The notes under the pieces are model-generated. The model made no database searches and had not been told where the DNA came from. It saw nothing but the letters and a program-made list of their open reading frames with translations. Below are positions 1-53,516 of a stretch of 53,516 nucleotides of DNA, in pieces (positions within the stretch are counted from its first letter, which is position 1; each line of letters opens with the position of its first letter). A program made the position numbers and the translations under genes. The stretch is from Candidatus Aminicenantota bacterium (GTDB taxonomy: Bacteria > Acidobacteriota > Aminicenantia > JAMOAD01): contig JAMOUT010000029.1 of the NCBI GenBank assembly GCA_027061995.1, positions 1-53,516 on the forward strand. The letters run 5' to 3'.

Positions 1-282
1 TTAATATAAATTTTGAATTAAATTATTCTAACAAGGAAATCGCTACAAAATGTTTATAATAAATTATAAAATATATATTTCAGTTAGATTTATTTTTGAT
101 GAAAAACGTATTATGCTTTACGCCCCCCCACTACCGTCCAAAAAAAATCAAAGGATTTAGCACCTACGAGAAAAAACAGATAATTGACACGCATTAACAC
201 ATTGAAGTGCCTTTGGCGGAATATCAAGATAAAAAATTACTTTTCTTTAATAATCATATCAACTCAATATTATTTATCAAAG
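1..282. other. AT-rich sequence with no recognised gene
   Basis: This stretch lies downstream of the minus-strand gene that ends at 283. I see no open frame with a ribosome binding site, no tRNA and no clear terminator. A run of seven C near 123-129 stands out against the AT-rich background. The window edge prevents assignment. Confidence 0.4.
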
Positions 283-1572
283 TTAATCGAAAATAATTTC
301 CTCCGAAGGTTTGCTTTCTTTGCCGTTAAAAACAGTTTTAATTATATATCTTCTTTCTTTTCTCGGATTTATTATTATTCTTACAAGCTTTTCTTTTACA
401 TTCGTTTTCAAAGTATATATACCTTGCTTATAATCATAAGAATAAACATTATAACTAAAATCTTTCTTATTGTCCGAATAAATATCCCAAAAGATATAAT
501 CATAATTCTGATTGTAAAAAATCAGGGAGATTCCCGAAGAATATGTTTTTAATATTTTCGGGACAGGAATAGTATTCTCCGGAAAAATATTTATCAACAT
601 AAATTGTGCTTCATTATTAGTAAATTTCCATACTGAATTAAATGAATAATATCCATCCATTTTCCCGCCGCAACCTAAATTTATATGGATTAATTTTTCA
701 GTATCCGTTTCAGTATATCCATCAACTATAGCGATATGATCATAAGTTGTATCACCTCTAAGATTATAGAGAATTACCCTCCCCGAGTTAAGCTCTTTTT
801 TTATTATCTCAAACCAAGTTCTATCATCATAATCTTTTTTATCAATTTTTATTATTGTTTTTGAAAATCCGAAATTTTCAGTAAGTGAAGGGATAATTCT
901 ATTATTCTCCCCTTTGGAAAAATTATAAAAATTCGTTTTTGCGGCAACAGTCGTATCATAAATCAATTGAGACACCTCATCTATTTCATCATCAGATGAA
1001 TATGTTTTTAATATATAAGGCATTTTTTCATAATTATATGAATGATTAAAATCAGCTTTTATAATATCACCTCTTAAATCATACTCAAACAAACCTTCCC
1101 CCATAACGGGGTATTTCCAATATCTCATTAGTTGAGCAATTGCAACTCCTATATGACTGGCAGAAGATTTAACCCCTTTAATTATCGGCATTTTATCATT
1201 AAACGGAGGACATATTCCCCATTTTGTATTAGTAAGAGGTAAAACCTCCGATTTTTTCATAATATTTAATCTCGGTTGAAACAATTTGTTAGAATTTTTT
1301 ACGCTTTCAATATACTTATATACAATTTCCTTTGAAAATTCAATATTTTCTCTTGAATAAAAAATAATTTTTCCGTCTATTAATACTACCGCTCCTCCTT
1401 TTAATAAATAATAGATCTTTGCGGAAACCTCTTCTTTTATATTAAAATCGGTTATGTTAAATACTTTATCCTTAACAAATTTTTCAATTAATCCCTTTTT
1501 TGACAGATTTTCCGAATATCCTAACCCTATAAGAAGCAAACTAATAAAAAAAATAATCATAAATTTTTTCAT
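283..1572 (-). CDS. Secreted C10 (streptopain-like) peptidase homologue lacking the catalytic Cys
   Basis: The 429-residue product starts with a signal peptide (hydrophobic residues about 5-18). Residues about 115-330 follow the streptopain (peptidase C10) fold: TKWG..PPFN, then AQLMRYWKYP, then DHIAIVDGY, then GCGGKMDGYY. In active members the nucleophile lies seven residues before the Gln of AQ(I/L)M; here that position is His140 (codon CAT), so the Cys is gone. The catalytic-type His in DHIAIVDG is kept, but the Trp-rich NWGWGG motif has become NLGCGG. The C-terminal 90 residues look like a beta-rich (fibronectin-like) domain. A strong AGGAGG site lies 5 nt before the ATG, and a TATAAT-like box lies at 1588-1593. 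By inference this is an exported non-catalytic relative, perhaps a binding protein or inhibitor; C10 activity is unlikely. Confidence 0.75.
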   Translation of the reverse strand: MKKFMIIFFISLLLIGLGYSENLSKKGLIEKFVKDKVFNITDFNIKEEVSAKIYYLLKGGAVVLIDGKIIFYSRENIEFSKEIVYKYIESVKNSNKLFQPRLNIMKKSEVLPLTNTKWGICPPFNDKMPIIKGVKSSASHIGVAIAQLMRYWKYPVMGEGLFEYDLRGDIIKADFNHSYNYEKMPYILKTYSSDDEIDEVSQLIYDTTVAAKTNFYNFSKGENNRIIPSLTENFGFSKTIIKIDKKDYDDRTWFEIIKKELNSGRVILYNLRGDTTYDHIAIVDGYTETDTEKLIHINLGCGGKMDGYYSFNSVWKFTNNEAQFMLINIFPENTIPVPKILKTYSSGISLIFYNQNYDYIFWDIYSDNKKDFSYNVYSYDYKQGIYTLKTNVKEKLVRIIINPRKERRYIIKTVFNGKESKPSEEIIFD

Positions 1573-1669
1573 AAAACCTCCTATAGTATTATATCATATT
1601 TCCTACTTGTTTAATAGGTTATACAGGGTTAAATTTATACCTGCATATTTTCCTATGTTCTAAAAGATT

Positions 1670-2584
1670 TTATTTAAGCAGATCCTTTGCGGAGATTACC
1701 TCTCTCTCAATATCTATCGAATATCTCTCTTTCACCATTTTTTTTAATTTTTCGGATAATCTTTCAATATCCGAAGCTTTCGCATTATTAAAATTTATAA
1801 TAAAGTTTGCGTGTTTTTCCGATACTTTGGCTCCCCCCTCCTTTAATCCTTTCACCCCAAGATCATCAAGAAGTTTTCCTACCGCCAATTTATTACCATC
1901 CGGCAAAACTATATTTTTAAAAAAACTGCCTGCGGATTTAACAACGGGTGGATTCGGAGGTAATCTTTCCTCTCTGTATTTTATTATCTCTTCCACCTTT
2001 CGTTTTATCTCCTCTTTATTACCTTGCTCCCCTTTTAATATTATTTTATATATAAACTCACCATTTGTTTTATATTCACTCCACCTGTATCCGAAATCTA
2101 TCTCTCCCTTATCCCTTTTTATAATCTCACCTTTTAAATTAACCGAACAAACCTCTTTAATTATATCTTTAATCTCTTTTCCGAATGCTCCCGCATTCCC
2201 ATATACAGCTCCTCCGACAGTTCCCGGGATTCCGGCCAATTTTTCCGCTCCGCTTAAACTTTGGTTTGTAAAAAATTTCACAACTTCACTCAGCCCGATT
2301 CCCGAATAAATCTCCACTTCATCATTCTTTAACAATCTTATCCCTTTCATTAAATTTTTTATTACAAAAACTTCCATTATTTCATCAGGGAAATATATAT
2401 TCGTCCCGGAGCCGAGATATATAGGCTTTATCTTTTTTTCGTTTGAAAAATCAATTGCCGATTTTAATTCATTTATATTATTAATCTCGGTAAAATATAA
2501 AACTCCCTCCCCTACTTCAAAACTTGTCTCTTTTGAAATAGGATATTTTTTTATTATGGTTAATTCTTCATATTTTATCATCAT
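1670..2584 (-). CDS. murB: UDP-N-acetylenolpyruvoylglucosamine reductase
   Basis: MurB reduces UDP-GlcNAc-enolpyruvate to UDP-MurNAc with FAD and NADPH, the second committed step of peptidoglycan precursor synthesis in the cytoplasm. The FAD-binding half shows YLGSGTNIYFPD and KLAGIPGTVGGAVYGNAGAF. The C-terminal half shows GYRWSEYK, the SAGSFFKN motif with the catalytic Ser, VSEKHANFIIN, and a terminal EREV with the proton-relay Glu. At about 304 residues, without the longer type I insert, it is a type II MurB. The frame could also begin at TTG 2587. I chose the ATG at 2584 because it overlaps the TGA of the upstream peptidase gene (TGATG), suggesting translational coupling; no good ribosome binding site is visible. 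Confidence 0.95.
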   Translation of the reverse strand: MMIKYEELTIIKKYPISKETSFEVGEGVLYFTEINNINELKSAIDFSNEKKIKPIYLGSGTNIYFPDEIMEVFVIKNLMKGIRLLKNDEVEIYSGIGLSEVVKFFTNQSLSGAEKLAGIPGTVGGAVYGNAGAFGKEIKDIIKEVCSVNLKGEIIKRDKGEIDFGYRWSEYKTNGEFIYKIILKGEQGNKEEIKRKVEEIIKYREERLPPNPPVVKSAGSFFKNIVLPDGNKLAVGKLLDDLGVKGLKEGGAKVSEKHANFIINFNNAKASDIERLSEKLKKMVKERYSIDIEREVISAKDLLK

Positions 2585-4221
2585 CAATAAACAATCATAT
2601 AAACACTCGGAGTTTTCACCGTTTTATAAACAGGATATTTCCAAAATCTTCCTGTCCACTCCCGTATCAATGTTTTATCAAAAAAATTCCATGCGGCAAA
2701 TCCGTCTTTTGATTCAGGTTCAAGCACATAAGCTATAAGCCTTGATAATGGTTGTGAAAGGGAGACATAAAAAGAGCCTTTCGGGATTTTCACTGTTTTT
2801 AAAATCTCATCTCTCTCAAGAGTGTTAAGATGATGCCCCTGAAATAATCTTTCAGATGATTTATATTTTTTTAATTTAAAGACTATGACACTGTCTTCAA
2901 AATCCTCTTCTATCTTCTGAACGCATACACCATGAGCTTTTAATACATCAGCCGCCTTTTTTTCTGACGGTAATAATATATACCCCTCCCCGAGTTTAAC
3001 TTTTCGGACAGTCTCATAACTTGCAAAAAGAGGCAATTTATAATTTTTTAATTTATCCGTTCTTTCGACCATCACCCCTTTTAACCATTTGGGGTATCTT
3101 TTTAATTCATCCGGATTCATTTTTCTGACTTTAAATATATAACTATGTATAGTAAAATCATAAGTTTTTACTGTCTTAAAACCAATACCGAACTCACTGT
3201 TTTTAATATTATCCGCCGCTCTTTTGTCAGCTTCGGAAACCAACTTAACAAGTTCATTCATATTATTGTTTGTATATTCAAGGATACTTTTTATAAAAGA
3301 TAAAGCTCCTGTAACCCTTGTTTTATAATCCGCATGAGCATAATTTTCATCAAGAATTGAGAATCTGTTCCTTAGACCATAATAACATGTTCCGTATCTC
3401 GCAAGATAAGCATGGTTAACCCACCCTTTTGCAGGTTCTTTTCTATCTTTGAAGTTTCCGTAAGGAATACTCATTATTTTATATTTTTTTAATAAAATGT
3501 TTGATATTGCGGGAAGCGCTTTTTTCCACATAAAATCGGTTAAAATCTTATCCCCTTGGGGAGCATTATTCGGAGCATAAGTAACAGGTTCCTGATGATA
3601 CGAACCATCTGTAGTATGCATATCCACAAAAAGAACAGGGTCCCATTTATTAAAAACCTCACTTATTAATCCTCTTACTTCGGGGGTTTCAAGTTTTATA
3701 TAATCTCTGTTCAAATCATATCCTTGTCCATTATATCTTACTCCCGCTTTTTCGGGACCATTGTCCCCCCTATGCCCTTTTGCAATCTTATCATTCCCGT
3801 CAGGATTAAATATCGGGATAAACAGAATTGTTTGATTTTTCAGAAGATAACCGGTCTTGCCTTCGAGAATCTCCCTCATCAGCATTAAGCTTGCCTCTTT
3901 TCCCTCAATCTCTCCCGCATGAATATTAGCCATAATCAATACCGGATATTTTTTAATCGATCTTATCTCCCGAGGTTTGAAAACATGTTTATCGCTTAAT
4001 ATAACCAATGGTATTTTTTTTCCTTCGGTCGAAGTTGCAAAATAATATATCTTCATTTTTTCGGGAAATTTTGATTTCAAAATTTTAAGGTAATTTATCA
4101 CATCACTGTAAGTTGCTGTTTGTTTATAATTTGTTTTTTCCGCCACAGTTAATAATTCCCCCGCAAAAGCCAAACTTAAAAACAGTAAAATCATGGAAAA
4201 AACCATTATCCTCTTTTTCAT
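2584..4221 (-). CDS. Secreted M14 family zinc carboxypeptidase
   Basis: The product has a signal peptide (residues 1-20, ending AFA) and an M14 metallocarboxypeptidase domain. Zinc ligands are H101 and E104 in NIHAGEIEGKE and H202 in VDMHTTDGS. Substrate-site residues are in FNPDGND and GYDLNRDYIK, and the catalytic Glu is probably E292 in SILDENYAH. It should remove C-terminal residues from peptides in the periplasm or outside the cell. An in-frame start 20 codons upstream (4281) exists, but the ATG at 4221 has AGGAGG five bases before it and gives a normal signal peptide. A good promoter lies at 4250-4278, inside the longer reading frame, which also argues for the shorter start. murB follows with overlap and is probably co-transcribed. 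Confidence 0.9.
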   Translation of the reverse strand: MKKRIMVFSMILLFLSLAFAGELLTVAEKTNYKQTATYSDVINYLKILKSKFPEKMKIYYFATSTEGKKIPLVILSDKHVFKPREIRSIKKYPVLIMANIHAGEIEGKEASLMLMREILEGKTGYLLKNQTILFIPIFNPDGNDKIAKGHRGDNGPEKAGVRYNGQGYDLNRDYIKLETPEVRGLISEVFNKWDPVLFVDMHTTDGSYHQEPVTYAPNNAPQGDKILTDFMWKKALPAISNILLKKYKIMSIPYGNFKDRKEPAKGWVNHAYLARYGTCYYGLRNRFSILDENYAHADYKTRVTGALSFIKSILEYTNNNMNELVKLVSEADKRAADNIKNSEFGIGFKTVKTYDFTIHSYIFKVRKMNPDELKRYPKWLKGVMVERTDKLKNYKLPLFASYETVRKVKLGEGYILLPSEKKAADVLKAHGVCVQKIEEDFEDSVIVFKLKKYKSSERLFQGHHLNTLERDEILKTVKIPKGSFYVSLSQPLSRLIAYVLEPESKDGFAAWNFFDKTLIREWTGRFWKYPVYKTVKTPSVYMIVY

Positions 4222-4249
4222 CAAAACCTCCTGACAATGAATAAAAAAT

Positions 4250-4278
4250 ATTTTATCACTAAAATACGAAATTGTCAG
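4250..4278 (-). promoter_or_regulatory. Sigma-70-type promoter for the M14 peptidase-murB operon
   Basis: On the minus strand CTGACA (4273-4278) is followed after 17 bases by TAAAAT (4250-4255), each one mismatch from consensus. The ATG with its ribosome binding site is about 30 bases downstream. Confidence 0.6.
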
Positions 4279-4300
4279 CAAAAGTATTTCACCCTATAAA

Positions 4301-4317
4301 AGCTTCCATGGTTCGGA
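4301..4317. repeat. AGCTTCCA...TTCGGA intergenic element, copy 1
   Basis: The element AGCTTCCATGGTTCGGA recurs as AGCTTCCA-(6 nt)-TTCGGA at 48730-48749. Both copies sit shortly before a period-7 tandem array. Function is unknown. Confidence 0.4.
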
Positions 4318-4333
4318 TTTAAAGCTTTGAACA

Positions 4334-4389
4334 ATTCATAACTCATCATTCATCACTCAGCATTCATCACTCATAATTCAGAATTATTA
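4334..4389. repeat. Eight-unit heptanucleotide tandem array
   Basis: The units read ATTCATA, ACTCATC, ATTCATC, ACTCAGC, ATTCATC, ACTCATA, ATTCAGA and ATTATTA, a strict period of 7 with consensus AYTCATC. The array ends exactly at the stop codon of the M48 gene and precedes the promoter of the M14 gene. It is related in period and pyrimidine bias to the array at 48801-48863. Confidence 0.75.
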
Positions 4390-5832
4390 TCAGTATATCA
4401 ATTTAACAAGTTGTCCTGTTTTCAAGTTTGTTTGAAGAGTTTTATTATTTGCATACAGGATTTTTTTCCAATATTTTTGTGATATCCTTCTTGAAAGAAG
4501 AAGTTCTTTCATATTTTGAGGACGGGTAATTCTAACAACATGAATCCTTAATGGTTTTCTGTTTATATAATAGGGATTATTAAGTTGGCTGAATGAAAAA
4601 ATGGTATTGGCAAATTGTTTTTTATAAATGGAAAAATTAAACGGTTTTGCGGCGGCAAAAAATGAGAATATATAATTACCTTTCCTTATTGAGATAAGAT
4701 ATACTTTTGTTGCATCCGTTTGTCCCGAATTGTTTTGATTATAAATAATAAAATTCATATAATAGGCATTAAAACCATTAACATTGGTGTATCCTTTGTA
4801 TGAAACAACACTGTTTTCAAACCTCGAATAAAGTTTTTCAGCATAATCTTTTACCCGATTATCAGTATATTCACCTGTCAGAAGAATTACGGCATCCCCC
4901 TTTTTTGTGGAAAGAGTTACCTGTTTAGGTGTATTCGCTATCTTCCAACCGGTCGGTATATTAAATTTGAATCTGAAAACAGGATGATAAAAAACTCCCC
5001 CCTGAGCATATCCCTGTCTCGGATCCGAGCCATATACAAGGTTATCCAATTTATAAAGATAGTTTTTTTGTTTTATCGCCAGTTTACTGTCGTCAGGTTT
5101 TAATAATGTTTTAACTCTGTCTATCCTTTTAACTGTTAAAGGGTGAGTTGATAAAAAATTCGGAAGCGTGTGTCCGCCCGTTGCTTCCAACTTTCTCAGA
5201 GATTTGAAAAAATTTATCATAACTCCGCTATTGTATCCCGCCCTTCTTGCATAACGAACTCCGAGAGAATCAGCCTGATACTCATTATCTCTGCTGTATT
5301 TTAAAAACAGAACCTGCGAAGCTATTGAAACAAAAGGGGCGAATTTTCTTATCTCTTTACTCAATGCACTCCCTATAACAAGCCCGAGATTCAAAAGAAT
5401 ACTTCTTGTCATAGCTTTTGCCGAATGTCTTGCATTAACATGCCCGAGCTCGTGTCCGAGAACAGTGGCAAGCTCGGCCTCACTATTTAAAAGAGCGAGA
5501 AGCCCTCTTGTTATATATATATAACCTCCGGGAGCGGCAAAAGCATTAACAACAGAGGAATCCAAAACAGCAAAATGATACTGCAATTTCGGCCTGTGTG
5601 TAAAGGGAACTATACTCTGCCCTATCGAAGATACATATTGATTCAATTGTTTGTCATTATAAATGCCGTATTGAGATTTTACACCGAGATCAACTTTTTT
5701 CCCTATATTAATCTCAGTGCTTTCCGGAATAAACATCAACTCTTTTTTCCCTGTTACAGGATTAACCGCACATTTATACAGAAAAAACAGACTGAACAAT
5801 AAAACGGACAAAATCATAATTCTCTTTTTCAT
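4390..5832 (-). CDS. M48 family metalloprotease lipoprotein (BepA/YfgC-like)
   Basis: The 480-residue product has a lipoprotein signal with a likely lipidated Cys21 (FFLYKC), so it should be anchored in the envelope. The M48 zinc site is HELGH (H127, E128, H131), with the third ligand E184 in RDNEYQADSLG. NAFAAPGGYIYITRGLL before HELGH is typical of BepA/Oma1-like proteases that police outer-membrane protein assembly. The C-terminal 200 residues contain a second domain with a basic tail, possibly LysM-like. An AGGAGG site lies just before the ATG. The gene is divergent from the M29 aminopeptidase gene across about 200 bases. Its role in outer-membrane quality control is inferred from family and location signals. 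Confidence 0.92.
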   Translation of the reverse strand: MKKRIMILSVLLFSLFFLYKCAVNPVTGKKELMFIPESTEINIGKKVDLGVKSQYGIYNDKQLNQYVSSIGQSIVPFTHRPKLQYHFAVLDSSVVNAFAAPGGYIYITRGLLALLNSEAELATVLGHELGHVNARHSAKAMTRSILLNLGLVIGSALSKEIRKFAPFVSIASQVLFLKYSRDNEYQADSLGVRYARRAGYNSGVMINFFKSLRKLEATGGHTLPNFLSTHPLTVKRIDRVKTLLKPDDSKLAIKQKNYLYKLDNLVYGSDPRQGYAQGGVFYHPVFRFKFNIPTGWKIANTPKQVTLSTKKGDAVILLTGEYTDNRVKDYAEKLYSRFENSVVSYKGYTNVNGFNAYYMNFIIYNQNNSGQTDATKVYLISIRKGNYIFSFFAAAKPFNFSIYKKQFANTIFSFSQLNNPYYINRKPLRIHVVRITRPQNMKELLLSRRISQKYWKKILYANNKTLQTNLKTGQLVKLIY

Positions 5833-5977
5833 CTTTCCTCCTATATTAAATTTACCATAAAAAAAGGGAGATAAAAAGGGGTTGAAAATAAGATTTTACT
5901 ATCCCTTTATTATAAAGCGATATTAATTAACAATTGAAAAATAAAAAAAATCACATTGCCTCTCTATCATAATCTCC

Positions 5978-6006
5978 TTGACAACTGTTTTTTAATACAA
6001 TATAAA
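5978..6006 (+). promoter_or_regulatory. Sigma-70-type promoter for the M29 aminopeptidase
   Basis: TTGACA (5978-5983), a 17-base spacer and TATAAA (6001-6006) form a near-consensus promoter. AGGAGG at 6019-6024 and the start codon follow directly. Confidence 0.8.
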
Positions 6007-6031
6007 TATATAAATAATAGGAGGTATGAAT

Positions 6032-7186
6032 ATGAATGAAAATCTTTCGGATATCGAGTTAATCGAATTAATAAAAAATGTTTTTCCGAACTATAAACCT
6101 GAGGATAAGATGGCTGTCCTTATTGATTTCCCTCGTCAAGAATCTGATGATAGTGAAAAATGGAGAGAGAGAAGAGAGATTGCAAAAGATTGGGTAAACA
6201 TATTAAACAATAATATTGATAAATTGGGTTTATCCGCTGTCTCCCTTATAGGTTATCCCGCTGTTTCCGCAAATAACGGGGATCTACCCGTTGATTGTTT
6301 TGATATTACAAATCTGAGATTACCGAAAACCGCAAATGAATTGATAACTGACAATAAAATATCTTTCAAAAATATTTTTAAAAATTATAAAATTCTCATT
6401 GCCATAACGCAGCTCTCCGCTACAGCCCCTCTTAAAAATAATGCCAAAAAATATAATTTCAGAGCGGCAACAATGCCCGGTTTTTCAAAAGAGATGATAC
6501 CCGCTCTGAGGATTAACTATGAAAAAGTGGCGAATAATGTCAGATTCATAAGAGAAAAACTTGATAAAGCCGAATATGCAGAGGTTATTTTTCGTATTAA
6601 TGACAGAGAGGAAATTAAAACAATATTTGATTTGAGATTCAGAAAAGCGCATGAAAGTTCGGGGAGATTTCCCGATCTCGGAACAGCCGGAAACCTTCCG
6701 AGCGGAGAAGCATATATAGTTCCTTACGAAGGGGAGTTTGAAGAGGAGAGTAAAACCAACGGGATAATTCCGGTTCAGATTAACAATGATATTGTTTATT
6801 ATAAAGTTAAAAATAATAGAGCATTAGAAGTGGGAGGTGAAGGGGAAGAGGTTGAAAAAGAAGCCGATCATCTGAAAAGAGAGCCTGCTTACGGAAATAT
6901 CGCAGAACTTGGATTCGGTGTTCTTTATGATTTCGGATTAAAACCCATAGGGGAAATTCTTCTTGATGAAAAGCTCGGTTTTCATATAGCTTTCGGAAGA
7001 AGTGATCATTTCGGAGGACAGATAGGTCCTAAAGATTTTTCATCTCCCGAAGAGGTGATTCATCTTGATAGAATCTATATTAAAGAGATTCAGCCTTTGG
7101 TGATAGTAAAAGAATTAACTCTATTTTACGATAATTCAAAAGAGATTATCATTAAAAATAATAAGATATTAACACCGAGGATATGA
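6032..7186 (+). CDS. M29 family aminopeptidase (AmpS/aminopeptidase T type)
   Basis: This 384-residue cytoplasmic-type protein (no signal peptide) carries the metal ligands of M29 aminopeptidases in order: E226 in NLPSGEAYIVP, E292 in NIAELGFG, H318 in GFHIAFGRS, and H344 and D346 in IHLDRIY. These enzymes remove N-terminal residues from peptides with a dinuclear metal centre. Two in-frame ATGs exist, at 6026 and 6032. AGGAGG ends one base before the first and seven before the second, so I chose the second. The N-terminal half (residues 1-210) is more divergent than the catalytic half. The gene appears monocistronic; its stop is one base from the stop of the convergent phosphoesterase gene. 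Confidence 0.88.
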   Translation: MNENLSDIELIELIKNVFPNYKPEDKMAVLIDFPRQESDDSEKWRERREIAKDWVNILNNNIDKLGLSAVSLIGYPAVSANNGDLPVDCFDITNLRLPKTANELITDNKISFKNIFKNYKILIAITQLSATAPLKNNAKKYNFRAATMPGFSKEMIPALRINYEKVANNVRFIREKLDKAEYAEVIFRINDREEIKTIFDLRFRKAHESSGRFPDLGTAGNLPSGEAYIVPYEGEFEEESKTNGIIPVQINNDIVYYKVKNNRALEVGGEGEEVEKEADHLKREPAYGNIAELGFGVLYDFGLKPIGEILLDEKLGFHIAFGRSDHFGGQIGPKDFSSPEEVIHLDRIYIKEIQPLVIVKELTLFYDNSKEIIIKNNKILTPRI

Positions 7187-7187
7187 A

Positions 7188-7937
7188 TTAAACCCCTTTA
7201 CTCAATCTGTCACCGAGAAAAGGGGGAAGTTTTTGTTTCTTTATTTTAGCTGCCGTTTTTAAAAACGGATATCTGAATCTATAATAATTCAATTGCATTG
7301 TTTTTGTATCATAAGTCATAAAGCTTATTCTCGAATCCTTGTCTCTCGGTTGACCTATTGACCCCGGGTTTATAAGATACATTGAATTTTTATCAAGAGG
7401 TATAGATATCCTGTTTTTTCCGCTTTTCAGCGTCATAATTTCAAAATCATTATTCGGAGAATATTTATATATTATAGGTTGATGAGTGTGTCCGAAGAAA
7501 GAGATATTCGTAGGGGAAGATTGAATGTTCAGAAGTGCATCATATGGATTCATAATATAATAATCCTCGTCAAAAAAAGAGCCGTGAAATATTGTTATCT
7601 CATTTTTAATTAAAAGAGGTCCTTTCGGCATATTTTTTATAAATTTTTTATTTTCCATAGAGACTTTTTTTGCTGTCCATCTTATAGCCCTTTCGGCAAT
7701 CATATTAAAATAATCACTTCCCTCTATCTCAGATGCCACCTTATCATGATTACCTCTAACTAAAAACATATGCTTAATCTTTCTCACTTTATTGATGACT
7801 TCATTAGGATTAGGCCCGTAACCGACAAGATCACCGAGAAACACAAAAGCATCGGGTTTGATTTTCGGAATCTCTTTAAGCATCCGATTTAATGCTTCGA
7901 GGTTTGAATGTATGTCACTGAATATTAGATAAAGCAC
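7188..7937 (-). CDS. Calcineurin-like metallophosphoesterase (YfcE/MJ0936-like)
   Basis: The 249-residue product carries the full metallophosphoesterase set: D8 and H10 in FSDIHSN, D36 in LGDLVGYGPNP, GNHD at 62-65, FHGS, and FGHTHQP near residue 170. LINPGSIGQPRD toward the C terminus is typical of the YfcE-type phosphodiesterase family. The frame stays open upstream to 8006, but that part lies inside lipA. I chose GTG at 7937 because it puts the first beta strand (YLIFSD) at the N terminus and has AGGA seven bases before it. It therefore overlaps the lipA end by 23 bases and is likely translated from the lipA message. The natural substrate cannot be told from sequence. Confidence 0.87.
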   Translation of the reverse strand: MLYLIFSDIHSNLEALNRMLKEIPKIKPDAFVFLGDLVGYGPNPNEVINKVRKIKHMFLVRGNHDKVASEIEGSDYFNMIAERAIRWTAKKVSMENKKFIKNMPKGPLLIKNEITIFHGSFFDEDYYIMNPYDALLNIQSSPTNISFFGHTHQPIIYKYSPNNDFEIMTLKSGKNRISIPLDKNSMYLINPGSIGQPRDKDSRISFMTYDTKTMQLNYYRFRYPFLKTAAKIKKQKLPPFLGDRLSKGV

Positions 7938-8787
7938 TCTTAATCCTTTTATAAACCTCTTTTGCTTTGAAAGAACTTCTGACAAGAGGGGCTGAAACAA
8001 CTTCATAAAACCCTAATCTTAATCCTACTTCCCTAAGCTCTTCAAATTCTTCAGGTGTGTAGTATTTAACAACAGGATGATTTTTCTTAGTCGGTTGCAA
8101 ATACTGTCCTATAGTTAATATCTTTACCCCCTGATTAACAATATCATCCATGGTTTGTTTTAACTGCTCTTTTGTTTCTCCCAAACCAACCATTAAACCC
8201 GATTTTGTTATTAATCCCCGCTTACCGAAAAAATTTAAAACATCAAGGGATTTTCGGTAGAAGTTAATCGGCCTGTTAATCTCATTATACAACTCTTTGA
8301 CAGTCTCCACATTATGATTTAAAACATCAGGAGGAGATTCCAGAATTTTATTAAATGCTTTAACATCATTTTTAAAATCGGGAATCAGTGTTTCTATCAT
8401 AATATTATCTATATTCTTTCTTAATTCCGAGATTACATTAAAATAATGCTCGGCACCTCCGTCAGGCAAATCATCCCTTGTAACAGAGGTGATAACAACA
8501 TAATCAAGATTCAGTTTTTTCACAAGATTCATTATGGCAATTATCTCTTTTTCATCAACACCATTGTTAGGTTTACCTTTTTTGACAGCACAAAAAGAGC
8601 AATTTCTCGTGCATATATCTCCGAGTATTAAAAATGTGGCTGTTTTTTGAGAAAAGCAATAACCGATATTGGGGCATCTTGCATCTTCACAGATTGTCCG
8701 TATCTCCCCCTCTCTAAGTTGTCTTTTAAGCCAAAAATACTCCTCTTTATTAGGTAAACTAAATTGAAGCCAATCAGGTTTTAACAT
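7915..8787 (-). CDS. lipA: Lipoyl synthase
   Basis: LipA is a radical-SAM enzyme that inserts two sulfurs into protein-bound octanoate to make the lipoyl cofactor. The auxiliary cluster motif is CEDARCPNIGYC (C33, C38, C44, spacing CX4CX5C). The radical-SAM motif is CTRNCSFC (C59, C63, C66). The C-terminal RSSF supplies the Ser ligand of the auxiliary cluster. The 290-residue length and the N-terminal KPDWLQ are usual for the family. The start ATG has AGGA about eight bases upstream. A lipoamide dehydrogenase (lpd) lies elsewhere in this window, consistent with lipoate-dependent complexes in the cell. Confidence 0.96.
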   Translation of the reverse strand: MLKPDWLQFSLPNKEEYFWLKRQLREGEIRTICEDARCPNIGYCFSQKTATFLILGDICTRNCSFCAVKKGKPNNGVDEKEIIAIMNLVKKLNLDYVVITSVTRDDLPDGGAEHYFNVISELRKNIDNIMIETLIPDFKNDVKAFNKILESPPDVLNHNVETVKELYNEINRPINFYRKSLDVLNFFGKRGLITKSGLMVGLGETKEQLKQTMDDIVNQGVKILTIGQYLQPTKKNHPVVKYYTPEEFEELREVGLRLGFYEVVSAPLVRSSFKAKEVYKRIKSALSNIQ

Positions 8788-8819
8788 AATTGAATCCTAT
8801 CTTTTAATTTTGTAAACTA

Positions 8820-9536
8820 CTATTCCTTAACTTCAACTTCTATATATAAAATCCTTCCGCAGTTTTCACAAGTGATGATTTTATCGCTTTTCTTTATTTC
8901 AACCAAAATTTGCGGTCTGATTTTCATATAACATTCGGAACAAAAACCATTTTTTACTTTTGATAAAGGGATCCCCCCTTTGCTTTTACCAAGATTCACA
9001 TACAAATTTATATATTCCTCGTCAATCTGAGAGACAACCTTTTCCCTCTTCTCTTGCATCAATTTTAACTCTTTTTCAACTTCTCCCCTCTCCTTATTAA
9101 TTTCCTCCTTCTCTTTCTCATATTTGGTTTTGATTTTCTCCCGTTCCTCTTCCGCTTTCTTTATCTCTTTCTGAATCTCATCGGTTTCAATTAAAGAGGC
9201 GATAACTTTTTCTTCCGCCTCCTCTTTCTTTTTTTCAAGAAATTCTATCTCAGACAACATAGCCGAATATTCTTTATTTGTTTTTATATTATTTAATTCA
9301 CTCTTCTTATTATTGATTTTACCCTTATAATCTTCAACATCAAGCTCAAGTTTATTTCTTATTTTTTGATTATCTTTTAGTTTAATTTTTGCATTTTCGA
9401 CAATTTCAATACTTTCCTTTATTTTTTCGTCTATTTTCGCTATTAATGCTGGAAATTCTTTTAATTTTTTTTCAAATTTAAATATCTCTTTATCTACTTC
9501 CTGGAGTTTTATCAACTCTCCTATCTGATTAATCAA
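8820..9536 (-). CDS. Coiled-coil C4-type zinc-ribbon protein (DUF164/CT398-like)
   Basis: The product has 238 residues. Residues about 10-170 are a long charged, heptad-rich coiled coil; the end carries a zinc ribbon with CSEC and CENC pairs about 25 residues apart. This matches the bacterial zf-RING_7/CT398 family, whose exact role is unsettled (nucleic-acid or RpoN-linked functions have been proposed). The start is TTG at 9536, chosen because AAGGAG lies six bases before it. The ribosome binding site begins only a few bases after the 3' end of the tRNA gene at 9555-9628, on the same strand, so the tRNA promoter may drive this gene and the following lipA and phosphoesterase genes. Confidence 0.85.
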   Translation of the reverse strand: MINQIGELIKLQEVDKEIFKFEKKLKEFPALIAKIDEKIKESIEIVENAKIKLKDNQKIRNKLELDVEDYKGKINNKKSELNNIKTNKEYSAMLSEIEFLEKKKEEAEEKVIASLIETDEIQKEIKKAEEEREKIKTKYEKEKEEINKERGEVEKELKLMQEKREKVVSQIDEEYINLYVNLGKSKGGIPLSKVKNGFCSECYMKIRPQILVEIKKSDKIITCENCGRILYIEVEVKE

Positions 9537-9554
9537 TTTGTTCTCCTTGATAAG

Positions 9555-9628
9555 TGGGCCTGACAGGACTCGAACCTGTGACCGGCCGGTTATGAGCCGG
9601 CTGCTCTAGCCAACTGAGCTACAGGCCC
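9555..9628 (-). tRNA. tRNA with CAU anticodon (tRNA-Ile2 or elongator tRNA-Met)
   Basis: The 74-nt cloverleaf has acceptor stem GGGCCTG/CAGGCCC with discriminator A, D-arm GCTCAGTTGGCTAGAGC, anticodon loop CTCATAA on a GC-rich stem (CCGG/CCGG), and T-loop GGTTCGAGTCC. CCA is not encoded. The anticodon is CAU. The body around the anticodon (AGCAG, CGGCTCATAACCG, CCGGTC) resembles minor tRNA-Ile, whose C34 is modified to lysidine by TilS, more than initiator tRNA. Elongator Met cannot be excluded by eye. Confidence 0.93.
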
Positions 9629-9634
9629 ACCTAT

Positions 9635-9663
9635 TTTATATCAAATTTAATATCATAAGTCAA
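9635..9663 (-). promoter_or_regulatory. Promoter of the CAU tRNA
   Basis: On the minus strand TTGACT (9658-9663), 17 bases, then TATAAA (9635-9640) stand directly before the tRNA 5' end. The -35 box lies immediately after the stop of the C1 peptidase gene. Confidence 0.8.
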
Positions 9664-9664
9664 T

Positions 9665-10969
9665 CTATTTTTTTATGTTTTTGTCAAATCTTTTTAAGAT
9701 ATCTTTTACTGCGTCTTTGTGAACCATTATGGTAAGCATTTTTAATTTCACATAATCTTCCCTGTAGAAATAATAACCTTTGAATTTACCGTGTCTTGAA
9801 CTTCTTGCTGAATCTTTTATTAAGAACCAATCATGCCCCGCAAATCTTTTATATCCGATAAGATGTATCCCGTGGTCATCATTAGTTGTTCCATTATATA
9901 TTCTGAATTCTCGCGAATCCTGATCTATATACTCCTGCGGAATATCAAAAGTGGGGATTATAGCGATGTCTTTCTCTCCGTAATATCCGGGTTCCGAAAC
10001 ATCTCCACCTATTGTCAAAGAATACCCTTTGTTAATAGCTTTCTTTATAATAGAATAAAATACATTCAAAGGAACATTGTAATAATCTTTGCTATGCCAC
10101 CAATTATCGGTAACCCTAAACTCTCCTTGAGTCCAAAAAGGAATCGAAAGCGTTGACATAAAACCAACATAATCATCAGGATTTATTTTTAACACTTTTG
10201 CCAAAAATTGTTTCGGGGAATAAATTTTTCCATTATAATCGAAAGATTTAGGGGGTGCTCCGAGATATTTATTCAAAATAATTTTAATACAAGAGATAAC
10301 CTCTTTTTCATCCCAATAATTATGCTCTTTAATAAATTTCAGATAATCTTTCATCTCTCTGAACATCTTAGAATGATCATGTCTGCCATCTTTTCTTAAA
10401 ACACCTCTATAAATATCTTCGGGAACAACACCGTATTGTTTCCATATTCTTGTTAAAGCATTTGATTCCGAGCCCTCTTCAAAGGCTGAATTACCCCTTG
10501 TTTTAACAAATTCTTTTGCTTTTTCAATATATTCATAATATGCGGTATGCATTTCAGACAACTTTATTTTCCGTTTTGTAAGCCTGTAAATCTCGGATTC
10601 CATAAATGATGTAGCTGAAAAATCCCAACAAGTTCCGGTTAAATACTGGGGAACAGGGGGAAAATGCCACACTTGTTTAAATACTTTCGGAGAAGCGGGT
10701 TTTTTAATTTTAGAAACATCTAATCTTATTATTTTTCTCTCTTCTCTCTCTTTTTTTCTTTTTTCTTTAAATTTTTTAATTATAGCTTGTGTCTTTTTCC
10801 TTGCTTTGGCAGCTTCCTCTTTGTTCTGCTCAATCATCTCTTTAATAACTTTATCGGGGAGATATTTAACATATTTAACTTTGTCCTTTGGTTTTTTTGC
10901 ATAGCCATTACTTGCCAAAAACCCCACGGAAATCAGGACAGCGATAAAGATTGATAAGAGTTTTTTCAT
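9665..10969 (-). CDS. Secreted C1B papain-like peptidase (bleomycin hydrolase/PepC-related)
   Basis: The product has a signal peptide (residues 1-24) and then a strongly basic, helical pro-like segment (about 40-90, rich in K, E and R). The papain-fold domain has the nucleophile C114 in TGTCWDFSATS and the catalytic His, probably H366, in NDDHGIHLIGYKR. The third position, usually Asn in KNSWG, reads KDSAR (Asp386), a substitution worth noting. Total length is 434 residues. By family it is a cysteine peptidase acting on peptides in the periplasm or outside. GGAGG precedes the ATG. It has its own promoter and is followed by the tRNA promoter, so it is probably transcribed alone. Confidence 0.88.
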   Translation of the reverse strand: MKKLLSIFIAVLISVGFLASNGYAKKPKDKVKYVKYLPDKVIKEMIEQNKEEAAKARKKTQAIIKKFKEKRKKEREERKIIRLDVSKIKKPASPKVFKQVWHFPPVPQYLTGTCWDFSATSFMESEIYRLTKRKIKLSEMHTAYYEYIEKAKEFVKTRGNSAFEEGSESNALTRIWKQYGVVPEDIYRGVLRKDGRHDHSKMFREMKDYLKFIKEHNYWDEKEVISCIKIILNKYLGAPPKSFDYNGKIYSPKQFLAKVLKINPDDYVGFMSTLSIPFWTQGEFRVTDNWWHSKDYYNVPLNVFYSIIKKAINKGYSLTIGGDVSEPGYYGEKDIAIIPTFDIPQEYIDQDSREFRIYNGTTNDDHGIHLIGYKRFAGHDWFLIKDSARSSRHGKFKGYYFYREDYVKLKMLTIMVHKDAVKDILKRFDKNIKK

Positions 10970-10998
10970 AATTACCTCCTGTAAATATAATATAGATG

Positions 10999-11027
10999 AT
11001 TATATACAATGAACGGATTTTTATCAA
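10999..11027 (-). promoter_or_regulatory. Promoter of the C1B peptidase gene
   Basis: On the minus strand TTGATA (11022-11027), a 17-base spacer and TATAAT (10999-11004) form a strong sigma-70-type promoter about 30 bases before the ATG. Confidence 0.75.
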
Positions 11028-11141
11028 ATATTTTATTTTGAATTTTCATAGAATAATCCTATGCCATCAAAAAAATGATATTATTTCCAAAAGAATTTTA
11101 CTCAATATTATGATATAATATTTTTTAAAGAGGTATTGTTA

Positions 11142-12719
11142 ATGAAGAAAAGATTTTTAATCCCGGTTATAATGATTTTTTTGCTAACGGTTTTCATGAT
11201 TTACAAAGTTTATTTCATGGAAAGAAACTATAATGTAATCATTTTCACTCTTGATACTACCAGGGCGGATTATATTGATACGGGACAAGGAGCCAAAGCA
11301 AAAACTCCTGTTCTAAAAAATATTGCGAAGAATTCAATAGTTTGTAAGAATGCATATACGGTTATTCCTATAACAATGCCTTCACATACGAGTATTTTCA
11401 CAGGCAGATTACCATATGAAACCGGAGTGTTTAATAACGGGGAAAATTATGAAAAACAATTACCCACCTTAGCAGAGATATTTAAAAAAAAGGGTTATGA
11501 AACAGGAGCGGTTATATCACTCGGCGTTCTACTTAAAGAGCATAAACTTAACAAAGGTTTTGATTATTATTCGGATGATTTTTCATCAGCTTTCCCCTCT
11601 TATTTCCTTAATGCGGAAACCATTACAAAAAGGGGATTATCTCTACTAAAAAAATTTAAAACAAAAAAATTCTTTTTATGGCTTCATTATTCCGACCCGC
11701 ATGAACCCTATGCCCCCCCTTATCTAAAAAGGATGATTCATATATGGTTAAACCAAAAACTCATTGCAATATTTAATCTTTATAATGTTACTCCCATGAC
11801 TGTAAAATTAGATTTGAATAAAGGGAAAAATACTATTTTTTTAACCCGTCTGAAATACCTAAGAGGGTTTTTAGCATATCCGCTAAAAATAAAAGATTTA
11901 AAAATATTAGCAAAAGAGGATACAATAAAATTAAATTTTTATAATACAAAAATTTATAATGATAAGAAACTTTTGTTGTTAAACAATAAATCGTATATAG
12001 AAATTTTTTCCCCGAAAAAACAAACGGTAACAATCTCTTTTAATATGGGACCTAATCTAATCGAGTCTTTTAAAACAAAACTTTACAGGAAAGAAGTGGA
12101 ATATATGGATTATAAAATAGGTGAAATAATAGGCTTTTTAAAAAAGAACAAACTTTATAAAAAGACTGTCTTAATTTTTGTCGGGGACCATGGAGAGGGG
12201 TTGGGAGAATATCGTGGTAATTTCGGACACATCCATTTTTTAAGACCGCAATATATAAAAGTTCCGCTTTTTCTCAAACTACCTTCAAAAAAAAGTATGA
12301 TTGTTAATAATTTGGTATCCACAATAGACATTGCTCCCACTCTATTAAAATATATGAGATTTAAAACTAAACATCTGAATTTTTCAGGAATAAATATATT
12401 TAAAATAAATAGTAAAAGAACTATATTCTCTTATACATACAGGCCGGAATCTTTTTTTAACGGGGTTTCCATAATTCATAATAATTTTCAATTTATTAAA
12501 TATAAAGGGGCTAAATCCTTCGAAGAATTTCTTGACCTTAATAAAAGCAAAGGTTATGTTTTATCCGATAACATTATAAATAATGTAAGATACCTAAATA
12601 TAATAAAAAAAATGAAAAAAACAGCTATACTCAAATTAAGAAAAAGCAAACGAAGATCACAAACCGGAAATTTCTCGGAAGAGACAAAAAAGATTCTTAA
12701 GTCTCTTGGTTATCTATAA
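11142..12719 (+). CDS. Membrane-anchored sulfatase/alkaline-phosphatase superfamily hydrolase
   Basis: The product has an N-terminal membrane anchor (residues about 4-22) and a sulfatase-type domain outside the cytoplasm. Metal-binding motifs are TLDTTRADY, DPHEPYAPP, and GDHGEGLGEY followed by FGHIHF. The nucleophile motif, CxPSR in true sulfatases, reads TMPSH, so a Thr takes the nucleophile place and formylglycine cannot form. This is as in phosphatase or phosphotransferase members of the superfamily. About 125 residues (roughly 200-320) between the DPHEP and EVEYMDYKIG segments form an extra, beta-rich insert. The C terminus (KKILKSLGYL) is typical of this subfamily. ATG 11142 follows AAAGAGGT by seven bases; the TTG two codons upstream is less well placed. 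The substrate is unknown. Confidence 0.85.
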   Translation: MKKRFLIPVIMIFLLTVFMIYKVYFMERNYNVIIFTLDTTRADYIDTGQGAKAKTPVLKNIAKNSIVCKNAYTVIPITMPSHTSIFTGRLPYETGVFNNGENYEKQLPTLAEIFKKKGYETGAVISLGVLLKEHKLNKGFDYYSDDFSSAFPSYFLNAETITKRGLSLLKKFKTKKFFLWLHYSDPHEPYAPPYLKRMIHIWLNQKLIAIFNLYNVTPMTVKLDLNKGKNTIFLTRLKYLRGFLAYPLKIKDLKILAKEDTIKLNFYNTKIYNDKKLLLLNNKSYIEIFSPKKQTVTISFNMGPNLIESFKTKLYRKEVEYMDYKIGEIIGFLKKNKLYKKTVLIFVGDHGEGLGEYRGNFGHIHFLRPQYIKVPLFLKLPSKKSMIVNNLVSTIDIAPTLLKYMRFKTKHLNFSGINIFKINSKRTIFSYTYRPESFFNGVSIIHNNFQFIKYKGAKSFEEFLDLNKSKGYVLSDNIINNVRYLNIIKKMKKTAILKLRKSKRRSQTGNFSEETKKILKSLGYL

Positions 12720-12732
12720 TAATATCAAATTA

Positions 12733-13191
12733 CTATAATAATCCCTCTATTTTTAAAAGATATTTTTTTATATCCAATCCTCCGGTAAATCCCCCCAAAC
12801 CCGTTTTCGATAAAACCCTATGACATGGGATTATAACAGGTAAAGGATTTTTACCGAGAGCGTTTCCAACTGCGCGATATGAATTTTCCCTACCTATCCT
12901 GTCCGCAACAGCTTTATAAGTTATTGTTTTCCCGAAGGGTATCTTATGCGTTTCCTTTAAAACCAGCTTTTCAAACTCAGTTAATCTTATCCCGAATTTA
13001 TAGGGAATATCAGTTAAAGGTTTCCTATGAAAAAAATAGTTTTCAAAAAGTTTTTTTATTTTTTCATTATCCCTTTTTTCCATATTCTTTATTATTTTAT
13101 TATCAAAAGAAGTTTTCACCACTTCTCCATCACACCATACGAAATAAAAATTGAGAGTGTTATCAATTTTCAGATAATCATAGAAACTCAT
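12733..13191 (-). CDS. ogt: Methylated-DNA-[protein]-cysteine S-methyltransferase
   Basis: This 152-residue protein has the O6-alkylguanine repair signature: IPFGKTITYKAVADRIG, RAVGNALGKNP, and the alkyl-acceptor motif IPCHRV, followed by GGFTGGLDIKKYLLKIEG. It removes methyl groups from O6-methylguanine by irreversible transfer to the Cys of PCHR. The N-terminal domain is short, as in Ogt/MGMT without an AdaA part. It starts four bases after the stop of the DUF151 gene and is probably translated from the same transcript. The convergent sulfatase gene ends 13 bases away. Confidence 0.95.
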   Translation of the reverse strand: MSFYDYLKIDNTLNFYFVWCDGEVVKTSFDNKIIKNMEKRDNEKIKKLFENYFFHRKPLTDIPYKFGIRLTEFEKLVLKETHKIPFGKTITYKAVADRIGRENSYRAVGNALGKNPLPVIIPCHRVLSKTGLGGFTGGLDIKKYLLKIEGLL

Positions 13192-13195
13192 TTCC

Positions 13196-13675
13196 CTACA
13201 TTTTATACTTGCCCAATTGTTCGGGATTTAGATCCTCAAGCCATCTTTTCAAATCATCCACATTTTCTATCATGGGATCATTCATCTCCTTTAACAAAGA
13301 GATATCCGCAAAAATTATAGTATTAAACCTCAAAGCAAGCGCCAATGCATCCGAAGGTCGTGAATCCACCTCTATTTCATTATCATTCTCAATATTTCTT
13401 AAAATTATCTTTGCATAATATGTATTATCCTTAAGAGCCGTTATCACTATTTTCGTTATATTATAATTTAGACTTTTCAATATATTTACAAACAAATCAT
13501 AAGTTTGAGGCCTGGGAACCTTAATCCCTTCAAGAGCAAGAACAATACCATTAGCTTCCGCAAAACCTATCCATATAGGCAAAACTCTTTTTCCCGCTTT
13601 TTCTTTAACAATCACAACAGGCATCTTGCTCACGGGATCAACAATAACACTTTCAACAATAACTTCTATATCCAT
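13196..13675 (-). CDS. Bifunctional nuclease family protein (DUF151)
   Basis: The 159-residue sequence matches the DUF151 fold: VLPIWIGFAEANGI near the start, RPQTYDLFVNILKSLN in the middle, and VDSRPSDALALALRF in the second half. The last is the family signature, analogous to DARPSDAIALALR. Plant and bacterial members have been reported to have DNase and RNase activity, but the cellular role in bacteria is not settled. AAGGAGG stands just before the ATG and a strong promoter lies upstream. Coupling with the ogt repair gene suggests, as an inference only, a link to nucleic-acid damage. Confidence 0.9.
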   Translation of the reverse strand: MDIEVIVESVIVDPVSKMPVVIVKEKAGKRVLPIWIGFAEANGIVLALEGIKVPRPQTYDLFVNILKSLNYNITKIVITALKDNTYYAKIILRNIENDNEIEVDSRPSDALALALRFNTIIFADISLLKEMNDPMIENVDDLKRWLEDLNPEQLGKYKM

Positions 13676-13695
13676 CTTTCCTCCTTACAATTAAT

Positions 13696-13723
13696 AATAT
13701 ATTGTTTTTTGAAAGAATGTCAA
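13696..13723 (-). promoter_or_regulatory. Promoter of the DUF151-ogt operon
   Basis: On the minus strand TTGACA (13718-13723), 16 bases, then TATATT (13696-13701). The ribosome binding site and ATG follow within about 20 bases. Confidence 0.7.
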
Positions 13724-13955
13724 TATTTTTTTTCGTAATGAACGAATGAAAAACTCTTTTAAATCAGAATATTATAATATTTTTTATCCAATAAAAGCAA
13801 TAAACAGTCCCTTACGAACCATTAAATATTATTTTACTCAAAGTTTTATTTTTACTGGTTCCTAACTCTTTTTATTGTTTTATTCTCGTTCATGTTTTTT
13901 TAAAAAAAGAGTTATTATCAATCTTTATCCATTCTTTTTTAATTACAAACTATGA

Positions 13956-14162
13956 TTAATTTCGCAGATATTTATACAATATCAGAAATAAAACTCCTAC
14001 AATAAATACTATAATCCCTATATAACGAATTATTTTATCATCAATCATCAATATCTGTTTTGCCACCTCTTTAATCATTTTAGGAGATGCGGTATATATA
14101 ACACTCTCTATAATAAGGGCAAAACCAATACCAAAAATAATTATTTCCCAATTAATATTCAT
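13956..14162 (-). CDS. DUF2065 (YjeT-like) small membrane protein
   Basis: This 68-residue protein has two hydrophobic helices (about 7-24 and 46-64) around a short cytoplasmic loop. The arrangement (GFALIIESVIY, P.....KQI, DDKIIRYIGIIVFIVGV) is that of DUF2065, a small inner-membrane family often found near HflK/HflC genes, of unknown function. No ribosome binding site precedes the ATG. Instead a promoter ends five bases before it, so translation may be leaderless. Confidence 0.8.
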   Translation of the reverse strand: MNINWEIIIFGIGFALIIESVIYTASPKMIKEVAKQILMIDDKIIRYIGIIVFIVGVLFLILYKYLRN

Positions 14163-14167
14163 GGGAA

Positions 14168-14195
14168 ATTATGTCATACCTGATAAAAAAGTCAA
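14168..14195 (-). promoter_or_regulatory. Promoter abutting the DUF2065 start (leaderless candidate)
   Basis: On the minus strand TTGACT (14190-14195), 16 bases, CATAAT (14168-14173), then five bases and the ATG. A start of transcription 6-7 bases past the -10 box would fall on the start codon. Confidence 0.6.
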
Positions 14196-14241
14196 CATTA
14201 ATTCCATTATTACCGGATTATATAAACTATAGAAAACAAGC

Positions 14242-14270
14242 TTGACATAGATGATAGCAATCTCTATAAT
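14242..14270 (+). promoter_or_regulatory. Consensus promoter of the DUF58 operon
   Basis: TTGACA (14242-14247), 17 bases and TATAAT (14265-14270) are a perfect sigma-70 promoter. The ATG of the first gene is only 12 bases after the -10 box, leaving a leader of about five bases and no room for a ribosome binding site. Confidence 0.85.
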
Positions 14271-14281
14271 ATCATACGAAA

Positions 14282-15157
14282 ATGAAGAATAATAATCCTG
14301 AAATTATAAAAAAAGTAAAAAAAATCGAGATAAAAACCAAAAGATTGGTGAACGAGGTTTTCGGCGGAGAATATCAATCCATTTTCAAAGGGCAAGGAAT
14401 AGAATTTTCGGAAGTGAGACCCTACCAATACGGAGATGACAGCAGGCTAATCGATTGGAAAGTTTCCGCAAGACACAATACCCCTTTTGTTAAAGTATTC
14501 AGCGAAACAAGGGAACTTAATATACTGATAATGTTCGATGCATCACATTCAACATATTTTTCGGCTGCAGGAAATAAAAGGGAAATCGCAGGCGAAATTG
14601 CCAGTGTTTTAACTTTCTCTGCACTAAAAAATAATGATAAAACAGGGTTAATCCTTTTTTCGGACGGAGTTGAAAAATTCATCCCCCTTAAAAAAGGGAG
14701 AAAACACTCTTTGAATATTGTAACCCAAGTCTTAACCTTTAATGCTGAAAATCCGAAAACAGATATTGGAAAAGCGATAAGAGAAGTGAATCATTATCTG
14801 AAAAGAAAATCCATTGTTTTTATAATATCGGATTTTTTCACGGATGATTTTCAACACGAGCTTAAGATTCTATCAAGAAAACATGATGTAATCGGTATTA
14901 TGATTAATGATGATTTTGAAGAAAATATAATTGAAAAAGGGATAATCCCTGTAAAAGATATTGAAACAGGGGAAACTTTTTTTATCAACGGGAAAAAATA
15001 CAAATTATCTTATCGGGAAAATTATAAGACTCATAAAAACAAAATAAAAGAGATTTTTAAAAACAGCGGAACCGATCTTATAATGCTTAAAAGTTCGGAA
15101 GACTATTATCCATTGTTATTTAAATTTTTTAAAATGAGGGAAAAAAGATTCAGATGA
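14282..15157 (+). CDS. DUF58 domain protein (von Willebrand A-like)
   Basis: This 291-residue protein without membrane segments has the DUF58 hallmark: VNEVFGGEYQSIFKGQG, then EFSEVRPYQYGDDSRLIDWK, then ARHNTPFVK. A von Willebrand A-like fold follows, beginning LIMFDASHS. Members usually act with a MoxR AAA+ ATPase and BatA/BatD-type membrane proteins in metal-protein maturation or stress tolerance. No moxR is seen next to it here. The MIDAS motif (DxSxS) is present as DASHS. It begins at the first ATG after a consensus promoter with no ribosome binding site. The next gene overlaps it by four bases (ATGA). Confidence 0.88.
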   Translation: MKNNNPEIIKKVKKIEIKTKRLVNEVFGGEYQSIFKGQGIEFSEVRPYQYGDDSRLIDWKVSARHNTPFVKVFSETRELNILIMFDASHSTYFSAAGNKREIAGEIASVLTFSALKNNDKTGLILFSDGVEKFIPLKKGRKHSLNIVTQVLTFNAENPKTDIGKAIREVNHYLKRKSIVFIISDFFTDDFQHELKILSRKHDVIGIMINDDFEENIIEKGIIPVKDIETGETFFINGKKYKLSYRENYKTHKNKIKEIFKNSGTDLIMLKSSEDYYPLLFKFFKMREKRFR

Positions 15158-16086
15158 TAAAAAAAGCAAGCTTTATACTCACTTTTATCTTCACCGTTAA
15201 TTTTTTGTTCGGAGCCGATATATTGGAACAAAAAATAATAAACATGAAAAAAGCTTATACCATAGGTGATATCATAGAATATAAATTAAAAATAAAAACA
15301 GACGGACAGAAATATAAAATCGAGGAATCTCAAATAAAGGATATTGAGATTATTAATAGAAAAGATAATATAAAAAGGGATATATTAATAATATACAGAA
15401 AATATCAATTATTCAATACAAATATAAAAAATTTGCCGGATATAATCCTTATAAATGATAAAGGGGAAAAACAAACCATAAAAGGACTAAAGATTAATAT
15501 TAAGTCTGTTTTATCTCATAAATCAAATAAAATGGAGGATATAATCCCCCCCATGAAAGGGTTGAAGACAGGATACTCCCCTATCCCATTGATTATAACA
15601 GTATTTATATTCTTAATTATATTAATTCTTATTTATCTTTTATATAAAAAAATAAAAAACAGAAAGAAGAAAATCAAAACCCCTGAAAAAATTTGGGAGA
15701 AGAAGATCGATCCTCTCGAATATCTTAAAGATAGATGGGCAAAAATTGATATAAACGGATATTTAAAGCAAGGAAAAGAAAAGGAGTTGTTTTACGAACT
15801 TTCCGAAATACTAAAAACTTTTCTTTCAATTTATTATAAAAAAAATTATATTGATATGACAAGTAAAGAACTTATCAATTCATTTGAGAAAGAGCCCCAC
15901 TCGGAATTATCGGAAGATATCTCAAAATTTCTCGAACAAGCGGATCTGATAAAATTCGCAAAAAAAATACCCGAAAAAGAGGAGGAAATAAAATACACGG
16001 AATCATTTTTCAATAAATTAATCAAATATTATGAAGATATCAGAGAAAAGGAGAAACTAATCAATAATATTGACCATACAGGTTAA
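15154..16086 (+). CDS. BatD/DUF4381-like membrane protein
   Basis: The product has a signal peptide (about 1-20, ending LFGA), a beta-rich exported part of about 120 residues, one transmembrane helix (about 146-167), and a charged cytoplasmic tail of about 140 residues. The tail holds a helical domain with KDRWAKIDINGYLKQGK and YYKKNYIDMTSKEL. This topology and the position after a DUF58 gene match BatD or DUF4381 proteins of MoxR operons. The assignment rests on topology, context and weak tail similarity. It overlaps DUF58 by ATGA and must be co-translated with it. Confidence 0.6.
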   Translation: MIKKASFILTFIFTVNFLFGADILEQKIINMKKAYTIGDIIEYKLKIKTDGQKYKIEESQIKDIEIINRKDNIKRDILIIYRKYQLFNTNIKNLPDIILINDKGEKQTIKGLKINIKSVLSHKSNKMEDIIPPMKGLKTGYSPIPLIITVFIFLIILILIYLLYKKIKNRKKKIKTPEKIWEKKIDPLEYLKDRWAKIDINGYLKQGKEKELFYELSEILKTFLSIYYKKNYIDMTSKELINSFEKEPHSELSEDISKFLEQADLIKFAKKIPEKEEEIKYTESFFNKLIKYYEDIREKEKLINNIDHTG

Positions 16087-16122
16087 AAAGTTTATAATTT
16101 AAAAAATGGAAAAGGATAAAAG

Positions 16123-17481
16123 ATGAGATATTTAATTCATGTTATAGATGATGAACCAATCATCCATGATATCCTTAAAAGGATATTCGAAGAAGATAAA
16201 TTCACACTTGAATTTTCAACAAACATGGAAGAGGCTGTTGAAAAACATAAAAAAAAGAGATATGACCTTGTTCTACTTGATCTTATGATTCCGGGGAGTT
16301 CGGGAATTCAAATTTTAAAAGAGATTAAGAAAACCGACTCGAATATTAAAGTAATCATAATCACCGCATACGGGACTTTGGAATCAGCAGTCGAAGCTAT
16401 GGATATGGGGGCAATAGACTATATTAATAAACCTTTTGACAATAGTGAATTAGTCTCAATAGTGGAAAAAGCATTAACTTCCTCAAATAAAAAAGATATA
16501 AATAAGATAAAAGACAGGATAGGTAAAACAGAAGCTTTTCATAATATTGTCGGAAACAGCAGATCTTTAACAGAGGTTATTGATAAAATAAGAAAAGTGG
16601 CAAAAACAAATAGCACAGTATTAATAGAGGGAGCAAGCGGCACGGGAAAAGAGTTAGTCGCGAGAGCCATTCACATGGAATCACTGAGAAGTTCATCTCC
16701 GTTTGTTGTAGCATATTCAGCTCCGGAAGAATTATTTGAAAGTAATCTTTTCGGACATAAAAAAGGTTCTTTTACAGGAGCAACTTCAGATAAAATAGGG
16801 TTAATAGAGATTGCTCACGGTGGAACACTATTTTTTGATGATATTGCGACGGTTTCTTTAACAACTCAGGCAAAACTTTTAAGAGTTATACAGGAAAAAG
16901 AATATATTGTTGTAGGAGGAACAAAAGTCAGAAAAGCTGATGTCAGAGTTATAGCGGCAACAAACCAAAATTTAAAACAGATGGTTGAACAAGGAAAATT
17001 CAGAGAGGATTTATATTATAGATTAAATGTTATAAAAATAGCATTACCCCCTTTAAGAAATCGTCGAGAGGATATCCCTTTGTTAGTGGATTATTTCATA
17101 AAAAAATATTCGGAAATTAACTCTAAAAAAATTGAATCAATAGATAAATCAGCTTTAGAGCTTTTAATAAACTATGGATGGCCCGGAAATATCAGAGAAC
17201 TTGAACATCTGATTGAAAGCATGGTTGTTCTTTCGGATAACAAAACATTAACCCTTAATGATATCCCCACCGAAATAAAGATGGGAAAAGAGCCTGAAAT
17301 AAGTAATATTTTAGAACTTGACGGAACTCCTTTAAAAGAGAAAATCGAGGAATTAAAGAGATTCCTTATTATAAAAGCTCTGAATAAAACGGGAGGAGTT
17401 CAAAATAAAGCCGCAAAACTTCTCGGATTAAAGCCAACCACTTTGAGTGAAATAATAAAAAGATTTGAAAAAGAGAGATAA
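16123..17481 (+). CDS. NtrC-family sigma-54-dependent response regulator (divergent AAA+ site)
   Basis: The product is 452 residues in three parts. The receiver domain (1-115) has acidic D10/E11, phospho-acceptor D53, T81 and K103. The AAA+ domain (about 135-370) has Walker A GASGTGKE (170-177), the sigma-54-contacting loop as GSFTGA (215-220), and sensor region FREDLYYRLNV. The Fis-type helix-turn-helix is at about 418-445 (NKAAKLLGLKPTTLSEII). Oddities are Walker B LFFDDI where LFLDEI is usual, so the catalytic Glu is Asp, and loss of the usual VNCAA segment before ESNLFGH. It may be a weak or specialised activator. AAGGA lies about seven bases before the ATG. No histidine kinase gene is adjacent. 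Confidence 0.9.
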   Translation: MRYLIHVIDDEPIIHDILKRIFEEDKFTLEFSTNMEEAVEKHKKKRYDLVLLDLMIPGSSGIQILKEIKKTDSNIKVIIITAYGTLESAVEAMDMGAIDYINKPFDNSELVSIVEKALTSSNKKDINKIKDRIGKTEAFHNIVGNSRSLTEVIDKIRKVAKTNSTVLIEGASGTGKELVARAIHMESLRSSSPFVVAYSAPEELFESNLFGHKKGSFTGATSDKIGLIEIAHGGTLFFDDIATVSLTTQAKLLRVIQEKEYIVVGGTKVRKADVRVIAATNQNLKQMVEQGKFREDLYYRLNVIKIALPPLRNRREDIPLLVDYFIKKYSEINSKKIESIDKSALELLINYGWPGNIRELEHLIESMVVLSDNKTLTLNDIPTEIKMGKEPEISNILELDGTPLKEKIEELKRFLIIKALNKTGGVQNKAAKLLGLKPTTLSEIIKRFEKER

Positions 17482-17486
17482 ATAAT

Positions 17487-18194
17487 ATGAAACTTATAAA
17501 ATATCTGACAGATCTCAGGGTTGATTCAAGAAGAAAGATAAAAGACCTTATTCTTGACGGAAAAGTTGAAGTTAACGGTAAAATTGTTTATGATTCCGCT
17601 TATCACATTAATCCGAAGGATAAAATTAAAGTTAAAGGGAAAAAAGTGGGAAAACCTCCGAAAAGAACATACCTTCTTTTTAACAAACCGAGAGGTTATC
17701 TTACGGCTGTCTCCGATAATCAGGGGAGACGAACAATCTATGATTTGCTCCCTTATGAACTGAGGAAACTGAAAGTCTATCCGGCGGGAAGGCTTGACAT
17801 GAATTCAGAGGGTCTTCTCTTCATAACAAATGACGGAGATATTGCGAATAAAATCCTAAACTCCAAACTTGAAAAACAGTATCTTGTAAAAGTGTCGGGT
17901 TTTCCCGAGCAAAAAAAAATAGAGTATTTAAAAAGAGGTGTAGTCCTATATAAAAAGATTAAAACAAAACCTTGTAAAATAAGATTATTAAGAAAAACAA
18001 AATCAAACAGTTGGTATGAAGTTATCTTAACCGAAGGGAAAAAGAATCAGATAAGAGAGATGTTTAAAACAATCGGACATAGCGTCTTAAAATTAAAAAG
18101 GGTGAGAATCGGACAATTTGTTATTAAAGGGATACCCCTCGGAAAATATAAAATTTTATCGGAAGATCATATAAAAAAGATTTTTCAGGAATAA
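17487..18194 (+). CDS. rluB: 23S/16S rRNA pseudouridine synthase, RsuA/RluB family
   Basis: The 235-residue protein has an N-terminal S4 RNA-binding domain (about 1-58: LTDLRVDSRRKIKDLILDGK, VEVNGK) and a RsuA/RluB/E/F catalytic domain. The catalytic Asp is in AGRLDMNSEGLL; LFNKPRGYL and GKKNQIREMF are further signatures. It isomerises a uridine in rRNA. RluB is the most likely member given the presence of S4 and the length, but RluE/F or RsuA specificity cannot be excluded. It starts five bases after the regulator gene and its stop overlaps the next start by one base (TAATG). Confidence 0.85.
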   Translation: MKLIKYLTDLRVDSRRKIKDLILDGKVEVNGKIVYDSAYHINPKDKIKVKGKKVGKPPKRTYLLFNKPRGYLTAVSDNQGRRTIYDLLPYELRKLKVYPAGRLDMNSEGLLFITNDGDIANKILNSKLEKQYLVKVSGFPEQKKIEYLKRGVVLYKKIKTKPCKIRLLRKTKSNSWYEVILTEGKKNQIREMFKTIGHSVLKLKRVRIGQFVIKGIPLGKYKILSEDHIKKIFQE

Positions 18195-19225
18195 TGTATT
18201 CAGTATTATTAATCGGAGCGGGAAGATCGGGGGTCCTTTTCGAGAAAGACCCTTTAAGGGTAAAACCCGCCTCGCATCTCGGGGCGATTTTAAAATTTAA
18301 AAACAGACTAAAACTTATAGGTGTTTGCGATATAGACAAATCATTAAAAAATGATATTATTGATATAGCGGGAGATATTGATTTTTATACTGATTATAAA
18401 ACAGCTTTAAAATCATTAAAACCTGACATAGCCGTTATCTCGACATGGACAAACACTCATAAGGATATTTTCATAGAAGCGATTAATTCAGGGGTAAAAG
18501 GGGTTGTTTTGGAAAAACCTGTCGCAAAAAACATTAAAGAGGCGGAAGAGATGTTGTCGGTGTGGAAAAAACGGAAAATACCCGTAGTGGTAAACCATGA
18601 AAGAAGATGGGATAGAAAATATATAATCGCAAAAAGATTGATTATGGAGGGATACATAGGAAAAATTAAAACAGTTTACGGGAAAGTCCTCCTCGGCAAT
18701 ATTTCTGAAAAATATGAAAAACAAATTCTTGAAATCGAAGGGGGAGGACCACTTATCCATGATGGAACACATCTTATAGATCTTTTTTACTATTTCTTCG
18801 GAGAATTGAATATCAGGGATATCCGTATTAAAAAAGGTAAATTCATAGAAAAAACAGTAATAGGTCTTTTAATGACACAACATAATATCCCTGTTATCTT
18901 TGAGGTCGGAGGAGAACGGGAGTATTTTCATTTTATTATTGAGATAGAGGGAACAAAAGGGGTGATAAAAGTTGGCAATGGAATAAAAGAATTATATATA
19001 TCCGAAAACAGTAAAAGATACTCAGGTTTTAAGGATCTTATACCTAAAAAATTTCCTCTGGAACTGATAAAAGATATCCCCGGATTTTTAGGTCCCTATA
19101 TTGAAATTCTGAATTCACTTGACAATAACAGATTACCGAATTCAAGCCTTTATGACGGAATAAAAACACTTAAATTGATATATTCAATATACGATAATAA
19201 TAACAAAACAAATAATCCGAAATAA
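18194..19225 (+). CDS. Gfo/Idh/MocA family NAD(P)-dependent oxidoreductase
   Basis: The 343-residue protein has a Rossmann fold with the nucleotide loop GAGRSG (8-13), the family EKP motif in VVLEKPVAKNIKEAEEML, and the catalytic-region His in HDGTHLIDLFYYFFGE. The C-terminal half is the alpha/beta substrate domain. Enzymes of this family oxidise or reduce sugars, inositols or related polyols; the substrate is not evident. It is the last gene of the DUF58 operon, overlapping the pseudouridine synthase stop by one base. Confidence 0.88.
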   Translation: MYSVLLIGAGRSGVLFEKDPLRVKPASHLGAILKFKNRLKLIGVCDIDKSLKNDIIDIAGDIDFYTDYKTALKSLKPDIAVISTWTNTHKDIFIEAINSGVKGVVLEKPVAKNIKEAEEMLSVWKKRKIPVVVNHERRWDRKYIIAKRLIMEGYIGKIKTVYGKVLLGNISEKYEKQILEIEGGGPLIHDGTHLIDLFYYFFGELNIRDIRIKKGKFIEKTVIGLLMTQHNIPVIFEVGGEREYFHFIIEIEGTKGVIKVGNGIKELYISENSKRYSGFKDLIPKKFPLELIKDIPGFLGPYIEILNSLDNNRLPNSSLYDGIKTLKLIYSIYDNNNKTNNPK

Positions 19226-19237
19226 GCATGCCTGAGC

Positions 19238-19285
19238 ACCCTTTAATATCAATGGTTTTCACAGAAACCATTGAATTTCAAGGGT
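19238..19285. repeat. Extended imperfect palindrome
   Basis: The inner stem is CAATGGTTT (19250-19258) with AAACCATTG (19265-19273) around a 6-base loop. Outer arms ACCCTT (19238-19243) and AAGGGT (19280-19285) also pair. It lies just after the MocA stop. It may act as a transcript-end structure, though no T run follows, or be the end of a lost mobile element. Confidence 0.6.
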
Positions 19286-19564
19286 TTGTAATTGCACAAT
19301 ATTTGTTCATCTTAATCAGAAATACATATAATTTGGGCTTTTACAACCTATTTTCCGATTTTTCACAATCTATGTTAAAAACTTTGGATAGAAATTATAA
19401 AAATATAGCGTAAGTCTCACATAATGCCGTTTTTTAAATTGATGAGTTAAAAAACAGTATCCGTTTATCAACAAATATATTAATTAATGAGCAATCCGAC
19501 AATTAAAGATAAAGATAATTTATAAATGAAATCAGTTTTTTTATCTTTTTTAAGATTAAAGCCA

Positions 19565-19606
19565 CCCTTTTTTCGGAAAAAAAGGGAGTTTTTCAAACTC
19601 TTTTTT
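19565..19606 (+). terminator. Two adjacent hairpins with a T run, likely terminator
   Basis: The first stem is CCCTTTTTT (19565-19573) with AAAAAAGGG (19578-19586). Next to it GAGTTT (19586-19591) pairs with AAACTC (19595-19600), followed by six T. The second stem is short, so termination strength is uncertain. Confidence 0.45.
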
Positions 19607-20027
19607 CTTTCATAATTGAATTAAAAACAATTTAACATATTATAGTCCTATTTTCCCGCTGGCTTGTTTCGATTAAACTTAACTTATAACACTGTTTTTA
19701 ATTCTTTGTTAATAAAAAAGTTTTTAGTATCATTCATTCTTTTCTTTGTCTTTTATAAAAAACAAACAAAAATATCTTTTTGAAAATCCGAAATTATCCG
19801 TAATTAAATAAAATATTTTAAATTTAATCTCTTTTCTTCCGCTCAAATAAAAGCCTCTCTTATGCTTTATGATAGTCCGGGGATAAAAAGACTTTATATA
19901 AAATCTTCAGGTTTTTTCCTTATCAGATAAGCATCGAATGTTTCAATATTTTATTTAATTGATAAAGGTGGTAAAATATAGATATTAAAATTCGAGTAAG
20001 AATTTAGTTTACTTCAAGGAGATAAAG

Positions 20028-20585
20028 ATGGAAGATAAAGGAATAACCTTTAAAGGGACTACAATATTGGCTCTGAGAAAAGGGAAGGAAACAGTTATAG
20101 GGGGAGACGGACAAGTAACTCTCGGTAATACTGTAATTAAAAGCAATGCTCTTAAAATAAGAAGACTTTACAAAGAAAGCGTTCTTGCGGGATTTGCAGG
20201 CTCAACCGCAGACGCATTCACACTTTTCTCTAAATTTGAAACAAAGCTTGAAGAATACAGAGGAAATTTAAGAAGAGCGGCTGTGGAATTGGCAAAAGAA
20301 TGGCGTTTGGATAAATATCTCAGAAGACTTGAGGCATTGCTTATTGTTGCTGATAATGAAACTATATTTTTAATCTCGGGCTCAGGTGATATTATTGAGC
20401 CTGAAGATGATATAATAGCAATAGGTTCAGGAGGCTCTTATGCTCTCGCTGCCGCAAGAGCTTTGATAAGAAATACAAAATTAAAACCACGGGATATAGT
20501 TGAAAAATCTCTTGAGATAGCGGCTGAAATATGTATTTACACGAATAAAAATATTAACATAGAGGTGATAAAAGATGGAAAATAA
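20028..20585 (+). CDS. hslV: ATP-dependent protease proteolytic subunit HslV
   Basis: HslV forms the dodecameric threonine-protease core of the HslUV (ClpYQ) protease in the cytoplasm. The catalytic Thr should be T11 in [12 protein letters not shown], exposed after removal of a ten-residue leader ([10 protein letters not shown]), longer than the single Met in E. coli. [24 protein letters not shown] and [15 protein letters not shown] are family signatures. AAGGAG lies six bases before the ATG. It begins a nine-gene run ending with mfd. Confidence 0.97.
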
Positions 20586-21960
20586 TAATAAAATCATGAA
20601 TTATTACAGAGGGCAGGAATTAACTCCGAAAGAGATAGTCGAAGAATTGGATAAATATATAGTTGGTCAAAAGGATGCAAAGAAATCCGTGGCAATAGCT
20701 TTAAGAAACAGATACAGAAGAAAACTTTTACCCAAAGATATAGCTGAAGATATAGCTCCGAAAAATATTTTAATGATAGGTCCCACAGGAGTCGGAAAAA
20801 CAGAGATAGCAAGAAGACTTGCAAAACTCACCTCCTCCCCTTTCCTAAAGATTGAAGCATCAAAATTCACGGAGGTGGGATATGTGGGAAGAGATGTTGA
20901 AACAATGATAAGGGATCTGACCGAAATCGCTATCCATATGGTAAAATCTCAAAAAGTAAAAGAGGTGAAAAGCAAAGCTGAAAAAAGCGTAGAGGAAAGA
21001 CTTTTGGATATTATATACCCCCCCCCGAAACAAACTCGTGAAGGATATCCCGATGATTATGACGAAAGATTGAAGAGATGGAAAAAAAACAGGGAAAATT
21101 GGAGGGAGAAATTAAGAAAAGGGGATCTTGATAATAGAAAAGTTGAAATTGATGTTAAGGAAAGAGGGGTCAAACCTCTTGAGATTTTTTCAAACTCCGG
21201 GCTTGAAGAGATAGGGATATCAATACAAGGGATATTCCCCGATATGTTCCCTTCAAAAACAAAGAAAAAAAGCATGAATATTTCAGATGCAAAAAAATAT
21301 CTTCTTGAAGAGGAAGAAAGAAATATGATTGATATGGATGAGGTTGTAAACATTGCTCTCCAACTGGTCGAGCAAACGGGAATAATTTTCCTTGATGAAA
21401 TCGATAAAATAGCCGGAAGAGAGGGGGGCAGAGGTCCCGATGTTAGCAGGGAAGGTGTTCAGAGAGATCTTTTACCTCTAATAGAAGGAACTTCTGTTTA
21501 TACAAAATACGGAATAGTGAAAACAGACCATATCCTTTTTATTGGAGCAGGAGCTTTTCATGTTTCAAAACCTTCGGATCTTATACCTGAACTTCAAGGA
21601 AGATTCCCTATTAGAGTTGAACTTCATGCTCTCGGGGAAAAAGAGTTTGTCAGAATATTAAAAGAGCCGAAAAATGCACTTACAAAACAATATATAGCTC
21701 TAATGTCAACCGAAGATGTAAAGATTGATTTTACGGAAGATGCAATACACGAAATAGCAAGACTTGCTGAAAAAGTTAATCAGGAGACTGAAAACATAGG
21801 AGCGAGAAGACTTCATACCATCATAGAAAAAGTAATGGAAGAGGTTTCTTTTAATGCCCCCGACTTAAAGGGAAGAAATATTAAGATAGATAAAAAATAC
21901 ATAGATGAAAAGCTTCAGGATATAGTTCAAGATCATGATCTTTCAAAGTATATACTATGA
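20575..21960 (+). CDS. hslU: HslU ATPase of the HslUV protease
   Basis: HslU is the AAA+ unfoldase that feeds HslV. Walker A is GPTGVGKT (69-76), the pore loop region is YVGRDVE, and Walker B is [13 protein letters not shown]. The family-specific I domain lies between, including a Pro/Lys-rich stretch ([16 protein letters not shown]). The C terminus ends KYIL, in keeping with the short tail that docks into HslV. The start overlaps the end of hslV by 11 bases with AGGTG upstream. Length 461 is normal. Confidence 0.97.
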
Positions 21961-22931
21961 TATATAAAAAATATTTTTTTATTATTATTTTTTTATTCTT
22001 CGCAAGTTGCGGACAAAGAGCGGATCTTATAATAAAACCACTCCCGATACCTCTTCCCCCTTCGGAAATCAAAATTTCACAAAGGGGTGATAATCTGATT
22101 CTCAAATTAAAATATCCCGAAAAATTTAAAAACGGAGATCCTTATAACAAGCTGGACAAGATAGAGATACAAGGTTATTATCAATATGTAAATGATAAAG
22201 ATAATAATATAAATTTCAGCTCTTTATACTCGAAAGAAAACATTGTTTTTGATAATAACAATGAGACAATCGTGAAATTCAAATTACCGGATAAGACAGG
22301 TAAAATAATTTTTTATATAGTTTCAAATTACAAAAAATACTATAAAAAAAGTGAACTGCAACAAGTTGATTTTATAAAACCATTAAAACCTCCGTTTCTT
22401 AAAAAACCGGAAATATCAGAGGAGGGAATAATACTCTCGTGGAAATCAGATACAGGTTTTCCCTATTATGCAATTTACAAGAATGATTTTAAGAAAAATT
22501 ATAAAATTATTGACGGATTAAATGATAGCTTTATTGATTCCAATATTGAATACAATAACAAAGTAAAATACTCCGTAACAGGAATATCCAAACAATCGCC
22601 GCCCCTAATTGAAACAGCTCTTTCAAACATCAGAGAAATAATACCAAAAGATATTTTCCCACCTCCGAAAGTTACCAATATAAAATATCTTTATCTGCAA
22701 AAAAACAAAATCTTGATAAATTGGGACAAAGTCTCGGCAAAAGATTTAAAAGGGTATAATCTTTATTATAGATTAGGAAAAAACAAATTTAGAAAATATA
22801 ATAAAGAACCTATCCCTGAAAATACCATTACAATAAATTCTCCGAAAAGAAAAATAATAAGTATATATATATGCAGCATTGATGTTGCGGGAAATGAAAG
22901 CGAAAAATCGGAAATAATAGAATTAAAATGA
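21957..22931 (+). CDS. Lipoprotein with fibronectin type III-like repeats
   Basis: The 324-residue product starts with a lipoprotein signal (FFASC, Cys19). After a Pro-rich linker ([11 protein letters not shown]) there are about three beta-sandwich modules. The last two end in patterns typical of FN3 domains ([14 protein letters not shown] and [13 protein letters not shown]). It probably sits on the outer membrane or in the periplasm. Its ATG overlaps the hslU stop (ATGA), an unexpected partner for a protease operon. Function unknown. Confidence 0.75.
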
Positions 22932-23449
22932 TTAATCATCTGCTTTATTATAAGCAAAAGGATACAATCGAAAAAGGATATATAAAAAACGGTTTTCTTT
23001 TTAATAAAGAAGATCAAAGGATTTTATTCAAAGGGATAAAACCCATTATTAAGCGGGAGTTTGTAAAAGATATACAACTCCCATATAAAATTCACCCCGC
23101 CGTCATTCATAAACAAACTATCAATAAACATATCAACATTAAAATAGGTTTCATTTTTTCAAATAATAGGAAAGATTTTATTATGGGGTTAAAAACAGGC
23201 AATGAATATATTATCTTAAACCCTATTATTGTTTCTTCCTCTTTACTATTGGATAAAAAGCAAAATATATCTGTATTTGTTGACGGTAAAAAAAAACTAT
23301 CATTTAAATCAAAACCCGAAATATATAATAACATTGCTTTACTTGACTTTTATCCTATTATTGATAAAATATTTTACGATTTTGGGCAGCTTGATGCTGT
23401 TATTGATAAAACAAATATTATAGTGAGTTTTAAATTTAACGGAGGTTAA
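22928..23449 (+). CDS. Protein of unknown function
   Basis: The 173-residue protein has no signal peptide or membrane helix and I do not recognise it. It is beta-rich with many Ile, Lys and Asn. It overlaps the lipoprotein gene by ATGA and ends one base before transaldolase, so it is surely translated as part of this operon. Confidence 0.65.
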
Positions 23450-23450
23450 C

Positions 23451-24095
23451 ATGAAAATTTTTTTAGATACCGCTAATATTGGAGATATTAAAAAGGGGGT
23501 TGCTTGGGGAATCGTTGACGGGGTTACTACAAATCCCACACTAATTTCAAGAGAGGGCTTTAAAGATTATAAAAGTGCATTAAAAGAGATTTGTGATATT
23601 GTTAAGGGACCTGTCTCAGCCGAAGTAATATCCACGGATTCCGAAGGGATGATAAAAGAGGGAAAAGATTTATCAAAAATAGACGAGAATATAGTTATAA
23701 AAATTCCCGCAACTCTTGAAGGTTTAAAAGCCGTAAAACAATTGACTAATGAAAACATAAAGACTAATGTTACCCTTATTTTCTCTCCCTCTCAAGCTCT
23801 CCTTGCTGCAAAAGCGGGAGCAACATATGTCAGCCCTTTTGTGGGAAGACTTGATGATATAAGCAGTGGCGGGATGGAGCTTATTGAAAAAATTGTTGCA
23901 ATCTTTGATAATTACCTGATAGATACAAAGGTTATAGTCGCCTCAATAAGACATCCTCTCCATTTTGTGGAATCAGCCTTAATCGGGGCGGAAGTTGCCA
24001 CTATCCCTTTTCCTGTCCTCGGAAAACTTATGAAACACCCTCTGACTGACATTGGAATCGAACGATTTCTTAATGATTGGAAGAAAAACCAATAA
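23451..24095 (+). CDS. tal: Small transaldolase (TalC/fructose-6-phosphate aldolase family)
   Basis: The 214-residue single-domain protein matches the short transaldolase family (class I aldolases forming decamers): [10 protein letters not shown] at the start, [10 protein letters not shown], the Schiff-base Lys K84 in [27 protein letters not shown], and [11 protein letters not shown]. It transfers dihydroxyacetone units in the non-oxidative pentose phosphate pathway. Fructose-6-phosphate aldolase activity is the alternative. GGAGG precedes the ATG. rpiB in this window belongs to the same pathway. Confidence 0.93.
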
Positions 24096-27000
24096 ATGAA
24101 AAAGATATTTAAATATATCGGTTTTTTTTTGCCTTTTTACTAATAATTTTCACCGTTCTTTTCGGGTGGCAAAGGGTTGTTTCTCAACTCCTTATTAATA
24201 AATACATAACAAATGTAAATAGTGTAAAATACTATTATTTTCCTTTAAAAGTAAAACTGCTGAAGGTAGAGGAAATATCAAAATCAATCTCTTTTAAAGC
24301 CCTTTCCACGGAATTTAAACTTGATAATTTTGATATTTTTCATCTGAGAACAAATTTTAAAATTCTATTAAAAAATCCGGAATTATCAATCAATTTCAAG
24401 AAAAACTCAAAAAGTAAAAATAATTCGATAAAATTACCAAAAATAAATTTTTACGGAAAGTTTCAAAATGGTGTGATAAATCTGAGTATGGATGGATTTG
24501 AATTCAAATCTTCCGGAACAAACGGCAAATTTTTAAAACAAAAAGATACCATTTTTATAAAAACAGTTTCAAAAAAACTTCATGTAAAAATCGGAGATTA
24601 TTCTTTCGATGGCTTCGGGAAAATTGATCTCGTAATATCAAAAGGGGAAAAACTTATTTTCAAAAACCTCAAAATCTATTCCCACGGGATGAATATTAAA
24701 GGTAAGGGTAATATAAACCTTGATAAAAGGATAAGATATTCTTTCAGTTTAAAACCAAACGGAAATTTGACGGAAGTTCAGAAAATATTTGATTTACCTT
24801 TCATTTTTGAAGGTAATGGAGGGGGAGAAGTTATAATATTTAACGATAAAAATGATAGAAGCATTGTTAATATCTCTCTTTTCGGAAAAGATGGGAATAT
24901 AGGCTCTCTTTTTGTTCACAATATTAACTCATTTATTAAAATAAAGGGTAAAAATCTTGATTTTGATGTTAAGGCTGATGATAAGACTGTAAAAGGAAAG
25001 ATAAGAAGAGAAAAACTCATAGTTGAAATAAAAAGACTCTCTTTTTCCGATTTTTTAAAACTATATAAAACAGAGTTACCTTTTGAATCAATGTGTAATA
25101 CGAATTTAACACTCAACCTTAAAACAAATATTCTCAAAGGAAAAGCTAAATGTAATATGACAAGCGATGATTCCGGAAAAAGATTGATTTTCCGGGGTGA
25201 TCTATCATATAATTACAATATTAATAGCGGACTTTTAAAAGTAAATGGCGATAATCTAATAGGCGATGAAAATGACCGAATTAATCTGAATGCTCAAATA
25301 AATTTTATAAAAGAGAGATATAATCAGTTTAATATACAAGGGAAAGTTATTAGTTTGGAAAAATATCTTCCCGCAATAAAATATTTCACTGATTTGGATT
25401 TTTCAGTTTGGAAGCCAGAAGGAGATGGAAAATTCAAAATAGATATAAAGGGAAAATTTCTAAACCCTCATATAAACGGAAACCTCATATTTGATGATTT
25501 ACTTTTACAAAATGTTTATATAGGAAGTGCCAAGGCTGATTTTGTTTTAAATAATAAAATCACAAACGGTTCTTTTAATTTCAATGGTGCTAAATATAAA
25601 GGAAAAGGGAGATTTACTTCGAGCAAGACAACAAAAATTGATATTACCGTTGATAAATCTGATGTCAAAGGGATAAATAAAATATTCGAGTTAGAACTAC
25701 CGATTAAAGGAGATTTAAGCGGTGATTTTAATATAGATATTTTTAATGAGGATGAATATATCATACGAGGGAAAGCTAAAGGGTGGCGATTTTTCTATGG
25801 TTCCGAACAATTCTCTGATTATGCCGCGAATATTATTATTAACACAAAGGGGGAAAAAGAGGATTCCATCTTTTATTTAAATAATATTGATGCCATCTAT
25901 AATAAAGGTAAATTACATGGTTTTATAAAACTTACTTACAATAAAAAAGATTATAAGAGTTTTGATATAAATCTTAATTGTAATAACTCCAAATTATCAT
26001 CTTATTATAAAGAGTTGGAAGGGGACATAAATTTTTTACTTGCCGGAAAAGGGTTATTTGGTAAAGATATAATTAAATTTAAAGCGAACTCAAATAATTT
26101 CAGATTTATTTCAGAGACATCCTTTCCCATAAAAATAGACGGGGAGATAACCCCTTATCAGAACTTTATTTTTCTGAACACAAATATAAATTCCGAGGAT
26201 AATGCTCTTAAATCAACAATTAAAGGGGAGATAAATTGGGAAAAAGAGAACTTATCATTAAATTTCAAACTCTATACAAACAATATAAATTATATTCTTC
26301 CGTGGAATTATAACAAAGGGGAGATGGAAATTAATGCAAATATAGCTGGCAAATGGGAAAATTTACAATATAACGGGACTATACAAGCTGACGGAGAAAC
26401 TCTTGCCATTCCGGAATACTCACAAAGCATAGACAATTTTAAAATATTTTCCATAATTAACAATAATAGAATAGATATCTCAAAAATATCCGGCGAACTG
26501 GGGGGAGGAAATATCTCAGGCTCAGGCTATATCTCTCTATTCAAAGGGAAACTAAAAGATTTGAATATCGATCTTTCCGGCAAGGATATGATTTTAATTC
26601 CCATGGAAAAGGTGAAAGGTAATGCTGATGCTAAAATAAATATGAAATATGACAATCAAAAAATCAAAATAGAGGGTAAAGTAACAGTTAAAAAGATGGA
26701 ATGGAAAAGGGAGTTTGAAGAGGGGGTGAGTTTTTCTTCAAGCACCGATTTTTCAACGGAAAAATCATCAATAATAAGGAATTTTTATTTTGACATACAA
26801 TTTGTATCAAACGGAAATAGTTGGGTTAAAAACTCCCTTTTTGAAGGGGAGATATCTTATGATTTTAATATAAAGGGAAATTATCTTAATCCGGTGATCA
26901 TAGGAGAGATAAAAACTAAAAAAGGGTTTATAAATTTTTCCGATCAAAAATTCAATATCATCAAAGGGAACCTTTATTTTGATAACCCCTATTATATTAA

Positions 27001-27505
27001 TCCCCGTTTTGATGTTGAAAGCGAAGCTTTTATAAAAGATTACAGGGTTTTATTCAATATAGGGGGATACTATAACCATCTACTTCCTCAATTTACATCT
27101 TACCCTCCCCTTCCACCTCAGGAAGTTTTGACTTTAATAGCAATGGGAGAAAGCTACAAAAGAAGTTATTCTTCGGAAACCGCAACAATGCAAAGCTCGT
27201 CAGCGCTTTTTGCTTCTACAATCACCGATTTTTTAAAAAACAAAACACTTAAAAAACTTAAAATAGATATGGTCAGAATTTACCCTTTTATAAACAGCTC
27301 ATCTTCCGAACCATCACCGAGAATTTCGCTCGGTAAAAAAGTTTACAAAAAACTGTTTGTTATATATTCCATGGATTTAAGCAGTCAAAACAGATATATG
27401 CTTTTTGCGGAATACTCTTTGTCAAAGAAGATCTCTCTATTGGCATTTAGGGATGAAAACGGGTATCTTAACTTTGATATAAGATTCTTAGGCGGTAATG
27501 AATGA
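24096..27505 (+). CDS. tamB: TamB-like translocation/assembly module protein, frameshifted at a T9 run
   Basis: The gene should begin at ATG 24096 (MKKIFKYIGFF), but this frame meets a stop at 24141. The run of nine T at 24122-24130 separates it from an open frame that continues, without a stop, to 27505. One extra T, or a -1 slip, restores an anchor (residues about 7-25) and an AsmA-like N terminus, giving about 1136 residues. The rest is long and beta-rich. The end has the TamB (DUF490) signature: the ..INPRFDVESEA.. segment, YPPLPPQEVLTLIAMG, and a terminal beta domain. TamB spans the periplasm from the inner membrane and works with an Omp85 protein in moving lipids or proteins to the outer membrane. 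The Omp85 gene overlaps it by ATGA. A start at GTG 24473 would lose the anchor. Confidence 0.85.
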
Positions 27506-30198
27506 AAAAGATAATGATATTTTTATTTCTATTATTTATTAGCTTTTCACTTTTTGCAAATTTACCCTGGCAAAATTGTCTTAATAACAAAATTACAGAT
27601 GTTAAGATAGAAGGAAGTTACACAATACAGGAGGAATCCTTATTAAAACTTTTATCCGTAAAAAGAGGGGAAATATTCTCCATATTTAAGGTAGATAATG
27701 ATATTAAGAATCTATTAACTTTAAATAAGTTTAGAAACATTAAGGCTGATTTAACGAAAACCGAAAACGGTTGCTCTCTCATATACAGAATAATCCCTTA
27801 TGAATTCATAAATGAGATTCGTATTAAGGGCTTGAATAAAAATACTAATAAAGAGCTTTACAAAAACATAACAACAATATTGAAAAATAATCTTTTAAGA
27901 AAACCTTATAAAATCAATTTCGTAAAAGATACAATAAATAAAATAAGAAACATAATAATAGATTACGGATACCTCTACCCTTATTTAAAATATGAAAGCA
28001 AGATAAATGATAATAATGTTTGTTTAACTTTTTACATCCTTTTCCCGAAAAAATATTATATCGAGGATATAATAATCAATAATATAGATAAAACAACAAG
28101 ATATAATATCTTAGAACGACTTAAAATCGGTAAAAAAACACTCCCGAGCAAAAAAATCATAAACTCTTTATTAAACAGGTTAAGAAACCATCTGAGAACA
28201 CAAGGTTATTTTATGAATTCTGTATCCTACAAAATAAAACAAGCGGGAAACGGGAAACTGCATCTTATTATAAATGTGAATAAAGGGAAACAGGTTATAA
28301 TAAAAGTATTTGGTATAAAGATAAATCCCACTATCTTTTATTCATTATGGGAGAATGTTGTGTTTCCCCCTTGGGCGATTGAAGAGGGAAAAAACAAAAT
28401 AGTTCTCGAATTAAGAAAAAAAGGGTATATACTTCCTAAGATAAAAATCAAATCAACTGAAAAAGATAATAAATTATCTATTATTTATCAGGTTGACAGA
28501 GGAAAAAGATATAGATTGGGAAAAATCTCCTTTACGGGGAATAATAGTATATCTTCAGATTTTTTAAAAGAAAAAATCAGTGTATATCTGAAGGATTTCT
28601 ATTACTACGCCTATTTCGACGGCTCCATACTTAAAGATATTTTATATGAGCTTGAATACACATATTGGAAAAAAGGGTTTAAGAATGTAAATATTGTCAT
28701 AGAATTAAAAAGAGAGTTAAATAAAATCAATATTCTTTTTAAAATTAAAGAGGGAAAACAGAATATCATAAAAAAAGTAAAAATAACGGGAGCTTCATTT
28801 TTCAACCCTTACTATCTCAGAAAGATTGCCGACATAAAAGAGAATTTGCCCTATAATGATGAGATTCTATTAAAATGGGAAAACACGATCAAAATGCTCT
28901 ATTATTCAAAAGGGTTTGATGATATAAGAATCATTACTTTAATAAAACGGGATAATAATGATAATATAAATTTAACCATACAAATAAATGAGAATACAAG
29001 ATTCAGAATTAATGAGATTTTGTGGCTCGGAGATAAAAACATCTCTCAGGATTTTTTTTGGAGCAATATCCTGTTAAAAAAAGGGGAATATTTGGATAGA
29101 ATTAAATTAGTAAGAACAAGAAAAAATCTTGAAGGGCTCGGAGTTTTTAACAATATTCAGATTAAAGTTATAAACTCGGGAGATGAAAATAAGAAAAACA
29201 TAGTTATATTAACAGAACCCGCAAAAAAAAGTTATCTCAGTTACGGATTCGGATGGGGAGAAAGAGTGGGATTAAGAGGGATGTTTGAATATCAACTTCA
29301 TAATCTGTTCGGCAGAGCCAACTCATATTCTTTTGTTTTAAAATTGGGAAAGAATGAAAAAAGGACAATCTTCAGTTTTGATACCCCGTGGAAAACATCC
29401 ATAGGATTAAAAACATTTATAAGTTTATGGATGGAAGAGGAAGCATTAAGAAGCTATACTTATAATCGGATAGGTATTACAATTAATGCCGTAAAAAAAT
29501 ATAATGATAAGAATTATCTTACTTTTGATTTTAAAATAATAAACACTAAGATTCTCTCACTTGATGTTGCTGAATCAGAGATTGACAGGGAAAACGCCCC
29601 GTATTCAACTTCAAGTTTTTCCATATCTTATAATTTGGATAGAAGAGATGATCCTTTTAACCCCTCTTCCGGTTATCTTTTTTATTCAAGCACAACTCTT
29701 GCTTTTAATTTTCTCGGCACAGAAACACAATATTTTAAAATTCTCGGTAAATTTCAAAAATTATGGAGACTGAAAAACGACATAGTGATTTTAAATCATT
29801 CAAGATGGGGTTTTTCCTGGGGTAATGTTCCTATTGTTGACAGGTTTTTTGCAGGGGGGAGTTTTTCATTCAGGGGAATATCCATCGATGGTTTGGGGCC
29901 TCTTGATCCCATAACAAAATCCCCGATAGGCGGGAAAGCGGAACTATTAAATAATCTTGAGATTATTCTGCCCACCCCTTTTCCGATTGAGAACCTTAAA
30001 ATCGCATTTTTTTATGATAAAGGGAATGTTTTATCGGAAGTAAAAGATATATTTAAAAAGAGTTTTGATGATGCCGTAGGAGTGGGATTAAGGTATAAAA
30101 CCCCGATAGGTCCGTTTAGGATAGATCTTGGATGGAATCTCGAAAAATACGGAAGGAGGAAACCTTATGTATATTTTGCGATCGGTAATATTTTTTAG
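27502..30198 (+). CDS. Omp85 family outer-membrane assembly protein (BamA/TamA-type) with about seven POTRA domains
   Basis: The 898-residue product has a signal peptide (about 1-19) and a long chain of POTRA-like units; I count about seven by the repeated pattern of an opening strand (such as ITDVKIEGS, INEIRIKGL, LGKISFTGN, IKKVKITGA) and a following helix pair ending in GY or GF. A C-terminal beta-barrel of about 330 residues follows. Barrel signatures are DDPFNPSSGYLF, FAGGSFSFRG (the VRGF-type L6 loop) and the terminal aromatic F. It inserts or assists outer-membrane proteins. Pairing with TamB suggests a TamA role, but TamA has three POTRAs and BamA five, so it could be the cell's BamA. 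Confidence 0.9.
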   Translation: MKKIMIFLFLLFISFSLFANLPWQNCLNNKITDVKIEGSYTIQEESLLKLLSVKRGEIFSIFKVDNDIKNLLTLNKFRNIKADLTKTENGCSLIYRIIPYEFINEIRIKGLNKNTNKELYKNITTILKNNLLRKPYKINFVKDTINKIRNIIIDYGYLYPYLKYESKINDNNVCLTFYILFPKKYYIEDIIINNIDKTTRYNILERLKIGKKTLPSKKIINSLLNRLRNHLRTQGYFMNSVSYKIKQAGNGKLHLIINVNKGKQVIIKVFGIKINPTIFYSLWENVVFPPWAIEEGKNKIVLELRKKGYILPKIKIKSTEKDNKLSIIYQVDRGKRYRLGKISFTGNNSISSDFLKEKISVYLKDFYYYAYFDGSILKDILYELEYTYWKKGFKNVNIVIELKRELNKINILFKIKEGKQNIIKKVKITGASFFNPYYLRKIADIKENLPYNDEILLKWENTIKMLYYSKGFDDIRIITLIKRDNNDNINLTIQINENTRFRINEILWLGDKNISQDFFWSNILLKKGEYLDRIKLVRTRKNLEGLGVFNNIQIKVINSGDENKKNIVILTEPAKKSYLSYGFGWGERVGLRGMFEYQLHNLFGRANSYSFVLKLGKNEKRTIFSFDTPWKTSIGLKTFISLWMEEEALRSYTYNRIGITINAVKKYNDKNYLTFDFKIINTKILSLDVAESEIDRENAPYSTSSFSISYNLDRRDDPFNPSSGYLFYSSTTLAFNFLGTETQYFKILGKFQKLWRLKNDIVILNHSRWGFSWGNVPIVDRFFAGGSFSFRGISIDGLGPLDPITKSPIGGKAELLNNLEIILPTPFPIENLKIAFFYDKGNVLSEVKDIFKKSFDDAVGVGLRYKTPIGPFRIDLGWNLEKYGRRKPYVYFAIGNIF

Positions 30199-30778
30199 TT
30201 TTCTGATACAATCTCTCGCATTTTCTTTGACTATCAATCAAGCTGTCGTAAAAATAGGGAACGAATATATAACTGATTTTGATATTTGTATCGCAAAAAA
30301 TTTCTATTATTATAAACTATCTCTTAATGATAATGAAATTATTGACAGATTAATTTTAATCAAAGCTGTCCTAAATGATCAGAAAAACAGTAATATTAGT
30401 GTTTCAGAAGATACGATAACCGATTATCAGGAATCTTTGATAAAAGATTACGGAGGATTAAAAAATCTTGAAAAAAGTCTTAGCTCATACAGTCTCAATT
30501 TTAAACAGTTAAGAAATTATCTTAAAACATATATTCTCTATAAGATGATTAAGCAAAATATATTATTAAAAAAGGTTATAGTAAAATTCTCCGAAATCCA
30601 GGATTATTATAAAAATACCTACTTAAAGAATCAAAAAAAATACAATCTTCCGATAAAACCTATTTCTGAGATTGCCCCGTTAATAGAGAGTAGATTAAGG
30701 TCTGAAAAAGCATCAAAATTTGAGACTGTCTGGAAAAAAGAGATTCTTTCCCATTATAAGATAGAATATTTAAAATAA
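30167..30778 (+). CDS. SurA-like periplasmic protein without a PPIase domain
   Basis: The product has a signal peptide (MYILRSVIFFSFLIQSLAFS) and a helical domain resembling the SurA/PrsA N-terminal chaperone region: a strand like INQAVVKIGNEYITDFD, followed by helices and Glu/Lys-rich repeats. The end has the PLIESRLRSEKASKFE helix that closes such domains. No parvulin PPIase domain is present in its 203 residues. The frame is open upstream to 30128, but GGAGG stands seven bases before ATG 30167. It overlaps the Omp85 gene by 32 bases, as expected for a partner in outer-membrane protein delivery. Confidence 0.68.
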   Translation: MYILRSVIFFSFLIQSLAFSLTINQAVVKIGNEYITDFDICIAKNFYYYKLSLNDNEIIDRLILIKAVLNDQKNSNISVSEDTITDYQESLIKDYGGLKNLEKSLSSYSLNFKQLRNYLKTYILYKMIKQNILLKKVIVKFSEIQDYYKNTYLKNQKKYNLPIKPISEIAPLIESRLRSEKASKFETVWKKEILSHYKIEYLK

Positions 30779-30785
30779 TTTATTA

Positions 30786-33700
30786 ATGACGGATAATCCA
30801 TTAAAATTTTTACACTCGGATAATGATTATATTAAATTAATCAAGAATATTAAAGAGTTTAAACCTATAAAAATATTTACTCCCCCTTTGTCCGGAATAA
30901 CTCATCTTATTTCAAATATTGCCGGAGATACGGATAAAAACATATTATATATAACCGATAATCCTCTTGATATCATAAAACAATTAATGGAAGATTATAT
31001 TATGATTTATGCAAACAAGCATAAAACAAGTTCACTTCCCCCTCTTTATAATTCCCCTTACAGTAAAGTCTTCCCCCCTCTTTTCAAAGAAAAAGAGAGA
31101 ATGACAACTTATAAACTTTTTCTCTCTCAAAATAAAAAGATTATTATTGTAAACCCTCTTTCTCTGCTTTTCCCCATACCTTCATCCGAAACTTTAAACA
31201 AATATTTCTTACTTATACGAAAAGGGATGGAGATAGACCGAAGTGTTTTTATAAATAAATTAAAAATTTTCGGATATAAAGAAACCGATATAGTAAATTA
31301 TGAAGGGGAATTTTCAATCAGAGGCCATATAATGGATATTTTCCCTATCAATAAATCTCACCCCGTTAGGATTGATTTTGAAGATGATGAAGTTTTCAAT
31401 ATAAAACAGTTTGATACTTCAACCCAAATATCAAAAGATAAAATCTCGGAATTATCAATTTACTCCATTAATGAATTTTTGGACAATAATGAGAGAGAAT
31501 TATTAAAACCAATGATAAAAGAGAGGTGGGATAAATTTCACCTCAGAGAAAAATTCAAAACATTAAATTCATACTGGGAGGATAATCTCTATTATCCGAA
31601 AGAGGAGTTGCTAAGAATATTAATCAGGGAAAATCCGCAATCCCGTTTTTTTACTGATTATCTGATAATCAGTGATTTTCAGGATTTAAGGGGTGATTTT
31701 TCGGAAATAAAGAATCGATGGGAAAATCTCTATGAGATACATAAAGAGCTTGATTTGACAATAGATTATGAATTGTTTTTTAATGATGAATTTATCAATA
31801 AGTTAAACAATCCCGATATATTATTTACTACACTATCATCCCTTGATACTCTTAATTTTAATTACAGAGAGATGGATAAAAAATCATTTGATTTTGAGAA
31901 ACATATCAAAGAGTCTAACAATGAAAATAATCTTATATTCGTTAAAGAGAAAAATAAAAAAGAGGCTATAATAAAAAAAATTGATGAGCGTTTTTTAAAA
32001 AATATAAGATTTATCCCTTTTAAAATAAAAACAGGTTTTAAATATAAAGAGAAAAATATAAGTTTTATCCCCATAGGATATATATTTCCCGAAAGAGATA
32101 CAGAAAAAACCGAAAGCGGGAATTATAATGTATTTGTCTCTCAGTTTCAGGATTTAAAAGAGGGAGATATAGTTGTTCATGCTAATTATGGAATAGCCGA
32201 GTATAAAGGGATAAAAAAAGAGAAGATAAACGGGATTTATAATGATTTTCTCGTATTAGAATATGCTGACGGAGACAAAGTTTATGTTTCAATAGATGGT
32301 TTTTCATTAATATACAGGTATTCGGGAACAGAAGATTATAAACCTCCTCTTGATAAACTCGGCTCAAAAAGTTGGTTCAAAACAAAAGAAAAAGTCAAAA
32401 AAGGGATTTTTAAAATTGCGGGTGATCTTCTGAAATTGTATGCAAAAAGGAAAACATATCAAGGGATTCCCCTTATCCCTCATAAGGAACTTGAAGATGA
32501 ATTTATCTCTCTTTTTGAGTTTGAATCAACAAAAGATCAGACTCGTTCATGGATTGAGATTTCCGAAGATATGAAATCAGATAAACCGATGGATAGATTA
32601 TTATGCGGAGATGTTGGATTCGGGAAAACGGAGATAGCCATGAGAGCTGTTTTCAGAGCAGTTTCAAACAATAAACAGGTTGCCGTTTTATGCCCTACAA
32701 CAATACTTGCAAACCAACATTACAGGACTTTTGAAAAAAGATTTGAAAATTATAATTTTGAAATCGCCCTTTTAAGCAGGATGGTCTCCTCTTCCGAAAA
32801 GAAAAAAGTTATTGAAAAAACAGCAAAAGGGGAGATAGATATTTTAATAGGAACACATTCGATTCTTTCCGATAGTTTAAAATTCAATGATCTTGCTCTC
32901 CTTGTAATAGACGAAGAACAAAGATTCGGAGTCAAACATAAAAATAAAATATTAAAATTAAAAGAGAAGATAGCTGTTTTAACAATGACTGCAACCCCTA
33001 TTCCACGAACTTTAAATATGGCTATCTCCGGTGTTAAGAATCTTAGCATAATAGAAACTCCACCTCCGGGAAGAATGGCTATAGCAACTTATATAGAAGA
33101 GATAAACCCCGATATAATAAAAGAAGCGGTTCATACAGAATTAAAAAGAAACGGACAGGTGTTTATAGTTTATAATAATATTGAGAAAATATTAAGTTTT
33201 AAAGAGTTCGTCAGTAAAATAACCCCTAATGCGAGAATAGAATACATTCACTCGAAAATGAGTTCCGCTCTTATTGAAAAAACAATGTTAAGATTTATTC
33301 GTCAGGATTTTGATGTTTTAATCTCAACAACAATCATAGAAAACGGGATAGATATCCCTAATGTTAATACTCTTATAGTTATGGAAGCTGAAAAATTCGG
33401 ATTATCCCAACTTTATCAATTGAGGGGACGGGTGGGAAGAGGCTATAGAAAAGCTTACGCCTATTTTCTCATAAACAGTCACAGATTATTAACGGATAAG
33501 GCTAAAAAAAGGTTAAAAGCTCTTAAAGAGTTTCAGGAGCTTGGTTCCGGATTCAGACTTGCCGCGATGGATCTTGAAATAAGAGGCGCAGGTAATCTTC
33601 TCGGTAAAGAGCAACACGGGCATCTGAAATCGGTTGGTTTTGAATATTACCTATGGCTTTTAAACAGAGCTATCAAAAAACTGAAAGGGGAAACAAATGA

Positions 33701-34154
33701 TGGAGATGATTTCCATCCTGAGGTTGATCTTCCTTATCCTTATTCAATCCCCGATGAATATATTCCTCAATCTTCCCAAAGACTAAATTTATACAAAAGA
33801 TTCTCATTAATTAAAGAAGACTCAGAGTTAAATAAGATAGTGGATGAAATTGTTGATAGATTCGGGAATCCTCCGATAGAGATTTATAATCTTGCTTTTA
33901 TGGTTAAAATAAGAATACGGGCGAAAAAGTTAAAGATAGATAAAATCTTTTATAATTTTAAAAAGGGGAACATTCAAATCAGATTTTCCCCTTTAACCCC
34001 TTTATCAGAGGAGCAAATAATTAAGATTATAAGAAAACACAAAGGTAATATCGGATTAAAAGAATTAATTGAATTTGATATTGAAAAACCGGAGCTTAAA
34101 TCAAAATTATCTGAAATAATGGAAGATTTTCTTTCTATAACGGCTAATCATTGA
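30786..34154 (+). CDS. mfd: Transcription-repair coupling factor Mfd
   Basis: Mfd removes stalled RNA polymerase and recruits UvrA to the lesion. The order of domains is normal for the 1122 residues. There is a UvrB-like N-terminal region (about 1-330). The RNA-polymerase-interacting domain contains LKEGDIVVHANYGIAEYKGI. The RecG-like translocase has Walker A GDVGFGKTE and DEEQ in VIDEEQRFGVKHK, then RGRVGRG. The TRCF C-terminal domain contains YIPQSSQRLNLYKR. It lies seven bases after the SurA-like gene without a clear ribosome binding site. It ends the run that begins with hslV. Confidence 0.97.
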   Translation: MTDNPLKFLHSDNDYIKLIKNIKEFKPIKIFTPPLSGITHLISNIAGDTDKNILYITDNPLDIIKQLMEDYIMIYANKHKTSSLPPLYNSPYSKVFPPLFKEKERMTTYKLFLSQNKKIIIVNPLSLLFPIPSSETLNKYFLLIRKGMEIDRSVFINKLKIFGYKETDIVNYEGEFSIRGHIMDIFPINKSHPVRIDFEDDEVFNIKQFDTSTQISKDKISELSIYSINEFLDNNERELLKPMIKERWDKFHLREKFKTLNSYWEDNLYYPKEELLRILIRENPQSRFFTDYLIISDFQDLRGDFSEIKNRWENLYEIHKELDLTIDYELFFNDEFINKLNNPDILFTTLSSLDTLNFNYREMDKKSFDFEKHIKESNNENNLIFVKEKNKKEAIIKKIDERFLKNIRFIPFKIKTGFKYKEKNISFIPIGYIFPERDTEKTESGNYNVFVSQFQDLKEGDIVVHANYGIAEYKGIKKEKINGIYNDFLVLEYADGDKVYVSIDGFSLIYRYSGTEDYKPPLDKLGSKSWFKTKEKVKKGIFKIAGDLLKLYAKRKTYQGIPLIPHKELEDEFISLFEFESTKDQTRSWIEISEDMKSDKPMDRLLCGDVGFGKTEIAMRAVFRAVSNNKQVAVLCPTTILANQHYRTFEKRFENYNFEIALLSRMVSSSEKKKVIEKTAKGEIDILIGTHSILSDSLKFNDLALLVIDEEQRFGVKHKNKILKLKEKIAVLTMTATPIPRTLNMAISGVKNLSIIETPPPGRMAIATYIEEINPDIIKEAVHTELKRNGQVFIVYNNIEKILSFKEFVSKITPNARIEYIHSKMSSALIEKTMLRFIRQDFDVLISTTIIENGIDIPNVNTLIVMEAEKFGLSQLYQLRGRVGRGYRKAYAYFLINSHRLLTDKAKKRLKALKEFQELGSGFRLAAMDLEIRGAGNLLGKEQHGHLKSVGFEYYLWLLNRAIKKLKGETNDGDDFHPEVDLPYPYSIPDEYIPQSSQRLNLYKRFSLIKEDSELNKIVDEIVDRFGNPPIEIYNLAFMVKIRIRAKKLKIDKIFYNFKKGNIQIRFSPLTPLSEEQIIKIIRKHKGNIGLKELIEFDIEKPELKSKLSEIMEDFLSITANH

Positions 34155-34297
34155 CAAACAGAGGATGAGAAAAGATTGCATTTATTGTTTTTATAACTTT
34201 TTTTATCGGGAAATTTCGCAATAGAGATGTAAATCCCTACAACCATCAAGACTATCATCAAACTTGTAATATTTTTTTTACCCATTCTTTTTAACAT
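34148..34297 (-). CDS. Small single-span membrane protein (49 residues)
   Basis: On the minus strand, AAGGAGGAAAAG stands directly before an ATG at 34297 that opens a 49-codon frame ending in TGA at 34148. The product has a basic start (MLKRMGKKN), one hydrophobic segment (about residues 11-27), then a polar tail with two Cys. It overlaps the end of mfd by seven bases in the opposite direction. A weak promoter-like TTGTTA...TAAATT lies upstream. I do not recognise the protein. The strong ribosome binding site is the main support. Confidence 0.5.
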   Translation of the reverse strand: MLKRMGKKNITSLMIVLMVVGIYISIAKFPDKKSYKNNKCNLFSSSVCQ

Positions 34298-34420
34298 CTT
34301 TTCCTCCTTAAATAATAATTTAATTTTTTAAACTTTTTAACAAAATTTAAAAAACCAAAACATTTAACGAGCGGAAAACTTTTAAAACCCTTATCCGTTT
34401 TTTGGGGGATTAACTTTTTC

Positions 34421-34449
34421 TTGAACATTTTCACTATTTCTATTACAAT
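34421..34449 (+). promoter_or_regulatory. Promoter of hisC-lpd
   Basis: TTGAAC (34421-34426), 17 bases, TACAAT (34444-34449), then AGGAGG and the hisC ATG. Confidence 0.65.
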
Positions 34450-34477
34450 AATACCACTAATTTCCATAGGAGGATAA

Positions 34478-35590
34478 ATGAATATCAAATTCAATAATCA
34501 TATTTATAAGATTAATCCGTATGTTCCGGGGAAACCGGAGGAGGTTTTAAAACGGGAGCTCGGCGTGGATAATATAATAAAGATGGCTTCAAATGAAAAT
34601 CCGCTCGGGACTTCTCCGAAAGCATTGGAAGCCATGAAAAAAGAGATTACCAAATCATATTTTTATCCCGATGATACATATTATAGATTAAAACAAAAAT
34701 TAGCGGAAAAACACAAAGTTACAACTGATAATATTATTCTCGGGAGCGGCTCCGTCGAACTTATAAAAATGATAGCAAGTGCTGTTATAACAGGAGGAGA
34801 TTATGCTCTGATTTCAAAAAACTCTTTTCTAATGTATCAGAAAGTTATTCAGGAATTTGCAGGAGAAGAATATATAGTATGGATAGATACAACGGATGAT
34901 TATGCTTATGACATAAACGGATTTTCAAAAGCTTTAAAAGAAAATGATAAGATTAAAATAATTTTTATGGCAAACCCCAATAATCCCACGGGAACATATA
35001 TGAATGAAGAAGAGCTTTATAAATTCATAAAAGATGTTCCGGATAATATTCTTATTGTTCTTGATGAGGCTTATGTGGAATATGTTGAAGCTGATGATTT
35101 CTCAAGCGGAGAAAAATGGCTTAAAGAATTCCCTAACCTTATTCTTCTCAGGACAATGTCAAAAGTTTACGGATTAGCGGGTTTAAGAATAGGTTATGGA
35201 GTCGGGGATAAAAAACTTATTAGCGGATTAATGAAAGTCAGACTTCCTTTTAATGTATCAAGGCTTGCCGCAGTTGCAGCGGAAGCTGCTCTTGATGATG
35301 ATAAATTTTTACAACTTTCCTTTGATACAAATAAGAAAGGGAAAAAATATCTGATGAAGGAGCTTTCGGAATTAGGGTTCAGAGTTATCCCGTCACAAAC
35401 AAATTTTTTAATGTTTATACCGGATATAGAACCGATTAAATTGGTCAAAGGGCTTGAAAAAGCGGGAATCATTATTCGCCCTCTTGCGGCTTTCGGAATA
35501 AAAGAAGCTGTAAGAGTTACAATAGGAACTATGGAGCAAAACAAAATCTTCATCGAAAACCTTAAAGAGATTATGAAAGAATTCAAATAG
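34478..35590 (+). CDS. hisC: Histidinol-phosphate aminotransferase family enzyme
   Basis: This is a PLP-dependent class I/II aminotransferase of 370 residues. Signatures are INPYVPGKP near the start, KMASNENPLGTSPKALEAM, ANPNNPTGTY, VLDEAYVEYVE with the PLP Asp, TMSKVYGLAGLRIGYG with the Schiff-base Lys, and the C-terminal RPLAAFGIKEAVRVTIGT with the substrate Arg. HisC makes histidinol phosphate from imidazole acetol phosphate. Since no other his gene is nearby, an aromatic or broad-specificity aminotransferase role is also possible. AGGAGG precedes the ATG. lpd follows after ten bases. Confidence 0.9.
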   Translation: MNIKFNNHIYKINPYVPGKPEEVLKRELGVDNIIKMASNENPLGTSPKALEAMKKEITKSYFYPDDTYYRLKQKLAEKHKVTTDNIILGSGSVELIKMIASAVITGGDYALISKNSFLMYQKVIQEFAGEEYIVWIDTTDDYAYDINGFSKALKENDKIKIIFMANPNNPTGTYMNEEELYKFIKDVPDNILIVLDEAYVEYVEADDFSSGEKWLKEFPNLILLRTMSKVYGLAGLRIGYGVGDKKLISGLMKVRLPFNVSRLAAVAAEAALDDDKFLQLSFDTNKKGKKYLMKELSELGFRVIPSQTNFLMFIPDIEPIKLVKGLEKAGIIIRPLAAFGIKEAVRVTIGTMEQNKIFIENLKEIMKEFK

Positions 35591-35600
35591 AGAGGTAAAT

Positions 35601-36974
35601 ATGTATGATTTAATAGCTATCGGAGGCGGTCTGGGAGGTTACGGAGCAGCCATAAGAGCAGCTCAAAAGGGGAAAAAGGTTTTGCTTGTTGAAAAAGATA
35701 AAATCGGGGGAACTTGTCTGAACCTCGGATGTATTCCGACAAAAGCACTTCTTTATTCAAGTTTTCTCTATGAGAAAACAAAAGAATATAAAAAATACGG
35801 GATATCGGTTGAAAATGTTGGATATAATTGGGAAGATATTTTAAAGTTTAAGGATGAAATTATTTATAAACTTGTTAAAGGGGTTGAATTTCTATTAAAG
35901 AAAAACAAAATAACCATAATAAAAGGGGAAGCAAAATTCATGGGAGAAAAAAAGATTTCCGTTAACGGGGAAAATTATGAATCCGATTATTTTCTCATAG
36001 CAACAGGCTCAAAACCGGCTATCCCCCCCTTTCTTAAAGATAATACGGAATCGAATATCTTTTTCTCGGATAAACTGTTTTCTCTTGAAAAATTGCCCGA
36101 AAGTATCGCAATAGTGGGAGCCGGAGTTATCGGTGTTGAAGCAGCCACCATATTCTCAAGGCTCGGAAAAAAAGTCTATCTCATAGAGATTATGAATCAG
36201 ATAATACCCGGAGCGGACAAGGAGAGTGTGGGCTATCTGAGAAAAATACTAAAAAAGAAAGGGGTTGAGATTCTGACATCATCGTTTGTAAAAGAGATAA
36301 AAAAGGAGGGAAAACTCCTTAAAACCACAGTTGAAAAAGGGGAAGAGATAAAAGAATTAGCAACCGAGTCCATTTTGATTTCCACAGGCAGAACAGGAAA
36401 TTCAGATAACCTTAATCTTGAATCAATCGGAATTAAAACAGATAAAAAAGGTTTTGTTAAAACAACCGAGGATTTCAAATTGAAAGATTGGCTGTATGCT
36501 GTGGGAGATATAAGAGGGGGAAAACTTCTTGCTCATAAAGCTTTACACGAAGGGATAATGGCTGTTGAAAATATGTTTGAAAATAAAAATTTTTCCACAG
36601 ATGAAAATTTGATTCCGGGTGTGGTATATACCGAGCCTGAATATGCTTCCGTAGGTTTAACGGAAGAGCGGGCAAGAGAGAGATGGAGAAATATCAGAAT
36701 AGGTAAATTTCCCCTTGCAGCTAATGGAAGAGCACTTATACAAGGGGAATCTGAAGGATTCGTAAAAATGATTTTCGGGGAAAACAAACTCGTGGGAGCT
36801 CACATTATCTCACCTGCGGCGGGAGAGATGATAACAGCACTTGAATATGCCATAAAGAATGAAGCTGAATACAAAGATATGGAAAATATTATATTCCCCC
36901 ACCCCACTGTTTCCGAAACAATCGGAGAATCCATAATGAATGCTTTTAATGAAGCCATTCATATAATAAATTAA
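35601..36974 (+). CDS. lpd: Dihydrolipoyl dehydrogenase
   Basis: This flavoprotein reoxidises dihydrolipoamide in 2-oxoacid dehydrogenase or glycine cleavage complexes. Signatures are the FAD loop GGGLGGYGAA (8-17), the redox disulfide C39/C44 in GGTCLNLGCIPTKA, the NAD loop VGAGVIGVE, and VGDIRGG. The catalytic His-Glu pair is H434 and E439 in FPHPTVSETIGES. Length 457 is normal. Together with lipA and glyA elsewhere in the window, a role in glycine cleavage or pyruvate dehydrogenase is plausible; the other subunits are not here. Confidence 0.95.
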   Translation: MYDLIAIGGGLGGYGAAIRAAQKGKKVLLVEKDKIGGTCLNLGCIPTKALLYSSFLYEKTKEYKKYGISVENVGYNWEDILKFKDEIIYKLVKGVEFLLKKNKITIIKGEAKFMGEKKISVNGENYESDYFLIATGSKPAIPPFLKDNTESNIFFSDKLFSLEKLPESIAIVGAGVIGVEAATIFSRLGKKVYLIEIMNQIIPGADKESVGYLRKILKKKGVEILTSSFVKEIKKEGKLLKTTVEKGEEIKELATESILISTGRTGNSDNLNLESIGIKTDKKGFVKTTEDFKLKDWLYAVGDIRGGKLLAHKALHEGIMAVENMFENKNFSTDENLIPGVVYTEPEYASVGLTEERARERWRNIRIGKFPLAANGRALIQGESEGFVKMIFGENKLVGAHIISPAAGEMITALEYAIKNEAEYKDMENIIFPHPTVSETIGESIMNAFNEAIHIIN

Positions 36975-36990
36975 AAGCATAAAGCAAAGA

Positions 36991-37095
36991 GCCTCCAAGG
37001 CAGCCCTTTGGGCATAAAGCTAATAAAGTCATTGAACTTTCGCAAAATAAAGCTTACAAGTAGAGCAGTCCCGAGCTTAGCAGCTTTTTTTCGGG
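36991..37095. repeat. Cluster of small hairpins after lpd, including a CCGAGCTT...TCGG element
   Basis: GCCT/AGGC (36991-37001) and GCCC/GGGC (37003-37013) are short stems. At 37070-37095 CCCGA...TCGGG encloses GCTTAGCAGC and seven T, resembling the element TCCGAGCTT...TTTTTTCGGA at 48726-48749. The short AGCT/AGCT stem followed by the T run could end the hisC-lpd transcript. Confidence 0.4.
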
Positions 37096-37120
37096 GTAAT
37101 AGTCAATCGGATAAATACAT

Positions 37121-37149
37121 TTGACCGGTTTTAATTTTTAAGTTAACAT
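37121..37149 (+). promoter_or_regulatory. Promoter abutting the lpxC start (leaderless candidate)
   Basis: TTGACC (37121-37126), 17 bases, TAACAT (37144-37149), five bases, then the ATG at 37155. There is no room for a ribosome binding site. Confidence 0.6.
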
Positions 37150-37154
37150 TAATT

Positions 37155-37967
37155 ATGTTTGATATTTATAAATTGAAAGAACCTGTTATAATCTCGGGAA
37201 CAGGGGTTCATTCGGGGGAAAAAACCACAATTGAATTATCTCAGATAGAGGAAGATAAAATAGTTTTCTATAATAAATATACCGATTGCTTTCTCGAACT
37301 AAAGCATGAGTATGTCCGAAATTATAATTCAACATCATTGATATCCGATAGATGCAAGTTCCATACTATTGAGCATCTAATGGCTGTTCTATATGTTTTA
37401 CAGATAAAAGGGATTATTATTGAAACTGATTCGGAGGAGATTCCCATACTTGACGGTAGCGGAAAACCCTTTTGGGAAAAGATAATAAAAAGAGTCGTAA
37501 AAACAGACAAGTATTCTGATTCCATAAATATAGATAAAAAAATTACAGTTCAAGATGAAAAAGGGGGATTTGCATCCGTTGAACCTTCCGAAAAATTCAT
37601 TATAGATTATACAATAGAGTTTAATCACCCTTTAATAGGAAAACAAAACCTTATAATTGAACTCTCGGAAAACTCTTTTGAAAGAGAGATTGTTCCCGCA
37701 AGAACTTTCGGATTCATGAAGGATGCGGAATATCTCAGAAAAAAAGGGCTTGCTCTCGGCTCCTCCTATGAAAATACAATAGTGCTCGGAGAAACGGAAA
37801 TAATAAACCCTCCGTTAAGATTTAAAGATGAATTTGTCAGACATAAAATCCTCGATTTTATAGGAGATCTCTCTTTTATAAGATTACCTGTTAAAGGTTA
37901 TTTTAAAATCTTCAGAGGGGGACACCATTTACATAAACTTTTAACAAACAGAATCCTTAAAACCTAA
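37155..37967 (+). CDS. lpxC: UDP-3-O-acyl-N-acetylglucosamine deacetylase
   Basis: LpxC performs the committed step of lipid A synthesis, so the cell has a lipopolysaccharide-type outer membrane. The zinc ligands are H74 in HTIEHLMAVL and H230 and D234 in RHKILDFIGDL. The general base is E73. The conserved His of the active-site end is H257 in RGGHHLHKLL. GTGVHSGEKT near the start is also typical. At 270 residues it is slightly shorter than the E. coli enzyme. No ribosome binding site is present and the promoter touches the start, suggesting a leaderless message. Confidence 0.95.
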   Translation: MFDIYKLKEPVIISGTGVHSGEKTTIELSQIEEDKIVFYNKYTDCFLELKHEYVRNYNSTSLISDRCKFHTIEHLMAVLYVLQIKGIIIETDSEEIPILDGSGKPFWEKIIKRVVKTDKYSDSINIDKKITVQDEKGGFASVEPSEKFIIDYTIEFNHPLIGKQNLIIELSENSFEREIVPARTFGFMKDAEYLRKKGLALGSSYENTIVLGETEIINPPLRFKDEFVRHKILDFIGDLSFIRLPVKGYFKIFRGGHHLHKLLTNRILKT

Positions 37968-38117
37968 TAATTTAATTTTTTGCTTATTTTTTTTCTTCCG
38001 ATAATCCGATAAAGACCTCGCAAACCAAGATAACTGTCATTTTTTCACCGTTTTATCTTAAAATTGACACTTAATAAATATTAAAAAATTCCGATAATAA
38101 TATATGAGGTATAAAGG

Positions 38118-38360
38118 ATGAGCACAGGAGTAGAAATATCAATAATAAGAAGCATGGTAAAGTCATACAAGCCGTCTTCAAGCAAACAAAAAAATACGGA
38201 ATCAAAAAATAATAACAAAAATAACTTAAATAAAACGGATAATCTTTCCCATTTCAAACAAAAAAATGACATTTTAAAAGAGATTTCTTCATATACAATA
38301 GATGGAACAATCGAACGAATAGCCTCTGAAAACAGGAATCTTGTGGATATCTTGGGGTAA
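38118..38360 (+). CDS. Small polar protein of unknown function
   Basis: This 80-residue protein is preceded by GAGGTATAAAGG. Its middle (about residues 18-50) is a disordered-looking Ser/Lys/Asn-rich stretch. A short helical N terminus (VEISIIRSMVKSY) and an ordered-looking C terminus (DILKEISSYTIDGTIERIA) flank it. It lies 37 bases before the kinase-like gene and may encode its partner. I do not recognise a family; an anti-sigma-like peptide is one unsupported thought. Confidence 0.6.
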   Translation: MSTGVEISIIRSMVKSYKPSSSKQKNTESKNNNKNNLNKTDNLSHFKQKNDILKEISSYTIDGTIERIASENRNLVDILG

Positions 38361-38397
38361 TGGCATGATTTTTGATACTCATTTATCGGAGGTTATG

Positions 38398-39486
38398 ATG
38401 AAGATAGCTGTTATCAATAATAGTAAACTCGTAAAATTAATTAAACAAACTGATATCGGAAAACAAGAAGGTGTCGTAGAAATAAATATCAAAAATATTA
38501 ATAAGCAAAACCAACTCATAGTCGTAAGCTATGAAGATTTCATAAAAGAAAAAGATATGTTTGAAAATATCCCTGTTATAATATTTGCAAAGACAACCCA
38601 ACTGAGAAAAACAATAACTTATCTAAGAAAAGGAGTCATAGATATAATTCCCGAAGATGCGAGTATTAAGGAGATAAACGAGATACTTACAAATTCCATG
38701 GAGGCTTTTAATCTATTCAAAAAGAGAGAAGAAAATTCCGAACTCAAAGAGTTAAAAGAACTATTATCAAATTTTGTTTTTACTTTTCCTCTTGAAGATG
38801 GTCTTGAAAAAAGCGCAAGATATCTCCAAAAGAAAACAGGGGCTGAAAGAGTTTTTATTGCGGTAGTAAAAAGAGGAAGAGAGAAAATTATAAGCGGAAT
38901 AGGTAGGGATTTTGATAATATTGTAAAAAAGTATAAGAAAATAAAAAATTCTCCGTGGGTTGAACTCTTAAAAATAAAAAAAGATATCTTGATTAATGAA
39001 AACAGTGATAAAGAAAACATTCATCCTTTCGGATTTATAAAAATTCCCCTTTTTATAAAAAATGAGTTAATGGGAATAATAACTCTTGATAATTATAAGA
39101 GAAAACTAAATACGGACTTTAACAAAGAACTTATCTCATCGGCGGCAATGTTAATCTCAATGCATATTGAAAATTACAGAGTTTATGTGGAAACAATAAA
39201 AACAAAAGAGTTATTAAAAGAGAAAGAACAAAAAGAGATTCTTGAAAAATTGGTCAATAGTCTTCACCATGAGATAAATAATCCGTTAACAGTCGCTTAT
39301 CTTAATCTTGAATCATTAAAAAGGAAAATGGAAAATCCAAACGGGATATCAAAGAATCTTGACGGACTTGAAGTATCTCTTGAAAGAATCAAAGATATAA
39401 TGGATAATGTTAATAAAGTAAGTTCGGGTAAATTTTTAATGATAATGAGAAACAGAGATCTGTTTAATTTTAGATATGAAGCATAA
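38398..39486 (+). CDS. Pseudo-receiver-GAF-DHp signalling protein lacking a kinase ATPase domain
   Basis: The product is 362 residues in three parts. Residues 1-100 look like a receiver fold, but the phospho-acceptor Asp position reads IVVSYED and the conserved Lys is absent (IIPEDAS). Residues about 125-262 fit a GAF sensor domain. A charged coiled coil leads to a histidine-kinase dimerisation domain with H-box SLHHEINNPLTVAYLNLESL (H291). The protein stops after the second DHp helix; no HATPase_c domain follows. Of two adjacent ATGs (38395, 38398) the second is better spaced from GGAGG. The TPR gene start overlaps its end. By inference it is a phospho-relay or regulatory partner of another kinase. 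Confidence 0.78.
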   Translation: MKIAVINNSKLVKLIKQTDIGKQEGVVEINIKNINKQNQLIVVSYEDFIKEKDMFENIPVIIFAKTTQLRKTITYLRKGVIDIIPEDASIKEINEILTNSMEAFNLFKKREENSELKELKELLSNFVFTFPLEDGLEKSARYLQKKTGAERVFIAVVKRGREKIISGIGRDFDNIVKKYKKIKNSPWVELLKIKKDILINENSDKENIHPFGFIKIPLFIKNELMGIITLDNYKRKLNTDFNKELISSAAMLISMHIENYRVYVETIKTKELLKEKEQKEILEKLVNSLHHEINNPLTVAYLNLESLKRKMENPNGISKNLDGLEVSLERIKDIMDNVNKVSSGKFLMIMRNRDLFNFRYEA

Positions 39487-41364
39487 AAACATAATTGTTT
39501 CCTTTTTTTTTTATTCTTTATAACAATTTTTCTTTATCCGGATCTATTATCGGATGCGGAAACATATTTTAAAAACAAAGATTATCAATCCGTAATTCTC
39601 ACGATAGAGCAATATTATAAGAAAAACCCGAAATCCGAGGATTTAAGAGCAAAATATCTGCTCGGTATATCATATATTAAAACCGATAAAAACAAAACAA
39701 AAGGGATAAAACTTTTGGAAGATTATTTTAGAAAAGGGGGGCAGTTTAATAATCCCGAGCCATTAATTCGAATTTATGATTTTTATAATAAAACAATTGA
39801 TCGTAAAAAAGCGATGTTTTATCTTAAGATATTATTTAATAATTTCCCTTACAAGCCGGAAATCATAAAATTAAAATTGGAATACATAAAAAAAATGTTA
39901 TTATTGCATAATTGGAGTGAAGCGCTTTTTTATCTGATTGATCTCGAAGATAAGAATCTTTCCAAAAAATATCCTATTATTTTTTTTTATATCGCACAGG
40001 CATATTACCAAAAAGAGACCTATGAAATAGCAGCACAATATTTCAGAAAATATCTGAAAATACAGCCCTCGTTGTTTCAATATAATGCCAAAGCATTGTT
40101 TATGATTGGAAAAAGCTTTTATTCGGTAGGAGATTTTAAAAAAGCTAAAAAAATTCTATCATACTTTATTAACATATATCCAAAATCAACGGATACACCC
40201 GAAGCATTATTCATTCTCGGAGATATTCTATTAGCCCAAAAAAAATATATTTTATCCGCAACATATCTTTATGATTTAATGAATAGATTTCCCGACAGTA
40301 AGATATCAAACAGAGCAAGAATCAAACTTGCGGATTGCGTGGCTTTCCTTAATAAGAAACAGATGAAAAAACTTAAGATACCATATTATCTGAAAAAACC
40401 GGATAAAGTTTATAAAAAAATTATTGAAAAATCTTATAATCTCGAAGATAAGCATTTTGCATTCGTCAAATTAATAGAATACTATAATCGAACGGGAGAG
40501 ATTGAAACCGGTCTGTTCTATCTTTTTCAATATCTTAAGAAAAAAATTGTTGAGCCTGAAGGGGAAAGAATTTACAGAAAATATTTCAATAGATTTATCA
40601 CACAAACAAAAGATAAATCCAGAATAATAGACTATTTTTTAAGAACGGGAAAAGATACCGCTTTTTTAAAAGTGAACTCAATAAAAAAACTTATAAAAAT
40701 CATGGAGGAATTGTCTCTTTATAAGACGGAAAAACTTTTATTAAACAGATTATATATTCTTGCAATTGACAGAGAAACCAAAAAGACGGCTCTTCTCGGT
40801 CTTATCAACAACTCTTATAATAGAAGGGATTGGAAGGAGTTCATAAAATATTTCAAAGATTTCCAAACTCTTTATCCTACTGAAAAATTACCTCTAAAAT
40901 ACAGAATCTATCTCATCTATTATTACATGAACAATAAAAACATAAAGAAAGCTAAACAACTTATAGAGTTTAATTATAATGAAGCTTTAAAATCGGAATA
41001 TAAAAATACAATTGATATTTTAAAATTGAAAATATATATAGAAGATAAACAATGGGATAAAGCTTACTCTCTGCTTGAATCCATAACAAAAAGGAAATTT
41101 ACCAAAAACTCGGATAAAACAGATATACTAATCCCGGGAGCAATCATATATATCCAAAAGGGTAAAACAAAAAGAGCGATAAGAATGTTAAATCTTATTA
41201 TCAAAATACTGCCAAAACAAAAAGACTGGGCTCTTTTTAATCTCGGAAAAATATATTATAAAAAGGGAGATATTAAAACAGCTCAAAGATATTGGCAAAG
41301 ATTAAGGAATATTTACCCGAAAAGTTTTTGGACAACTCAAATTGATTTCATCAAAAATAGTTAG
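39476..41364 (+). CDS. Exported TPR-repeat protein, frameshifted at a T10 run
   Basis: ATG 39476 overlaps the previous gene and opens MKHKNIIVSFFF, a signal-peptide start, but hits a stop after the run of ten T at 39503-39512. The next frame is open from there to 41364 without stops. One more T, or a -1 slip, joins them into about 629 residues with a complete hydrophobic signal. The mature part is built of tetratricopeptide-like helical pairs, clearest at AQAYYQKETYEIAAQYFRKY, GKSFYSVGDFKKAKKIL and ALFNLGKIYYKKGDIKTAQ. This resembles periplasmic TPR scaffold proteins. The first internal start (TTG 39715) would give a protein with no signal and a cut first repeat. Confidence 0.78.
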
Positions 41365-41457
41365 AATTTAATTCATTCATCAGCCTCAAAGAACACTCAG
41401 TGAATCGCTTTTACAGCACCCTTCAAACCATTTTTCCTTACTATAATATTCAACATC

Positions 41458-41844
41458 TTAGCCACCTCCCGAAACACCCTCTATATTAACTCCCGTTGCT
41501 GCAACAGAACTTAAAACCCCTCGCAAATACCTCCCCTCTCTTGTTACTCACCACACCCCGCATAAGTCATATTTCCTTATCCCATTAATAGTTCGCCCAT
41601 ATGGGTATGGTATATATTGTTTTATCAATTGCATTTAGGTCAGTATCATCCATCTGATAATTATTTCTCGGATTACACATAATTAATAGCTTGATTCATA
41701 TCCCCCTCGTTAATACATTAATAATCCTTCGGATAACATGAGTTTTCCCGTAATTAATAGCATAACCCTCCTCAAATAATTTACTCATCTTATCTAAAGT
41801 AACAACTTTTATCTTATCATTGATTTGTTCCATGATTTTTTCAT
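41458..41844 (-). pseudogene. Decayed minus-strand gene of unknown family
   Basis: Three coherent peptide pieces follow one another on the minus strand in different frames. First is an N-terminal piece of 45 residues from ATG 41833 to TGA 41696 (starts MEQINDKIKVVTLDKM, contains YAINYGKTHVIRRIINVL). Then comes a piece with NYQMDDTDLNAIDKTIYTIP near 41600-41670. Last is a C-terminal piece at 41458-41547 (YLRGVLSSVAATGVNIEGV). A GAGG site and ATG at 41844 followed by six A suggest the original start lay there, with one A lost. I do not recognise the family. Remnants of a short transferred gene are likely. Confidence 0.4.
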
Positions 41845-41960
41845 GTTTAAAACCTCGTGTCAAAAAATGTTTTTGTTCAAATTTCAGAAAAAATTCCCGA
41901 GTTCAAGAAAGAAAAACATAAGAATTTCGGCCATACTCAGACAATTAACAATCACTACTA

Positions 41961-41989
41961 TTGACAAAAGGGTCAATATATAATATTTT
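41961..41989 (+). promoter_or_regulatory. Promoter abutting the rpiB start (leaderless candidate)
   Basis: TTGACA (41961-41966), 17 bases, TATTTT (41984-41989), five bases, then ATG 41995. A TATAAT also occurs at 41979-41984, but only 12 bases from the -35 box. Confidence 0.6.
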
Positions 41990-41994
41990 AAAGA

Positions 41995-42444
41995 ATGAAA
42001 ATATTAATCGGATCCGATCATGCCGGATATAACTTAAAGGTTGATATATTTAATTATCTGAAAGAGAAAGGTTATGATATAGAAGATGTGGGCACCTATT
42101 CACTTGATAGCTGTGATTATGTTGATTATGCCGAAAAGGTTGCATCGGGAGTATCGGCAGGTAAAGCGGAAAGAGGAATTCTCATATGCGGAACAGGACT
42201 CGGTATGAGTATTGTTGCAAACAAATTCAAAAGTGTAAGTGCAGCATTATGCACATCCGAATACCATGCAAGAAAATCAAGAGAACATAATAACTCAAAC
42301 ATACTTGTTATGGGTGGAAGAGTAACAACTTTTGAAATAGCGAAATATATTACCGATGCATGGTTCAAAACACCTTTTGAGGGAGAAAGGCATAATAAAA
42401 GACTTAATAAATTAAAAGATATTGAAAATAATAATTTTAAATAA
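41995..42444 (+). CDS. rpiB: Ribose-5-phosphate isomerase B
   Basis: This 149-residue RpiB interconverts ribose-5-phosphate and ribulose-5-phosphate. Signatures are [10 protein letters not shown] at the start, the catalytic Cys65 in [11 protein letters not shown]98 in [14 protein letters not shown], and the YHARKS motif. There is no ribosome binding site and a promoter ends five bases before the ATG. It heads the operon with glyA, DUF342, the nitrilase and nadE; rpiB-glyA adjacency is common in bacteria. Confidence 0.96.
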
Positions 42445-42461
42445 TATACCGGAGGTCTAAT

Positions 42462-43739
42462 ATGTTTGATAAAAAAATTACGGAACTTGATTATGATGTG
42501 GCAAAAGCAATATTTGATGAAGCTAACAGACAAAATAATAATATTGAACTTATAGCTTCTGAAAATTTTGTCCCGAATGCCATAATGGAGGCTATGGGCT
42601 CTGTTTTTACAAATAAATATGCGGAGGGATATCCGGGAAGAAGATACTATGGCGGATGCGAAAATGCTGATACTGTTGAAAGATTAGCGATAAACAGAGC
42701 TAAAGAGCTATTCGGTGCGGAGCACGCAAATGTGCAGCCTCATTCCGGCACACAAGCGAATATGGGAGTTTATATGGCTGTATTAAATCCCGGTGATACT
42801 GTTTTCGGAATGAATCTTTCGCACGGAGGACATCTTTCGCACGGTCATCCTCTTAATTTTTCGGGAAAACTTTATAATATTGTTCCTTACGGAGTAAATA
42901 AAGAGACTGAAACGATTGATTATGATGAGCTTGAATCTCTTGCTCTCGAACACAAACCAAAACTTATTATGGCTGGTGCGAGTGCTTATCCGAGAGTTAT
43001 TGATTTTGACAAAATCAGAAAAATAGCTGATAAAGTTGGAGCCTATATGGTTGTTGACATGGCGCATATAGCGGGACTTATTGCCGCGGGGATTCACCCC
43101 TCTCCCGTTCCTTATGCCGACTTTGTTACATCGACAACCCATAAAACCTTAAGAGGACCGAGAGGGGGATTTATTCTCTCTAAAAAAGAACATAAAAAAC
43201 TCTTGAATAGAGAGGTTTTCCCCGGAATTCAAGGCGGTCCTTTGGTTCATATTATTGCGGCAAAAGCTTTATGTTTTAAGCTTGCAATGACCGATGAATT
43301 CAAAGAATATCAAAAACAGGTTGTTAAAAATGCGAAAGCTTTATCGGAAGCACTGAAAAACAAAGGTTATAGAATAGTCTCGGGAGGAACTGATAATCAC
43401 CTTATGCTCGTTGATTTAACTTCAAAAGGGGTAACAGGAAAAGAGGTTGAAAAAGCACTTGATAAAGCGCATATTACGGTAAATAAAAACACTATACCCT
43501 TTGATCCGAACCCACCTCTTGTAACAAGCGGAATCAGACTCGGAACTCCTGCCGTAACAACAAGAGGGATGAAAGAGAATGAGATGAATGAAATAGCCGA
43601 ACTTATTGATGAAGTTATCACTAATATAAAAGATGAATCAATATTCGATAAAATAACTCAAAAAGTATATGATTTAACCTCATCTTTTCCACTATACCCG
43701 AATTTAAGAGAAGAATTTAAGAAAGAGATTAATAATTGA
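42462..43739 (+). CDS. glyA: Serine hydroxymethyltransferase
   Basis: GlyA is a PLP enzyme that moves the hydroxymethyl group of serine to tetrahydrofolate, giving glycine and one-carbon units. Signatures are [49 protein letters not shown], and the Schiff-base Lys in [14 protein letters not shown]. At 425 residues it is of usual bacterial length. CCGGAGG precedes the ATG, so it has an independent ribosome binding site inside the operon. Confidence 0.97.
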
Positions 43740-43769
43740 GAAAAAATACCGAATTAATAATTAAAAGAT

Positions 43770-45179
43770 ATGAGCGATTATAATTTATTGGTTTCTTTTT
43801 CCGATGATTTAATGGAAGGGTATGTTAGCATCATACCGGAGGGAGATCATTTAACTCCCATAGAGAACATCAGAGAACTTACGAAAAGGATAAAAGACAG
43901 TGGAATTATCTATGGATTGGAAGACGAGCTTATAAATAAGATGGTTGAAGATTACAATTCGGGGAAAGAGATTAAAAATTATCTTGTTGCAAAAGGAAAA
44001 CCTGTCGAAGAAGGTGTTAACGGAACAGTTGAATTTAAAATTGATTTGAACAGTCAACCTAAAATAGAGGATAATAAAATAGATTATAAAGAGATTGATA
44101 AATTCAAGACTATAGAAAAAGGGGAACTGATTGCGGTTAAAAGAAAAGCAAAGAAAGGGAAAAGGGGGATTACTGTAACAGGGCTTGGAAAAGAGGCTAA
44201 AGAGGTTGAGTCAGCTTTATTAATGGCAGGTAAAAATGTCAGAACCGAAGAAACTGAAAATGAAGTATATTATTATGCGGATGAAACAGGGGTGATCCTA
44301 TATCAAAGAAACAGTATTGCGGTTCATCCTATTTTAACAATTACGGGAGATGTGGATTATTCCATAGGGAATCTCCATTATAACGGAGATATAAAGATAA
44401 TGGGAGATGTTTTACCCGACTTTAAAGTTGAAGCAACCGGGAAAATCATCATTATGGGAACAGCGATAGCTTGCACCATAAAATCCGGCAGCGATGTAAT
44501 AATTAAAGGTGGCTTTGCCGGTAAAGACAAAGGTAAGCTCTATGCAAAAGGGGATGTTGACATAGGCTATGTGGAAAGAGGATACATTGAATCTTTCGGT
44601 GATATTTATGTGAAAGGGGGAGTTCTTGATAGTGAAATATTATGCAACGGAACTTTTTTCGGAGAACTTCAAACAGTAAAAGTTATGGAAAGTAAAATAA
44701 AAGCGGGAAACGGAATACACCTGTATATTGCAGGCTCTAACTTATCAAAAGCTGTTGTTCTAAGCACAGGTTTTAATCTTGAAAAAGAGATGGAACTTGA
44801 AAAACAAACCATTATTCTTAATGAATATATAAAAGAATTCTCCGAGATAAAGAAAAAATTCGGAGGTGAAAATCTGGAAGAGATGAACATAAGCCCTTTT
44901 ATGACATCAGGTCATAATATAGAGAGCATAAAAAATAGTTTCAGAAGATATCATGAACTCAAACAATTAATTCAACAACTTCATTCGGAATTAAAACAAT
45001 TTGAAAGCGAGGTTTTTAACACCAATGCAACAATAAAAATCAAAAAAACAATATATGCCGGAGCAATAATAACAATATCGGATATATCAAAAACAGTTGA
45101 AAAAGAACTCCATAATGTGATTTTTTATCTTGATAAAGAGGAGAATGAGATAAAATGGACGATAGATACCTTAAAATAG
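43770..45179 (+). CDS. DUF342/FapA family protein
   Basis: The 469-residue cytoplasmic protein fits the FapA (DUF342) family. It has an N-terminal alpha/beta part, then a right-handed beta-helix of short repeats (about residues 185-330: TITGDVDYSIGNLHYNGDIK, IMGDVLPDFKVEATG, GGVLDSEILCNG). A coiled coil and a final beta segment (TNATIKIKKTIYAGAIITI) follow. Members are polar-localised or flagellar/morphology-linked in some bacteria, but the biochemical role is unclear. No strong ribosome binding site is visible. It overlaps the nitrilase gene by 25 bases. Confidence 0.85.
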   Translation: MSDYNLLVSFSDDLMEGYVSIIPEGDHLTPIENIRELTKRIKDSGIIYGLEDELINKMVEDYNSGKEIKNYLVAKGKPVEEGVNGTVEFKIDLNSQPKIEDNKIDYKEIDKFKTIEKGELIAVKRKAKKGKRGITVTGLGKEAKEVESALLMAGKNVRTEETENEVYYYADETGVILYQRNSIAVHPILTITGDVDYSIGNLHYNGDIKIMGDVLPDFKVEATGKIIIMGTAIACTIKSGSDVIIKGGFAGKDKGKLYAKGDVDIGYVERGYIESFGDIYVKGGVLDSEILCNGTFFGELQTVKVMESKIKAGNGIHLYIAGSNLSKAVVLSTGFNLEKEMELEKQTIILNEYIKEFSEIKKKFGGENLEEMNISPFMTSGHNIESIKNSFRRYHELKQLIQQLHSELKQFESEVFNTNATIKIKKTIYAGAIITISDISKTVEKELHNVIFYLDKEENEIKWTIDTLK

Positions 45180-46000
45180 CTATAGCGCAATATAAACCTA
45201 TCCTTGGAGATATTAAAAAAAACATAGAAAAACATATTAAATTAATAAACAAAGGGATAGAGGATAAAGCCTCGGTCATCATTTTCCCTGAGTTAAGTTT
45301 AACAGGTTATCTTTTAAAAGATCTTGTTTATGATCTTCAGCTTGATAAAAATTCTACGGTTTTAGAGCCGTTCAAAGAGTTAAGTGAAAAGATTGATATA
45401 GTCATAGGTTTTGTGGAAAAAGGGGAAAACAGACTCATCTATAACTCTCTTCTCTATTATTCCAAAGGCAAATTATTATCGAATTACAGAAAACTCAGAT
45501 TACCAAATTTCGGAATGTTTGAAGAAAAAAGATTTTTTAAGCATGGTGAAGATATTTCCGTGTTTAACACGAGTTACGGTAAAGTGGGAACTTTGATTTG
45601 CAGAGATTTTCTTTTTCCCTCCCTCGCATATACCCTGTTTTACAAAGGGGCTGATTTTATAATCTCGATATCAAACTCCCCGCTGCGAGGAATAGAGACA
45701 AAAGAGTATCAAAGCCAAGCAATGTGGGAAGATGCGGGAAAAGTTTACTCCCGTTTTTTCTCCATGAATGTTGTTTATGTTAACAGAGTGGGGTTTGAAG
45801 ATGGATTCGGTTTTGCCGGAGGCTCATTCATAGCAAATCCCGAAGGAAAAATTATTTTTAAAGCGCCATTTCTTGAAGAGGGTCTGTATTTTACCGATAT
45901 TGACCTGAGTTTAACGGATAAAGCCCGTTCAATCTATGCATATTACAGGGATGAAGATTTCAAACAAATAAAAAATTTTTTAAACGAAGGTTTAAAATGA
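45155..46000 (+). CDS. Nitrilase-family glutaminase-like protein paired with NadE
   Basis: The 281-residue carbon-nitrogen hydrolase has the Glu-Lys-Cys triad: E46 in IIFPELSLTGY, K113 in NYRKLRLPN, and C149 in GTLICRDFLFP. Such domains form the glutaminase half of glutamine-dependent NAD synthetases. Here it is a separate gene whose end overlaps nadE by four bases (ATGA), so the two likely form a two-subunit enzyme that channels ammonia from glutamine. A generic amidase role is the alternative. Confidence 0.88.
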   Translation: MDDRYLKIAIAQYKPILGDIKKNIEKHIKLINKGIEDKASVIIFPELSLTGYLLKDLVYDLQLDKNSTVLEPFKELSEKIDIVIGFVEKGENRLIYNSLLYYSKGKLLSNYRKLRLPNFGMFEEKRFFKHGEDISVFNTSYGKVGTLICRDFLFPSLAYTLFYKGADFIISISNSPLRGIETKEYQSQAMWEDAGKVYSRFFSMNVVYVNRVGFEDGFGFAGGSFIANPEGKIIFKAPFLEEGLYFTDIDLSLTDKARSIYAYYRDEDFKQIKNFLNEGLK

Positions 46001-46809
46001 ATATTAACCCTGAATTAGTTGAAAGAACTTTAATACATTTTATAAGAGATGAGATAACAAAATTCGGTTTTAAAAAAGCTGTTCTCGGATTATCGGGAGG
46101 TTTGGATTCAACTGTCGCAGCATACTTAACCTCAAAAGCATTGGGGAAAAACAATCTGATTCCATTGATTATCCCTTACAAAAGCTCAAGCAAAAAAAAC
46201 ATGGATGATGCCATAAAAGTTGCAAAAATAGTAGCCGAAAAACACCATATTATAAATATAACTGAACAAATAGATATATATTTTAAAAATAATCCCACCG
46301 AGGAAAAACTTTTTATCGGTAATAAAATAGCAAGAGAGAGGATGTCAATTATATTTGACTATTCGGCAAGAGAAAAAGCCATGGTAATAGGAACATCCAA
46401 TAAAACAGAACTTTTACTCGGTTACGGAACATGGTTCGGCGATCTTGCCTCATCGGTTAATCCTCTCGGTGATCTGTATAAAACGCAGGTTTTTCAACTT
46501 GCGGCTCATCTTAAAGTTCCCGAGCAAATCATAAAAAAAACCCCTTCGGCTGATCTTTGGCCCGGACAAACGGATGAAGAGGAGATGGGAATTATGTATA
46601 AAATAGCTGATGAAATTTTATATCTGATTATAGATAAAAGAAAAAGTGTTAAGGACATTCTTGATTGGGGCTATGATGAGGATCTTGTGTTTAAAGTTTT
46701 AAAAATGGTTAAAAGCTCCCAATTTAAAAGAACAATGCCGATAATAGCAAAATTATCGCACAGAACAATAGGTAAAGACTTTTTATACCCGAGAGATTGG
46801 GGAGTTTAA
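45997..46809 (+). CDS. nadE: NAD(+) synthetase, synthetase subunit
   Basis: NadE amidates nicotinate adenine dinucleotide to NAD with ATP. The ATP pyrophosphatase loop is SGGLDS (33-38). VIGTSNKTELLLGYGTWFGD, DLASSVNPLGDLYKTQV and TPSADLWPGQTDEEEMG are family signatures. The 270-residue length is that of the single-domain enzyme, with the glutaminase encoded by the overlapping gene before it. It ends the rpiB operon, 12 bases from the end of the convergent diguanylate cyclase gene. Confidence 0.96.
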   Translation: MNINPELVERTLIHFIRDEITKFGFKKAVLGLSGGLDSTVAAYLTSKALGKNNLIPLIIPYKSSSKKNMDDAIKVAKIVAEKHHIINITEQIDIYFKNNPTEEKLFIGNKIARERMSIIFDYSAREKAMVIGTSNKTELLLGYGTWFGDLASSVNPLGDLYKTQVFQLAAHLKVPEQIIKKTPSADLWPGQTDEEEMGIMYKIADEILYLIIDKRKSVKDILDWGYDEDLVFKVLKMVKSSQFKRTMPIIAKLSHRTIGKDFLYPRDWGV

Positions 46810-46821
46810 CGCCACTTCGCA

Positions 46822-48570
46822 TTAAATATTATCAAAATCCTCCCTATTAAAAACTACGGAACGATTTTTACCCTCTTTTTTCCCTTTGTATAAAGCCAAA
46901 TCAACCTCTTTTAAAAGTTGCTCTATTGTTTTATCAGTATCATCATATACGGATAAACCGAGAGTTATGGTTAAACTATAATAAGTTTTATCCCCGATTT
47001 GAATCTTTATATCGGCAATCCTTTTTCTTATTTTCTCGGAAAGAATTTCACCACCTTTGATATCTGTGTCAGGAAGTAAAATCAGAAACTCCTCCCCTCC
47101 CCACCTGCTTACGAAATCCTGCTCTCGGACACTTGCTTCAAATAAAATCGAGAATCTCTTTAAAACTTCATCTCCCACATCATGCCCGTATGTATCATTT
47201 ACATCTTTAAAATCATCGATATCAATTAAAACCAAAACAAAAGGTTTTCTCGCCCTCTTATATCTGATTTTTTCATCCTGAATTTTTCTTAGTGCCGCCC
47301 TTCTGTTTGATAATCCAGTTAAAAAATCGGTTCTTGCCATCTGATCCAATTTTTTAGATAATTTAACTAATGACCTGTTTTTATATTCAAGTTCTTTTGT
47401 TCTCTCAAGAACTTTTTTTTCAAGAATTTTATTATTATTTTTAAGCTGACTCATAACTCTGTCAATATCACCGGCCATTTTATTTATATTTTGAGATATT
47501 TCCGATAATTCATCTTCATCTCTTATCTCTATTTTGGTTTTATAATCACCGTTAGCTATTTTCTTAATCATACTCTTTATCAATAACAATCTTCTTAAAA
47601 ACGATGTTTCAACGATATTAAGAGCAATCATATAAAAAAGGATAAAAACAACAAGAGAGATAATTATTGAGAAAATAATAATTTTTCTTTTATACCTATA
47701 AATAGAAGAAAAATCAAACACAGCATTAATATACTTGCCCGCCGCCCAATGAAATTCTCCCTCTTTAATATTTATCTTCTTCCATAACTCAACTTTATCC
47801 CCTGTTCTTATGGTTAAAATCCTGTTTTTTTTCAATTTTTCAAAAAATTCATCAGATTTAAGAGAATATTTTCCCCTGTTTATTATTGACCAGATTTTCC
47901 CCCTTGACCTATAATATATATCCAAAGAGATAATATAGTTCAGTTTTTTTCTTTTCTTGCTAAAAAAATCATATACTATATTATCACAACATTTTAATTG
48001 ATATCTTTTTTTCATATACTCATCCAAATTAATCGAAGTTTCTATCAGATAATCTTTACCCTTAGGTCCATAATAAGAAAAAAGTTTGAATCTTCCCGTT
48101 TGAGCCGCGGGATCCACCCTTTCAAAAAACATATTTCCCGTTCCGAAAACCTTAAGAAGTTTGTTCTTAAACTCCGCACCGACAAAAAATATATTCAATC
48201 CGAGATCCGACTTATCCGATGTTTTGAATATAACACCATCACTATTTATCAAATAGATATCACTAATATTATATTTATTTTTAAGTTCAATTAAATATCC
48301 GTCTGTTAACTCTTTAATATCTTTATTTTCAATCTCTTTACCAATAGAGACAAGTGCTTTTTGGCTTATCTTTCTCATATCCAATTCAAACAGATAGATA
48401 AAGTTATAAAAAATCGATACCTTTTCTTCCAGCCCCATTAACACGAATTCTTCATAATTGTTAAGAACTTCATTTATCGCCTTTTTAGTATATAACCCCA
48501 TAATAATCGCAACACTAAAAACAGTGCAAAAGATAATTAATAAAAGATAAATTAGTATTTTCTTTTTCAT
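46822..48570 (-). CDS. Membrane-bound diguanylate cyclase with extracytoplasmic sensor
   Basis: This is a 582-residue signal transducer. It has a transmembrane helix near 5-26 and an extracytoplasmic Cache-like sensor of about 270 residues. A second helix lies at about 297-317. A HAMP domain (IANGDYKTKIEIRDEDELSE), a coiled coil, and a GGDEF domain at the C terminus follow. The active-site motif is WGGEEF, a competent variant. The product-inhibition I-site RxxD is present as REQD five residues before it. FLTGLSNRRA and DIDDFKDVNDTYGHDVGDE are intact. It should make cyclic di-GMP, a second messenger often controlling surface attachment and type IV pili, whose genes lie 4 kb away. The ribosome binding site is weak. 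Confidence 0.93.
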   Translation of the reverse strand: MKKKILIYLLLIIFCTVFSVAIIMGLYTKKAINEVLNNYEEFVLMGLEEKVSIFYNFIYLFELDMRKISQKALVSIGKEIENKDIKELTDGYLIELKNKYNISDIYLINSDGVIFKTSDKSDLGLNIFFVGAEFKNKLLKVFGTGNMFFERVDPAAQTGRFKLFSYYGPKGKDYLIETSINLDEYMKKRYQLKCCDNIVYDFFSKKRKKLNYIISLDIYYRSRGKIWSIINRGKYSLKSDEFFEKLKKNRILTIRTGDKVELWKKINIKEGEFHWAAGKYINAVFDFSSIYRYKRKIIIFSIIISLVVFILFYMIALNIVETSFLRRLLLIKSMIKKIANGDYKTKIEIRDEDELSEISQNINKMAGDIDRVMSQLKNNNKILEKKVLERTKELEYKNRSLVKLSKKLDQMARTDFLTGLSNRRAALRKIQDEKIRYKRARKPFVLVLIDIDDFKDVNDTYGHDVGDEVLKRFSILFEASVREQDFVSRWGGEEFLILLPDTDIKGGEILSEKIRKRIADIKIQIGDKTYYSLTITLGLSVYDDTDKTIEQLLKEVDLALYKGKKEGKNRSVVFNREDFDNI

Positions 48571-48725
48571 TCTTGATAATTCAAAAAGAGATTTTTGTGC
48601 TTTTTAAATATTTTTAATTATATCACGATTTTTTAAAATATAAAATAACCGTTTTTTTTTCAAGATCCGGGATAATTTATTCACAACTATTGTTGTAATC
48701 TCAAAAAAACTTAAAACATAAAGTC

Positions 48726-48749
48726 TCCGAGCTTCCAAGTTTTTTCGGA
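48726..48749. repeat. AGCTTCCA...TTCGGA intergenic hairpin element, copy 2
   Basis: TCCGA (48726-48730) pairs with TCGGA (48745-48749) around GCTTCCAAG and a T run. It shares AGCTTCCA and TTCGGA with the element at 4301-4317, and CCGAGCTT...TTTTTTCGG with 37070-37095. Confidence 0.45.
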
Positions 48750-48800
48750 CCCGTGCGGGATCTTTTCGCCACGCGAATTTTCACATACACTCCAATGATA

Positions 48801-48863
48801 CACTTCCCACCTCTCACTTCTCACTTCCCACTTCTCACTTCCCACTTCCCACTTCTCACTTCT
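48801..48863. repeat. Nine-unit heptanucleotide tandem array (CACTTCY)
   Basis: Nine consecutive 7-base units (CACTTCC, CACCTCT, CACTTCT, CACTTCC, CACTTCT, CACTTCC, CACTTCC, CACTTCT, CACTTCT) fill 63 bases exactly. Variation is almost only C/T at position 7. There are no spacers, so it is not a CRISPR. It lies upstream of the PHP gene. Confidence 0.9.
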
Positions 48864-48953
48864 TTATGCGATATTTTTATTCGGTTTTCATGGTTAAAGA
48901 TTATCAGAATGAATTTAATATAATAATGTGTTAAAATAGTTTATGGAGATAAA

Positions 48954-50594
48954 ATGAAAAATATAAAAAAATACCTACTAATTTCCATCATTTTAATTTT
49001 CATTTATTATTTAATAACCGGTATATATCTATCGACTTATTCTCCCGAAAAATCGGATAATTATATATGGGGAGCGTATCATGTTCATTCGACAATGTCC
49101 GACGGGATTTACCCGCCTGACAAAATTGCTGTTGAAGCTGAAAAAGTCAGAGTGGGGTTTGTTATTCTTACTGATCACGGGGCACCCAATTTTAAAGCAT
49201 CCGTATTTAGAAAAAAGATTGACGGAGTTTATTTTATAGGTGGCTCTGAATCAGGTCTTCCCGAAGGACATCTCAATTTTTTCGGGGCAAATAAAATCCC
49301 TGTTTTTAAGCTCCCCCCCTATCCTCCCGAAGCAATAGAGGATATAAAAGAATGGGGAGGTTTTACCATTATCACATACCCGGAAGATCCCTCTCACAGA
49401 TGGCATTATTGGGGTAAAGATCTTTATCCGGACGGGATAGAGATAATAAATATTTCAACATATTTCAGAAGATTAACCAAGTGGCAAATAGCTAAATTGA
49501 TTTTATACTTTCCTTTTTCCCGATACTATTTTTTAAAATATTTCACGAGTCCGAAATTTTCCATAGATAAATGGGATACGCTTCTTAAAAGAAAAAAAGT
49601 TTTCGGGTTCTATGCTGTAAATGCCCACGGAAGAACACCCGTTAGTAAAAATATCAAAATACCATATCCATCTTATGCCAATATTTTTTCAACCGTTGGA
49701 CTCGGAATAGATAAAAAATCTGAAGATAATCTTGAACAAGCGGTTAAATCCGGCAATTTTTTTTCAATTGTCAGAGGAGCGGGAGAACCCCTAACATTTG
49801 AATTTTACGGAATATTAAATAATAAGAAAATAAATATGGGTTCATCAATAGATAAAAATATCCTACTTAAAATAAATATTAAAACAATAAAATTAAAATA
49901 TAAAATCATTTTAAAACAAAATGGTAAGAAAATATTGGAAACAACCAAAAATTTCATCACATTTAAAACAAATTCAGCAGGTATTTACAGAGCGGAGGTT
50001 TACCTAACAAACCATAGGCTTTTATCTTCCTCTGTTCCATGGATAATCTCAAATCCTATTTTTATAAATACGACATATAAAAAAACAGAAAAAGAAAATG
50101 GGATAAATTTCGATAATATTAAAAAGTTTCCCATAGACCTTAAAAACATGCATATTGAAAAAGATAATGCATCCACGGGAGTTTTCATACTAAAGAAAGA
50201 TGGCACCGCCGAACTTTCATACTATCTTTCAAAATCCACTCATAGACAAATAGACAGATGGTGTGCCTTGGCTTTAAGAAAAATGATTTCCATTAAAAAG
50301 TATAATGGAATTTATTTGCAAGCTGAATCAGACAGATACATCAGATATTGGATAGAATTAAGATCTGAAAATAACCATTTTTATTCCTCTTTCAAACTCT
50401 ACCCCGATAAAAACAATAAAATCCTATTACCTTTTGACAGATTCTATAAAATAAACGGAAAGAGGGCTGATCCTTCTGATTTTCCGATAGACTCCCTCTT
50501 TATAACCATCTCCACTTCAAATTCAAAAACAGATTTTAATTCAAAATTAAAGATATATGAGTTCGGGTTTTATAAAATCACGGAAAGCAGATAA
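48954..50594 (+). CDS. Membrane-anchored PHP-domain metallohydrolase
   Basis: The 546-residue protein has an N-terminal anchor (about residues 7-27) and a PHP domain facing outside. The metal-binding motifs are YHVHSTMSDG (H43, H45, D50), LTDHG (D74, H75), a His in GHLNFFG, and NAHGR further on. PHP domains hydrolyse phosphoesters with two or three metals. The C-terminal half (about 290-540) holds beta-rich segments, the last possibly carbohydrate-binding-like. GGAGATAAAATG gives the start. The function is unknown; export of a PHP hydrolase is uncommon. Confidence 0.82.
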   Translation: MKNIKKYLLISIILIFIYYLITGIYLSTYSPEKSDNYIWGAYHVHSTMSDGIYPPDKIAVEAEKVRVGFVILTDHGAPNFKASVFRKKIDGVYFIGGSESGLPEGHLNFFGANKIPVFKLPPYPPEAIEDIKEWGGFTIITYPEDPSHRWHYWGKDLYPDGIEIINISTYFRRLTKWQIAKLILYFPFSRYYFLKYFTSPKFSIDKWDTLLKRKKVFGFYAVNAHGRTPVSKNIKIPYPSYANIFSTVGLGIDKKSEDNLEQAVKSGNFFSIVRGAGEPLTFEFYGILNNKKINMGSSIDKNILLKINIKTIKLKYKIILKQNGKKILETTKNFITFKTNSAGIYRAEVYLTNHRLLSSSVPWIISNPIFINTTYKKTEKENGINFDNIKKFPIDLKNMHIEKDNASTGVFILKKDGTAELSYYLSKSTHRQIDRWCALALRKMISIKKYNGIYLQAESDRYIRYWIELRSENNHFYSSFKLYPDKNNKILLPFDRFYKINGKRADPSDFPIDSLFITISTSNSKTDFNSKLKIYEFGFYKITESR

Positions 50595-50675
50595 AACAGG
50601 AAATTATTTCCGACATTTTCATGTTAATAAAAGAATCGATACCATGTGTTATAATAATGGTAGCCTTTTTATACA

Positions 50676-50692
50676 ATGGCATAATATTTGAT
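50676..50692 (+). promoter_or_regulatory. Sigma-54-like promoter before the pilin genes (imperfect)
   Basis: ATGGCATAATATTTGAT has GG (50678-50679) and TTGA placed where GG-N10-GC is expected; the -12 C is A here. Pilin genes are often sigma-54 controlled and an NtrC-type activator is encoded in this window. No better sigma-70 promoter is evident. Confidence 0.3.
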
Positions 50693-50714
50693 AATTAATA
50701 AACGGAGGTTAGCA

Positions 50715-51206
50715 GTGAAAAAAGGAATTAGTTTAATTGAACTTTTGGTTGTAATGGTTATTGTATCAATAATCCTATTAATTATAATGAATTTGACTTC
50801 GTATGTTATCCAAAGATCAAGATTCAGCGGAGCGGTAAATAATCTGATATCCGATATAGCTTGGTCAAAGCAAATCGCCGCTAAGGAAAATCGATGGGTG
50901 AAATTCATGTTTACAACAAGAAACTATATCATTTCAAAACAAGTGAAAATAGGAGATTTAACAAATTGGAAACAGATTAAGAAAGTAATACCTTATGATA
51001 ACAAACCTTTTTTTAATACTAATGATATTACAGATTTTGCAATAAATTCCAGGGGAGAAGTTAAGAAAGTATCAGACTTAAACAATCCCTCATCATCTCC
51101 CTCTACGATTACTATTAAAATATATATAAAGAAAGGGGGAAAAAAACTATTTCATAGGACAATAATAATATTCCCCTACGGAGGTGTTAAAGTTGAGAAA
51201 AAATAG
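50715..51206 (+). CDS. fimT: Type IV pilus minor pilin, FimT/GspH-like
   Basis: The 163-residue product has a class III prepilin leader: short basic MKKG, cleavage after Gly, then ISLIELLVVMVIVSIILLII with Glu at mature position 5. The rest is a small beta domain of FimT/GspH size. The start is GTG 50715, set by GGAGG six bases before it; the upstream extension to 50688 would ruin the leader. Position +1 is Ile instead of Phe. It is the first of five genes in the order fimT-pilV-pilW-pilX-pilY1, the standard minor-pilin operon that primes pilus assembly. Confidence 0.85.
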   Translation: MKKGISLIELLVVMVIVSIILLIIMNLTSYVIQRSRFSGAVNNLISDIAWSKQIAAKENRWVKFMFTTRNYIISKQVKIGDLTNWKQIKKVIPYDNKPFFNTNDITDFAINSRGEVKKVSDLNNPSSSPSTITIKIYIKKGGKKLFHRTIIIFPYGGVKVEKK

Positions 51207-51636
51207 TGGTTTTTCATTACTTGAAGCCTTGATAGCCTTAGGAATACTCGGGTTTGTGGTTATTTCAATTCTTTCGGGGTTTTCAGCCCAACTCAGAACA
51301 AATAGGAAGATAAGAGAAAAAAACATAGCTCTTACCCTCGCAGAGGATAGGATAGAACAGATTCTGATTTTTTCAAAATCTCAATTGGAAAACATGCTCA
51401 CTCTTAATCATGATTATATAGAGGATTTTTCATCTTATCCCTCTGATGATCCGTTTACAAAAGGGTTCAATCCTTATAAGAATATAAAAGAATATAAAAA
51501 GATGAGGAGAAAAACAAAAATTACAAGAAGCATAGTTCCAGAACTATTAAATATAGAAGTTACTGTGGAATACGGCAAAAGAGGTAATCATTATCCTTTT
51601 AAAGTGGTGTTAACAACAATAAGAGGTGGAAAATGA
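51193..51636 (+). CDS. pilV: Minor pilin PilV-like
   Basis: The product is 147 residues with a prepilin leader MRKNSG, cleavage before FSLLEALIALGILG (Glu5 present). I chose TTG 51193 because GGAGG (51180-51184) is eight bases upstream and the leader then has normal length; GTG 51184 overlaps the ribosome binding site. It overlaps fimT by 14 bases and the next gene by ATGA. PilV/GspI-type minor pilins sit at the pilus tip. Confidence 0.82.
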   Translation: MRKNSGFSLLEALIALGILGFVVISILSGFSAQLRTNRKIREKNIALTLAEDRIEQILIFSKSQLENMLTLNHDYIEDFSSYPSDDPFTKGFNPYKNIKEYKKMRRKTKITRSIVPELLNIEVTVEYGKRGNHYPFKVVLTTIRGGK

Positions 51637-52763
51637 TTAATAAAAAAGGGTTTACACTTGTCGAAGCTTTGGTTTATATGTTCATACTTGCAATAGTTCT
51701 TGCAGGTCTCTATAGCATGATAATATATTATAGAAATGTAGAAACAACCGAACAAGCGAGAGTCAGAAGACAACAAGAATCAAGATTTACTCTTTCGGAA
51801 TTTTCAACGGATTTAAAAGATGCGGGAGCTGTTTTAACTCTTGAAAATACAGGCTCTTTCCTAAAAAAAACCCCCTATTTTAACGGAATATTTCCCTTGA
51901 ATAACACTAATTTTGCGGATGGTATTATTATTGCAAAAGGTGATCCTAACGCAGTTACAAAATTGACGGCAAATTTTAATCCGTCGGGGACAACTCTTCA
52001 AGTTGAAAATACAAAGAGAAAAGATAACCCTTCTTTGTCAGCATGGACAGTAGGTGATAAAGGGATAGTAATAAATGAAAACGGATACTTTGTTTTTTAT
52101 GTGACAGGGGTAAATAACACTTCCTTAAATATCCGTGCCACCTCCGTATATTATTCGGGTTTATTAAGCACCACCAAATATAAAGATAATTTAATCTCAC
52201 CTGCAACTACAAAAGGAAATAATATCAACTATCAAACAGATACACCTGTTATAAGATTATACAATTTTTCAATATTTCTTGTGCAGGAAAAAAATGATAC
52301 TATTCAGAAAAGGAAAATCAGAGAATTAATTAAAATAACAGACACAAAGAGTCAATCTAATCCTTTGACTTCCACTACTGCGGAAAAGGGTGTGGTTGCC
52401 GAGAATATTTGGGATATTCAACTCATATATACCACAATAACAAAGATAGATGATCCGATTAACACCCAAAAAAATTATTGTGCTTCTGATAATACTAAAT
52501 GGAAAAATCCTATTCCAAATCCATGTGTATCAGGAGGCTCAAATACTTGCACAAATTTTTTAGATGATATCAGGAATAAACTTTTAAAAGAGGTAACTAT
52601 AAAGATAATCGCTTTAACCGATAATTATTCGGGAAAAGGCGCTATTACCAATAGAGTGCCCGCAATCGGAGATGAAAGCAGTTATACCCTTACCAAAGGT
52701 AAATACACTTATAAACTTTTCACACTTAATATAGCTCCGAGAAATTTTAATATAATTATGTGA
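51633..52763 (+). CDS. pilW: Minor pilin PilW-like
   Basis: The product is 376 residues with leader MINKKG and hydrophobic helix FTLVEALVYMFILAIVLAGL (Glu5 present). A large beta-rich domain typical of PilW/GspJ size follows, with Arg/Gln-rich helix RVRRQQESRFTLSEFSTDLKD after the membrane part. Two Cys pairs near the end (NYCASDNTK, NPCVSGGSNTCTNF) may form disulfides in the exported domain. It overlaps pilV by ATGA. Confidence 0.82.
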   Translation: MINKKGFTLVEALVYMFILAIVLAGLYSMIIYYRNVETTEQARVRRQQESRFTLSEFSTDLKDAGAVLTLENTGSFLKKTPYFNGIFPLNNTNFADGIIIAKGDPNAVTKLTANFNPSGTTLQVENTKRKDNPSLSAWTVGDKGIVINENGYFVFYVTGVNNTSLNIRATSVYYSGLLSTTKYKDNLISPATTKGNNINYQTDTPVIRLYNFSIFLVQEKNDTIQKRKIRELIKITDTKSQSNPLTSTTAEKGVVAENIWDIQLIYTTITKIDDPINTQKNYCASDNTKWKNPIPNPCVSGGSNTCTNFLDDIRNKLLKEVTIKIIALTDNYSGKGAITNRVPAIGDESSYTLTKGKYTYKLFTLNIAPRNFNIIM

Positions 52764-52771
52764 GGTAAAAA

Positions 52772-53248
52772 ATGAAAAAAGAGAAAGGAAGCATGCTTAT
52801 CATAGCTTTAATAACCATATTGATTTTATCTTTTATAGTAGCATCCGCAATCAGAACCACCACTGACGAGCTTTACACAACCTATAACTTTCATCTTCAT
52901 AAGATATCTTATTACAATGCTGTGGCAGGTGTAGAGGATGCGGCAACACAAATAAGAAACAGTAATGATCCCGGAAGTTTAACAATTGATCAAACTACTA
53001 TTGGTTCGGACGGAACAACAAGAAGATACTATAGCGGATATTTAACTGATAATCCTGGAACCGTAAAAAACATTACTTTATTCCAAGGATTTCCGCCACC
53101 ACCAATGCCGGGAGTTTCTCTCGGAACCTCCACCGGAATAACCCCTCTTGTATGGAGTGTTAATATTGTATCCGAACTTACAATACATAAAAGGAAAGCT
53201 TATTCCGAGATAAGCACCGGAATTTATTCAATAATGGTTGGTTATTAA
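52772..53248 (+). CDS. pilX: Minor pilin PilX-like
   Basis: The product is 158 residues with leader MKKEKG followed by SMLIIALITILILSFIVASA. As in PilX proteins, position 5 after the cleavage site is not Glu. The conserved YYNAVAGVEDAATQIRNS resembles the AxAGxExA motif of PilX after the helix. GAGG precedes the ATG, nine bases after pilW. Confidence 0.8.
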   Translation: MKKEKGSMLIIALITILILSFIVASAIRTTTDELYTTYNFHLHKISYYNAVAGVEDAATQIRNSNDPGSLTIDQTTIGSDGTTRRYYSGYLTDNPGTVKNITLFQGFPPPPMPGVSLGTSTGITPLVWSVNIVSELTIHKRKAYSEISTGIYSIMVGY

Positions 53249-53273
53249 ATATGATTTACCTAAGGAGGTTAAA

Positions 53274-53516
53274 ATGAGAAACAAAAAAAATATTTTTATA
53301 ATTATGATCCTTGTCATAACAATATTAATTATAACATTCACACCGAAAAATATGTTTTCCGATGACAAGGATCTGTTTTCAGTCAAAACAAAACCGAACA
53401 TATTATTCCTTCTTGATAATTCTGGGTCGATGAGCGCGGATGATGTTAAAGTAACCAATGAAAACCTTTTCAAAACCTACACTACAAGCACAGGTAAAAC
53501 ATACCATTTTACCATA
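53274..53516 (+). CDS. pilY1: PilY1-like adhesin, N-terminal part, cut by the window end
   Basis: An AAGGAGG site and ATG 53274 open a frame that is still open after 81 codons at the window end. The product begins with a signal peptide (KKNIFIIMILVITILIIT), then PNILFLLDNSGSMSADD, the strand and MIDAS motif (DxSGS) that open the von Willebrand A-like region of many PilY1 proteins. PilY1 caps the minor-pilin complex and takes part in adhesion and surface sensing. Position after pilX agrees. Confidence 0.8.
   Translation, partial: MRNKKNIFIIMILVITILIITFTPKNMFSDDKDLFSVKTKPNILFLLDNSGSMSADDVKVTNENLFKTYTTSTGKTYHFTI

Follow-up and report, generated by a model that had tools for sequence, protein, structure and literature searches.

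A gene in the window (the whole 53,516-nt stretch of Candidatus Aminicenantota DNA that was analyzed) encodes a real, conserved signaling protein, not a truncation, in which a pseudo-receiver, a GAF domain and a HisKA/DHp hairpin are followed by a short tail and no ATPase domain (DHp-only protein). We consider it very probable that this protein belongs to a flagellar switch at all, and it probably acts there by restraining the true kinase or partnering it. As for its exact role, our leading but tentative explanation is that it is a CA-less accessory of an FlrBC/FleSR/FlgSR-like flagellar switch and would most likely act as a GAF-gated phosphatase, giving negative feedback.

The open reading frame was confirmed, with its C-terminal end 71 residues past H291, and a Pfam search of the protein placed HisKA at residues 283-339 (E 1.6e-8, above the cut-off). 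The HATPase_c domain with N, G1 and G2 boxes, which is expected of a HisKA histidine kinase, is absent from the protein. No HATPase family matched it at E ≤ 1, and the first gene 3' of it encodes TPR repeats, not an ATPase, in agreement with the claim of an earlier annotation by a model that saw only the DNA (the sequence-only reading) that no ATPase domain is present and no HATPase_c frame follows. The GAF domain named in that reading was sub-threshold in the window copy (GAF_3, 5.6e-3) and unambiguous in homologues such as L146 (1e-12 to 1e-14), in which a weak Response_reg match (2.5e-4) also remains. The structure prediction that had been proposed as a check was made with AlphaFold2 (mean pLDDT 82, pTM 0.52) and indicated an alpha/beta N-terminal domain, a long connecting helix, the GAF domain, the DHp hairpin and a low-confidence tail (residues 353-362), with nothing folded beyond residue 352; the hairpin reaches residue 342 of 362, so that the frame does end just past the DHp helices, as had been noticed. 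The top PDB structure matches were REC-GAF dual-sensor histidine kinases (6oap, 6oaq and 6ob8; E 1e-9 to 1e-11), on which the superposition was loose over the whole length (rmsd 7-8, TM 0.40-0.48). The N-terminal domain has no acidic pair after beta-1 (KIAVINNS), no Asp at the end of beta-3 (LIVVSYED) and, with IIPED where KP should stand after beta-5, no conserved Lys, and is therefore designated a pseudo-receiver, which bears out the earlier description of a degenerate receiver. The H-box had been described as intact with H291, and an alignment extended this to H291, E292 and N295, all present in the window copy and invariant across 20 homologues.

Table 1. Positions of the features in the window.
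Feature	Position	Strand	Basis or remark
Sigma-28 -10-like element TCCGATAA	38090..38097	+	Upstream of small gene; no good -35 in the window's genome
Small protein, 80 aa, no known family	38118..38360	+	Conserved C-terminus ..DGTIERIA..NLVDILG
Sigma-54 promoter core TGGCAT-GATTT-TTGAT	38361..38376	+	37 bases before DHp start codon; sequence match
CA-less kinase-like protein (pseudo-receiver, GAF, DHp, tail)	38398..39486	+	362 aa
Pseudo-receiver, residues 1-88	38398..38661	+	AlphaFold2 per-block pLDDT 86-95; REC-GAF PDB matches; weak Response_reg in L146
GAF domain, about residues 119-240	38752..39117	+	Pfam; AlphaFold2 model; GAF structures among PDB matches
HisKA/DHp hairpin, residues 276-342	39223..39423	+	Pfam HisKA; AlphaFold2 helices 243-309 and 314-342
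H291-E292-I-N-N295 (phospho-acceptor His, kinase-linked Glu, phosphatase-linked Asn)	39268..39282	+	Alignment; PMC3510030
C-terminal tail, residues 343-362 (..MIMRNRDLFNFRYEA)	39424..39483	+	Corresponds to Y-x-x-G..(M/I)-(I/L)-x-L tails elsewhere
Exported TPR protein	39476..41364	+	ATG overlaps DHp stop; body needs -1 shift near T10 run 39503-39512

Since truncation would yield just such a loss of the ATPase domain, we considered whether the gene is a truncated, decaying kinase or an assembly artefact. The gene is present as a single copy in the genome of the window, and full-length orthologues with about 32-45% identity were found in all four other genomes of the same family, in which the protein terminates in DFRYEA or DFSYEV. 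Orthologues from two further Aminicenantia genera and from other Acidobacteriota share this end point and a short conserved tail. In 17 of 17 proteins, drawn from several phyla, 68-75 residues separate the His from the C-terminus, with the tail Y-x-x-G..(M/I)-(I/L)-x-L recurring. Homologues that all carry a C-terminal HATPase_c, which the sequence-only reading had named as the sign of a truncated copy, were looked for and not found; the homologues end at the same place. With more than 17 proteins of several phyla ending alike and keeping their residues intact, and with a conserved promoter before the gene, truncation or artefact is scarcely credible, and the common end point rules it out. A profile search indicated seven carriers among the 142 genomes of the class Aminicenantia. 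A weaker profile match in G009 lay inside a 1260-residue frame, and matches in other Aminicenantia families at E 1e-6 to 1e-7 proved to be ordinary full kinases. A search of named genomes with the single protein gave no match, but an alignment-based search did. It revealed ATPase-less GAF-DHp proteins in Cloacimonadota, Latescibacterota and Bdellovibrionaceae, as well as one in Auribacterota that is anchored in the membrane; a search for the domain string in other genomes had been suggested, and GAF-DHp-tail proteins occur in these groups in addition to the Acidobacteriota.

The promoter before the gene was assessed by scanning for the sigma-54 consensus TGGCAY-N5-TTGCW. As a result, a core with 0-1 mismatch was found before the DHp-only gene in all 10 genomes checked, at 36-40 bases from the start codon in nine of them and at 59 in G148. 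Among 216 upstream regions scanned, only eight had one mismatch or less, all of them belonging to DHp-only, flgB or motA genes; those outside the DHp-only group were two flgB regions and the region of motA in the window's genome. Sigma-28-type promoters were found before the small gene that precedes the DHp-only gene, matching at 15 of 16 positions in G002, 14 of 16 in G021 and 13 of 16 in G135, and none of 141 background regions came within three mismatches of this 16-position pattern; the match is weak in the window's own genome. Separately, a near-perfect sigma-54 core (TGGCATAATATTTGAT) is present at 50677-50692 (+), where a type IV pilin-like gene cluster starts.

Linkage to a soluble kinase, an NtrC-type regulator and flagellar genes was found in other genomes. 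In three Acidobacteriota genomes (G148, G160 and G145), a full kinase comes directly after the DHp-only gene, and an NtrC-type regulator and flagellar genes such as flgB, fliE and fliF come next, with 4-base overlaps between genes in G148; in G296, too, a full kinase comes directly after the DHp-only gene, with homologues of flgB, flgC/fliE and fliF beyond it; the regulator is thus readable in three of the four Acidobacteriota genomes with the DHp-kinase order, in all of which the flagellar gene names were read from sequence. The same full soluble kinase also stands after the TPR gene in G135 and in G021, where an NtrC-type regulator comes next, and in six genomes the DHp-only gene and a full kinase lie in one operon-like run. 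In the window's family, the DHp-only gene is not adjacent to the kinase pair, which in the window's genome is located on another contig beside the flagellar cluster. Queried with the kinase of the G148 flagellar operon, seven Aminicenantia genomes each gave one and the same type of kinase as the best match, represented in the window's genome by G000:C2:40863-41555 (1.6e-37; runner-up, 8.6e-29). This kinase (G000:C2, about 40413-41591) and its regulator (about 41593-42918) are intact, with the catalytic motifs kept, including GAFTGA, and their contig also encodes FliA, FlhG, FlhF, FlhA, FlhB, FliR/Q/P/O, FliN, FliL, MotB and MotA, of which FlhA was identified by Pfam and the rest were read from sequence. 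The best NCBIfam scores of the pair were for AtoS/AtoC, far below the cut-offs, and we take the pair to be FlrBC/FleSR-like from its architecture, its operon and an N-terminal similarity.

These neighbors bear on two explanations in which another protein supplies the ATPase domain. The DHp-only protein may form a heterodimer or transient complex with the FlrB-like kinase, the ATPase domain of which would phosphorylate H291, so that the GAF domain tunes the output of the kinase, with the DHp-only protein either carrying phosphate or withholding it. This is a possibility that we regard as real but rather unlikely; it accords with the full kinase found in the same operon-like run in six genomes, with the invariance of H291 and the kinase-linked Glu292 in 20 homologues and with the report that the Glu at +1 matters for kinase, not phosphatase, activity (PMC3510030). 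In a tree of DHp domains (FastTree), however, 19 DHp-only proteins grouped together apart from the neighboring full kinases, with local support of 0.81, which is modest because the domain is short, and the H-box is SLNHEINNPL in the DHp-only proteins versus ELSHEIRNPL in the neighboring kinases, so that mixed four-helix bundles are not obviously favored. Phosphotransferases such as Spo0B also retain an acidic residue following the His. The other explanation, a split kinase completed by a separate RsbW-like ATPase, draws on a 131-aa HATPase_c_2 protein encoded two genes upstream, beside the operon, in genus g2 (G001, G003 and G004). It is highly improbable and was disfavored, since this adjacency is confined to genus g2 and is not seen in the window's genome, G002, G021 or G135, and since relatives of the RsbW-like protein occur in 39 of 142 class genomes, mostly without a DHp-only protein. 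The direction in which the sequence-only reading had pointed, a partner of another kinase, is the best supported; neither the flagellar context nor the sigma-54 promoter had been noticed in that reading, and it did not identify the likely partner.

The distribution of the protein was compared with that of FlhA. Within the class, FlhA was detected in 10 of 142 genomes, namely the seven carriers of the DHp-only protein, G136 and G056 (genus g25), and G072, in which it is a 250-residue fragment; none of the last three gave a DHp-only homologue when searched directly. Hence, the DHp-only protein is present in 7 of 10 genomes with FlhA and in 0 of 132 without, and its five carrier genera all fall within the six FlhA genera out of 51, although, with the genomes related to one another, a formal p-value would be optimistic. 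Across the phylum as a whole, FlhA was present in 92 of 297 genomes, and for most of these the DHp-only protein was not among the matches listed; as most flagellated Acidobacteriota thus appear to be without it, the protein would be accessory, not essential, to such switches. The restriction to flagellated genomes holds inside the class and is not strict for the distant proteins of family f33 (Holophagae-like), some genomes of which have the DHp-only protein without FlhA.

As a mechanism, we propose a switch with two core parts, a soluble kinase (PAS-HisKA-HATPase) and a regulator of the NtrC type that activates sigma-54, both encoded in the window's genome by the pair beside the flagellar cluster. 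The active regulator would switch on the DHp-only gene via sigma-54, and the product would dimerize through its DHp bundle, dock on the receiver of the regulator and take phosphate off it by means of Asn295, gated by the GAF domain or the pseudo-receiver. Such feedback would end the transcription of rod and hook genes, and the tail may hold the partner or cap the bundle, replacing the CA domain. FlgSR, FlrBC and FleSR are known to work at the flagellar checkpoint (PMC7064773), HisKA phosphatase activity depends on Asn or Thr at +4 but does not require the Glu at +1, a residue that serves the kinase reaction (PMC3510030), and EnvZ without its kinase catalytic domain is reported to have phosphatase activity (Zhu et al. 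2000, as cited in PMC3510030). Because the Asn at +4 and the Glu at +1 are both invariant, phosphatase action and phosphate acceptance are both compatible with the sequence. Against the phosphatase explanation, Glu292 would be dispensable for phosphatase chemistry and, together with His291, would fit phosphate acceptance equally well; the census of the class of proteins with HisKA and no HATPase gives no activity (PMC5847659).

It may also be conceived that H291 receives phosphate from one receiver, for example that of the NtrC-type regulator, and passes or loses it in the manner of Spo0B or ChpT, which the sequence-only reading had offered as analogues; this is improbable in our estimation. 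The acceptor His is intact, and the predicted dimeric DHp, with no kinase activity of its own, would be common to all three proteins. However, Spo0B keeps a degenerate CA-like domain, the pseudo-receiver of the DHp-only protein is unable to take up phosphate, and there is no gene for another receiver close by. ChpT likewise keeps a degenerate CA-like domain (PMC3433190), whereas the DHp-only protein has about 20 residues past the hairpin and no CA-like fold, so that the analogy is not supported. P2CS, which has phosphotransfer and incomplete HK categories for such proteins, places those with HisKA but neither HATPase nor receiver in the phosphotransfer category (PMC2716373). Since a regulator-driven gene for the phosphatase of that same regulator amounts to negative feedback, we place the phosphatase explanation first, phosphorylation in trans by the kinase second and the relay or sink third.

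The combination of domains had been called unfamiliar, but proteins with sensor domains, HisKA with the conserved His and no HATPase, the definition under which the DHp-only protein falls, were recognized in archaea in 2018, with phosphatase activity suggested and no partners given (Galperin et al, 2018; PMC5847659). The class is known, though unstudied, and the flagellar switch context, the candidate partner and the promoter would be new here; in contrast to that archaeal census, which names no partner or process, the present family is a defined bacterial one in which the tail is conserved, a kinase and a regulator can be named as probable partners, and the gene has a sigma-54 promoter and flagellar surroundings. 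FlgS, FlrB and FleS share the operon context, the sigma-54 control and the flagellar setting; they are complete kinases, whereas the DHp-only protein is an extra CA-less product encoded beside such a kinase. EnvZ without its catalytic domain resembles it as a lone HisKA domain acting as a response-regulator phosphatase, according to the same citation of Zhu et al. (2000), but is a laboratory fragment, while the DHp-only protein is natural. The papers searched, which left the subscription literature mostly outside, described no flagellar DHp-only or CA-less third component. HisKA proteins without ATPase have been counted for years, often annotated as kinases, with no known partner or process, and for the DHp-only group there are now candidates for the partner kinase, the regulator, the promoter and the phenotype, which makes the role directly testable. 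If the protein is a feedback phosphatase, it would also provide a way of turning off the flagellar rod/hook checkpoint, a task to which no dedicated protein is assigned in the papers searched. More generally, and with still greater reserve, we suggest that sigma-54 flagellar switches in several bacterial phyla may have a dedicated third component, a naturally occurring DHp-only protein in which a conserved tail stands in for the ATPase domain. It would be expressed from the switch's own promoter and, acting as a GAF-gated phosphatase or in a heterodimer, would set the time at which rod/hook transcription ends.

Several related proteins were observed outside the core group. FHA-like/GAF proteins ending in DHp and a tail (..YADGSSILKLG) are encoded in Holophagae-like Acidobacteriota of family f33 (L152 4657-6756 and L151 6189-7382). 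Short receiver-DHp proteins without ATPase and with a similar tail (L148 5144-5803, L149 5358-6041 and L150 1816-2511), of which those of L148 and L150 retain the phospho-Asp and Lys, are possibly a second branch of the same class. In Latescibacterota (L108 1381-7953), a FliA-like sigma factor, a full GAF kinase, a GAF-DHp-only protein and a single-domain receiver are encoded consecutively.

The small protein, the DHp-only protein and the TPR protein had been supposed to act together. Their genes stand in this order in all seven Aminicenantia members, with the contig of G001 stopping within the TPR gene, but the trio is not kept in other Acidobacteriota, in which the neighbors are the full kinase and NtrC-type regulator instead. 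The C-terminal pattern of the small protein is faintly reminiscent of FlgM; this assignment was rejected, the resemblance being vague and Pfam giving no FlgM match at E ≤ 10. The ATG of the TPR gene and its body are in different frames (39476-39520, with equivalents in L014, L003 and L015), and a -1 shift at the A9/T10 runs would give the TPR protein a signal peptide (MKHKNIIVSFFF|LFFITIF..). The same arrangement, with the start codon over the DHp stop and the frame change, is found in G001, G003 and G004, so that it is kept in four genomes of two genera, and is not found in G002, G021 or G135. The frame change would be explained by programmed slippage or by non-AUG re-initiation.
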